Shown one piece after another: positions 1-39,167 of a stretch of DNA of 39,167 nucleotides. The notes under the pieces are model-generated. The model was not told where the DNA came from. It worked only from the letters and a program-made list of their open reading frames with translations, and searched no databases. This DNA comes from Bacillota bacterium (GTDB lineage: Bacteria; Bacillota; Sulfobacillia; Sulfobacillales; JAIMBI01), in NCBI GenBank assembly GCA_021797815.1, contig JAJZYZ010000022.1:1-39167 (forward strand), in the 5' to 3' direction. The position numbers were made by a program, and so were the translations under genes. Each line of letters begins with the position of its first letter. Position 1 is the first letter of the stretch.

Positions 1-337
1 TGTCTGGCCGGGGGAGGCAGCGCTGCCCGTGGGGCGTCTCGTGACTGAAAGAAACCCGGCGGGACCTGGGCGGCTCGCCCTCTTGGCGGCGGTCGAGGAG
101 CTCTCCGTACGGGGCTGGCGGCCGGGGGATCGGATCCGGATGGCGGCCGGCCACCGGAAGCTCCAGGATGTGTTCGTCGACGCCAAGGTTCCGCGCGCGC
201 TCCGGGCGGCGTGGCCGGTGCTCGTTGATCCGACGGGGACCGTGGTGATGGTGCCCGAACTTGCGGTCGACGCGGGCTGGTGCGCCCGGCCGGACGAGCC
301 CGGCTGGGTGGTGCGTTGGGAGCATGGCCCGGCTTAG
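1..337 (+). CDS. tilS: tRNA(Ile)-lysidine synthase TilS, C-terminal part (5' truncated by window edge)
   Basis: The reading frame is open from base 2 and stops at TAG 335-337. The visible part matches the C-terminal domain of TilS, the ATP-dependent enzyme that makes lysidine at position 34 of the AUA-reading tRNA-Ile. The clearest signature is the stretch RKLQDVFVDAKVPRALR, followed by WPVLVD and a VVMVPELAVD segment, as in the family's (G)KKLQDxFxDxKVPRxxRxxxPLLxD. The catalytic N-terminal PP-loop domain lies outside the window, so GTG 29 is only an internal codon. In Bacillus the order is tilS-hpt-ftsH; here tilS is followed by two minus-strand genes and then ftsH. Identification is firm from the C-terminal motif, but completeness cannot be judged. 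Confidence 0.85.
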   Translation, partial: VWPGEAALPVGRLVTERNPAGPGRLALLAAVEELSVRGWRPGDRIRMAAGHRKLQDVFVDAKVPRALRAAWPVLVDPTGTVVMVPELAVDAGWCARPDEPGWVVRWEHGPA

Positions 338-396
338 GGTTCCCGGGATGGTCGCGCACGGACGAGGCGCGCCCCACTGGCCTCGGACCTCAGCTA

Positions 397-412
397 GGAG
401 GCTCCGGCCTCC
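397..412. terminator. GC-rich hairpin between convergent tilS and VKOR gene
   Basis: A perfect 6-bp stem (GGAGGC / GCCTCC) with a TCCG loop lies in the 124-base gap between two converging genes. It has no T-tract on either side, so it is only a possible weak bidirectional terminator. Confidence 0.3.
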
Positions 413-461
413 GTCCGCTCCGTCACCCGGCTGGCGCCAGATGACCCGTGAGGGTGCCCGG

Positions 462-887
462 TCAGCCGCGGGCCCCGGCTTCGTACACCTGCAGCCCCAA
501 AATGGCCAGGATGAGCGCGTGGAGGGTTGAGCACCAGATGCAGACGTGATGCAGCACGTCGAATTCCACAAACACCAGATAGATGACGACGATGCCGCCG
601 GCGATGCTCCAGGCCATCAGGAAGGAGCGGGCGCGCTCCGATCCCCGCGACAGCAGCACCAAAGCACCCGTCACGATAAACCAGAGCAGGCCCCAGACCG
701 GAACCGGAATGCCCAGCACCACGGACTCCGGGCTTGTCAGGACGTTCTCACAGTTGATAAGACCATGCCCCTGGCTTCCGAGGCAGTAGAGCGGCACGCC
801 CGTGTCATAGTGGAGCACCGTCAGATAGGCCGCGATGGCCACACCGAGGGCGCTCATGAGGAGAAGGGCGACACGCCGTGATCTCAT
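462..887 (-). CDS. VKOR family (vitamin K epoxide reductase-like) membrane thiol oxidase
   Basis: A 141-residue protein with about four membrane segments (roughly 6-24, 58-80, 88-110, 117-134). The VKOR signature is complete: the loop cysteines C35 and C46, the following [16 protein letters not shown] segment, and the active-site C116-I-W-C119 at the start of the last helix. Bacterial VKOR proteins pass electrons from thiols outside the membrane to quinone and so drive disulfide formation, replacing DsbB. The start ATG 885-887 overlaps the stop of the upstream DUF929 gene as ATGA, which indicates translational coupling. The longer frame reaching 1106 is the antisense/out-of-frame part of that upstream gene. 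The family call is firm. That its partner is the adjacent CPYC protein is inferred from the coupling. Confidence 0.9.
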
Positions 888-1765
888 GGCACGCCCGGCA
901 GGATGCTTTCGGCCGCCGAGATGGTGCTCTGGTCGCACACGGTCTTGGGCTGGTTGCCGTCGGAGCGACAGATGGCAGCGGTGAATTCGTTGGCGTTGAC
1001 CAGAATCGCGTCGGCAATGGCTCCCTGCCCGGAATGTGCGTCTCCCAGGATGGCGGACCAGCTGGCGCCGGCGAGGACGCCCGGCGAATAGGGGGCCGAA
1101 ATCCAAAGATAATGGCCGCCTATCAAGATGAAGGGAATCGGGTACGAGCCGGCCGGGGTGGTCGCCGGAACGTAGGGCGGGACGTCATAACGCTGCAGCA
1201 TCTTGGCCTGATAGGCGGTGAGCCGCTGCAGGGGAGCGCCCTGACGGTTGTACTCTTCCACCAGCTGCGCCGAGATGTAGCGGCTGTGATACGTCGCGCC
1301 GTGATACGACAGGGTCGGCGTGTTGGGGAAGACGTCAGTGGAGGATGAATGCATGTACTTTAAACCGGTAAAGGTGCCGAAGCGCGACAGCGCTATGGTG
1401 AGCGCCCAGCGGGTGGCAGCGCAGTACGGGCAGTATTCGCCGCCGATGTACATGACCGTGGGGGCGTGGAGAGCCATGGGGCGCGCCACCGCGGGTTGAG
1501 TGGACTGCTGGAGGCCCACCGGATTCCAGGTGGACGCAGGAATGGTCGTCAACTCATGAACGATCGCGGCCGGGATAGGCTTCCCGTTGTCGGCCGATAC
1601 AGTCGGGCTGTTGGAGAGGGCCGAAAACGCGATCACCACTATCACCGCCACCAGAATCCCTGCGAAAACCCAGGCCACAAGCGGCACCTGGAAGCCGCGA
1701 TATTTGTCCTTGTAACTCGCGGATGCAGTCTTCTTGCGGCCGGACTTGTTGCCGCTCTTCTCCAA
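884..1765 (-). CDS. DUF929 family membrane-anchored thioredoxin-like protein
   Basis: About 293 residues from a TTG start: a basic N-terminal tail, one membrane helix (about residues 27-49), then an extracytoplasmic domain with the DUF929 hallmark [13 protein letters not shown] (C112 and C115) and two further cysteines near the C-terminus (AAICRSD and KTVCDQ). The CPYC motif is typical of thioredoxin-fold oxidoreductases. The most likely role is a DsbA-like oxidase re-oxidised by the VKOR protein encoded just downstream (ATGA overlap). Start choice: ATG at 1787-1789 has no ribosome binding site, whereas GGAGG (minus strand 1778-1774) lies 8 bases before TTG 1765; the longer form would be 301 residues. 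A divergent promoter lies upstream. The family is clear; the biochemical role is inferred. Confidence 0.82.
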
Positions 1766-1845
1766 TCTCGCCGCCTCCTGTTGAGTCATTCACATCGCCG
1801 GATTCTCGCCTGGAGCGGGATCGGCGGGGGCTTAGATATCGACCT

Positions 1846-1874
1846 ATTGTAGCGCCTGGCCGTTTAGGGGAAAA
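1846..1874 (-). promoter_or_regulatory. Candidate promoter of the DUF929-VKOR operon
   Basis: On the minus strand, TACAAT (plus 1846-1851) is preceded by exactly 17 bases and a weak -35 TTTTCC (plus 1869-1874). It faces away from the ftsH promoter. The -10 matches 5 of 6 bases; the -35 matches only 3 of 6. Confidence 0.45.
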
Positions 1875-1924
1875 CTGAGACCACGCTTCGAATGGGACGG
1901 GCTCCCAGGCGGCCCGGCTCTCTA

Positions 1925-1933
1925 TGCTATAAT
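1925..1933 (+). promoter_or_regulatory. Extended -10 promoter of ftsH
   Basis: A perfect TATAAT (1928-1933) is preceded by TG at 1925-1926, giving an extended -10 (TGnTATAAT). No good -35 lies 16-18 bases upstream, as is common for extended -10 promoters. The transcript would start near 1940, about 35 bases before the ftsH ATG. Confidence 0.7.
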
Positions 1934-1974
1934 GAAGCGCTTTTTTGGCGGCTCGCTTGCGAAAGGGGAGACCC

Positions 1975-3792
1975 ATGACCGGTCGTTGGCTTCGAGGTGT
2001 GGTCACCATCGTGCTTGTGGTGTTGTTTGTCGCCACGCTGATGGAGCTTCTCAACAGCCAGAGCACCCCGGTGCAGACAAAGCCTTTGAGTCAGGTCATG
2101 GCTCTGGCGAAGAAGCACCAGGTCGCGTCCGCGCAGGTTGATCCACAAAACGATCAGATTACCGTGACCTTGACCAACGGCAGCCACTTCAACGCCGTCT
2201 ACCCGACAAGCGCCACGAACTTTTGGGCGCTCGAGCTGATGCATTACGGTGTGCAGCCGGTGACGGTATTGAAGCCTGCCACTACATCCTTCTGGCTGAG
2301 CCTGGCCGGAAACTTCCTGCCCCTCTTGCTGGTGGCGGGACTCTTGTACGTCCTGTTCAGCCAGACGCAGGGCGGTGGCAATCGGGTCATGCAGTTTGGG
2401 AAAAGCCGGGCCCGGCTCCACACGGATGACCGCCGGCGCGTCACCTTCGATGACGTGGCGGGGGTGGAAGAAGAGAAGCAGGAGCTCATGGAGATCGTGG
2501 ACTTCCTGCGATATCCGAAGAAATATCTCGAGCTGGGCGCCCGCATTCCAAAAGGCGTGCTCCTATTCGGGGAGCCCGGTACCGGCAAGACCTTGCTGGC
2601 GCGAGCCGTCGCAGGCGAGGCCGGGGTGCCGTTCTTCTCCGACAGTGGGTCGGACTTTGTCGAGATGTTTGTCGGCGTTGGCGCGTCGCGGGTGCGCGAT
2701 CTGTTTGACCAGGCGAAGAAGAATGCGCCCTGCATCGTGTTTATCGACGAGATTGACGCGGTCGGGCGTATGCGCGGCGCTGGGTATGGCGGCGGCCACG
2801 ACGAGCGTGAGCAGACCCTGAACCAGCTCCTTGTGGAGATGGATGGTTTCGGCATCAACGAGGGCATCATCGTGATTGCGGCCACCAACCGGCCCGATGT
2901 GCTGGACCCGGCGCTGCTGAGGCCGGGCCGCTTCGACCGGCAGATCGTGGTGCATCGGCCTGACGTGAAGGGCCGTGTGGCGATCCTCGAGGTGCACACT
3001 CGTGGCAAGCCCCTCGACAAGGACGTTATCCTCCAGACCATCGCCAAGCGCACCCCGGGCTTTACCGGGGCGGACCTGGCCAACCTGGCGAACGAGGCCG
3101 CCCTTCTCGCGGCGCGTGAGCGTGCGAAGCGCATCCATATGAAGCACTTCGAAGAGGCGACCGAACGCGTCATGGGCGGACCTCAGAAGAAGTCTCGCGT
3201 CATCAGCGAGAAGGAGAAGCGGACGGTGGCGTTCCATGAGTCCGGGCACACGCTGGTAGGCATGCTCACCGCGCATGGCGATCCGGTGCACAAGGTGACC
3301 ATCGTGCCGCGCGGGATGGCCATGGGCTACACGATGCCGTTGCCGGAGGAGGACCGGTATCTTATCACGCGTGATGAGATGCTGGATCAGGTGTGCATGT
3401 CGCTCGGCGGGCGCGGGGCGGAGGAACTGGTGTTTGGCGAGATCTCGACCGGGGCGCAGGATGACCTGGAGAAGTCGACCAAACTGGTGCGCCGCATGAT
3501 TACCGAGTACGGCATGTCGGATGAGCTGGGGCCGATGACGTATGGTACCCGTCATGACCAGGTTTTCTTGGGACGCGACCTGATGCGCGATCGCGACTAC
3601 AGCGAGGAGGTGGCTTCGGCCATCGACCGCGAAGTGCGTCACATCGTGATGCAGCAGTATGAACGCGCCAAGGGTATCCTGCGCAATCACCGCGACGTGT
3701 TGAACCGGATGGCGCAGGCGCTGGTGGAGAAAGAAACCCTTCAGGCCGACGAGATTCTGGCCCTGGTAGGTCCGGCCGAGCGGGCGAGCTGA
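1975..3792 (+). CDS. ftsH: ATP-dependent zinc metalloprotease FtsH
   Basis: A 605-residue membrane-bound AAA+ protease that degrades membrane and regulatory proteins. Two membrane helices flank a small external domain (about residues 5-23 and 105-125). The AAA domain shows Walker A GEPGTGKT (199-206), the pore loop MFVGVGA, Walker [12 protein letters not shown] and the second region of homology [20 protein letters not shown]. The zinc protease motif is H421-E-S-G-H425, with the later acidic ligand in the [10 protein letters not shown] segment. Length and domain order are normal. ATG 1975 is chosen because an AAGGGGAG ribosome binding site ends 4 bases before it; an in-frame TTG at 1945 would add 10 residues and lies right at the predicted transcript start. 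The downstream M16 genes follow after 56 bases and are probably co-transcribed. Confidence 0.97.
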
Positions 3793-3848
3793 GTTTCCGC
3801 CACGCAGCGGCCGCGTTCCGGGGAAGACTGAGCCCGAGGGGGGAGCCT

Positions 3849-5129
3849 GTGTTCGTCGGTTCCGCACAGGATGGGGTTTCGGTGTATGTGTATCCGACTG
3901 ACCGCTTCAAGACCATCTCGCTGTATGCCTGCTGGGTGGGTGAGCTCGACGCCGCATCGGCGTCGCTGACCGCCTTGGTTGCGTACTGCCTGCGCAGGGG
4001 AACCCGCCAGTGGCCGACCTTTACGACGATGCAGGCCCATCTCGAGGAACTGTACGGGGCGTCGTTCCGGGCCGACGTCGGCAAGCTCGGTGAACATCAG
4101 CTGCTTTCCTTCCGCCTTGAGATTCCGGACGGTCGCTATCTGCCTGGTCACCCGGACACGCTCGGCGCCGGGCTCGACTTCCTGCAGGCCGTCATGCAGG
4201 AACCGAACCTTACGGCGGCCGGACACTTTCCCGATGACGTGATAGCCCAGGAGAAGGACATCCTGCGGCGCCAGATAGAAGGCCTCATCAACGACAAGGC
4301 GCAATATGCGATGCTGCGCTGCATAGAGGCCATGGCCGACGGGGCCAGGTTCGGGGTGCCGCGCTACGGCCGGGTGGAGGACCTGACCGCCATCGACGAA
4401 CAGGCCGTGGCAGCCCGTTGGAGTGAGGGACGCAAACGCTGGCCGCTTCTCCTTTTCGGGGTGGGCGCGATAGACGCGGCCGGCTTCGAAGCCGCGGTGC
4501 GCGAGCGCTTCCAGGGGCCCCAGAGCGCGGCCCCGCTTCGCCCGCCCACGCTCTTTGCGGCCACCCATGACGGTCGTCTGGTGGTTGATGAGGAGGACGT
4601 GCGGCAGGGGAAGCTCCACCTCGGCCTCGCGACCGGCGTGCGTCTGCAAGATGCCGACTATTCCGCCCTCATGATGTACACCGGGGTGCTCGGAGGCTTT
4701 CCACATTCGAAGTTGTTTGTGAACGTCCGCGAGAAGGCCAGCCTGGCCTACTACGCCTATGCGCGCGTCGACGCGGCTCTTGGCCTCATGATGATTGGCG
4801 CCGGCATCGAGTTCTCGGACTTTCGCCCCGCGCTTGACATCATTCGTCGTCAGCTTGACGACATGCGTGAGGGGCGAATCAGCGAGGAGGAGATGGCCTT
4901 TACGCTTGAGAGCTTCACGAACGAACTCAAGGCGGAGGACGACTCTCCTTCGGCCCTGATTGGACGCGAATTGGAACGGCGGCTATTGGGCGGCGGACCC
5001 ACGAGCGACGAACTGGAAGCGAGCCTCGCCCGCGTGACCCGTGACGACGTGGTGCGGGTTGCCGGACACGTCAATGTGGACCTCATCTATTTTCTTACGG
5101 CGCATGGGGAGGTGCCGGCGGGTGCGTGA
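3849..5129 (+). CDS. ymfF: M16 family peptidase-like protein, YmfF type (no zinc motif)
   Basis: A 426-residue protein of the M16 (insulinase) superfamily, matching the first member of the ymfF-ymfH pair of Bacillota (catalogued in B. subtilis relatives as EF-P 5-aminopentanol modification-associated). The N-terminal HxxEH zinc site expected in active M16 enzymes is absent; the equivalent region reads LYACWVGELDAASASL. It is therefore probably the non-catalytic half of a heterodimer with the next gene. Recognisable M16 features include HLEELYGASF and the second-domain segment FPHSKLFVNVREKASLAYYAYA. Start is GTG 3849, with AGGGGG about 6 bases upstream. It overlaps the next gene by 8 bases, a sign of coupling. 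The family call is good; the physiological role is inferred. Confidence 0.85.
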   Translation: MFVGSAQDGVSVYVYPTDRFKTISLYACWVGELDAASASLTALVAYCLRRGTRQWPTFTTMQAHLEELYGASFRADVGKLGEHQLLSFRLEIPDGRYLPGHPDTLGAGLDFLQAVMQEPNLTAAGHFPDDVIAQEKDILRRQIEGLINDKAQYAMLRCIEAMADGARFGVPRYGRVEDLTAIDEQAVAARWSEGRKRWPLLLFGVGAIDAAGFEAAVRERFQGPQSAAPLRPPTLFAATHDGRLVVDEEDVRQGKLHLGLATGVRLQDADYSALMMYTGVLGGFPHSKLFVNVREKASLAYYAYARVDAALGLMMIGAGIEFSDFRPALDIIRRQLDDMREGRISEEEMAFTLESFTNELKAEDDSPSALIGRELERRLLGGGPTSDELEASLARVTRDDVVRVAGHVNVDLIYFLTAHGEVPAGA

Positions 5130-6405
5130 GACAGATGCTCTCATCCAGGAGACGCTCGTGACCGAGGAGCTGCCGTCGGGCCTTCGGGTGTCGGTTATTC
5201 CCCGTCCCGGGCAGCGCCGGACCTACGCTACTTTCGCCACCTATTACGGATCCATCGACAGCCACTTCCGGCTGCCGGATTCCGGGCACACCGTGGATGT
5301 GCCGGACGGCATTGCCCACTTTCTCGAGCACAAGCTCTTCGAGAAGCCGGACGGCGACGTGATGTCTGATTTCAGCCGTCTCGGTGCCAGCACCAACGCC
5401 TACACCGAGTACCTCACGACCACGTATCTGTTCTCGACGACTCAGCACCAGGACCAGTGTCTCCAGATCCTGCTGGACTTTGTCCAGGAGCCGTACTTTA
5501 CGGCCGAGAATGTGGAGAAGGAGAAGGGCATCATCGAGCAGGAGATCCGGATGTATCTGGACATGCCCGGCGATCGCCTTCACTCCAACTTGATGCGGGC
5601 GCTGTACGTCGGCCATCCGGTGCGGCTCGATATTGCGGGCTCCGTGGATACCATCCGGCAGATTACGCCGGAGGAGCTCTACCAGTGCTATCGGACCTTC
5701 TACCATCCGTCCAACATGTGGGTGTTTGTGGACGGAGACGTCGATCCCGATCGGGTCATCGCCGCGGTCTCTGACAACCAGGCACGCCGGGATTACAAGC
5801 GGCAGCCCCCCATCCCTCGCATCCTGCCGGAAGAGCCGGCGGCCATCAATCAGGAGCGCATCGCGCAGCGTATGCCGGTGGCGCTTCCCATGCTGGCCAT
5901 CGGATACAAAGATCCGGTGGCGGATCTGCGGGGCCCGGCGCTGGCGCGCCGGGAGCTTGTGACCGACCTCATGTGGAGCCTCGCCATCGGGCGCTCGTCA
6001 CCCCTCTTTTTTGAGCTCTACGAAGCTGGGCTCATCAACGATCGCTTCGGCGCGCAGTACGAGGCGGCCCCCACCTATGCCTACTCCGTCCTGAGCGGCG
6101 AGACTCGGGATCCAGACGCACTGCTCGAGCGGATAGAGCGCGGGCTGCACAACGTCCACTTCGACGAGGAAGCGCTCGAACGTCACAAGCGCCGGAATCG
6201 CGGCCAGTACCTGGCCCTTTTCAACAATCCCGGTCAGCTGGCTTACGCCTACAACAGTTTTCACGTGCGCCGGCTGGAGCTCTTTCATTACCTGGACGAA
6301 CTGGACGGCATCACGCTTGACGCGATCGAAGAGCGATTTCACCAACACGTGCGCGCGGATCGGCGGGCGCTGTCGCTGATTGAGCCGGAGGGTGCGGAGC
6401 GGTGA
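5122..6405 (+). CDS. ymfH: M16 family zinc metallopeptidase, YmfH type
   Basis: A 427-residue M16B peptidase, the catalytic partner of the preceding protein. The inverted zinc motif is H66-F-L-E69-H70 (IAHFLEHKLFE), followed by GASTNAYTEYLTTTY and by the EKGIIEQEIRM segment around residues 139-141, which should supply the third ligand. The second domain shows the pitrilysin-like FFELYEAGLINDRF region. Start is GTG 5122: GGGGAGG ends 9 bases before it and it overlaps the upstream stop by 8 bases. The longer frame beginning at 5041 reads through the upstream gene and is not used. hutH follows immediately. The exact substrate cannot be read from sequence. Confidence 0.88.
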   Translation: MRETDALIQETLVTEELPSGLRVSVIPRPGQRRTYATFATYYGSIDSHFRLPDSGHTVDVPDGIAHFLEHKLFEKPDGDVMSDFSRLGASTNAYTEYLTTTYLFSTTQHQDQCLQILLDFVQEPYFTAENVEKEKGIIEQEIRMYLDMPGDRLHSNLMRALYVGHPVRLDIAGSVDTIRQITPEELYQCYRTFYHPSNMWVFVDGDVDPDRVIAAVSDNQARRDYKRQPPIPRILPEEPAAINQERIAQRMPVALPMLAIGYKDPVADLRGPALARRELVTDLMWSLAIGRSSPLFFELYEAGLINDRFGAQYEAAPTYAYSVLSGETRDPDALLERIERGLHNVHFDEEALERHKRRNRGQYLALFNNPGQLAYAYNSFHVRRLELFHYLDELDGITLDAIEERFHQHVRADRRALSLIEPEGAER

Positions 6406-6407
6406 GC

Positions 6408-7919
6408 ATGGCCGATTCAATTGATGGGGAGCATCTCAGCATCGAGGACGTGGTCGCCATCGCCTGGAAGCGGGCGCCGATTCCGGCCATATCCGCCCCG
6501 GCTCTCCGTCGCATGGCGGAAAGCCGTCAGGTAGTCGAGCGGGCGGTTGAGGCCGACCGCCCGGCATACGGCATCACCACCGGGTTCGGCCGCTTCCAGG
6601 ACGTGGCCATTCCGGCCGACAGCCGCCGGGAACTCCAGAAGAATCTCATCCGCAGCCACGCCGCCGGTGTCGGCCCGCTTCTGCCGGCCGAGGTCGTGCG
6701 CGCGATGCTGATCCTGCGGGCCAATGCCCTCGCCAAGGGTTATTCCGGAGTGCGGGCGGTGGTCGTCGAGCGCCTGCTGGACCTTCTCCGACACGATATC
6801 CTGCCGGCCATTCCGAGCCGCGGCTCGGTGGGGGCGAGCGGCGATCTGGCCCCGCTGGCCCACCTGGGTCTGGCGCTTTTGGGCGAGGGAGAAGTATTTT
6901 ACCGCGGGGAACGCCGCGAAGCCGGCGAGGTGCTTCGGCAAGCAGGCCTTGACCGCCTGGAACTGGAGGCGAAAGAAGGTCTCGCGCTCATCAACGGCAC
7001 ACAAATGATGACGGCCTATGGCGCCCTCCTGATTGCCCGGGCGCGGCAGCTTGCAGACGCCGCCGACATGGCGGCGGCGCTCTCGGTGGACGTGCTGCGC
7101 GGCATCCCGGATGCCTTCATGGCCGAAGTGGCTGCCGTCCGTCCTCATCCCGGCCATGCCCTCGTCGCCTCCCACCTCCGGACTGCGCTTTCCGGGAGCC
7201 GACTTACGACCCGCCCCGGCGAGCTCCGGGTGCAGGACGCCTACTCGCTTCGCTGCACCCCGCAGGTGCACGGTGCGGCCCGGGACGCGCTCGCACACGT
7301 GGCGGAGGTCGTGGCGCGCGAACTCAATGCGGCGACCGACAACCCCCTCATCTTCGCCGAACAGGACCAGGTAGTGTCGGCCGGCAATTTCCACGGCGAG
7401 CCGCTGGCGCTCACTCTCGACTATCTAGGGATGGCGCTGGCGGAGTGGGCCAGCATCAGCGAACGACGGCTGGAACGCATGGTAAACCCGGCGCTTTCCG
7501 GTCTGCCGGCCTTTCTCATCGAGGACGGCGGGCTGCACTCCGGGCTCATGCTGGCACAGTACACCGCTGCCGCCCTGGTGTCGGAGAATAAAGTGCTGGC
7601 CCACCCCGCAAGCGTTGATTCCATCCCTACGTCGGCCAATCAAGAGGACCATGTGTCCATGGGTTCCATCAGCGCCGAGAAGGCATGGCGGATTCAGGCG
7701 AACGCCGAGTATGTGGTCGCGGCCGAGCTCATCGCCGGTGCGCAGGCGGCGGACATCGTGGGCGCGGACAAGCTCGGTTTGGGCACGGCACAGGCATACC
7801 GGTTCGTACGCGAGAGCGTGAGCTTTCGCGATCGCGACCGCCCGCTCGGTGTTGAGATTGAAGCCGTGGCAGCCCGCCTGCAGGCGGGCGAGTTTCCGCA
7901 CATCTTCGCCGACTCCTGA
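6408..7919 (+). CDS. hutH: Histidine ammonia-lyase
   Basis: A 503-residue enzyme that deaminates L-histidine to trans-urocanate. The Ala143-Ser144-Gly145 triad that forms the MIO electrophile sits in GSVGASGDLAPLAHLG, at the canonical position for HutH. Other HAL marks are NLIRSHAAGVG (the Ser-His pair at the selectivity site rather than Phe), VQDAYSLRC, TDNPLIF and SIPTSANQEDHVSMG. No hutU, hutI or hutG is present in the window, so it is not part of a visible complete hut operon; instead it is packed against the M16 pair. ATG 6408 is preceded by GGAG with an 8-base spacer; GTG 6402, which overlaps the upstream stop as GTGA, is an alternative adding two residues. Substrate specificity for histidine is likely but not proven. 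Confidence 0.93.
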   Translation: MADSIDGEHLSIEDVVAIAWKRAPIPAISAPALRRMAESRQVVERAVEADRPAYGITTGFGRFQDVAIPADSRRELQKNLIRSHAAGVGPLLPAEVVRAMLILRANALAKGYSGVRAVVVERLLDLLRHDILPAIPSRGSVGASGDLAPLAHLGLALLGEGEVFYRGERREAGEVLRQAGLDRLELEAKEGLALINGTQMMTAYGALLIARARQLADAADMAAALSVDVLRGIPDAFMAEVAAVRPHPGHALVASHLRTALSGSRLTTRPGELRVQDAYSLRCTPQVHGAARDALAHVAEVVARELNAATDNPLIFAEQDQVVSAGNFHGEPLALTLDYLGMALAEWASISERRLERMVNPALSGLPAFLIEDGGLHSGLMLAQYTAAALVSENKVLAHPASVDSIPTSANQEDHVSMGSISAEKAWRIQANAEYVVAAELIAGAQAADIVGADKLGLGTAQAYRFVRESVSFRDRDRPLGVEIEAVAARLQAGEFPHIFADS

Positions 7920-7944
7920 CCCGCCCCCTTCGGACCGGGGTCAG
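7916..7944. terminator. Stem-loop between convergent hutH and dehydratase genes
   Basis: CTGACCC (7916-7922, including the hutH stop) can pair with GGGTCAG (7938-7944) around a 15-base loop. There is no clear T-run on either side, so termination is only suggested by position. Confidence 0.35.
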
Positions 7945-7972
7945 CGCAACCAAAACCCGTCTAGCACGGTTG

Positions 7973-8995
7973 TCAGACAGCGGCAAGCGTATCCGGAAGC
8001 GATGTCGCCATGACCACCGCGAGATGCTCCATCGTCACGTTGGCGCCCGTCACGACGACGACGACCGGTCCCGTACCGGGAACCTCGCCCCGTAAGAGCG
8101 CGGCCACCCCGGCGGCTCCTGAGGGTTCCGCGAGGATGCGTTCGCGCTCCAGCAGAAACCGCATGGCGACAAACAACTCATGATCCTCAAGACGGACAAG
8201 ACTCTCAGCCGTTCCGCCTACAATGGCGAGGGTCCTTTCCGTCACCGTCCCGGGAGCCAGTCCGTCGGCCACCGTGTCCACACGGTCGAGGGTGACGACC
8301 CGCTTTTCGGCGATGGAACGGAGCATGGCGTCCGCGCCACTCATCTGCACCCCGACCAGGGCGCATCCGGGGGCTTTCGCGAGCAGCGAAACGGCGATGC
8401 CGGCCGCAAGCCCCCCGCCTCCCATCGGGACCACAACCTGTGTTACCTCCGGGAGCGCCTCCACAATCTCGACGCCGACGGTCGCCTGCCCGGCGATGAC
8501 CCGCGGATCGTCAAAAGGGTGCACCCACACCGCGCCGGTCTGTTCGGCAAACGGAATCGCCTGACCGGAAAGTTCGCGATAGGTACGGCCTCCCCGGCGG
8601 ACATCGGCGCCCAGCGCCTTGATGCCGGCCACCTTGACCGCGTTCGCCTGCTCCGGCACGAAGACCGTGACCGGGCGGCCCAGCCGTCGTCCGGCGTACG
8701 CGACGGCAAGCCCGTGGTTTCCGGCCGACGCCGTCACCAGGCCGCCCGCCTCTCCCTGAGCCTCCAGATCTGCCGCTTTCACGAGGGCACCCCGGACCTT
8801 GAATGCCCGGATCGGGGTCACCGTCTCGAGCTTCAGCCACACCGAGCGTTTCAGGAGGGTGCTGAGAGCGATGCTCTCTACAAGCGGCGTCGGCGGGAAC
8901 ACCTGGCGCACCACTTGATATGCGTCGGTCAAACCCTCCGCCTGCAGGGCGGGAGGAAGATTGCGGGGGTCAAAGCCCATCGGTTTCTCGGTCAT
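7973..8995 (-). CDS. Threonine/serine dehydratase-like PLP enzyme (fold type II)
   Basis: About 340 residues, the short form without an ACT regulatory domain. The PLP-binding lysine is K66 in TPIRAFKVRGA; the substrate loop is SAGNHG (90-95); the phosphate-binding glycine loop is MGGGGL (191-196). This fits catabolic threonine ammonia-lyases and serine/threonine dehydratases. One oddity is that the C-terminal motif, which normally reads SGGN and contacts the pyridine nitrogen, reads TGANV here, so the exact reaction is uncertain; threonine synthase-like or racemase activity cannot be excluded. ATG 8995 follows an AGGGAG site by 9 bases; GTG 8998 is an equally good alternative with a 6-base spacer. 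It stands alone, convergent with hutH. Confidence 0.85.
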   Translation of the reverse strand: MTEKPMGFDPRNLPPALQAEGLTDAYQVVRQVFPPTPLVESIALSTLLKRSVWLKLETVTPIRAFKVRGALVKAADLEAQGEAGGLVTASAGNHGLAVAYAGRRLGRPVTVFVPEQANAVKVAGIKALGADVRRGGRTYRELSGQAIPFAEQTGAVWVHPFDDPRVIAGQATVGVEIVEALPEVTQVVVPMGGGGLAAGIAVSLLAKAPGCALVGVQMSGADAMLRSIAEKRVVTLDRVDTVADGLAPGTVTERTLAIVGGTAESLVRLEDHELFVAMRFLLERERILAEPSGAAGVAALLRGEVPGTGPVVVVVTGANVTMEHLAVVMATSLPDTLAAV

Positions 8996-8998
8996 CAC

Positions 8999-9344
8999 GG
9001 CACGCTCCCTGGCATCGTCCTGTGGCTCAGAGCTTCGGCACTCAGGCGGCCGAGCCCTCCCCTTGGAGGAGCTTCAGTGGATGGGGTGTCTGTCCCGTCG
9101 AGGGGTCCGCGATGCGACTGGCCGCGCCCACCAAAGGCGCCGGGCCGTAAGGATGGTGGATGGTGGATGGTGGATGGTGGAGTTCCCTTGGGACAGGAGT
9201 TCATCACCCAGATGGTCCGGGCATGGCGCCGTTGCCTTCCTATCCGGCATGCCTTTGGCGAACCTATCGGGCCCCTGTGAAAATCTGGGACTCGGCGGTC
9301 GCCCGGCCTTCCTGGTGCAGGCCGTCAGGGGGGAGGCTCGCCTT
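8999..9344. other. Non-coding stretch between the dehydratase and lipoprotein genes
   Basis: About 350 bases with no frame that looks like a protein. It holds a short heptamer tandem repeat (9151-9181) and presumably the promoter of the minus-strand dehydratase, which I could not place. The short frames here repeat Pro, Gly and His in ways typical of random high-GC sequence. Confidence 0.5.
9151..9181. repeat. Tandem heptamer repeat (GGATGGT x 4.4)
   Basis: Four perfect copies of GGATGGT plus a partial GGA, without interruption, in the intergenic stretch upstream of the dehydratase gene. Units of 7 bases are prone to slippage, but no reading frame here would be shifted by it. Confidence 0.9.
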
Positions 9345-10400
9345 CTAGCGGTCCCAAGGGGTCGAGACTTGGGACCAGGATGTCCCATCATCTACTGATT
9401 GCCACAAGTCCGGCCCGGAGGCGTACCAGCCCACGGGGTTTGGAGCCGTGCCAGTGAGCGCCACGAGCGGTGCGGTGTAAAGCTTCACTGGCGGGGTACG
9501 TAGGACGGTCCAATGCTTGCCCTGGTCAACGGTCTGGTAGAGGTGCCGGGTCGTCTCTATCCAGGCCACGGCGGGGGAGAGAAAGGCCATCTTCTCTACC
9601 GCACCCTGTCCCGGGAAAGTCCAGCGGACCGTCGATCCATCCGGTACGCCCGTCAAATACATATACGGACCGGTCGCGCCAGAAGCGGAATACTCTCCGT
9701 AGTCGGTCACAAGCGTTACCCCCGCAGGTGCGGGTATCACGACAACGCCCATGGCGGTACTCGCTGCCGATGGTCCCGGGTATGTAGTCTCATGCCATCC
9801 CCTGCTGGTGAATTCATACAGGAACGTACTCGAGTTGGCGCAGGAGCCGTTCGCGAAGAAAATTGGCGTCGTCGATGCGTACTGGGCGATGCTGACCGGA
9901 CCGTCGCTGCCAAAGATGGTGCCGGCGGACGACCAGCTCTGGCCGCCGTTGCTCGTGGTCCACACGGCGAAGGACTCTTGGCAGGCCCCGACTCCGAGCG
10001 ATGCCACCAGAGCACCGTGTGCGGGGTCCGTAAAGTTTAGAGCGACCACGCGAAAGACTTGCGAGCCGAAGGCGTCGGCGCCCCCATTGGCGTGATATAG
10101 AACCCGTGTCCATTTCTGTCCGCTGTCCCTGGTCTTGTAGAGGGCAGGGGTTGTCGGGTCGGTGAGCGCCGGGCCCACCACCACCCATCCGACTTTCGGC
10201 GTAAACCAGTCCATGGCCTGAATGCTGACAGCGGGCGAAGAGAGTGGGGAGTGTTTCGTGTGCCCACGGTGGTGTGACTTCGGAGCGAGGAGGACCGCGG
10301 GCGCCGAGTGCCGCGAGGCGGACGCCGGGCTTGCGCTGGCCGGCCACCCGCACCCGGTCGCCAATAGGGCCATCAACAGCACGCCCATCAAGGTCTTCAA
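9345..10400 (-). CDS. Lipoprotein with Asp-box (BNR/sialidase-type) repeats
   Basis: A 351-residue secreted lipoprotein. The N-terminus MKTLMGVLLMALLATGC is a lipoprotein signal peptide with C17 as the lipidated residue. The mature part carries four Asp-box motifs of the SxDxGxxW kind: KTRDSGQKW, TTSNGGQSW, QTVDQGKHW and QSVDDGTSW, spread along the length, which predicts a beta-propeller. Such repeats occur in YCF48-like, sortilin and sialidase-fold proteins; they mark fold, not activity, and no sialidase catalytic Arg triad was evident. Start: TTG 10400 lies 6 bases after GGAGG and begins the signal peptide cleanly; a TTG at 10421 would place that ribosome site inside the coding region. It appears to be a single-gene unit. 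Function is unknown. Confidence 0.8.
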   Translation of the reverse strand: MKTLMGVLLMALLATGCGWPASASPASASRHSAPAVLLAPKSHHRGHTKHSPLSSPAVSIQAMDWFTPKVGWVVVGPALTDPTTPALYKTRDSGQKWTRVLYHANGGADAFGSQVFRVVALNFTDPAHGALVASLGVGACQESFAVWTTSNGGQSWSSAGTIFGSDGPVSIAQYASTTPIFFANGSCANSSTFLYEFTSRGWHETTYPGPSAASTAMGVVVIPAPAGVTLVTDYGEYSASGATGPYMYLTGVPDGSTVRWTFPGQGAVEKMAFLSPAVAWIETTRHLYQTVDQGKHWTVLRTPPVKLYTAPLVALTGTAPNPVGWYASGPDLWQSVDDGTSWSQVSTPWDR

Positions 10401-10474
10401 CTGACTCCTCCGAATTCGCAAACGCTGCGGAGAGCTCTGCGGTTTCCGTCGCGTCGGGCCTAGGCCGGGTGGAC

Positions 10475-10497
10475 CTGGTGCGCAGGCCGCGCACCAG
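10475..10497. terminator. 9-bp perfect hairpin between ArsR and lipoprotein genes
   Basis: CTGGTGCGC and GCGCACCAG form a perfect 9-bp stem with a 5-base loop. A second 6-bp hairpin (GGTCTG / CAGACC, 10565-10581) lies closer to the arsR stop. Neither has a T-tract on the minus strand, so they may be terminators of the arsR transcript or leader structure of the lipoprotein mRNA. Confidence 0.35.
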
Positions 10498-10624
10498 CCG
10501 GGTCCAAAGACGACTCCAGGCCCTTGAGCGGCCCTAGGCTCAGCGCGTCGAATGGCCGATGATGGGTCTGCCCTTCAGACCGGGGCGGCACACGAGGAGG
10601 TGTAGTGCCAAGACCCCCGGGCCC

Positions 10625-10960
10625 CTATCGCGGCGGGTCTGTCTGCTCGGATAGCGTCTTCAGTCGGTCGAAGGCCGCGGACCAGAAACGCTCATAGTTG
10701 GCGACCCAGGGGCGAAGCGCCTCCGTCATGGCATGTTCGTCAATCGCGTAGAGGCGCTCGCGGCCCCTTCGTGCTGCCGTCACGAGTCCGGCGGCACGAA
10801 GGGCCATCAGGTGCTTTGAAATGCCGGAGGTCACCAGATGGGGAAACTCCGACGCGATCTGCCCCACCGTAAGCGGCCCCTTCCCGGCCAGCAGGTCGAG
10901 GATGTGCCGTCGGGTCGGATCGGCCAGCATCCGGAACAACTCATCATCCGGACTAGCCAT
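10625..10960 (-). CDS. ArsR family winged-helix transcriptional regulator
   Basis: A 111-residue protein with a winged helix: DELFRMLADPTRRHILDLL begins the domain, then LTVGQIASEF, the recognition segment VTSGISKHLMALRAAGLV, and the wing with RGRERLYAI. The metal-binding CxC box of metal-sensing ArsR proteins is absent. It belongs instead to the subgroup encoded beside SRPBCC/AHSA1 proteins. Start ATG 10960 overlaps the stop of the upstream SRPBCC gene by 8 bases, so translation is probably coupled; the 21-residue longer form from 11023 would be read out of the SRPBCC gene and is rejected. It probably represses its own operon through the palindrome at 11401-11414. The inducing signal is unknown. 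Confidence 0.9.
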   Translation of the reverse strand: MASPDDELFRMLADPTRRHILDLLAGKGPLTVGQIASEFPHLVTSGISKHLMALRAAGLVTAARRGRERLYAIDEHAMTEALRPWVANYERFWSAAFDRLKTLSEQTDPPR

Positions 10961-11384
10961 CGCTGCCGGCAACCAGGCGAGCCAGCCGCTCCAGAATGCG
11001 GTGCCGATCGGCTCCGCGCTCATAGGCCTCGACCGTACCGGGCCAAGTGCTCTTGCCGATGCCGGCGAATCCGTCGTGGCTCAACGTCACACGGGTACCC
11101 GCCTCGGTGGGGGCGAGCGTGAAAACAAGTCGAGCCGGATGCACCCAGCCGCTGTCTTCTTCGAACCACGACAGGACGAGAGAGCCTTCCGGCACCAACT
11201 CCAGCACCGTGCCCGTCACCGAGACCTCCTGGCCCTCATTGCGCAGACGGTAGGCGCCGCCGACTTTGAGGTCGATCTCCAGATGCGGGGCAATCCACTG
11301 ACGAAGGGCGTCCGGTGTGGCGAACCACCGCCAGACGACGCTGGGCGGGCTTGATATCTCGATCGTACGGATGACAGATGGCAT
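10953..11384 (-). CDS. SRPBCC (AHSA1/CalC-like) domain protein
   Basis: A 143-residue START-like protein. The N-terminus PSVIRTIEISSPPSVVWRWF and the segment LRQWIAPHLEIDLKVGGAY are typical of the AHSA1/polyketide cyclase branch, a helix-grip fold with a hydrophobic pocket. The C-terminal helix (WPGTVEAYERGADRHRILERL) closes the domain. Start: ATG 11384 follows GGAGG by 6 bases; ATG 11390 would touch the ribosome site and the 11459 start lies upstream of the promoter. First gene of a two-gene operon with the ArsR regulator. Ligand and role are unknown. Confidence 0.88.
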   Translation of the reverse strand: MPSVIRTIEISSPPSVVWRWFATPDALRQWIAPHLEIDLKVGGAYRLRNEGQEVSVTGTVLELVPEGSLVLSWFEEDSGWVHPARLVFTLAPTEAGTRVTLSHDGFAGIGKSTWPGTVEAYERGADRHRILERLARLVAGSDG

Positions 11385-11400
11385 AGACATCCTCCATAGA

Positions 11401-11431
11401 TTACTATATAGTAAGATATCGGAGGCGTCAA
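11401..11431 (-). promoter_or_regulatory. Promoter of the SRPBCC-arsR operon with an overlapping palindromic operator
   Basis: On the minus strand, TTGACG (plus 11426-11431) is followed after exactly 17 bases by TATAGT (plus 11403-11408). The perfect 14-base palindrome TTACTATATAGTAA (11401-11414) covers the whole -10 box, so a bound dimer would block RNA polymerase. The transcript leader would be under 20 bases. The operator assignment to the ArsR protein is inferred from position. Confidence 0.75.
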
Positions 11432-11464
11432 GAATCGGAAACGGGTCGCCGCTAGGCACCGACG

Positions 11465-12295
11465 CTAACGCGTAAATCCCCCTACGGACGCGCCCATCGT
11501 TTCCTGCGCCCAGGCGATGGCCTCCACCACCGGGTCCGCGCCCTCAGGATCCGTGACGTAATCGGCGATCACCCGAGCTTCTTCGACGCCGGTTCCGATT
11601 GCCACGGCATGTCCCGCCCAGCGCATCATGCGCAGATCGTTGAGCCCGTCCCCGACGGCCAGAATATCGTCGCGGTCGATGTTAAACCGGCGGGCGACGG
11701 CTGCCACGGCCTCCACCTTGTCGACGCCGGGGGCGCACACGTTGATTTCCCGCACCTCGTGCTCATGGGGGAACACCAGTGCCTCATAACCCGGCCCTTC
11801 GGTGCCGAACCGGGCCAGAAAGCTGTCGACTTCCCAGGTTCCAAATAGGAAAATCTCGACCGGCGCCCTGTCCAGCACCGCATTGAGCGCGGGCTCGGCC
11901 CGGTCTTCCTCGCGGAGAAATGATTCCCGGTGCTCGTCGGTAAAGAAGTTGAACAGGACCGGACTTCGATACCCGACATAGTAGCGCAGCATGATGCGGC
12001 GGGCCGTGGCCCAGGCTGCCATGGCACGGGCGGCACGGACCGGCACGCGGCGCGAATAAATCTCCTGGCCGGTGCGGGTGTCAAAGGCGTAGGCGCCGTT
12101 GTGGGCCACGATGGGCCCGGGCGCATCCAGGAGACCCTGAATGCGGGCGGCGGTGCGCCAGCTGCGTCCGGTGGCGAGGACGATGGCCGTGCCCGTGCGC
12201 CAGAGCTCATGTAGATAGGCGCGCGTGGCCGCTCCCACCGTTCCATCGGCACGGAGGAGCGTTCCATCGAGGTCGAGTGCCACCATCTTCAGCAC
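11465..12295 (-). CDS. Cof-type HAD-IIB family hydrolase (sugar-phosphate or FMN phosphatase-like)
   Basis: A 276-residue HAD superfamily hydrolase. Motif I is ALDLDGTLL with the nucleophile D8 and acid/base D10; motif II is VLATGRS; the C-terminal motif is AVGDGLNDLRMM, the Cof/YkrA form of motif IV. The cap between about residues 85 and 190 is the C2B type. Members dephosphorylate sugar phosphates, FMN or phosphorylated vitamins, and the substrate cannot be told from sequence. GTG 12295 follows GGAGG by 7 bases; TTG 12298 is the nearest alternative. It is transcribed away from the AddB-like gene from a 95-base shared region. Confidence 0.9.
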   Translation of the reverse strand: MLKMVALDLDGTLLRADGTVGAATRAYLHELWRTGTAIVLATGRSWRTAARIQGLLDAPGPIVAHNGAYAFDTRTGQEIYSRRVPVRAARAMAAWATARRIMLRYYVGYRSPVLFNFFTDEHRESFLREEDRAEPALNAVLDRAPVEIFLFGTWEVDSFLARFGTEGPGYEALVFPHEHEVREINVCAPGVDKVEAVAAVARRFNIDRDDILAVGDGLNDLRMMRWAGHAVAIGTGVEEARVIADYVTDPEGADPVVEAIAWAQETMGASVGGFTR

Positions 12296-12339
12296 CAAAT
12301 CGCCTCCGTTCCTTCCGTCATCGCTGCGCCACCCTCGTC

Positions 12340-12368
12340 ATCATACCCACCACGGGAGGGGTCTCGAA
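12340..12368 (-). promoter_or_regulatory. Candidate promoter of the HAD gene
   Basis: Minus-strand TATGAT (plus 12340-12345), 17 bases downstream of a poor -35, TTCGAG (plus 12363-12368). It would give a leader of about 40 bases carrying the GGAGG site. Only the -10 is convincing. Confidence 0.35.
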
Positions 12369-12390
12369 CCCGGGGCGCGAAGAGCATCGC

Positions 12391-14898
12391 ATGCAAGAGG
12401 CCGCTCCTGGACGCCCGGTTCTGAATCTGGGGCCTCCCGCCACGCTTCTGGAAGCCTGGCGGGAGTGGGCCCGGAGTGTCGACATGCTCCCACGGGTGAC
12501 GATCACCCCCGGGGAGCTCCTGTCGCGCTATCTACTGGCACGCCTTCCCACCTCCCTTGACCACCGCATATCCACCCTGGCCGAGCTGGCATGGACCCTG
12601 CGTCCGTCCCGTCTCACCTTCTTTCCCGACGACATTCTTCCGACGCTCCTCGCGGGCGACGTCCGCGCCGTCCTGCCAGAGCCGTGGCGGGGACCGGGCG
12701 CCGCCGAGGCTCTGATTGAAGCGGCCCTGCGTCTTCGCCGCCACGGGGAGACGCCGTACTCGCTGCCCGCCATTCCCTCGGCCTGGCGGACTGCCCTGGA
12801 GCACACCTGGCGTCGGCTCGAGCAGGTGCTCCGGCGCGGATATGACGAGACCCGGCTCTATCAATACGTGGCTTCGCGGTCCCACGACTCTCTGGTCAAT
12901 ACCCGCATCGCCGTCTTCGGAATGCTGGAAGCCAAGCCGGCGCCAGCCGCCCTCCTGGCTGCCCTCGCGCGAGAGTTGCCGGTGACGGTGTTCGTGCCCT
13001 GGCTTTCTCAGAGTGCCGACGCCTATGTCGAGCCGTGGGTGGCGTGGTGGCGGCAGCACGGCGCGCTCGTCGTACAGGAAGCCCGCGAGTGGGGTCCGTC
13101 CCATCTGGTCGGAATCGCCGTGCCGGGAACGGGCCTCGACTGGATCCGGACTGCGGTTGACGTGGGAGCCCCGGCGCAATCGGCGACGAGGTGGGCGCTT
13201 TCGGCCCCGTCGTTGGAAGAGGCGGCGGCGGCGGCGCGCCGGCTCCGGCGCGAGGGAGTGCCGGTCATGGTAACACCTGCCCCGGCAAGTCCGTCGGAGC
13301 GCCTTCGCACGGCGCTCCGTGCGGCGGCGCGAGATGCCGGTGCCGATGCGATCCTGACCTGGATCCGCCTCTCTTCGCACGAAGTGCCCGAGTCGGAGCG
13401 AGAGGAGCTGCGGGTAAATGCCCGACGGCCGAGCCTGTGGCCCCAGTCGGTCACGGACCACCACCGGGATCTTCGCCAGGCCCTTGATGCAGTTCTCCGG
13501 ACCGCGCGTTTTTCCGATGTTCCCGCGTCTCTCGGACGCCTGGCCGACGCGGCGGGCTTTCCGTTCTTGTGGCCGGCCGAGGAAGTGGAACGGCTCTCTA
13601 TGTGGGACGAGGCTGGACTGGCGCCCAGTGCGGACGGCCTTCTGATATGGCTGGAGCGGGCGGCGGACAGGCCCCTGACGGAGGCCGGACTCCCGGCAAG
13701 CAGCCTGTGGGAGCTGCGCGGTACCCATCATGCCCGGCTCATTGTCACGAGTCTTGACACGGAGGCGTTCGAGCCGGCCCCGGAGTGGGACGTGGGACCG
13801 GGGGAGGCTTGGATTGCGGCCGCGCATCCTGAGTGGCGCGCCCGGCGGGAGATGGCGCTCCGTCACCTGAAGGCGCTCACGCTCCAGTCCGCCGACGTGG
13901 TCTACGTCGCCGGGTCGCCCGGCCGCCCATGGCCAGCGGACATCCATCCGACCGAGATCATCGAGGGGGGACGCTCAATTTGGGGCTCGGGGCTCGTGGT
14001 GTCACGGATGCGCCGCACCGGTGCATACGGACCGTTCGACGGACGGTTCGACCCCGCGACGGTCACGCGTCCCGCCTCGCCCAGCGGCTACGAGAACTTT
14101 GGCCGCTGCCCCCTGCAGTACGCCTTCAAAGCCCTTGCCGTCGAGCCGTGGCCCGTGGACCGGCCCGAACCCGACCCGACGGAGTTTGGCCTGTGGGCTC
14201 ACTGGACCCTCGAACATATGCTGTCGGGGCCAGAACGGGGCCGGCCCGCACCCGCATCTCTTTTCCGGGCCGTGCGGCGGCAGGTGTCCCGGGCGGTGGC
14301 CCTGCATCCCCCGTCCGAAGGCGTACTGCCCGCCCTGCTGGAGCTGGGCGAGGAGTCGCTGGCCGCCGACCTCGCGTGGTATCTCATGAGCGATTGGCCG
14401 GCAGGACCGGTCGACACGGAGAAGCACTGGGTTCTCGGCGGACTGTCCGGGATGATTGATCGGGTGGAGAAGATCGGCGACGGGATTGTCGTGGTGGACT
14501 ACAAGACGGGACGGCTTCCGAACGCCGCTCCGTCGCCACTGGCGCTTCAGCTTCCCCTCTACGCGGAGGCGGCGGGCCGTATTTATGGGGTGACACCGGA
14601 TCAGGTGCGGGCCCGTTATCAGGGCGTGCGGTCCCATAACAAGTTCCGGTCGGTCGAGCTTCCGGGGCCGACGGCATCCCGAATGGCGGAGGCGCACGGG
14701 GTGATGGCCGGCATTGACCAGGCCATCGACGCCGGGCAGCTCTATTTGAACCCCCATGAGGGCGCCTGCCGATCATGCGACTTCCGGCCCGCCTGCACCT
14801 ATGAGGCGCTGCGGGATGCCTCTCGGAAAAGTCTCGGCGATCCTGCCTTTGCTGCCCTCTGGGATCGCGTTCCCGACGCCGGCGGAGAGGAGTCCTGA
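12391..14898 (+). CDS. AddB-like PD-(D/E)XK nuclease with a 4-cysteine iron-sulfur staple
   Basis: About 835 residues. The C-terminal third is a RecB/AddB-type nuclease: YENFGRCPLQYAF, then D690 in GGLSGMIDRV and D703-Y-K705 in VVVDYKTG, with the later QLPLYAEAA motif. Four cysteines, C573 and C793-x2-C796-x5-C802, have the AddB/Cas4 iron-sulfur arrangement, with the same C-x2-C-x5-C end as Bacillus AddB. The N-terminal two thirds resembles the degenerate helicase part of AddB (VTITPGELLSRYLLARLP) but no Walker A is present; the aligned place reads LNLGPPATLLEAW. Bacillus AddB is about 1160 residues, so this form is short. ATG 12391 is a compromise: its ribosome site is weak, and GTG 12277 would run into the divergent HAD gene. 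The next gene starts on its stop codon (TGATG). Confidence 0.82.
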   Translation: MQEAAPGRPVLNLGPPATLLEAWREWARSVDMLPRVTITPGELLSRYLLARLPTSLDHRISTLAELAWTLRPSRLTFFPDDILPTLLAGDVRAVLPEPWRGPGAAEALIEAALRLRRHGETPYSLPAIPSAWRTALEHTWRRLEQVLRRGYDETRLYQYVASRSHDSLVNTRIAVFGMLEAKPAPAALLAALARELPVTVFVPWLSQSADAYVEPWVAWWRQHGALVVQEAREWGPSHLVGIAVPGTGLDWIRTAVDVGAPAQSATRWALSAPSLEEAAAAARRLRREGVPVMVTPAPASPSERLRTALRAAARDAGADAILTWIRLSSHEVPESEREELRVNARRPSLWPQSVTDHHRDLRQALDAVLRTARFSDVPASLGRLADAAGFPFLWPAEEVERLSMWDEAGLAPSADGLLIWLERAADRPLTEAGLPASSLWELRGTHHARLIVTSLDTEAFEPAPEWDVGPGEAWIAAAHPEWRARREMALRHLKALTLQSADVVYVAGSPGRPWPADIHPTEIIEGGRSIWGSGLVVSRMRRTGAYGPFDGRFDPATVTRPASPSGYENFGRCPLQYAFKALAVEPWPVDRPEPDPTEFGLWAHWTLEHMLSGPERGRPAPASLFRAVRRQVSRAVALHPPSEGVLPALLELGEESLAADLAWYLMSDWPAGPVDTEKHWVLGGLSGMIDRVEKIGDGIVVVDYKTGRLPNAAPSPLALQLPLYAEAAGRIYGVTPDQVRARYQGVRSHNKFRSVELPGPTASRMAEAHGVMAGIDQAIDAGQLYLNPHEGACRSCDFRPACTYEALRDASRKSLGDPAFAALWDRVPDAGGEES

Positions 14899-17882
14899 TG
14901 GACGGCGGCCGCCTTCCGGTGGACTGGGCGGAGCGCGAGCGCGTCCGTACCGACTTTGACCACAACCTGGTGGTGGAGGCGGGAGCCGGTACGGGCAAGA
15001 CCACGCTGCTGGTCGATCGCACGCTGCACGCCATTTCCACGGGCACCCTGCGGCTTTCGCGGATGGTTATCGTCACGTATCTGGAAAAGGCCGCCATTGA
15101 GCTCCGGCAGCGGATCCGGGCGCGGCTGGAACAGTCGGCCCACACCGGAGAGGTGGCGGCACGTTCTTTTGTGGAGCGCGCCCTGTACGAGCTGCCCACG
15201 GCCCGTATCGGCACCCTCCACGGTCTCGGCCATGGAATCCTCTTGCGGCACGCGATCGAGATGGGGCTCGACCCCAACATGGTGGTGTGGGACGCGGTGG
15301 AGACGGACCGGCAGCGGCGCCTCGCGCTCCGGCAGTGGTTCACCCGGCCGCATCCCGAGGTTTTCAATGTCATGCGCCTCGGTATCAGCTACCCAGAATT
15401 CGAACGTGTGCTGGAGGCCGTCCCGGAACTTCCCGGAGACGAGACGGCGTGGGGAGAGCCGCCCGAGTCGGTTGACGACCTGCTGAAAATGTTTTCGACT
15501 ACACTCGATCGCCTCTCTGACGCGATTGCGGCGGCGGCGCCCGATTCTGAGGATCGCGGCGTGCGGCAGGTGGCCGAATGGCGGGAGAAAATCGGGCGGC
15601 TGCAGAGTCTTCCGGCGTCCGCCGTCGCCGGGCGCCTGTACGACCTGAAGCTTGAGGCCCCCGTGGGCAGTCAGGAGAATTGGGGGTCCCACCGGACATC
15701 CCTGGTGGAGCAGAAAGCGGAACTCCGGGCGCTCCGCGCGCGCCTGGACACATGGCAGGCGGCCGTGGCGGGTGCGGCAGGCCAGCGGCTCGTGGCCGCC
15801 GGCCAGGACTTCGCACGGTTCTTTCAGACCTGGCGCCAGGAGCGGCGGGCGGTGATATACGACGACCAGGTCCGCCTCGTGGCGGCGGCGCTTCGGGATA
15901 GCGCCATTCGGCAGGACGAGGCCGCCTCGCTCGACGCCATCATGGTGGACGAGTATCAGGACACGTCGCCGGTCCAGGTGGAGATCGTGAACGCACTCGC
16001 TGCGGGGCCGAACGGGGCCGGAGAGGCGCCGCCGCCGGCCGGGCGCCTCGTTCTGGTCGGCGACCCGAAACAGTCCATCTATGGATTCAACGGGGCCGAC
16101 CTGACCCAGGCGCAGCGCTGGTCCACCGATCTAGTGGCCAGGGGCGGCGCCGTACTGGTGCCGATCACCGTCAACTTTCGAAGTCGTCCGCCCATCCTGG
16201 ACGCGGTGAATCAGACCTTTGCCGCCGTCTTCAACACCGACGCCTCGCGCGATCCTCAATACCGACCGCTGGTTCCTTATCGCGAACCACAGCCAGGGCC
16301 GGCCGTTCACCGTTTCCGCCTGCATGACGATGAAAAGGGAACACAAAAGAAAAGACAAAGAGAACAGAACCTGTCTTCGGACGCGGCCAGGGCGCGGGAG
16401 GCCGCCGCTGTAGCAGCGCTCATCGGCCGGGCCCTCAATGAAGGATGGATGGTTGGTGACGGACGAGAAAGGCGTCCCCTGCAACTCCGAGACGTGACCA
16501 TCCTGGTGCCGGGAAGGACGGGCCTGGACCTTTATCACCGCGCTCTCGATGAGGCGGGAATTCCTGTGCTGGGTGGAGCGGGACGCGACTTCTATCGGCG
16601 CGATGAGGTGCGCGGACTTGGTGCGGTGCTTCGGGCAGTGGTGTTGCCGGAGGATGCCCTGGCCGTGGTCGCCGCGCTCCGATCGCCCTTCTTCGGGGTC
16701 GAGGACCGGGAGCTCATGCGGCACCGGACGGCGGGCGGCCGCTTCTCCCTTGATCGGCCAGGGGGGCCGGAAGGACCCGTGCGCGACGCACTCGGAACCC
16801 TGAGCACGTGGGCCGGGTGGTGGATGGACAGGGGGCTCACAGAGGTGCTGGAAAGGGCCGCGGCGTTAGTGCGCGAACAGTTTGACGCCCGCGAGGCAGC
16901 CAATGTGAACGCTCTCATCGAGGAGTGCGCCCGCTACGCGTCTAGATGGGGAGCGGCCGAGTATGTCGACTGGCTGTGGGCACGGATAGTGGCGGGAGAC
17001 GAGGGCGATGAGGCCGTGCCGGACGCGGCTTCGGATGCGGTGAGCTTTTCGACCATCCACCGGGCCAAGGGGCTTGAGTGGCCCCTGGTCATTGTGGCCA
17101 GCCTGCGCCATGAACGTCCGCCGCGCCGCGACCCGCTCGTGTATGACCCGCGGAGCCAAGAGTTCGGCCTTCGCATCGGCGGGCGCAAGACCGCGTCGTT
17201 CGCGAAGGTGGAGGAAGAGGTCCGTGCGGAGGAGGACGCAGAGCGCAGGCGGCTCTGGTATGTGGCGCTTACCCGTGCGCGTGACCATCTCGTGATCCTG
17301 GAGTCAGACCCCGAGGTCGTGCTTTTCAAGAACCTGGCGGTCGAGGAGGAGTCCTGGCCGGCGGCAGAACCCGTCCCGGCGCGGGGTGCCCTGGCAAGTC
17401 GCCCTGCGGGGCCAGTGTTCGAGCCACGGCGGTCCATCTCGGCGGAAGTTCTGGCGGATGAGCCGAATCCCGGAGCGGGCTCGCATCTCCGGATGCGGTC
17501 GTGGGTGCGGCGCATGCTGTCCCGGTCAGCATCCGCTCGCACGGATCTGGTGGCGAGCGCGCCGCCGGCGCTTCGCGAAGGACTTTTGTGGATTAAAGGG
17601 CGCCCTTGGGTGCCGGCTGGTTCGGCCCGGACCGGGGTTCCGGTCCATGTGGAAGGGAGTCCGGGCGTTGACGACGTCATCGACGTGATGGTCGAGACCG
17701 AGGCGGGAGCCATTCTCGTGAACATCGTCGACGGCCGGAATGCGGGAGGGACCCGAGACGCCCTGGCCCGGATGCTGGCGGCCCTGGCCGCGGCAGGAAT
17801 GCCGGTCGCGGAGGGGGTGCTGGCGGCCCCTGACATATGCCAGGAGTGGCACGTCGAGACCCGGTACGAGCTTTCCGACTAG
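14898..17882 (+). CDS. AddA-like UvrD/RecB superfamily 1 DNA helicase
   Basis: A 994-residue SF1A helicase. Motifs in order: Walker A EAGAGTGKTT (K34), Ia VTYLEKAAIELRQRI, the GTLHGLGHGILLRHA segment, Walker B MVDEYQDTSPVQ, III LVGDPKQSIYGFNGAD, IV VNFRSRPPIL, V FSTIHRAKGLEW and VI RRLWYVALTRARDHL. In AddA these are followed by a nuclease domain. Here the final 100 residues look like a remnant of one: DDVIDVMVETEAGAILVNIVDG (residues 941-946 for VNIVDG) sits where the family has an acidic residue and then VDYKT, but the lysine is gone. The preceding gene supplies an intact nuclease and overlaps by one base (TGATG), with GGAG upstream. Together they probably process double-strand DNA ends for recombination. 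Helicase call certain; the lost nuclease is inferred. Confidence 0.9.
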   Translation: MDGGRLPVDWAERERVRTDFDHNLVVEAGAGTGKTTLLVDRTLHAISTGTLRLSRMVIVTYLEKAAIELRQRIRARLEQSAHTGEVAARSFVERALYELPTARIGTLHGLGHGILLRHAIEMGLDPNMVVWDAVETDRQRRLALRQWFTRPHPEVFNVMRLGISYPEFERVLEAVPELPGDETAWGEPPESVDDLLKMFSTTLDRLSDAIAAAAPDSEDRGVRQVAEWREKIGRLQSLPASAVAGRLYDLKLEAPVGSQENWGSHRTSLVEQKAELRALRARLDTWQAAVAGAAGQRLVAAGQDFARFFQTWRQERRAVIYDDQVRLVAAALRDSAIRQDEAASLDAIMVDEYQDTSPVQVEIVNALAAGPNGAGEAPPPAGRLVLVGDPKQSIYGFNGADLTQAQRWSTDLVARGGAVLVPITVNFRSRPPILDAVNQTFAAVFNTDASRDPQYRPLVPYREPQPGPAVHRFRLHDDEKGTQKKRQREQNLSSDAARAREAAAVAALIGRALNEGWMVGDGRERRPLQLRDVTILVPGRTGLDLYHRALDEAGIPVLGGAGRDFYRRDEVRGLGAVLRAVVLPEDALAVVAALRSPFFGVEDRELMRHRTAGGRFSLDRPGGPEGPVRDALGTLSTWAGWWMDRGLTEVLERAAALVREQFDAREAANVNALIEECARYASRWGAAEYVDWLWARIVAGDEGDEAVPDAASDAVSFSTIHRAKGLEWPLVIVASLRHERPPRRDPLVYDPRSQEFGLRIGGRKTASFAKVEEEVRAEEDAERRRLWYVALTRARDHLVILESDPEVVLFKNLAVEEESWPAAEPVPARGALASRPAGPVFEPRRSISAEVLADEPNPGAGSHLRMRSWVRRMLSRSASARTDLVASAPPALREGLLWIKGRPWVPAGSARTGVPVHVEGSPGVDDVIDVMVETEAGAILVNIVDGRNAGGTRDALARMLAALAAAGMPVAEGVLAAPDICQEWHVETRYELSD

Positions 17883-17892
17883 GCGTGCGCGC

Positions 17893-17921
17893 CCCCTGCG
17901 GGCAGATCCTGCCCGCAGGGG
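17893..17921. terminator. 13-bp perfect hairpin between convergent AddA-like and methyltransferase genes
   Basis: CCCCTGCGGGCAG (17893-17905) and CTGCCCGCAGGGG (17909-17921) form a perfect 13-bp stem with a 3-base ATC loop, 10 bases after the helicase stop. It lacks a T-tract but is very stable and symmetrically placed for both converging transcripts. Confidence 0.6.
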
Positions 17922-18054
17922 TGCCGGGGACGCGCGTGGCCCTCATGCCCCTTCGGACCTGCCCCTTTCGTGGTCGCGGTCCGCTCACCGGTCTGGCGCG
18001 GCAGGGCCGCTGTGCCTGGCGAGACGGTCTCGCGCCGCTTCCCGATCGTTGCTG

Positions 18055-18891
18055 TCACGCGTCGGTCAGGGATTTTCGGACCACGAAGAAACCGCCCACC
18101 GAGTGAACGCGAAAGAGACCGTCGGCGCGGATCCGAGCCGAGATGGCATCGTGGGCCAGCTGGAGCGCCCGGCCGTAGAGGGCCTCGTCGCCGCCCGCCC
18201 CGCCCAGGTGATAACGGAGGGGGCCGGAGTCGAGATAGCGCACGGCCGCCTCCGCATTCGGGAACAGGAAGCCACCCGGCCTTACGATTCGCTCCGGAGG
18301 TTCGGGGAAGAACCCCGCGCCATTTTCGAGCGAGAAGCGGTGCGAGACAGATTCGAGCGCAGCGGGGCCGAGGCCCAATGCCTCTCGGACTTCCTGCCCG
18401 ATCTCGCCAAGTTCCCGATATGCATGCGCGCCATTGGTTGCGCAGGCGAGGAGACCGCCCGGTCTCAACACGCGCCAGGCTTGGGACAGGGCTCGCTGGA
18501 TGTCCGGTACGTGATACAGCATGAAGTGACAGCCGACCCAGTCAAACCTGTCGGCATCGAACGGAAGCTCCTGGGCGTCGCCGAGGACGATGTGCGCGCG
18601 GGGGTCGCCCGCCGTCTCTCGCTGCAGCCGCTCGAGAATGCCGGCGGAACGATCGAGGCCCACATACTCCGGATTATCGGCGACGACGCGCCGGATGGCC
18701 CGGTACCATCCGCCGGTGCCCGCCCCAACGTCCAGCACCGAGGTGGGCGCAGGGCCCCGCTCTAGGAGCTGCCTGGTGATGTCGGCAAACACGTCCGGGT
18801 CACCCAGGCCATACAGGCGATGGGTGTCGATACGGGTCTGGAGCCGTTCGTCCGACCCGTACTGGGCGTCAAGCTGACCCGGATCGGTCAT
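18055..18891 (-). CDS. Class I SAM-dependent methyltransferase (Methyltransf_11/UbiE type)
   Basis: A 278-residue protein. Motif I is VLDVGAGTGGWYRAI (SAM binding), followed by YVGLDRSAGIL, the DAQELPFDADRFDWV post-motif and HVPDIQRALSQAWRVLRPGG, all standard for small-molecule methyltransferases of the UbiE-like group. The C-terminal 100 residues (ending GGFFVVRKSL) are a cap whose substrate I cannot name. Start ATG 18891 overlaps the stop of the S9 peptidase gene as ATGA, so the two are co-translated. Transcription converges on the AddA-like gene, with the 13-bp hairpin between. Confidence 0.88.
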   Translation of the reverse strand: MTDPGQLDAQYGSDERLQTRIDTHRLYGLGDPDVFADITRQLLERGPAPTSVLDVGAGTGGWYRAIRRVVADNPEYVGLDRSAGILERLQRETAGDPRAHIVLGDAQELPFDADRFDWVGCHFMLYHVPDIQRALSQAWRVLRPGGLLACATNGAHAYRELGEIGQEVREALGLGPAALESVSHRFSLENGAGFFPEPPERIVRPGGFLFPNAEAAVRYLDSGPLRYHLGGAGGDEALYGRALQLAHDAISARIRADGLFRVHSVGGFFVVRKSLTDA

Positions 18892-21083
18892 GCGGGGCCA
18901 GCGTCTTTGGCCGAGGGCGCGGTCGCCGCCGCCGCCGCGTCATCGAGACCTCCGTGGCTATGAAGCCAGTCACGAAGGCGCGTCAGCCGGTCGATGGCGC
19001 GGGTGGGCCGCGTGATGGCATGGTGCTCACCGGGGTACACGACCAGCGCGGTCTCCACACCGCGCTTCTTAAGAGCCACATAGAGCTGCTCTGCCTGGTC
19101 GAGCGGACAGCGCCAGTCGATTTCGCCGGCGGTGATGAGGACCGGCGTCCGGATCTGATCGACGCCGCTCATGGGAGAGATCTGACGGTACAGGTCCTTG
19201 TTCTGCCACGGCACGCCCAAATCGTCCTGCCACCAGGAGTGACAGTCGTCGCTCCCGAACGCCGCCTCGTAGTTCCACATGCCGTGCTCGCTGACCGCCG
19301 CACGGAAGCGGTCGGTGTGGCCGACGGCCCAGTTGGTCATAATGCCGCCTTGGGAGAAGCCCGTGCAGTAGAGCCGGTCCGGGTCCGCCCAACCGAGCTT
19401 TATCACCTCGTCGACGCCGCACATCACATCATCGTGCTCCATCGGCCCCCATCGGCCCTGGATGCTGCGGCAGAAGTCCTCGCCATAGGAGATCGAGCCC
19501 CGGTAGTTTACCTGCAGGATGACGTAGCCGAGGCCGGCAAAGTACTGGGCGTCGAAGTCAAAGCCCGGGGCGTCGAAGGACATCGGCCCTCCGTGGATCA
19601 TCACGAGGAGCGGTGCCGGAGGATCCTCGCCGGGCCGGAATTCCGGCGGGAGGGTCACGAGAGCCTCAACGTCGACGCCATCGTGATCCAGGTAGCGGAT
19701 GACCCGGACGTCGGCGAGATTCCGGTCGGTCAGCCACGCCTTTTCCAGCTGCGAGATGCGCACAGCCGGATTGGCGTGATCGATGCGGTATATCTCCTGA
19801 CCCGACTGCGGCGAATCCATGACGGCTACGACCCGCCCGCCGGCGGCGTCGAACCCGCTCACGCTGTAAAGTCGTGTGGCGGGTTCCTCCAATATCCAAC
19901 GGCCGTCGGGATTCACGGCACATAGACGCCACTGGCCCTCGTGTCCGGCCATCGCGATCAGACGCTCCGGCTCGGGCCAGGTCAACTGGACAGCCGGTCC
20001 CCGCATGCCTTCCGTCAGGATCCGCGCCGGGGTGCGGTCGGCAGCGATCGGGTATACCCGGGCGTTTTGAATGGGATCGAGGCCGGGATCATCCGGCACC
20101 ACGCCACCGATTTCGGTCCAGCCCTGGCCGATCGCGCTCTCAAAGTCGTCGACCAAAAGCGCGTCGGCGACGTCCATCGCCATCACGTGCTGGACTACAT
20201 ACGAATTCTCCGGTTCGCGCCCCGCCATGAAGGCGACCTGGGACCCATCCGGGGAGAAGACGGCGCCGGCGGCATTCACGTCACCACGGGTAAGACGCCG
20301 CACGGCCCGGGTGTCCGGGTGGACAAGCCACAGGTCGGTGCGGCCGTTCTGGTCCGGGTCACCCGTACGATTGGACGAAAACAGGATGGCGTCCCCGCCA
20401 GGCGACCAGACTGGGGCCGTCTCCGAGGCTTTGCCAGCTGTCAGACGGGTCTCGGAGCGATCGACGACGTTCACGGCAAAGAGGTGATGCGGCACGTCGT
20501 CCAGAAAGCCGGCGCCGTCGGCTTTGTGCTGCACGCGAGTCAGGACGAACGGCCCCGGCTTCTTCTTGTCACGAAGACTTTTGAGGTACGCCTGCTGCTC
20601 GTCAGAGGGATCGCGGCTTTCGATGACGATTCGGGTTCCGTCCGGACTCCAGGAAAACGACTCCACCCCCTCGGGGCGTCGGCTGAGCTGCCGCGGCTCC
20701 CCTCCGTCGCGCAGGTCCAGCACCCACACCTGGGCTTTGGGTTCTTCTTTCTCGTCGGCGGCTGGTTTGTCTGCCTCACCAGTCCCGGACACTGGCGTGA
20801 TGGAAGCCACTTCCCACTCGTCGGGACGGTTCGAGAGAAACGCCAGATAGCGCCCGTCGCTCGAGAAGCGGGGCTGGGCGTCCCGAAAAGCTCCCCGGGT
20901 CAACCGGTGCGGTTCGCCGGGACCCCCGAGATTTAAGAGATAGAGGTTCCGGATATGGTCGTCGTCCAGTCGTCGCGGGGCGTCCAGGATGAAGGCCGCC
21001 CGGGACCCGTCGCGCGAGAGGGATATCTCGCGTACCTGCGTGTGCCGGTAGATGTCGTCAAGGGTAATGCGCGTCTTCGCCAA
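18888..21083 (-). CDS. S9 family serine peptidase (acylaminoacyl-peptidase/prolyl oligopeptidase type)
   Basis: About 731 residues. The N-terminal half carries PD40/beta-propeller repeats (FSSDGRYLAFLSNR, WSPDGTRIVIES, WSPGGDAILFSSNR, FSPDGSQVAFMAG). The C-terminal alpha/beta-hydrolase has the nucleophile S577 in TGFSQGG, D656 in AGEIDWRCP and H688 in YPGEHHAITR; the oxyanion side is VMIHGGP. This is the S9C layout of acylaminoacyl peptidases, which cleave short or N-blocked peptides; no signal peptide is seen, so it is probably cytoplasmic. Start TTG 21083 (MAKTRITLDDIYRH) matches the family's N-terminus and follows AAGGGCGG by 6 bases; the 70-residue extension from 21293 is basic, unlike the family, and is rejected. 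Coupled by ATGA to the methyltransferase gene. Confidence 0.88.
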   Translation of the reverse strand: MAKTRITLDDIYRHTQVREISLSRDGSRAAFILDAPRRLDDDHIRNLYLLNLGGPGEPHRLTRGAFRDAQPRFSSDGRYLAFLSNRPDEWEVASITPVSGTGEADKPAADEKEEPKAQVWVLDLRDGGEPRQLSRRPEGVESFSWSPDGTRIVIESRDPSDEQQAYLKSLRDKKKPGPFVLTRVQHKADGAGFLDDVPHHLFAVNVVDRSETRLTAGKASETAPVWSPGGDAILFSSNRTGDPDQNGRTDLWLVHPDTRAVRRLTRGDVNAAGAVFSPDGSQVAFMAGREPENSYVVQHVMAMDVADALLVDDFESAIGQGWTEIGGVVPDDPGLDPIQNARVYPIAADRTPARILTEGMRGPAVQLTWPEPERLIAMAGHEGQWRLCAVNPDGRWILEEPATRLYSVSGFDAAGGRVVAVMDSPQSGQEIYRIDHANPAVRISQLEKAWLTDRNLADVRVIRYLDHDGVDVEALVTLPPEFRPGEDPPAPLLVMIHGGPMSFDAPGFDFDAQYFAGLGYVILQVNYRGSISYGEDFCRSIQGRWGPMEHDDVMCGVDEVIKLGWADPDRLYCTGFSQGGIMTNWAVGHTDRFRAAVSEHGMWNYEAAFGSDDCHSWWQDDLGVPWQNKDLYRQISPMSGVDQIRTPVLITAGEIDWRCPLDQAEQLYVALKKRGVETALVVYPGEHHAITRPTRAIDRLTRLRDWLHSHGGLDDAAAAATAPSAKDAGPA

Positions 21084-21142
21084 TGGGGTCCGCCCTTCTT
21101 CCTCTCTGGCCGCGTGACAAGATCTGCTCTCTGGACGTTTTC

Positions 21143-21170
21143 GCCGGCAAGAGCCCCGATCCTTGCCGGC
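21143..21170. repeat. 9-bp inverted repeat in the S9 peptidase/dioxygenase intergenic region
   Basis: GCCGGCAAG (21143-21151) and CTTGCCGGC (21162-21170) are a perfect inverted repeat with a 10-base spacer, about 60 bases upstream of the S9 start and between two divergent genes. It may be an operator or a leader hairpin; no convincing promoter pair could be placed beside it. Confidence 0.7.
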
Positions 21171-21291
21171 AGGTCTTGGGCTATGGCACGGGAGGGCCAT
21201 ATTTCGGCGGCGTCGCGCTGTCCTTGAACAGCTCTTCCAAAAGGGAGTAGGGTGACGTGTCGGGCCGCGCCCGACCGAAAGGAGAACCGCC

Positions 21292-22068
21292 ATGCCGTCC
21301 CTTTTCGTGGCTCATGGATCGCCGATGGTTGCCATCGAGGACAGCGAGTACGGGCGGTTTCTTGACAGCTTGGCCGCGACGCTGCCGCATCCTCGCGCCA
21401 TCGTCATCTTCTCCGCGCACTTCGAGGCGGAAACGGAACATGTGCACCGAACATCTCGCTACCACACCATGTACGACTTCGGGGGCTTTCCCGACGCCCT
21501 TTATCAAATTCGCTACGAGCCGCCGGGCGATCCGGCCCTTGCCGATGACATCCTGGAACGTCTAAAAGCCGCCGGCATAGACGCCCGCCCGGAGGCGTCG
21601 CGCGGGCTCGACCACGGTGCCTGGACCGTCCTGCGCCGCCTGTACCCGGCCGCCGACATCCCGGTGGTGGAGATGTCGGTCAACAAGAAGCTGTCGGCCG
21701 AGGACCAGTTTCAGGTGGGCCGGGCCCTTTCTTCGCTGGGTGAGGACGTGCTCTTTGTGGGGAGCGGCGTCACTGTGCACAATTTCACCATGCTTCGCCT
21801 CGCCCGTGAGGATGGCGAGCCGGCACCCTTTGCGGTCGGCTTTGAAACCTGGCTCGAGGGCGTGCTGCGCGAGGGCCGCCTCGAGGATCTGTTCGATTAC
21901 CGCAGCCGGGCTCCATACCGGGAAGAGGCTGTCCCAGAGGGGGCAAGCGAACACTTCGCCCCCCTCCTGTACGTGGCCGGTACTGCCAGCGGGAGCGGCC
22001 AGGCGCGGCTCATGTATCGCGATTACCTATGGGGTGTCATGAGCAATTCGGTGTATCTCTTTCAATAG
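21292..22068 (+). CDS. DODA-type (class III extradiol, YgiD-like) dioxygenase
   Basis: A 258-residue protein of the LigB/DODA family, single-subunit form. Metal and catalytic histidines are in place: H8 in FVAHGSP, H43 in FSAHFEAE, H108 in GLDHGAW, H163 in TVHNF and H221 in SEHFAPLL. Members open catechol or DOPA rings; E. coli YgiD cleaves L-DOPA. The substrate here is unknown. ATG 21292 has an excellent AAAGGAG site 7-8 bases upstream. It is separated by about 100 bases from folP and is divergent from the S9 peptidase, so it is probably its own unit. Confidence 0.9.
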   Translation: MPSLFVAHGSPMVAIEDSEYGRFLDSLAATLPHPRAIVIFSAHFEAETEHVHRTSRYHTMYDFGGFPDALYQIRYEPPGDPALADDILERLKAAGIDARPEASRGLDHGAWTVLRRLYPAADIPVVEMSVNKKLSAEDQFQVGRALSSLGEDVLFVGSGVTVHNFTMLRLAREDGEPAPFAVGFETWLEGVLREGRLEDLFDYRSRAPYREEAVPEGASEHFAPLLYVAGTASGSGQARLMYRDYLWGVMSNSVYLFQ

Positions 22069-22170
22069 CTGCGTGGGTGGCGCGCTCGCGGGAAGAAGGC
22101 GCCGCCCTTCCGGTGCGTCAGAAGGCAAGGGGGCTGTCACATCGCGCGCTTCATTCCGGTAAGCCCTGAG

Positions 22171-23190
22171 GTGGTTCCCGAACTTGTCTCGGCCGGGTTT
22201 CCCCTTCCCGACGGGGGCGAGGCCGCCCTGGTCGGCCTTCCCGTTGGGAGCGGGGGCATTGCGGGGGCGACGCCGTTTTCGATGGAGTCGGCTCCCCACC
22301 TCGTCTGGTGGGCCGGCAGGCGGCAGGAGCTTATGGCCTGGTGCGACATGACCGGGGAGGAATCCGAGCGGCAATGGCCGACGGCGTGGACTCTTCCCGG
22401 ACGCTCCGTGATGTTTCACCGTGATGGTGCCGTTGTGGGTGTCTTGAATGTGACCCCCGACTCTTTCTCTGACGGGGGGCGCTACGTCACGCCGGGGCTT
22501 CAGGCGGACAGGGTCCGGGCCATCCTTCACGACGGCGCTCTCCTGGCCGATGTGGGGGCGGAGTCCACCCGCCCGGGCCACACTCCCATCGATGCCGACG
22601 CCGAGTGGCGCCGGCTCTCTCCCCTGCTGGAAGCGTTGGGGCCGTCCGAATTGGGTCGGCTTTCTATCGACACGCGCCACGGGGAGACGGCGCGGCGAGC
22701 CGTGAAGAGCGGGGTGGCCGCCATCAACGATGTTTCGGGACGCCCCGACCCTGTGATGCGTGAGGTGCTGGCGTCGGACTCGGTCGGCTATGTGTTCATG
22801 TTCAACCGCGACGAGCCATTTCCCCCGGGGACCTTCGGGATTGGCCGGATGCTGCGCGAAATGGACGAGAAAATGGCCTCGCTTCTGGACGGGGGTGTGA
22901 GTCGGGATCGGGTGGCGGTGGACCCGGGATTGGGTTTCGCCTATGGCGGAGACGAGAACCTGGCGGTTCTGAGGCACCTCCGACTGTTTCGGTTGTTTGA
23001 TCGGCCGCTTTTGGTGGGAGGAAGCCGCAAGCGCTTCGTCGGCCGCATCACCGGGCGCGCGGTGGGGGAGCGGGACCCGGCAGGAACGGCCCTGGCGGCC
23101 CTGATGCGTCTTTACGGCGCCGATCTCATCCGTACCCACTCCGTGCGTGACGCGGTGGATGCCCTCAGGGTGGCGGAGGCGCTCGCATGA
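22171..23190 (+). CDS. folP: Dihydropteroate synthase with an N-terminal extension
   Basis: At least 339 residues; condenses p-aminobenzoate with 6-hydroxymethyl-dihydropterin diphosphate. TIM-barrel motifs are complete: GVLNVTPDSFSDGG, DVGAESTRPG, SIDTRHGETARRAV, AAINDVSG, VDPGLGFAYGGDENL and LLVGGSRKRFVGR, ending IRTHSVRDAVDAL. About 80 residues precede the barrel, as in several clostridial DHPS proteins. GTG 22171 is the first standard start but lacks a ribosome site. Upstream the frame stays open, and IARFIPVSPEVVPEL resembles the family's extended N-terminus, with AAGGGGG 7 bases before an ATC at 22141; that codon may be the true start. folB follows with an ATGA overlap. Function certain, start uncertain. 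Confidence 0.92.
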   Translation: MVPELVSAGFPLPDGGEAALVGLPVGSGGIAGATPFSMESAPHLVWWAGRRQELMAWCDMTGEESERQWPTAWTLPGRSVMFHRDGAVVGVLNVTPDSFSDGGRYVTPGLQADRVRAILHDGALLADVGAESTRPGHTPIDADAEWRRLSPLLEALGPSELGRLSIDTRHGETARRAVKSGVAAINDVSGRPDPVMREVLASDSVGYVFMFNRDEPFPPGTFGIGRMLREMDEKMASLLDGGVSRDRVAVDPGLGFAYGGDENLAVLRHLRLFRLFDRPLLVGGSRKRFVGRITGRAVGERDPAGTALAALMRLYGADLIRTHSVRDAVDALRVAEALA

Positions 23191-23543
23191 CCACCTGCCG
23201 GATCTTTGTCAGCGACATGCGTTTTTTCGCCCGCCATGGCCTCCTGGCCACGGAGACCCAGGCGGCGCAGCTTTTTTCGGTGGACATTGAGGTCCTGCTG
23301 ACGGGGCCGGGAGCGGCGGAGTCTGGGAATCTCGGGGACACCGTTGACTATCGGACCATATGGGAGGCGGCCCGCACCGTCATGATGGGAGCGCACGAGA
23401 CCTTGCTGGAGCGCCTCGCCTATAGAATCGCCGCGGCCCTCTGGCAGGCACCGGCCCAAACCGTCAGGGTCCAGGTGCGAAAGCTGACGCCTCCGCTCGG
23501 TGGCCCGGCCGCGGACGTGGGAGCGGAGGTTCTCCTTGAGTAA
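23187..23543 (+). CDS. folB: Dihydroneopterin aldolase
   Basis: A 118-residue enzyme that cleaves dihydroneopterin to 6-hydroxymethyl-dihydropterin and glycolaldehyde. FolB marks: RFFARHGLLATETQ with the substrate-binding Glu (E23), the NLGDTVDY segment, and the catalytic lysine K99 in VRVQVRKLTPPL. Its length is normal. ATG 23187 overlaps the folP stop as ATGA, and folK begins within its last codons, so the three folate genes form one translationally linked operon, in the same order as in Bacillus. Confidence 0.94.
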   Translation: MTTCRIFVSDMRFFARHGLLATETQAAQLFSVDIEVLLTGPGAAESGNLGDTVDYRTIWEAARTVMMGAHETLLERLAYRIAAALWQAPAQTVRVQVRKLTPPLGGPAADVGAEVLLE

Positions 23544-24036
23544 GGCGTTCTTGGGACTCGGCTCGAATGTCGGGGATCGGCTGCGTCATCTGCGGCGGGG
23601 GGTTCAGGCTCTTCGGCGAGTCGGAGAGATCCTTCGAGTGTCGGGCCTGTATGAAACGGAGCCGGTGGGCGGTCCGCCCCAGGGTCTCTATCTTAATGCC
23701 GTCCTGGAGCTTCAGACGGATCTGACCGTTTTCCGGCTCCTGCAAGGACTACAGGCCATCGAGGAGGCGGAGGGACGGGAGCGAACCGTACGGTTTGGCC
23801 CTCGCACCCTTGATCTGGACATTTTGTGGTGGAACGGAGAGACCATGCGGTCGGACATGCTCACCGTGCCGCATCCCCGCGCGCACGAACGGCGCTTTGT
23901 CCTGGAGCCCTGGTCCGAAGTTTGGCCGGACGGGAGCCTCGGCGGACGGTCCCTCGCCTCCTGGCTGCAAACTGTGGGGACGGGCGGCGTGCGGCGGCTC
24001 GAGGGGCCAGGATGGGTGGCGGTGGCCGTTCCATGA
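23536..24036 (+). CDS. folK: 2-amino-4-hydroxy-6-hydroxymethyldihydropteridine diphosphokinase
   Basis: A 166-residue pyrophosphokinase that activates hydroxymethyl-dihydropterin for FolP. The signature is whole: AFLGLGSNVGDR, SGLYETEPVGG, then ERTVRFGPRTLDLDIL with the ATP/Mg-binding aspartates, and VPHPRAHERRFVLEPW. TTG 23536 is chosen because GGAGG lies 6 bases before it and it gives the family's usual N-terminus; it overlaps the folB stop by 8 bases. The 12-residue extension from GTG 23500 is inside folB. The stop overlaps the birA start as ATGA. Confidence 0.94.
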   Translation: MSKAFLGLGSNVGDRLRHLRRGVQALRRVGEILRVSGLYETEPVGGPPQGLYLNAVLELQTDLTVFRLLQGLQAIEEAEGRERTVRFGPRTLDLDILWWNGETMRSDMLTVPHPRAHERRFVLEPWSEVWPDGSLGGRSLASWLQTVGTGGVRRLEGPGWVAVAVP

Positions 24037-24986
24037 ACGCGGAGCTCTGGCGGCCAGGTGAGGCCTGGCCGGTGGCACGCCTCTCCCACCAGGAGTGGGC
24101 CGCATTTTACCGGGCAGGATTCCGGTGGCGGGAGCGAGGAGGATTGAGGGTGCTGGTGGACGGGCCGGGGGCGCTCCGGCTCCAGTCGCCGTCGCGCTTT
24201 CTGGCCGCGGACCCGCCGTCGAAGCGCTTTTCCTGGCATGTTTACGACACCCTGCCCTCTACCATGCCCGTTGCTCATGACCTCTTCCTATCGGAAGGGA
24301 GACCGGTGGCGGTGGTGGCCGACAGCCAGACGGCGGGCCGCGGACGCGGACAGCGGGTATGGCACGCGGCCCCCGCGGGCGGCCTCAACCTGTCTCTTGC
24401 CTGGGAGGGGTCGGACGCCATGTTTTCCGGCGCGCTGACCCTCGCCATCGGCGTGGGGGTGGCGGAGGCCATCCGGCGGATGACGGGCCAGGAGGTCGGA
24501 CTGAAATGGCCCAACGATGGACTGATTGACGGGCGGAAGTGCTTTGGGATTATCGTGCAAGCGGCTTCGAGCCCGCGCCCGCGTTTGGTGGCCGGCATTG
24601 GGGTGAACGTCAACGGCGAGCCGCCAGCCGAAGCGGGCGATGGGGCCGTGAGCCTGGAGATGGCCACAGGCGAGCCCTGGTCCCGGCTGGCGCTGGCCGT
24701 GCGCGTGGCGTCGGAGGTCGCCGTGGTCCTGGACCGCTGGGAGTGCGAAGGCCCCGGGCCCCTTCTGGAAGCCTGGAGACAGCGGTCACTCACGCTGGGG
24801 CGCGCGGTCGTGATTGTCGACGGCGCCACAGAGCAGGAAGGCACGGCGCTTGACATCGCCGAAGACGGCTCGCTCCGTGTCGTCCTGGCGAGCGGCGCCG
24901 AAACACGGGTGTACGCCAAAGACGTCAGCCTTCGGATGCCCCCTCCTCCAGCCGGGCCCGCAGAGACACCATCTCCAACGCTGTAA
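24033..24986 (+). CDS. birA: Biotin-[acetyl-CoA-carboxylase] ligase
   Basis: A 317-residue biotin protein ligase. The catalytic domain has TAGRGRGQRVWHAAPAGG (biotin/AMP loop), LKWPNDGLIDGRKCFGIIVQ and AGIGVNVNG; the small C-terminal beta domain ends at AKDVSLR. The first 65 residues (AELWRPGEAWPVARLSHQEW and onwards) do not show a helix-turn-helix, so a role as biotin-operon repressor is unlikely even though the N-terminal domain is the size of one. ATG 24033 overlaps folK as ATGA; birA next to the folate genes fits the Bacillota ftsH-lysS neighbourhood, where birA and coaX often occur. The last 16 residues, rich in Pro, are encoded opposite the end of ribH (62-base convergent overlap). Confidence 0.92.
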   Translation: MNAELWRPGEAWPVARLSHQEWAAFYRAGFRWRERGGLRVLVDGPGALRLQSPSRFLAADPPSKRFSWHVYDTLPSTMPVAHDLFLSEGRPVAVVADSQTAGRGRGQRVWHAAPAGGLNLSLAWEGSDAMFSGALTLAIGVGVAEAIRRMTGQEVGLKWPNDGLIDGRKCFGIIVQAASSPRPRLVAGIGVNVNGEPPAEAGDGAVSLEMATGEPWSRLALAVRVASEVAVVLDRWECEGPGPLLEAWRQRSLTLGRAVVIVDGATEQEGTALDIAEDGSLRVVLASGAETRVYAKDVSLRMPPPPAGPAETPSPTL

Positions 24987-25425
24987 GCGCCGCGTCCGCG
25001 CCGGTGTTGCCGGCCTTGCCGCCGGACCGGTCACGGGCCTGTTCCATGGTGTCGCAGGTCAGGATACCCATGACTACGGGCGCCTCGCCCCGGGCATTGA
25101 GAGCGGCGACGCCGGCCGTGCTGTGCTGGGCCACGTACTCGAAATGGGGAGTCTCCCCCCGGACCACGGCCCCAACGCAGATGAGCGCCGCATATCCACG
25201 GGCGTGGGCGAGGCTTGCCGCGTAAGGGATCTCGAACGCTCCCGGGACCCGGATGAGGTCAATCCGCTCCGCCTCCACGCCGTGCCGTATGAGAACGTCG
25301 ACCGCACCTTCGGCCAGGGCGTCGGTCACACTCTGGTTAAAACGGCTCTGGATGATGGCAAACCGCGCCTGCGGACCGACCATGAACCCGCCCTCCAGCA
25401 CCCGTGCGCGTTTCCTGATGCTCAT
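24925..25425 (-). CDS. ribH: 6,7-dimethyl-8-ribityllumazine synthase
   Basis: A 166-residue lumazine synthase, the penultimate step of riboflavin synthesis. Motifs: FNQSVTDALAEGAVD, VPGAFEIPYAA, then GAVVRGETPHFEYVAQHSTAGV with the catalytic H94 and NTGADAALTALEM. ATG 25425 has AGGAGG 6 bases upstream and overlaps the ribBA stop as ATGA. It is the last gene of the rib operon, and its 3' end lies under the 3' end of birA on the other strand. The extra tail after ALEM (VSLRARLEEGASEG) is ordinary for the family. Confidence 0.95.
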   Translation of the reverse strand: MSIRKRARVLEGGFMVGPQARFAIIQSRFNQSVTDALAEGAVDVLIRHGVEAERIDLIRVPGAFEIPYAASLAHARGYAALICVGAVVRGETPHFEYVAQHSTAGVAALNARGEAPVVMGILTCDTMEQARDRSGGKAGNTGADAALTALEMVSLRARLEEGASEG

Positions 25426-26663
25426 CGGCTGCCTCCTGTCCCACTCGATTCGAGCCAGTGTCCGAGCCGGTCGCGCTTGGTGGCAAGGTAGCGGGCATTG
25501 TCCGGTCCCGCGTCCACCTCGATCGGCACCCGCTCGGCAATCGTGAGGCCGTACGCTTCCAGGGCGTAGTACTTGTCGGGATTATTGGTCAAGAGCCTCA
25601 CTGAATGGACGCCGAGATCTGCCAGGATCTGAGCGCCGACTCCGTAATCGCGCAGATCGGCCGGAAAACCCAGCGCTTCATTGGCGCTCACCGTGTCGTA
25701 CCCGCGTTCCTGGAGGGCGTAGGCGCGGATCTTGTTGGCCAGACCGATGCCACGTCCCTCCTGGCGCATGTATAAGAGCACTCCGCGACCCGCCTCGCCG
25801 ATCTGGCGCAGCGCCTGGTGCAGCTGGGGTCCGCAATCGCAGCGCAGGGAGGCAAACACGTCGCCGGTCAGACACTCGGAGTGCACCCTGGTCAAGACGG
25901 GCGCCCCATCATCGATAGACCCCATGGTGAGGGCTAGATGGGTCAGATCTGTGAGAGGCTCCCGATAAGCGTGGGCCGTAAAGACGCCATAGTCGGTCGG
26001 GAGACGGCTCTGGCCCATTTTCTCAAACAGCGGCTCTTCGTGGAGGCGGTAGCGGATGAGGTCGGCGATCTCGAGGACCGGCAGTCCGTGCTGGCCGGCA
26101 AACTCCCGCAGCTCAGGCTTCCGCATCATCGACCCGTCTTCGCGCAAGACCTCGCACACGACGCCGGCGGGATGCAGGCCGGCCAGGATGGCGAGGTCAA
26201 CTGCCGCCTCCGTATGTCCGGGACGGCGCAGCACACCGCCCGGCTTGGCGGCCAGGGGAAAGATGTGGCCGGGCCGCACGAGGTCGCCGGGCGCACTTCG
26301 TGGGTCGGCGAGTACGGCAATGGTGCGGGCCCGATCCCGCGCCGAGATCCCGGTGGTGACGCCGTGGCGGGCGTCGACCGATACCGTGAACGCCGTGCGC
26401 ATGGAGTCTTGGGGGGCGCTCACCATGAGCGGCAGCTCCAGGGCCTCCAGGCGTTCCGGTGACATGGGCACGCAGATGAGCCCGCGGCCGGAGCGGGCCA
26501 TGAAGTTGATGGCGTCGGCGGTGACGTGCTGCGCCGCCATCACCAGGTCTCCCTCATTCTCCCGGCTGGCGTCGTCGATGACGACCACCATGCCACCCGC
26601 CCGGATGGCGGCCACCGCGGTCTCCACGGCTGTCCGGGCCTCTTGTTCCTGCGGGGCGCTCAT
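25422..26663 (-). CDS. ribBA: Bifunctional 3,4-dihydroxy-2-butanone-4-phosphate synthase / GTP cyclohydrolase II
   Basis: A 413-residue fusion. Residues 1-205 are the RibB part (DDASRENEGDLVMAA, RPGHIFPLAA, RRPGHTEAAVDL). Residues 206-400 are the RibA part, with zinc ligands C264, C275 and C277 in HSECLTGDVFASLRCDCG and the QEGRGIGL loop. It makes both precursors of riboflavin, from ribulose 5-phosphate and GTP. All key residues of both halves are present. ATG 26663 has AAGGAGG 7 bases upstream and overlaps the ribE stop as ATGA. Confidence 0.96.
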   Translation of the reverse strand: MSAPQEQEARTAVETAVAAIRAGGMVVVIDDASRENEGDLVMAAQHVTADAINFMARSGRGLICVPMSPERLEALELPLMVSAPQDSMRTAFTVSVDARHGVTTGISARDRARTIAVLADPRSAPGDLVRPGHIFPLAAKPGGVLRRPGHTEAAVDLAILAGLHPAGVVCEVLREDGSMMRKPELREFAGQHGLPVLEIADLIRYRLHEEPLFEKMGQSRLPTDYGVFTAHAYREPLTDLTHLALTMGSIDDGAPVLTRVHSECLTGDVFASLRCDCGPQLHQALRQIGEAGRGVLLYMRQEGRGIGLANKIRAYALQERGYDTVSANEALGFPADLRDYGVGAQILADLGVHSVRLLTNNPDKYYALEAYGLTIAERVPIEVDAGPDNARYLATKRDRLGHWLESSGTGGSR

Positions 26664-27343
26664 GCGGATGCCTCCTTCGAACCTTCACGTTCATGTTCAC
26701 GCGCGGGTGCATGCGGTAGGCCCGGCGCCGCCAGATCCGGCTGGTTCTGCCGGCCGGCGGCTCCCCGGGTCCAGTGCCATACGTACTTGGCTACGAGGTC
26801 GTATTCGAGGTTGACGGGCGCTCCTTCAGCGAGGCCATCGAGCGTGGTGAGCGCGAGGGTGGTCGGAATTAACGCCACGGAAAAGGAGAGGCCCTCGGCC
26901 TCGACAATGGTGAGGGAAACGCCGGCTACGGCAATGGAACCCCGGTCCACCAGGTAATACGCCCCCTCCGGGGTGGCCTCCAGCTGGAACCGGACCGTTT
27001 CACCCTGCTTCGAGCGCGCCCGAAGGTGCCCTACACCGTCCACGTGGCCGGTAACCAGATGGCCGCCCAGACGATCTTGGAGTCGGAGCGGGCGTTCCAG
27101 GTTCACTCGCTGCCCCGCGTGAAGAACGCCGAGCGTAGTCCGGTCAAGCGTGGTGGCCACGATGTCGGCGCGGAAGCTCTGGGCGTCCTGGCTTGTGACC
27201 GTCAGGCACACCCCCTCGACCGCTATGCTGTCGCCCACCGACAGCTCCCCGGCCAGCGGTGTCTCTACCGCGATGTCGGCGCCCCCGCCGGCGAGCCTCA
27301 GGTCGATGACGCGGCCGGTTCCTTCTACGATGCCGGTAAACAC
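26660..27343 (-). CDS. ribE: Riboflavin synthase (alpha chain)
   Basis: A 227-residue riboflavin synthase made of two tandem lumazine-binding repeats; the first starts FTGIVEGTGRV and the second begins VTGHVDGVGHL, with VEGVCLTV and VAGVSLTIV as paired strands. It dismutates two ribityllumazines to riboflavin. GTG 27343 gives the canonical MFTGIVEG start; GTG 27364 would add seven residues read from within ribD. It overlaps the ribD stop by 19 bases. About 30 residues after KYVWHW form a charged, Pro-rich tail beyond the usual end of the protein. Confidence 0.94.
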   Translation of the reverse strand: MFTGIVEGTGRVIDLRLAGGGADIAVETPLAGELSVGDSIAVEGVCLTVTSQDAQSFRADIVATTLDRTTLGVLHAGQRVNLERPLRLQDRLGGHLVTGHVDGVGHLRARSKQGETVRFQLEATPEGAYYLVDRGSIAVAGVSLTIVEAEGLSFSVALIPTTLALTTLDGLAEGAPVNLEYDLVAKYVWHWTRGAAGRQNQPDLAAPGLPHAPAREHEREGSKEASA

Positions 27344-28449
27344 CGGGTCTTCATCTCCTCCCACGAAGTGGCCAGATACGCTTCGTACAAGACGTCCACC
27401 CCGAGACGCCGCACCCGCGGACGCGTAAGGTGCCAGGCATCCGCCAGGGCGTCGAGTGGAGCGCCCGCCACCGACGGGACCGCCTCTCCGCCCAGGAGAA
27501 GGGGTGCCCAGTACAACTGCAGGCTGTCATAAAGTCCGGCTGCCAAAAAAGCGCCGTGAACGGTGGGACCTCCCTCCACGACGAGCGATAGGAGTCCCCG
27601 TTCGCCAAGGTCCGCCACCACTTCCCGAAGGTCGACGTGGCCCCCGAGGGTGGTGACCCGCACCACTTCCGCTCCAGCCTGATAGAGCGACCGCTCGAAC
27701 GTCACCGGGGTCTCGCTGGCCGTGTACACCAACGTGGGAGAAGGGCTCCCGGTCTGGAGCATGCGGGCCGTGGGCAGGAGCCGCCCGCGCGTATCCAACA
27801 CAACCCGCACGGGGTCACGTCCCCCGGCAATGCCCCTGACGTTCAGAGAAGGGTCGTCGGCGATGGCGGTACCGCTGCCCACGACGATGGCGTCGACCCG
27901 GCCGCGCAGGCGGTGAACATGCCGCCGGGCCTGCTGGCCGGTCAGGTAGCGCGATTCCCCGCTCCGGGTTGCTACCCGTCCGTCGACCGACAGGGCCTCC
28001 TTCATGGTGATCCAGGGACGCCGCCGCACCATCCAGGAGAAAAAAGGCAGGTTTATCTCCAGCGCTTCGGAAGCGCCGTCGCCGACGTCCGTAGGAATTC
28101 CCTGCCTCGTCAGCACATCCGCTCCTCCCCCGGCCTGGGGGTTCGGGTCCCGGATGGCGGCGGTCACCCGCGCCACGCCCGAGGACTGGATAGCCTCGGT
28201 GCATGGCGGCGTGCGCCCCGAGTGTCGGCAGGGTTCGAGCGTGACGTACAGACGCGCCCCGCGTGCCCGCGAACCGGCCTCGCGGAGTGCCTCCACCTCC
28301 GCGTGCGGGGTGCCGGGGCCGCGATGAAATCCACGGCCTACCACGGCCCCGCCGCTCACGACGACGGCCCCCACGGCAGGGTTGGGATGGGTTCTTCCTC
28401 GTTCGCGGCGGGCCAGGCGCAGTGCCTCCCGCATGAACTCGCTGGCCAC
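27325..28449 (-). CDS. ribD: Bifunctional diaminohydroxyphosphoribosylaminopyrimidine deaminase / reductase
   Basis: A 374-residue fusion. The N-terminal deaminase has H49-A-E51 (PHAEVEAL) and the zinc cysteines C74 and C83 (LEPCRHSGRTPPC). The C-terminal reductase shows WITMKEALSVDGRVA, VVGSGTAIADDPSLNVR and VVEGGPTVHGAFL. First gene of the rib operon. GTG 28449 is chosen because MASEFMREALRLA fits the usual N-terminus; its ribosome site GGGGTGAG lies just after the riboswitch terminator but is close to the start codon. ATG 28434 is the alternative. Expression should fall when FMN is high. Confidence 0.94.
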   Translation of the reverse strand: MASEFMREALRLARRERGRTHPNPAVGAVVVSGGAVVGRGFHRGPGTPHAEVEALREAGSRARGARLYVTLEPCRHSGRTPPCTEAIQSSGVARVTAAIRDPNPQAGGGADVLTRQGIPTDVGDGASEALEINLPFFSWMVRRRPWITMKEALSVDGRVATRSGESRYLTGQQARRHVHRLRGRVDAIVVGSGTAIADDPSLNVRGIAGGRDPVRVVLDTRGRLLPTARMLQTGSPSPTLVYTASETPVTFERSLYQAGAEVVRVTTLGGHVDLREVVADLGERGLLSLVVEGGPTVHGAFLAAGLYDSLQLYWAPLLLGGEAVPSVAGAPLDALADAWHLTRPRVRRLGVDVLYEAYLATSWEEMKTRCLPAS

Positions 28450-28461
28450 TTCTCACCCCAC

Positions 28462-28486
28462 AAAAAAATCCCCGCCTTCGGCGGGG
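28462..28486 (-). terminator. Intrinsic terminator of the FMN riboswitch
   Basis: On the minus strand a perfect 7-bp stem (CCCCGCC / GGCGGGG, GAA loop) is followed by A and seven T residues (the A-run at plus 28462-28468). It stands between the FMN aptamer and ribD, as expected for transcriptional attenuation. A second hairpin (GGCAGC / GCTGCC) lies between aptamer and terminator and may belong to the switching structure. Confidence 0.93.
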
Positions 28487-28517
28487 GGTAGGGAAAACGG
28501 GCAGCCCAATGCTGCCA

Positions 28518-28656
28518 CACCTTCTCCCATCCAGACTTTACTGTCGGTACCGGAGTCACACCGGTTCCTGCCCGAAGGCTCGCGGACTTATCGCCAGGTG
28601 GCGCATCACCGCCGGTCCGGAATCGGGATTGCTCCCTCACCGTGCCCCGAAGGTCT
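28518..28656 (-). promoter_or_regulatory. FMN riboswitch aptamer (RFN element)
   Basis: Read on the minus strand, the conserved RFN blocks appear in order: CCTTCGGGGCA, GGTGAGGGAGCAATCCC, GACCGGCGGTGA, AGTCCGCGAGCC, ACCGGTGTGACTCCGG, TACCGACAG and AGTCTGGATGGGAGAAGGTG. It binds FMN and, with the terminator just downstream, would stop transcription of the rib operon when FMN is plentiful. Confidence 0.97.
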
Positions 28657-28661
28657 TCTTT

Positions 28662-28690
28662 AGTGTATGAAGCAATGTCAAACGCGTCAA
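28662..28690 (-). promoter_or_regulatory. Promoter of the riboflavin operon
   Basis: Minus-strand TTGACG (plus 28685-28690), 17 bases, then TACACT (plus 28662-28667). Transcription would begin a few bases before the aptamer, which is the right place for a riboswitch leader. Confidence 0.7.
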
Positions 28691-28803
28691 CGACACACGC
28701 TCAGGTCCTGATGGGGCAGCGCGGCGGGTCCCGGAGGTCAGGGCGGCACTCGTCTCGAAGTGGAGATCCCACAGACGGAGAAACAAAGCGGGGGTTGGTA
28801 GTT

Positions 28804-29574
28804 GTGGCGGTCGTCAACATCGATCGGCGTGAGGGCTATGCGATTCTTACGATCAACCGCCCTGAAGCCTTGAACGCGCTGAATCGCGAGGTTCTGGAAA
28901 CCCTCCAGGAAGCGCTCATCACCGCGGAAAGCGATTCTTCCATGCGGGCTCTCATCGTGACGGGCGCCGGTCGCGCCTTCGTGGCTGGCGCGGACATCCG
29001 TGAGATTCAGGCCATCCCCAGTCCGCCTGCGGCCGAGGCGTTCTCGCGATGGGGCCAGAACATCATGACCCGCCTCGCCGAGAGCCGTCTTGTCTCCTTC
29101 ATGGCGATAAACGGCTTTGCCCTGGGCGGTGGTCTAGAGCTGGCCATGGCCGGCGACTACCGGATTATGGCCGACAGTGCCGAGTTGGGACAGCCGGAAA
29201 TCCTGCTCGGGATCATACCGGGCTTTGGCGGCACCCAGCGGCTCAAAGATCTGTGCGGTGAGGGCCGGGCGCTCTGGCTTATCGCATCCGGCGACCGCAT
29301 AAACGCGGAGCGAGCACACGCCTTAGGCATTGTCGATGAGGTTTGCCCGGCGGACGGCGTGATGCCGCGGGCGGAGGCTATGGCCGCGACCCTGGCGACG
29401 CGTGCCCCGCTCGCGCTTGAGGCCGCCAAGCGCGCGGTCCGGGCCGAGGGAGGCATGGCGCATCGTCTAAAGTTCGAGGCGGCGGCCTTCGGACTTATCG
29501 GCTGCTCGGACGACGCCAGAGAGGGTACGGCCGCGTTTCTTGAGAAGCGGCGGCCCAGGTTTCAGGGCTCCTAG
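28804..29574 (+). CDS. Enoyl-CoA hydratase/isomerase family (crotonase) protein
   Basis: A 256-residue crotonase-fold protein. The oxyanion-hole segments are GRAFVAGADIREI and GFALGGGLELAMAGD. Both catalytic glutamates of true enoyl-CoA hydratases are present, one in GGGLELAM and one in GQPEILLGIIPGFGGTQRL, so hydration of 2-enoyl-CoA is likely rather than isomerase-only chemistry. GTG 28804, 9 bases after GGGGG, gives the usual family length; the frame open from 28642 would add 54 residues encoded antisense to the riboswitch and is rejected. No other fatty acid oxidation gene is in the window, so the pathway is unclear. Confidence 0.88.
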   Translation: MAVVNIDRREGYAILTINRPEALNALNREVLETLQEALITAESDSSMRALIVTGAGRAFVAGADIREIQAIPSPPAAEAFSRWGQNIMTRLAESRLVSFMAINGFALGGGLELAMAGDYRIMADSAELGQPEILLGIIPGFGGTQRLKDLCGEGRALWLIASGDRINAERAHALGIVDEVCPADGVMPRAEAMAATLATRAPLALEAAKRAVRAEGGMAHRLKFEAAAFGLIGCSDDAREGTAAFLEKRRPRFQGS

Positions 29575-29993
29575 ACGTCCGGGAGGCAAGACCCGGGAGC
29601 GGAGGGTGGCCGGTGGCTCGGCGCGCCGCTTTAACGCCGGATGGGGACATGAGAGTACCCGGACATCCGGCCCGGACGCCCCGCCCCGGAACGCCAGCGA
29701 TGCGTTCGGTCCCTTTTGGAGCGGGCGCCGCCAGGATGGTGTTCGGAACTGACCGGTGCGACGCGCCCGCGTCGGAAGCCAGAACGACCGTCGGGCGGCT
29801 TCGCGGGGCCGCGGGAGGGACCCCCGGCCTCTGCGATAATGGGCGTAGGGCCTCGAGTCTGTATCGCCGCCTCCGCCGGTGGCGTTCTCCGAGTATCGAC
29901 GGCAGGGGATTTCCTTCGATTCGAAGAAATATTTCAGGTTATTGTTTCGCCCGGGAGCCGACACCCACCTACCTGCCATGAGGAAGTGAGCCG
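29575..29993. other. Non-coding stretch between the crotonase gene and moxR
   Basis: About 420 bases without a convincing gene; the frames on both strands are compositionally random. The last 80 bases turn AT-rich (around 29910-29945), including a 10-base palindrome GAAATATTTC at 29926-29935, and probably contain the promoter of the moxR operon, though no clear -35/-10 pair could be fixed. Confidence 0.5.
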
Positions 29994-30965
29994 ATGAATG
30001 ACGATAATGCCCCGGTGGGCGTAAGAGAAGAAGAGACCCTGTCCGCCGTCGTCGCCCAGATTGAACGGGCAGTGGTCGGAAAGGCCGCCGTGGTGAAGCT
30101 TCTCTTGACCGCGCTCGTGACTGGCGGCCATGTGCTGCTGGTTGACGTGCCCGGTGTGGCCAAAACGCGCCTCGCGCGATCGCTGGCCCTCTCCTTGAAT
30201 TTGAGCTTTGCCCGTATTCAGGCTACCCCGGACTTGCTGCCGGGCGATGTCATGGGCGTGTCGGTCTACGACCCCGCGAGCGGCCAGTTCCGATACCGAC
30301 CCGGCCCCGTCTTAAGTCAGCTGGTCTTGGTGGATGAAGTGAACCGGGCCACGCCCCGCACACAGTCGGCCCTGTTGGAGAGCATGGAAGAGCACCAGGT
30401 GACGGTGGACGGCGTGACCCATCCCATACCGTCTCCGTTCATGGTTCTGGCCACGCAGAACCCCATCGAGATGGAAGGCACCTACCCCCTGCCGGAAGCA
30501 CAGCTTGACCGATTCCTCCTGGCAACTCCGGTCGGATACCCCGATCTCGCCGATGAGATGGAAATGGTCAGCCGGCTCGGCCAGGACGAGCCGATGGATC
30601 GTTTCCAGGCCCTGGCCGGCCCGGAGGATGTTCTCCGCTGGCGGCGGGCCGCACTCGCCGTTCACCTGGCGGAACCGGTGCAGCGCTACCTCGTGGAGGT
30701 GGTGCGGCAAACGCGCGCGCTTCCCCGGATACAGCTCGGTGCGAGCCCGCGGGCGGCCCTGTGGTTCTCGCGGGCCGTGCGCGTGTACGCCTGGCTTGAC
30801 GGACGCACCTATGTCCTGCCCGACGACGTCAAGGCCCTGGCCGGCCCCGTGCTTGCCCACCGCGTCCTCCTGTCGGCGGATGCCGAGGTGCTCGGACGCA
30901 CGGGGTTGGCAGTGGTGGAGGAGGTTCTGGCGGCGGTACCGGTGCCGACCGAGCAGATCGGATGA
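29994..30965 (+). CDS. MoxR family AAA+ ATPase
   Basis: A 323-residue MoxR ATPase, thought to act as a chaperone in assembly of protein complexes together with DUF58/VWA partners. Walker A is DVPGVAKTRLA (51-61; the MoxR variant with Ala in place of the last Gly), then TPDLLPGDVMG, Walker B LVLVDEVNRATPR, the sensor segment VLATQNPIEMEGTYPLPEAQLDRF and the C-terminal lid with GASPRAALW. ATG 29994 follows GAGGAA by about 8 bases. The DUF58 gene starts on its stop (ATGA). The three-gene order MoxR-DUF58-membrane protein is a known conserved unit. Confidence 0.95.
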   Translation: MNDDNAPVGVREEETLSAVVAQIERAVVGKAAVVKLLLTALVTGGHVLLVDVPGVAKTRLARSLALSLNLSFARIQATPDLLPGDVMGVSVYDPASGQFRYRPGPVLSQLVLVDEVNRATPRTQSALLESMEEHQVTVDGVTHPIPSPFMVLATQNPIEMEGTYPLPEAQLDRFLLATPVGYPDLADEMEMVSRLGQDEPMDRFQALAGPEDVLRWRRAALAVHLAEPVQRYLVEVVRQTRALPRIQLGASPRAALWFSRAVRVYAWLDGRTYVLPDDVKALAGPVLAHRVLLSADAEVLGRTGLAVVEEVLAAVPVPTEQIG

Positions 30966-32176
30966 ACCGGACGAGCGAGATCCTCCGCGACCTTGCCATC
31001 CTGGTGGCGGTGGTGGGGCTTTTCACCGGCCGACCCGCGGTCGTGGCGGCGGCTGCATTCGTCGTCGGTCTTTGGCTCATCTCCAACATATTTGCCCGCC
31101 GGGCGCTGCGCCACATGTCAACGACCCAGCGCCTCAGTCCTCACGCGGTTGCGATCAACCAGCCAGCCGATCTGGCCGTCACCGTGACCAACGCCTACAA
31201 CTGGCCGGTCCCCCTTTTGGAGTGGTCGGATCAACTCCCCGACGGTCTGGAGCCGGTCGCGGCCAAGACTGCCATGATCTCAACCTCAGAAGGTCGGCGG
31301 CCGGCAGTCTACGGTCGTTACAGCATGCGCCGCTGGGAGGAGGTGACCCAGCACGTCACCGTGAAAAGCCAGCGCCGCGGCCGGTATATTCTCGGCCCGA
31401 TTTTTGTGGAGCTGCGGGATCCCTTGGGGGTGACCGACGCCGATAAAACCACGCCCGCCTCGGCCGTGCTGACCGTGTTTCCCGCCCTGTTTCCCGTTCC
31501 CTCGGCGCTTGTCACGCCAACCGCACCGCATGGGGAAAGGCGCGGCCCGCCGTGGAATCCTCCCGACCCCTCACGCTACATCGGGGTGCGGCCCTACGAG
31601 CCGGGCGACTCACCACGGCTCATCCACCCGCACGCCAGCGCACGGACCGGCACCCTGCAGGTTAAGCGGCTCGAGACGGAGGCGGACAATCAGGTAGAGC
31701 TGGTGGCGCTGGCTGCCACGGCGCCGTTCCTGTGGGAGGGGATCGACCCGAACCGTTTGGAGTCCCTGATCTCGGCCGCCGCCTCGGCAGCCAATTACTA
31801 CATCCTGCAGGGCACGGCGGTGGGGTTGTCCCTGGCGGGGTCCGTTTATGGTCAGCCACGCGGCGTGTTCCTCACGCCCAAAGCAGGCAGGGATCAGTGG
31901 CTGCGCATTCAGACCGCGCTCGCGTGGGTGACGCCGGGGGGAGGGGAGGCGGGAGACCTCACGCGCACGCTCCAGCGCCTCATCGGTCATGCGCGGCCTC
32001 GCTCCCAGGTGTTTATCTTCACGTGCTATTTTTCCGAGGGCTGGCTGCCCTATATCGACCGGATGCGGCGGCGGCAGCTCAAAGTCGTGTGGGTGGCGGT
32101 AGGGGATCGGGGTCACTGGCCGCAGATCCCGGGCGTGCGCATGGTGCGCTGGACGCCCACCGTGGAGATACCGTGA
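30962..32176 (+). CDS. DUF58 domain protein with two N-terminal membrane segments
   Basis: A 404-residue protein. The N-terminus has two hydrophobic segments (about 8-25 and 28-45); a beta-rich middle follows, then the DUF58 core VRPYEPGDSPRLIHPHASARTGTLQVKRLE, a slightly altered form of the usual R-x-Y-x-PGD-x-x-R-x-I-D-W-x-A-S-A-R. The C-terminal part is von Willebrand A-like. DUF58 proteins are the usual partners of MoxR ATPases, with a proposed but unproven role in cell-envelope assembly or stress. ATG 30962 overlaps the moxR stop as ATGA; the following gene also starts on this stop (TGATG), so all three are coupled. Confidence 0.9.
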   Translation: MNRTSEILRDLAILVAVVGLFTGRPAVVAAAAFVVGLWLISNIFARRALRHMSTTQRLSPHAVAINQPADLAVTVTNAYNWPVPLLEWSDQLPDGLEPVAAKTAMISTSEGRRPAVYGRYSMRRWEEVTQHVTVKSQRRGRYILGPIFVELRDPLGVTDADKTTPASAVLTVFPALFPVPSALVTPTAPHGERRGPPWNPPDPSRYIGVRPYEPGDSPRLIHPHASARTGTLQVKRLETEADNQVELVALAATAPFLWEGIDPNRLESLISAAASAANYYILQGTAVGLSLAGSVYGQPRGVFLTPKAGRDQWLRIQTALAWVTPGGGEAGDLTRTLQRLIGHARPRSQVFIFTCYFSEGWLPYIDRMRRRQLKVVWVAVGDRGHWPQIPGVRMVRWTPTVEIP

Positions 32177-33267
32177 TGCGCCAGCGCATCGTGAGCCTGA
32201 TGCTCGAAATCGGGTGGATGGTGCCCTGGCTGTTCGTGCTGGGGGCAGGCGCATCCTGGTGGGTGCCGATCTTAAGCGGGCTGGCTGTCTTCCTCGTATC
32301 GACCTCGCCCCGCCGGGGGACGTTCGGGCCCCTGGCCGTTCTCGCCGCCGTCGGAGTCGGCTATTTCATGGGGAGCGGATTCGGGGCGGTGGCAGCCGGG
32401 ATAGCGGCCTGGAGAGGGTGGGCGGCCCATGGTCAGCCAACCCGCAGCGGGCTTCTGGCCCGGCTCGTGGTGGTGCTCATCGCCCTGTCGGTGCTGGTCA
32501 TCTGGCATCCCAACTGGTGGCCGGTGCTGCCCGCCGCGCTTATCCTGGCGGTGGCCGGGATGGCCGAGGCGTCGCGGCCGCCGGGGGTCGCCAGCGGCGA
32601 GTGGTGGAGCCTTGGATCGGCTTTTGGCCTCGTGTCGCTGGGCGGGGCCCTGCTGGTCTACGGACTCGCTTTCTGGGGCCCGTGGAAGCATCTGGCGGGC
32701 CTGCTCAATGCCGGCCTGGCGCTCGCGATCCAGCTCATTTCCGACACCATCGTGCGACTCTTGGCCCGCATCCACTTTCACGGGCATCTGCACATTCCCA
32801 AAATCCAGCGGAGTTCCGCCAATGCTCACAAACCGCCGGCCCCGCACTTGGTGGCCGGACATCATCTCGTATGGGTGGGGCTCCTGGTGGTGGTGGGCGC
32901 CATCGTGGTCGCCCTCGGGGTCTGGTGGATAAGCCGGGCGCTGGCCAGCTGGAGTCCGAAGTCGGAGGAGGAGGAAGAACGGCTTGAGCGGCATCGGCTG
33001 CGGGATCCGTATCTGAATCCGCGCGGCCGCGTGCGGTTTACCCGCCGGGTAGTGCGGGCACGGCTTGTCAGGGCCCTCCGGCGCCAGCACGGAGCGGGCC
33101 GCAACGAGACGCTGCGGGAGTGGTTCCGCCGGGTGCATCGCGACGCGCACAGTCCGGTGACGCTTTACGAAGACGTGAGGTACGGGGACGCCGGGGACAG
33201 CGCTGAGCGGGCGCGGCGTGTCCAGCGACAGTGGCCTCAGGAGCCTCCCCCGCCGCCCAAAGGGTAG
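32176..33267 (+). CDS. Multi-pass membrane protein with a C-terminal DUF4129-like domain
   Basis: A 363-residue protein. Residues 1-165 hold about six hydrophobic segments, followed by an amphipathic stretch, a further membrane helix (about residues 232-255, GHHLVWVGLLVVVGAIVVAL) and a basic cytoplasmic tail. The tail (LVRALRRQHGAGRNETLREW, then VTLYEDVRYGDAGDSAERAR) resembles DUF4129, the module at the end of the transglutaminase-like proteins that form the third member of MoxR-DUF58 operons. The transglutaminase domain itself is missing. ATG 32176 shares a base with the upstream stop (TGATG), with GGAG 8 bases before it; GTG 32173 is possible. The domain call is by resemblance and context. 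Confidence 0.7.
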   Translation: MRQRIVSLMLEIGWMVPWLFVLGAGASWWVPILSGLAVFLVSTSPRRGTFGPLAVLAAVGVGYFMGSGFGAVAAGIAAWRGWAAHGQPTRSGLLARLVVVLIALSVLVIWHPNWWPVLPAALILAVAGMAEASRPPGVASGEWWSLGSAFGLVSLGGALLVYGLAFWGPWKHLAGLLNAGLALAIQLISDTIVRLLARIHFHGHLHIPKIQRSSANAHKPPAPHLVAGHHLVWVGLLVVVGAIVVALGVWWISRALASWSPKSEEEEERLERHRLRDPYLNPRGRVRFTRRVVRARLVRALRRQHGAGRNETLREWFRRVHRDAHSPVTLYEDVRYGDAGDSAERARRVQRQWPQEPPPPPKG

Positions 33268-33314
33268 AGCGGCGCTGCCGGCGCGCAGTCATGTACGGAT
33301 CTGGATGGGTGAGG

Positions 33315-33335
33315 TAAAATGCTGTCTTTAGACAG
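33315..33335 (+). promoter_or_regulatory. Candidate promoter and operator of the HTH regulator gene
   Basis: TAAAAT (33315-33320) is a plausible -10, with a weak -35 TGTACG at 33292-33297 (17-base gap). Immediately after lies the inverted repeat CTGTCT-TT-AGACAG (33322-33335), which would cover the transcription start. The position fits autoregulation by the protein encoded 12 bases further on. Confidence 0.5.
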
Positions 33336-33346
33336 TCAGGGAGCAG

Positions 33347-33895
33347 GTGGAAGCGGTGGACCTGGTCCGCATCGGCGATAAGCTCGTCAGCGTGGAGCGG
33401 GTCGTGCGCACCGTCGAGGACATTTTCCGTCTGCGGCAGGCGGGGCTTAGTCAGGCGGAGGTTGGCGAGCGGCTAGGCCTGGACCGCACGGTGGTGTCGC
33501 GCCTCGAAAGTGTGGGCGAGATCGGAAAGGGACACGCTATCGCGGTAATTGGCTTCCCTGTGGCCAATCGGGACGAGGTGCGTGCCCTGTGCCGCGATCG
33601 CGGCGTTGAGTTCGTATGGGTGATGTCGGACCTGGAGCGCCGCGAGTTTGCGGAGAACCGGTCCGGAGCAGCGCTCATCGATGAGGTTCTGCAGATGGCG
33701 GGGCGGGTGCGTCAGTTCGACGCGGTCATTCTGATGGCGTCCGATCGGAGGCTTCGCCTGATGGAGGCGCTTTTGGACCCCCGGCGGGTGCTGCCCATCG
33801 TGCTGGGCCAGACCCCTCTGCTGCGTGATGTTCCCGTCGATCTGGAGGCACTGGACACCGCCATTCGTGCCTTGACCCCGGCAGGAGATTTTTGA
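33347..33895 (+). CDS. Helix-turn-helix transcriptional regulator with an unknown C-terminal domain
   Basis: A 182-residue protein. Residues about 20-58 hold an XRE/ParB-like helix-turn-helix (LRQAGLSQAEVGERLGLDRTVVSRLE). The rest (AIAVIGFPVANRDEVRALC, FVWVMSDLERREFAENRSG, FDAVILMASDRRLRLMEALL) alternates strands and helices like a small Rossmann-type effector domain; I do not recognise its ligand. GTG 33347 and GTG 33356 are both possible starts, each with a purine-rich site 5 bases or so upstream. It lies between the MoxR operon and greA-lysS, and a palindrome sits at its promoter. Similar uncharacterised HTH proteins are known next to greA in clostridia, as I recall, but this needs a search. 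Confidence 0.75.
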   Translation: MEAVDLVRIGDKLVSVERVVRTVEDIFRLRQAGLSQAEVGERLGLDRTVVSRLESVGEIGKGHAIAVIGFPVANRDEVRALCRDRGVEFVWVMSDLERREFAENRSGAALIDEVLQMAGRVRQFDAVILMASDRRLRLMEALLDPRRVLPIVLGQTPLLRDVPVDLEALDTAIRALTPAGDF

Positions 33896-34001
33896 GTCGC
33901 GTCGAAACATGGGCGAACAAACTCAGACCACATAATGCCGTTTCGCCACGCTTTGCGGGGCGGCGGAACACATGGACCGGGATGGGAAAGAGAGGCCTAC
34001 T

Positions 34002-34475
34002 GTGAGCGAGCGAGAAGTATTGGTATCGGCCGAAGGCTTAAAGAAGCTTGAGACGGAACTCGAGCATCTGAAGACGGTCCGGCGTGCAGAAGTGGCCGAA
34101 CGCATCAAGCAGGCCCGGGAGTTCGGCGATATCTCGGAAAACGCCGAGTATGACTATGCCAAGAACGAACAAGGCCTCATTGAAGCGCGCATCCAGTCGA
34201 TCGAGAACATGCTGCGCAACGCGCGGGTGGTGGACGGATCCCAAGAAGACAGTTCCCGCGTCCATCTAGGCTCGCAGGTCCGGGTGCGGGATGAGCAGGC
34301 TCAGGAGGAAGAGGAGTACGTAGTGGTCGGATCGGCGGAGGCCGACCCGGTCAAGAACCGCATCTCCATCGAATCGCCGGTGGGCAGGGCGCTTTTGGGT
34401 GCGCAGGCGGGAGATAAGGTGGAAGTGGTCGTTCCGATGGGACGTCTCCAGCTGACGGTGGTCACGGTAAACTGA
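34002..34475 (+). CDS. greA: Transcription elongation factor GreA
   Basis: A 157-residue factor that rescues backtracked RNA polymerase by stimulating transcript cleavage. The N-terminal coiled coil contains the tip EFGDISENAEYDYAKNEQ, with the acidic residues used at the polymerase active site; the C-terminal FKBP-like domain ends with SPVGRALLGAQAGDKVEVVVP. GTG 34002 (MSEREVLVSAEGLKKLE) has GAGG 6 bases before it and gives the usual length; ATG 33972 would add ten residues. lysS follows after 5 bases, the order seen in many Bacillota. Confidence 0.95.
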   Translation: MSEREVLVSAEGLKKLETELEHLKTVRRAEVAERIKQAREFGDISENAEYDYAKNEQGLIEARIQSIENMLRNARVVDGSQEDSSRVHLGSQVRVRDEQAQEEEEYVVVGSAEADPVKNRISIESPVGRALLGAQAGDKVEVVVPMGRLQLTVVTVN

Positions 34476-34480
34476 GAGGC

Positions 34481-35953
34481 ATGCAGACCGGAACGCCTCA
34501 GTCCCCCGGCGAAAGCCTTCGGGCGGTTCGCCTCGATAAGTGGAAGACCCTCCGGGAGGAGGGTCGCGATCCTTTTCGCCAGACACGATTTGTGCGCACG
34601 CATGCCTTATCGGAGGTTCGCGCGGGGCATCCCGGCAACGACGGCGTCACTGTCAGAGTTGTGGGGCGCGTCCGGGCCATTCGCCGCCACGGCGGCGCGG
34701 CCTTTGTGGATGTGGAAGATGTTTCGGGACGTTTGCAGCTTCACGTAGAGCGCGGGCAGTCCGAGGCGTTTTCACTATTGGACCTCCTTGATCTGGGAGA
34801 TCACGTGGGGGCGGCCGGAACCGTCTTTCAGACGCGCCGCGGCGAGGTCACCGTTTCCGTTAACGAGCTGGTCATCCTGGCCAAGAGTCTTCGCGGTCTG
34901 CCCGATAAGCGGGAGGGCCTGCGGGATGTCGACGCCCGCTACCGGCAGCGCTACCTCGATCTCCTGGCCAATCCCGATGTGCGAGAGGTCTTCCGCATGC
35001 GCTCGGACATGGTCCGTCTTGTGCGGGAGTTCCTGGTGGAGAAGTCGTTCGTGGAAGTGGAGACGCCCATTCTCCTCACGCTGGCGGGCGGTGCTGAGGC
35101 TCGTCCCTTCGCCACGCACCATAATGCGCTCGACATGACCCTTTACCTCCGCATCGCCATGGAGCTCCATTTGAAGCGGCTCATCGTCGGCGGGTACGAG
35201 GCCGTCTACGAGATTGGCCGCGTTTTCCGGAACGAGGGCATCGATACCCGGCACAGCCCCGAATTCACCATGCTGGAACTGTACTGGGCCTACCACGACT
35301 ACGAGGACATGATGGATCTGGTCGAGCAGCTGGTGGCGCATGTCGTCTCCCAAGTGCGAGGCAGCCTGCGGTTCGAAAGCCAGGGGCACATGCTGGACTT
35401 CACGCCTCCCTGGCCGCGCGTGGATCTGACCGAGCGCTTTCAGGCGAAGACCGGCGTCTCCTGGTTTGATGTGACCACGAGAGACGCGGCTTACGCCCTC
35501 GCGCGGCGGCACCACGTCGAGGTGCAGGCGGACCAGACGCGCACGCAGATTCTGGACAAGATCACGAGCCAGCTGGTGGAGCCGGATCTGGTGGAGCCGT
35601 CGTTTCTCGTTCATCATCCGGTAGACATCTCCCCGCTCGCCAAGCGGCGGGGAGACGACCCCCGGCTTACCGAGCGTTTCGAGGCCTTCTGCCTCGGGCG
35701 CGAACTTGGCAACGGCTTCTCCGAACTCAACGATCCGGTGGACCAGCGGCGCCGGTTTGAGGAACAGCAGGAAGAGAGGCGACGGGGAAACGACGAGATG
35801 CCGGAGCTGGACGAGGATTACCTGACCGCACTCGAATACGGCATGCCGCCGACAGCCGGAGTGGGACTCGGCATCGAGCGCCTCATGATGGCAGTGGCCG
35901 GGGTATCCGCCATCCGCGATGTCATCTGGTTTCCTGCGCTGCGCCCGCTGTGA
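34481..35953 (+). CDS. lysS: Lysyl-tRNA synthetase, class II
   Basis: A 490-residue class II LysRS. The N-terminal OB fold binds the tRNA anticodon (VRVVGRVRAIRRHGGAAFVDV). The catalytic domain has RYLDLLANPDVREVFRMRS, motif 2 YEIGRVFRNEGIDTRHSPEF with the following EFTMLELYWAY, and motif 3 TAGVGLGIERLMM. Length is normal for the bacterial enzyme. ATG 34481 has only a very close GAGAGG, so it may rely on coupling with greA, whose stop is 5 bases upstream. The next gene begins on the lysS stop (GTGA), an unusual tight link for a synthetase gene. Confidence 0.96.
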   Translation: MQTGTPQSPGESLRAVRLDKWKTLREEGRDPFRQTRFVRTHALSEVRAGHPGNDGVTVRVVGRVRAIRRHGGAAFVDVEDVSGRLQLHVERGQSEAFSLLDLLDLGDHVGAAGTVFQTRRGEVTVSVNELVILAKSLRGLPDKREGLRDVDARYRQRYLDLLANPDVREVFRMRSDMVRLVREFLVEKSFVEVETPILLTLAGGAEARPFATHHNALDMTLYLRIAMELHLKRLIVGGYEAVYEIGRVFRNEGIDTRHSPEFTMLELYWAYHDYEDMMDLVEQLVAHVVSQVRGSLRFESQGHMLDFTPPWPRVDLTERFQAKTGVSWFDVTTRDAAYALARRHHVEVQADQTRTQILDKITSQLVEPDLVEPSFLVHHPVDISPLAKRRGDDPRLTERFEAFCLGRELGNGFSELNDPVDQRRRFEEQQEERRRGNDEMPELDEDYLTALEYGMPPTAGVGLGIERLMMAVAGVSAIRDVIWFPALRPL

Positions 35954-36879
35954 GTGCGGAGTACCGGAGCGTCAGCGTCAGTCTCGGCTCCACCCGCCGG
36001 GACCACCGTGCGGTTGTGACGCTGGGGGGCCAGGAGGTCGCGGTCGAGCGTCGAGGCGTGGACGGAAGCCTCGCCGATGCGGCACGCCTCATCGAGGAGC
36101 TTGACGGGCAGGTCGATGCCATCGGTCTCGGCGGCATCGATCTCGCTCTGGTCGTAGGCGAGGATCGTTACGTCATTCGAGATGCGGCCGAGCTTGCGGT
36201 TCATGCGCGGAGGACGCCCGTCGTGGACGGCTTCGGCTTGAAGGCGGTGTTCGAACCGGCCGTCATTCACCGGCTGGTGGCCGACGGCACCCTGCAGTCG
36301 GGACAGACCGTGCTGATGGCCTCGGCCATGGACCGTTACCCGATGGCGCGCGCGTTCGTTCAGTCAGGGCTCATTCCGCTTTTCGGTGATCTCATGTTTG
36401 CGAGCCGTATCGACTATCCCATCCGGTCCATCACCGAGCTCCAGGAGATGGCGCGCAAGATCCTGCCGGAGTTTACGCGTCTTCCCTTTAACTTGCTCTA
36501 CCCGACGGGGTCGGAGCAAGACGCGGAGCCGGATGTGCGGTTTTCCCGCTACTTTGAGGAAGCCGACGTGCTGGCGGGAGACTTTCATTATCTGCGCCGG
36601 TATCTTCCAGACCGCATCGACGGCAAGGTGGTGGTGACCACGACCACCACCGCGGCCGATGTCGAGCTGCTAAGAAGCCGCGGGGCGGCCGTCCTGGTCA
36701 CAACTACGCCGCGGCTTTCCGGACGAACCTTCGGCACCAACGCGATGGAGGCGGCTCTTGTCGCGCGCTTTGGAGTGCGGTACCCAGACCCGGAGTTTGA
36801 GCGCCGGGTGATGGACAGCGGGCTCGAACCTGATATCGTTCGTCTGGGAGTGGATGACCATGGGCGAGAGGGACCTTAG
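35950..36879 (+). CDS. Conserved protein of the family named 'quinate 5-dehydrogenase' in Bacillota
   Basis: A 309-residue protein. The N-terminus VSVSLGSTRRDHRAVVTLGG, then AIGLGGIDLALVVGEDRYVIRDA and TPVVDGFGLKAVFEP, resemble proteins that databases label quinate 5-dehydrogenase in clostridia and Symbiobacterium. That name appears to rest on weak similarity, since I see no classical dinucleotide-binding GxGxxG at the right place and no shikimate-pathway gene nearby. The C-terminal half (YLPDRIDGKVVVTTTTTAAD, LVTTTPRLSGRTFGTNAMEA) is well ordered and clearly coding. GTG 35950 overlaps the lysS stop as GTGA. The next gene overlaps its end by about 20 bases. Function should be regarded as unknown. 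Confidence 0.72.
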   Translation: MSAEYRSVSVSLGSTRRDHRAVVTLGGQEVAVERRGVDGSLADAARLIEELDGQVDAIGLGGIDLALVVGEDRYVIRDAAELAVHARRTPVVDGFGLKAVFEPAVIHRLVADGTLQSGQTVLMASAMDRYPMARAFVQSGLIPLFGDLMFASRIDYPIRSITELQEMARKILPEFTRLPFNLLYPTGSEQDAEPDVRFSRYFEEADVLAGDFHYLRRYLPDRIDGKVVVTTTTTAADVELLRSRGAAVLVTTTPRLSGRTFGTNAMEAALVARFGVRYPDPEFERRVMDSGLEPDIVRLGVDDHGREGP

Positions 36880-37201
36880 GGCGGCCCTGAGTGATTTCGC
36901 GACCCGCTGCAACGGCAACGAACGGCTCCGGCAAATGAACCGTGACTGGACCCGGACCATCGCGGTGCGGCCCTCCGAAGACGCCCCTGTCTTTCTTCGC
37001 TATCAAGAGGGGCAGGTGTCGGTCACCGAGCCGGCCGACCCGGATCTGGTGGTGGAAGGACCACACGAGGTCCTGTGCGCCATCTTCACCGGGGAAACCA
37101 CCCCAACCGAGCCGTACATGGACGGCACCCTTCTCGTGCGTGGCAGTCAGGACGACATGATGCGCCTTGACATCATCTCGCTCCTCATCTGGGGCGAATA
37201 G
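36860..37201 (+). CDS. SCP2 sterol-binding domain-like small protein
   Basis: A 113-residue protein resembling the SCP-2/SCP2-like lipid carrier fold: strands VFLRYQEGQVSVTE and DLVVEGPHEVLCAIF, then TEPYMDGTLLVRGSQDDMMRLDII, the typical end of the domain. In bacteria such domains bind hydrophobic ligands, but the ligand is unknown. ATG 36860 is preceded by GGGAG with a 9-base spacer; ATG 36854 is two codons earlier. It overlaps the end of the previous gene by 20 bases and is followed after one base by the permease, so it sits within the lysS operon. Confidence 0.75.
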   Translation: MGERDLRAALSDFATRCNGNERLRQMNRDWTRTIAVRPSEDAPVFLRYQEGQVSVTEPADPDLVVEGPHEVLCAIFTGETTPTEPYMDGTLLVRGSQDDMMRLDIISLLIWGE

Positions 37202-37202
37202 T

Positions 37203-38552
37203 ATGGCGGAACTGCGGCGAGTTCTTCCGCTTCGGACGGCCGTGACCACCAGCGCTGGCCTCGCGTCGGCGGCGGTGAATTTCTTCGCGGCGGTGGAAGT
37301 GGCGCAATACGCCGGTGGCCGCTCCGCCTGGCTCGCCCTCCTCGTCGCGGGTATTCTCATTACCCTGTCGGCGGCCAACTTCTCGGAGCTGTCAGGGCTG
37401 TATCCGTCAGCCGCGGCTATTAGGGTCTGGATGCGGCGGGGAGCCGGCGACCGCGTGTCAATGGTGGGGTCGCTGGTGTACATGACGACCGTCGTACTGG
37501 TGGTAGCGGCCGACGCATTCGTACTGGGCCATGTGTTTACGGCCATCTGGCCGGCGGTGCCGGGCCTGGTCTGGATTGCTCTCCTCCTTACGATCGTGAC
37601 CTGGGCCAATCTGCGCGGGGTGAAGGTGGCCGGCTTCATCCAGGACGGCAACGGGCTGTTCCTTCTGGGAAGCTTGATGGTCATTTCGGTCATCGGACTC
37701 ACGCACGTGGCGCCCGGGCACTTTGCGGGCATGTTTCACCTGGGCGGCGGCTTCTTGCAGTCGGTCGCCTTAGGCGTGTTCATATTTGTCGGTTTCGAAT
37801 GGGTGACCCCGCTGGCGGAGGAGTTTACGGACGCCCGCATGATTCCTCGCGGCATGTTCATGGCCCTGGGGCTGGTGGCCGTGGCGTTCGGCCTCTTTAC
37901 GCTGGCGCAGCAGACACTCCTGCCACAGGCGGGAGTCGCGGGGTCGCTGGTCCCGCAGCTCCTGGTGGGACAGGCGGCGCTTGGGCGTCTCGGATTCTGG
38001 TGGATGGTGGTGGCCAGTCTCACGACCGCCATGACCACCTTCAACGGGGGATTTGTGGCGGCTTCCCGCTTCGTGTATGCGGCCGCGCGCGAACGGGTGC
38101 TGCCGCCCATTCTGGCCCGATTAAATGACCGCCTGGTGCCCCAGTATGCCCTCATCGGTCTCTTCCTAACCTCCTTGCTGCTGGCAGGCGTCGTGTACCT
38201 GACCGGTCGCTATGTGTGGCTCATCAACACCGGGGCCGCCGTGGAATCTTTCATGTACGTCATGGCGGGATTTCTGGTGATTAATTTACGGCGTCGGGAA
38301 CCGTCGCGCTCCCGTCCCTTCCGAGTTCCGGGGGGTGTGATCCTCCCCGCCCTATCCATGCTGGTCTTCTTCGCGCTCGGCGTCGGATCGCTTACGGCCG
38401 CATCCGACCTTCCGGGGCCGGTGCCGTGGAGCCTCGTCTTTCTGGTGGTACTGTCGGCCGCCGCCGTTCTTTACGTCTATCGGGTCGTGCCGCGCCTGAA
38501 AGCGCAGCCGCGGGTCGCTCCCTCCGCCTCTCGCCCGTCCGAGGCTCCGTAG
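37203..38552 (+). CDS. APC superfamily amino acid permease
   Basis: A 449-residue membrane transporter with about 12 hydrophobic segments. The N-terminal helix 1 region (LPLRTAVTTSAGLASAAVNFFAAVEVAQYAGG) and ANFSELSGLYPSAAAIRVWMRRGAG match the amino acid/polyamine/organocation family, as does GFEWVTPLAEEFTDARMIPRGMF in the middle and AASRFVYAAARERVLPPILARLND later. The tail is hydrophilic. ATG 37203 begins one base after the SCP2 gene stop; the ribosome site is weak, so coupling is likely. Substrate is unknown; placement after lysS does not by itself prove lysine transport. Confidence 0.88.
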   Translation: MAELRRVLPLRTAVTTSAGLASAAVNFFAAVEVAQYAGGRSAWLALLVAGILITLSAANFSELSGLYPSAAAIRVWMRRGAGDRVSMVGSLVYMTTVVLVVAADAFVLGHVFTAIWPAVPGLVWIALLLTIVTWANLRGVKVAGFIQDGNGLFLLGSLMVISVIGLTHVAPGHFAGMFHLGGGFLQSVALGVFIFVGFEWVTPLAEEFTDARMIPRGMFMALGLVAVAFGLFTLAQQTLLPQAGVAGSLVPQLLVGQAALGRLGFWWMVVASLTTAMTTFNGGFVAASRFVYAAARERVLPPILARLNDRLVPQYALIGLFLTSLLLAGVVYLTGRYVWLINTGAAVESFMYVMAGFLVINLRRREPSRSRPFRVPGGVILPALSMLVFFALGVGSLTAASDLPGPVPWSLVFLVVLSAAAVLYVYRVVPRLKAQPRVAPSASRPSEAP

Positions 38553-39167
38553 CACGCTGCTGCCGGTTTTTTGGGCGCAAGGACGGTGTTATACCGTTTT
38601 ATGGCCTGCTGGCCGCGTCATGGGCCTTCGGGAGGTGCCGCGATCGCCGTCACGCGCTCGGGACGCCTCTTGCGGTCGCCGACGATCACGACGGGACTGC
38701 CGAAAAGAGTGTGCCTGGGACACCAGAACATGGATATGACTGGACCGCCGGCGGCCATTGGCCCTGGGTGCCAGGGGGCCGTGCGCATAAGCTCTGGGTT
38801 AAGAACGCGCCCGCGCTCGTGAAGAAACGTATGCTGGCCATCGGGTCCGACGGGGCGGGATAGCGCGCTTGCGCCTCGGGCGCGAAGACCGGAAGTTGTG
38901 GACGCTCGTCCGACGTTCAAAAAAGGGCGTGCGGCGGCGCATTTGCGGCGGCGCGCGCGGGCGGACGACCATGCGCATCAGGATGCGACAGAATTTGTCC
39001 GAAAGACTCTTGGCGAAGCTATTGGAAGTGGGTATAGTAGGCGTTACGCCCCGCGGCACGGGAGAACAAATCCGGTGTCTGGCGCGGCGAGAATTACCGG
39101 TCCTTGACAACTGGTCAGCGTGTACCACACACCAACGAACATCCGAGGCGGGCGGCCGCGAGGCCGC
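38553..39167. other. Terminal non-coding stretch
   Basis: About 615 bases with no frame that resembles a protein. Notable items: a T6 run at about 38564-38570 after a poor hairpin, possibly the end of the permease transcript; a CCCTGG-GTG-CCAGGG hairpin at 38762-38776; two nearby copies of GCGGCGGCGC around 38932-38955; and the candidate promoter at 39010-39038. In Bacillus rRNA genes follow lysS, but none is reached here. Confidence 0.45.
39010..39038 (+). promoter_or_regulatory. Candidate promoter reading out of the window
   Basis: TTGGCG (39010-39015), a 17-base spacer, then TATAGT (39033-39038). A separate TTGACA occurs near 39105 without a matching -10. Whatever is transcribed lies beyond base 39167. 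Confidence 0.5.

Follow-up and report, generated by a model that had tools for sequence, protein, structure and literature searches.

Textbook AddAB and RecBCD enzymes destroy both DNA strands until they meet Chi, after which the 3′ strand is spared, and they also attack phage DNA. We asked what becomes of this scheme in an acid-loving Sulfobacillus relative whose addB–addA gene pair appears to encode one nuclease rather than two. The pair lies in a contig stretch of 39,167 nucleotides, which is referred to here as the window; all addB and addA features below are on its forward (+) strand. A preliminary description of the pair had proposed that the first protein keeps the nuclease and the second the motor.

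The addB-like gene (12391–14898) begins with an ATG at 12391, at a conserved MQEAAPGRP start that is the same in a congener (G001), ends with a TGA at 14896–14898 and encodes an 835 amino acid protein of the PD-(D/E)XK nuclease family. Its C-terminal RecB-type nuclease domain (residues 561–835; 14071–14895) matches Pfam PDDEXK_1 with an E value of 5e-28 and contains the catalytic D703-Y704-K705 (14497–14505), together with D690 and Q720. The intact nuclease and the four cysteines of the preliminary description were recovered at the same residues: Cys573 (14107–14109) is the first Fe-S ligand, and Cys793, Cys796 and Cys802, within CRSCDFRPAC (14767–14796), are the remaining ones. From this four-cysteine motif we infer an Fe-S cluster. 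Across 38 addB–addA pairs from the order of Sulfobacillus, window included, the AddB nuclease site is intact in every case (38/38), with D690, D703, K705, Q720, C793, C796 and C802 invariant and Cys573 present in all 37 alignment rows that cover it.

The window's AddB lacks a Walker A, as had been claimed, but this is no novelty, since most of the AddBs outside the Bacillus type that we checked lack one as well. Sibling AddBs are also without it except for a GFQSGKT match in two G012/G024 open reading frames, a probable chance occurrence upstream of the conserved N-terminus. Profile alignment of the order's AddBs with canonical AddB extends over the whole length (E 2.8e-26), and the N-terminal part alone aligns at E 4e-5 (probability 70%), which supports homology of the whole protein, more weakly for the N-terminal part. 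An AddB structure prediction built with 42 distant relatives reached a pLDDT of 48.6, and the model was not used.

Directly downstream, the addA-like gene (14898–17882) overlaps the addB stop by one base (TGATG, with the shared A at 14898), and the two genes are adjacent in all 38 loci of the order that we read. It encodes a 994 amino acid UvrD-type helicase (Pfam UvrD-helicase/UvrD_C). Consistent with the full set of SF1 motifs previously noted, every motif that we checked is intact within the SF1A helicase region (residues 1–802; 14898–17303), namely the Walker A GAGTGKT (residues 29–35; 14982–15002), DEYQDT, GDPKQ, NFRSR, TIHRAKG and VALTRAR. The residues that we checked in Walker A, Walker B and motifs III–VI are invariant across the 38 pairs (K34, Q392, R428, H721, K724, R785, R793 and others). 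The nearest solved relative by sequence is Bacillus subtilis AddA (3u44_A, E 5e-32), and the same chain gave the top structure alignment (Z 31.5 over 676 residues, rmsd 4.0) to an AlphaFold model of the protein with a mean pLDDT of 75.6. The canonical AddA Q-motif glutamine before Walker A is replaced by a D...xR pattern (window 14898–14990; AddA residues 5–35), which we take to be closer to RecB than to Gram-positive AddA; R13 of this pattern is found in 38/38 order members and also in two relatives (G050 and G058).

The AddA C-terminal tail (residues 803–994; 17304–17879) reads as a degenerate and shortened nuclease domain. By alignment, D929 (17682–17684) retains the position of the first metal-ligand Asp, and N942-I943-V944 (17721–17729) stands in place of (D/E)-x-K, with Q-V-L there in congener G001. 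VNIVDG does occupy residues 941–946, where VDYKT had been expected, and N942/V944 align with the catalytic pair: the window reads ...VEGSPGVDDVIDVMVETEAGAILVNIVDG... against ...VHGTAWMGQADLVVRTAGGWIVVEYKTD... in the intact AddA of another order member (G007). Most of the nuclease domain upstream of D929 is deleted in the window. Just two lysines occur in the tail (in FKN and IKG), neither in a D/E-x-K setting; an intact D-(D/E)-x-K elsewhere in the tail was looked for and not found, and a Pfam search detected no nuclease domain in the AddA helicase protein.

We nevertheless regard the tail as a degenerate nuclease domain rather than an unrelated extension, because a profile of the window and G001 tails scored 31.2 (E 4e-4) against canonical AddA nuclease domains, whereas none of 200 column shuffles exceeded 24.3, and because AlphaFold models a strand-strand-helix-strand core at residues 926–977 (pLDDT about 70–78). 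These results contradict the possibility, raised in the preliminary description, that the tail lacks a nuclease fold. AddA structure alignments with good rmsd stop near residue 829; those reaching residues 986–993 have an rmsd of ~22 Å and are thus alone no proof of the tail fold. At the sequence level, the nuclease domain of AddA is catalytically dead and is being reduced in size, which leaves a recognisable nuclease site in AddB alone. The claim of a single-nuclease, single-motor complex therefore holds in its first half, whereas a single motor is not new, since one SF1A motor is also what drives B. subtilis AddAB (PMC4027173).

Among the 38 pairs of the order, the AddA nuclease is intact in one, so the lysine loss of the window extends to nearly all of the relatives surveyed. 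The exception is G007, whose AddA reads VVEYKT and matches canonical nuclease domains with an hhalign probability of 97.7%. A degenerate tail of ~180–200 amino acids is present in 8/38 (the window, G001, G008, G011, G020, G021, G027 and G029), and the tail is deleted, with essentially none left, in 29/38; these include sister genera and Sulfobacillus acidophilus, whose 799 amino acid AddA ends just past motif VI. Taken singly, the tail of G020 and those of family f3 (G011 and others) fall below significance against canonical nuclease profiles, and we read them as nuclease remnants on account of their position and shared Asp. In two further order members (G005 and G030, estimated to be 95–96% complete), no AddA match exceeded the threshold; addAB may be truly absent from them or may lie in assembly gaps.

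Outside the order, within the same class, 12 of 13 AddA relatives whose tails were read and aligned keep (D/E)xK (G050 twice, G042, G056, G052, G059a and six further loci), and the remaining one, that of G058, is cut off by the contig end. The AddA equivalog model was also run across the phylum; among the best matches, which were those listed, complete AddAs measured ~1150–1480 amino acids, and the shorter frames were few and were partial matches. Loss of the AddA nuclease is thus order-wide, recurrent and, within the class, lineage-specific. G050 carries two distinct compact AddA genes (L172 and L186), both with (D/E)xK. The usual D-x-K pattern was not matched in the AddB adjoining the second, and this pair is a possible case of the opposite (AddB) loss.

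Trees built from the helicase region place the intact G007 inside the order, with family f3 and apart from the window's family f1 (98% SH-aLRT). Constraining all nuclease-less members to one clade costs 17.4 log-likelihood units and is rejected (p-AU 0.006), which indicates that the AddA nuclease was inactivated at least twice in the order. In both families, degenerate tails are scattered among deleted ones, so that deletion of the tail probably occurred at least three times, judging from the topology and assuming no regain. The tail appears to have been inactivated first and then, often, deleted.

What would such a complex do at a DNA end? The AddA nuclease of B. subtilis is positioned for cutting the 3′-terminated strand (PMC4824097), and Chi bound in AddB withholds the 3′ strand from it as degradation of the 5′ strand continues (PMC4027173). 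Since the known AddA nuclease cuts the 3′ strand, and since this is the strand that Chi withholds, an enzyme lacking that nuclease would be expected to trim the 5′ strand only. AddA, given its intact motifs, would serve as a 3′→5′ SF1A motor unwinding DNA ends, and AddB as the sole nuclease, its Fe-S-stapled RecB-type domain cutting only the 5′-terminated strand. 3′ tails for RecA would be made from the outset, and a Chi switch would lose its main target, so that no Chi-dependent nuclease switch would operate. By analogy with the published systems, we consider it fairly probable that the window encodes a single-nuclease AddAB-like complex of this kind, in which AddA unwinds, AddB degrades the 5′ strand only and the Chi switch is absent. 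The one-strand cutting and altered use of Chi suggested in the preliminary description would likewise fit published AddAB mechanics. Extending the analogy to the order, we see an even chance that most of its members have converged on 5′-strand-only resection, with 3′ tails produced without Chi control.

Neither subunit reaches the Gram-positive equivalog cut-offs, with AddA at 199 bits against a cut-off of 707.65 and no addB_Gpos (Gram-positive-type AddB) match in the genome, and the mechanics of the B. subtilis enzyme may therefore not apply here in every detail. For this reason, and because an active AddA nuclease, one of the defining features, is missing, we call the system AddAB-like. The Chi and latch residues of B. 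subtilis (F68, F210, E129 and R629) are unrecognisable in the aligned AddBs, the family being too divergent. As they are unreadable in G007 and in nuclease-less members alike, they offer no grounds for linking loss of the nuclease to loss of Chi.

Alternatively, both strands may be cut by the AddB nuclease, whose strand preference a Chi-like site would shift; the complex would then be a functional analogue of RecBCD, its nuclease carried by the opposite subunit. RecBCD does work with one nuclease (PMC1185551), and loss of the AddA domain could conceivably free room for AddB to reach the 3′ strand. In the solved AddAB, however, each strand exits through a channel of its own, and each channel is lined by a different nuclease domain (PMC4027173); the AddB nuclease studied here sits in its normal C-terminal position, with its Fe-S motif kept and with no added linker in alignments. 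We therefore consider cutting of both strands by AddB unlikely.

The 5′-strand-only reading could also fail if the missing 3′-strand nuclease were supplied in trans, for example by a Cas4-like or Dna2-like PD-(D/E)XK protein. The genome that contains the window (97.75% complete) encodes three further PDDEXK_1 proteins, one Dna2/TM0106-like helicase-nuclease and two Cas4-like, along with a RecJ-like protein and a weak SbcD-like match. None of the three adjoins addAB, no other candidate lies beside the pair, and the gene that most commonly follows addA in relatives is NHL/propeller-like, not a nuclease, which leaves supply in trans with a slim chance. The Dna2/TM0106-like protein (L007:4549-7926, contig 65) is a single chain of 1125 amino acids whose N-terminal region is PD-(D/E)XK-like and whose C-terminal part is an SF1 helicase. 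Elsewhere in this genome we found no second addA/addB pair, no RecC (PF04257) and no NurA; no RecD exceeded its cut-off (TIGR01447 scored only 24.8 bits against 310, in a helicase that is unrelated), and the one other UvrD-type helicase is PcrA/UvrD-like. The pair described here thus appears to encode the genome's only AddAB-like end-resection complex.

A third possibility is that the locus is decaying toward loss, as relaxed DNA-repair genes do in endosymbionts. Between the window and G001, dN/dS was 0.08–0.22 in the AddA helicase, 0.18 in the AddB nuclease and 0.31–0.54 in the AddA tail (by the Nei-Gojobori method, with dS near 1, so that the values are approximate). The weakly constrained tail is what decay would predict, the lack of an AddA match in G005 and G030 could be taken the same way, and the Wolbachia of isopods have lost the AddA nuclease domain through a stop codon (PMC4224334). 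Against this, dN/dS stays at 0.08–0.23 across the AddA helicase and AddB, all the other catalytic residues are kept in 38/38 pairs, and the two genes remain side by side, no other such system having been found. Selection keeps the motor motifs in AddA and the nuclease residues in AddB; with the catalytic and motor residues that we checked in addB and addA invariant in the order, we see no sign of a dead locus, and decay toward loss seems to us very improbable. That non-canonical residues still let the AddA tail cut DNA, as survival of the fold core and D929 in the genus might allow, is hardly credible, given that both the E/D and the K are gone (N/V in the window, Q/L in G001), that most of the domain's N-terminal part is missing and that 29 relatives have lost the tail altogether.

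The 5′-strand-only AddAB-like complex that we favour would differ from each of the systems it resembles. It shares with B. subtilis AddAB (3u44/4cej; TIGR02785, TIGR02773) the addB–addA pair, the SF1A motor in AddA and the C-terminal RecB-type nuclease with a four-cysteine Fe-S motif in AddB; it differs in the loss of the AddA nuclease, in the shorter AddB (~835 versus 1166 amino acids) and in the lack of an AddB Walker A. Mycobacterial AdnAB is likewise a heterodimeric UvrD-like/RecB-nuclease end-resection enzyme, and AdnB is among the structure matches of our AddA. AdnA and AdnB each carry a motor and a nuclease, whereas here motor and nuclease are each confined to one subunit. RecBCD, too, derives from a two-nuclease design and has one nuclease still active, but as a mirror image: the nuclease-like domain of RecC, the AddB counterpart, is dead and that of RecB, the AddA counterpart, is live (PMC1185551), so that the opposite subunit is inactivated. 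Here no RecC, and no RecD above its cut-off, was found in the genome, and the nuclease is not in the motor subunit.

An AddA without its nuclease domain has one precedent that we found, in isopod Wolbachia, where a premature stop in addA removed the domain and left a detached reading frame behind (PMC4224334). That loss is recent and occurred in an endosymbiont, whereas the one described here is order-wide, recurrent and old, with the AddB nuclease conserved. The AddA of Thermus thermophilus is only 857 amino acids long, its nuclease state being undiscussed (PMC9751324); by this length, nuclease-less AddA may be more widespread than the order of Sulfobacillus. In the literature that we searched, we found no description of this order's variant. 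What appears to be new is the repeated, order-wide loss of the AddA nuclease with the AddB nuclease always kept.

Repeated loss of the 3′-strand nuclease beside an invariant 5′-strand nuclease raises the question of whether Chi control is needed at all. If the 5′-strand-only reading is correct, these complexes would be a natural equivalent of Chi-activated AddAB and would put to the test whether Chi regulation can be dispensed with. The intact, degenerate and deleted AddA tails also provide a decay series for the evolution of RecBCD-type asymmetry, and S. acidophilus, with its short AddA, is available as a cultured type strain for purification.

Finally, we examined the surroundings of the pair. 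The gene most commonly found after addA in relatives, S. acidophilus and G007 included, encodes a ~340 amino acid NHL/propeller-like protein that is probably membrane-anchored (for example L147:6819-7829, L155:6284-7357 and L160:7854-8879, in minus-strand numbering, and others). A nuclease domain split off into the next gene was considered and rejected, that gene being NHL/propeller-like. In the window, a methyltransferase gene on the opposite strand (18055–18891) follows addA in place of the NHL/propeller gene. The other neighbours that we inspected (6402–7919, 25422–26663, 29994–32176 and 34481–35953) are ordinary, and comprise an aromatic amino acid lyase, RibBA, a MoxR-type ATPase with a DUF58 protein and a class II (D/K/N) aminoacyl-tRNA synthetase.
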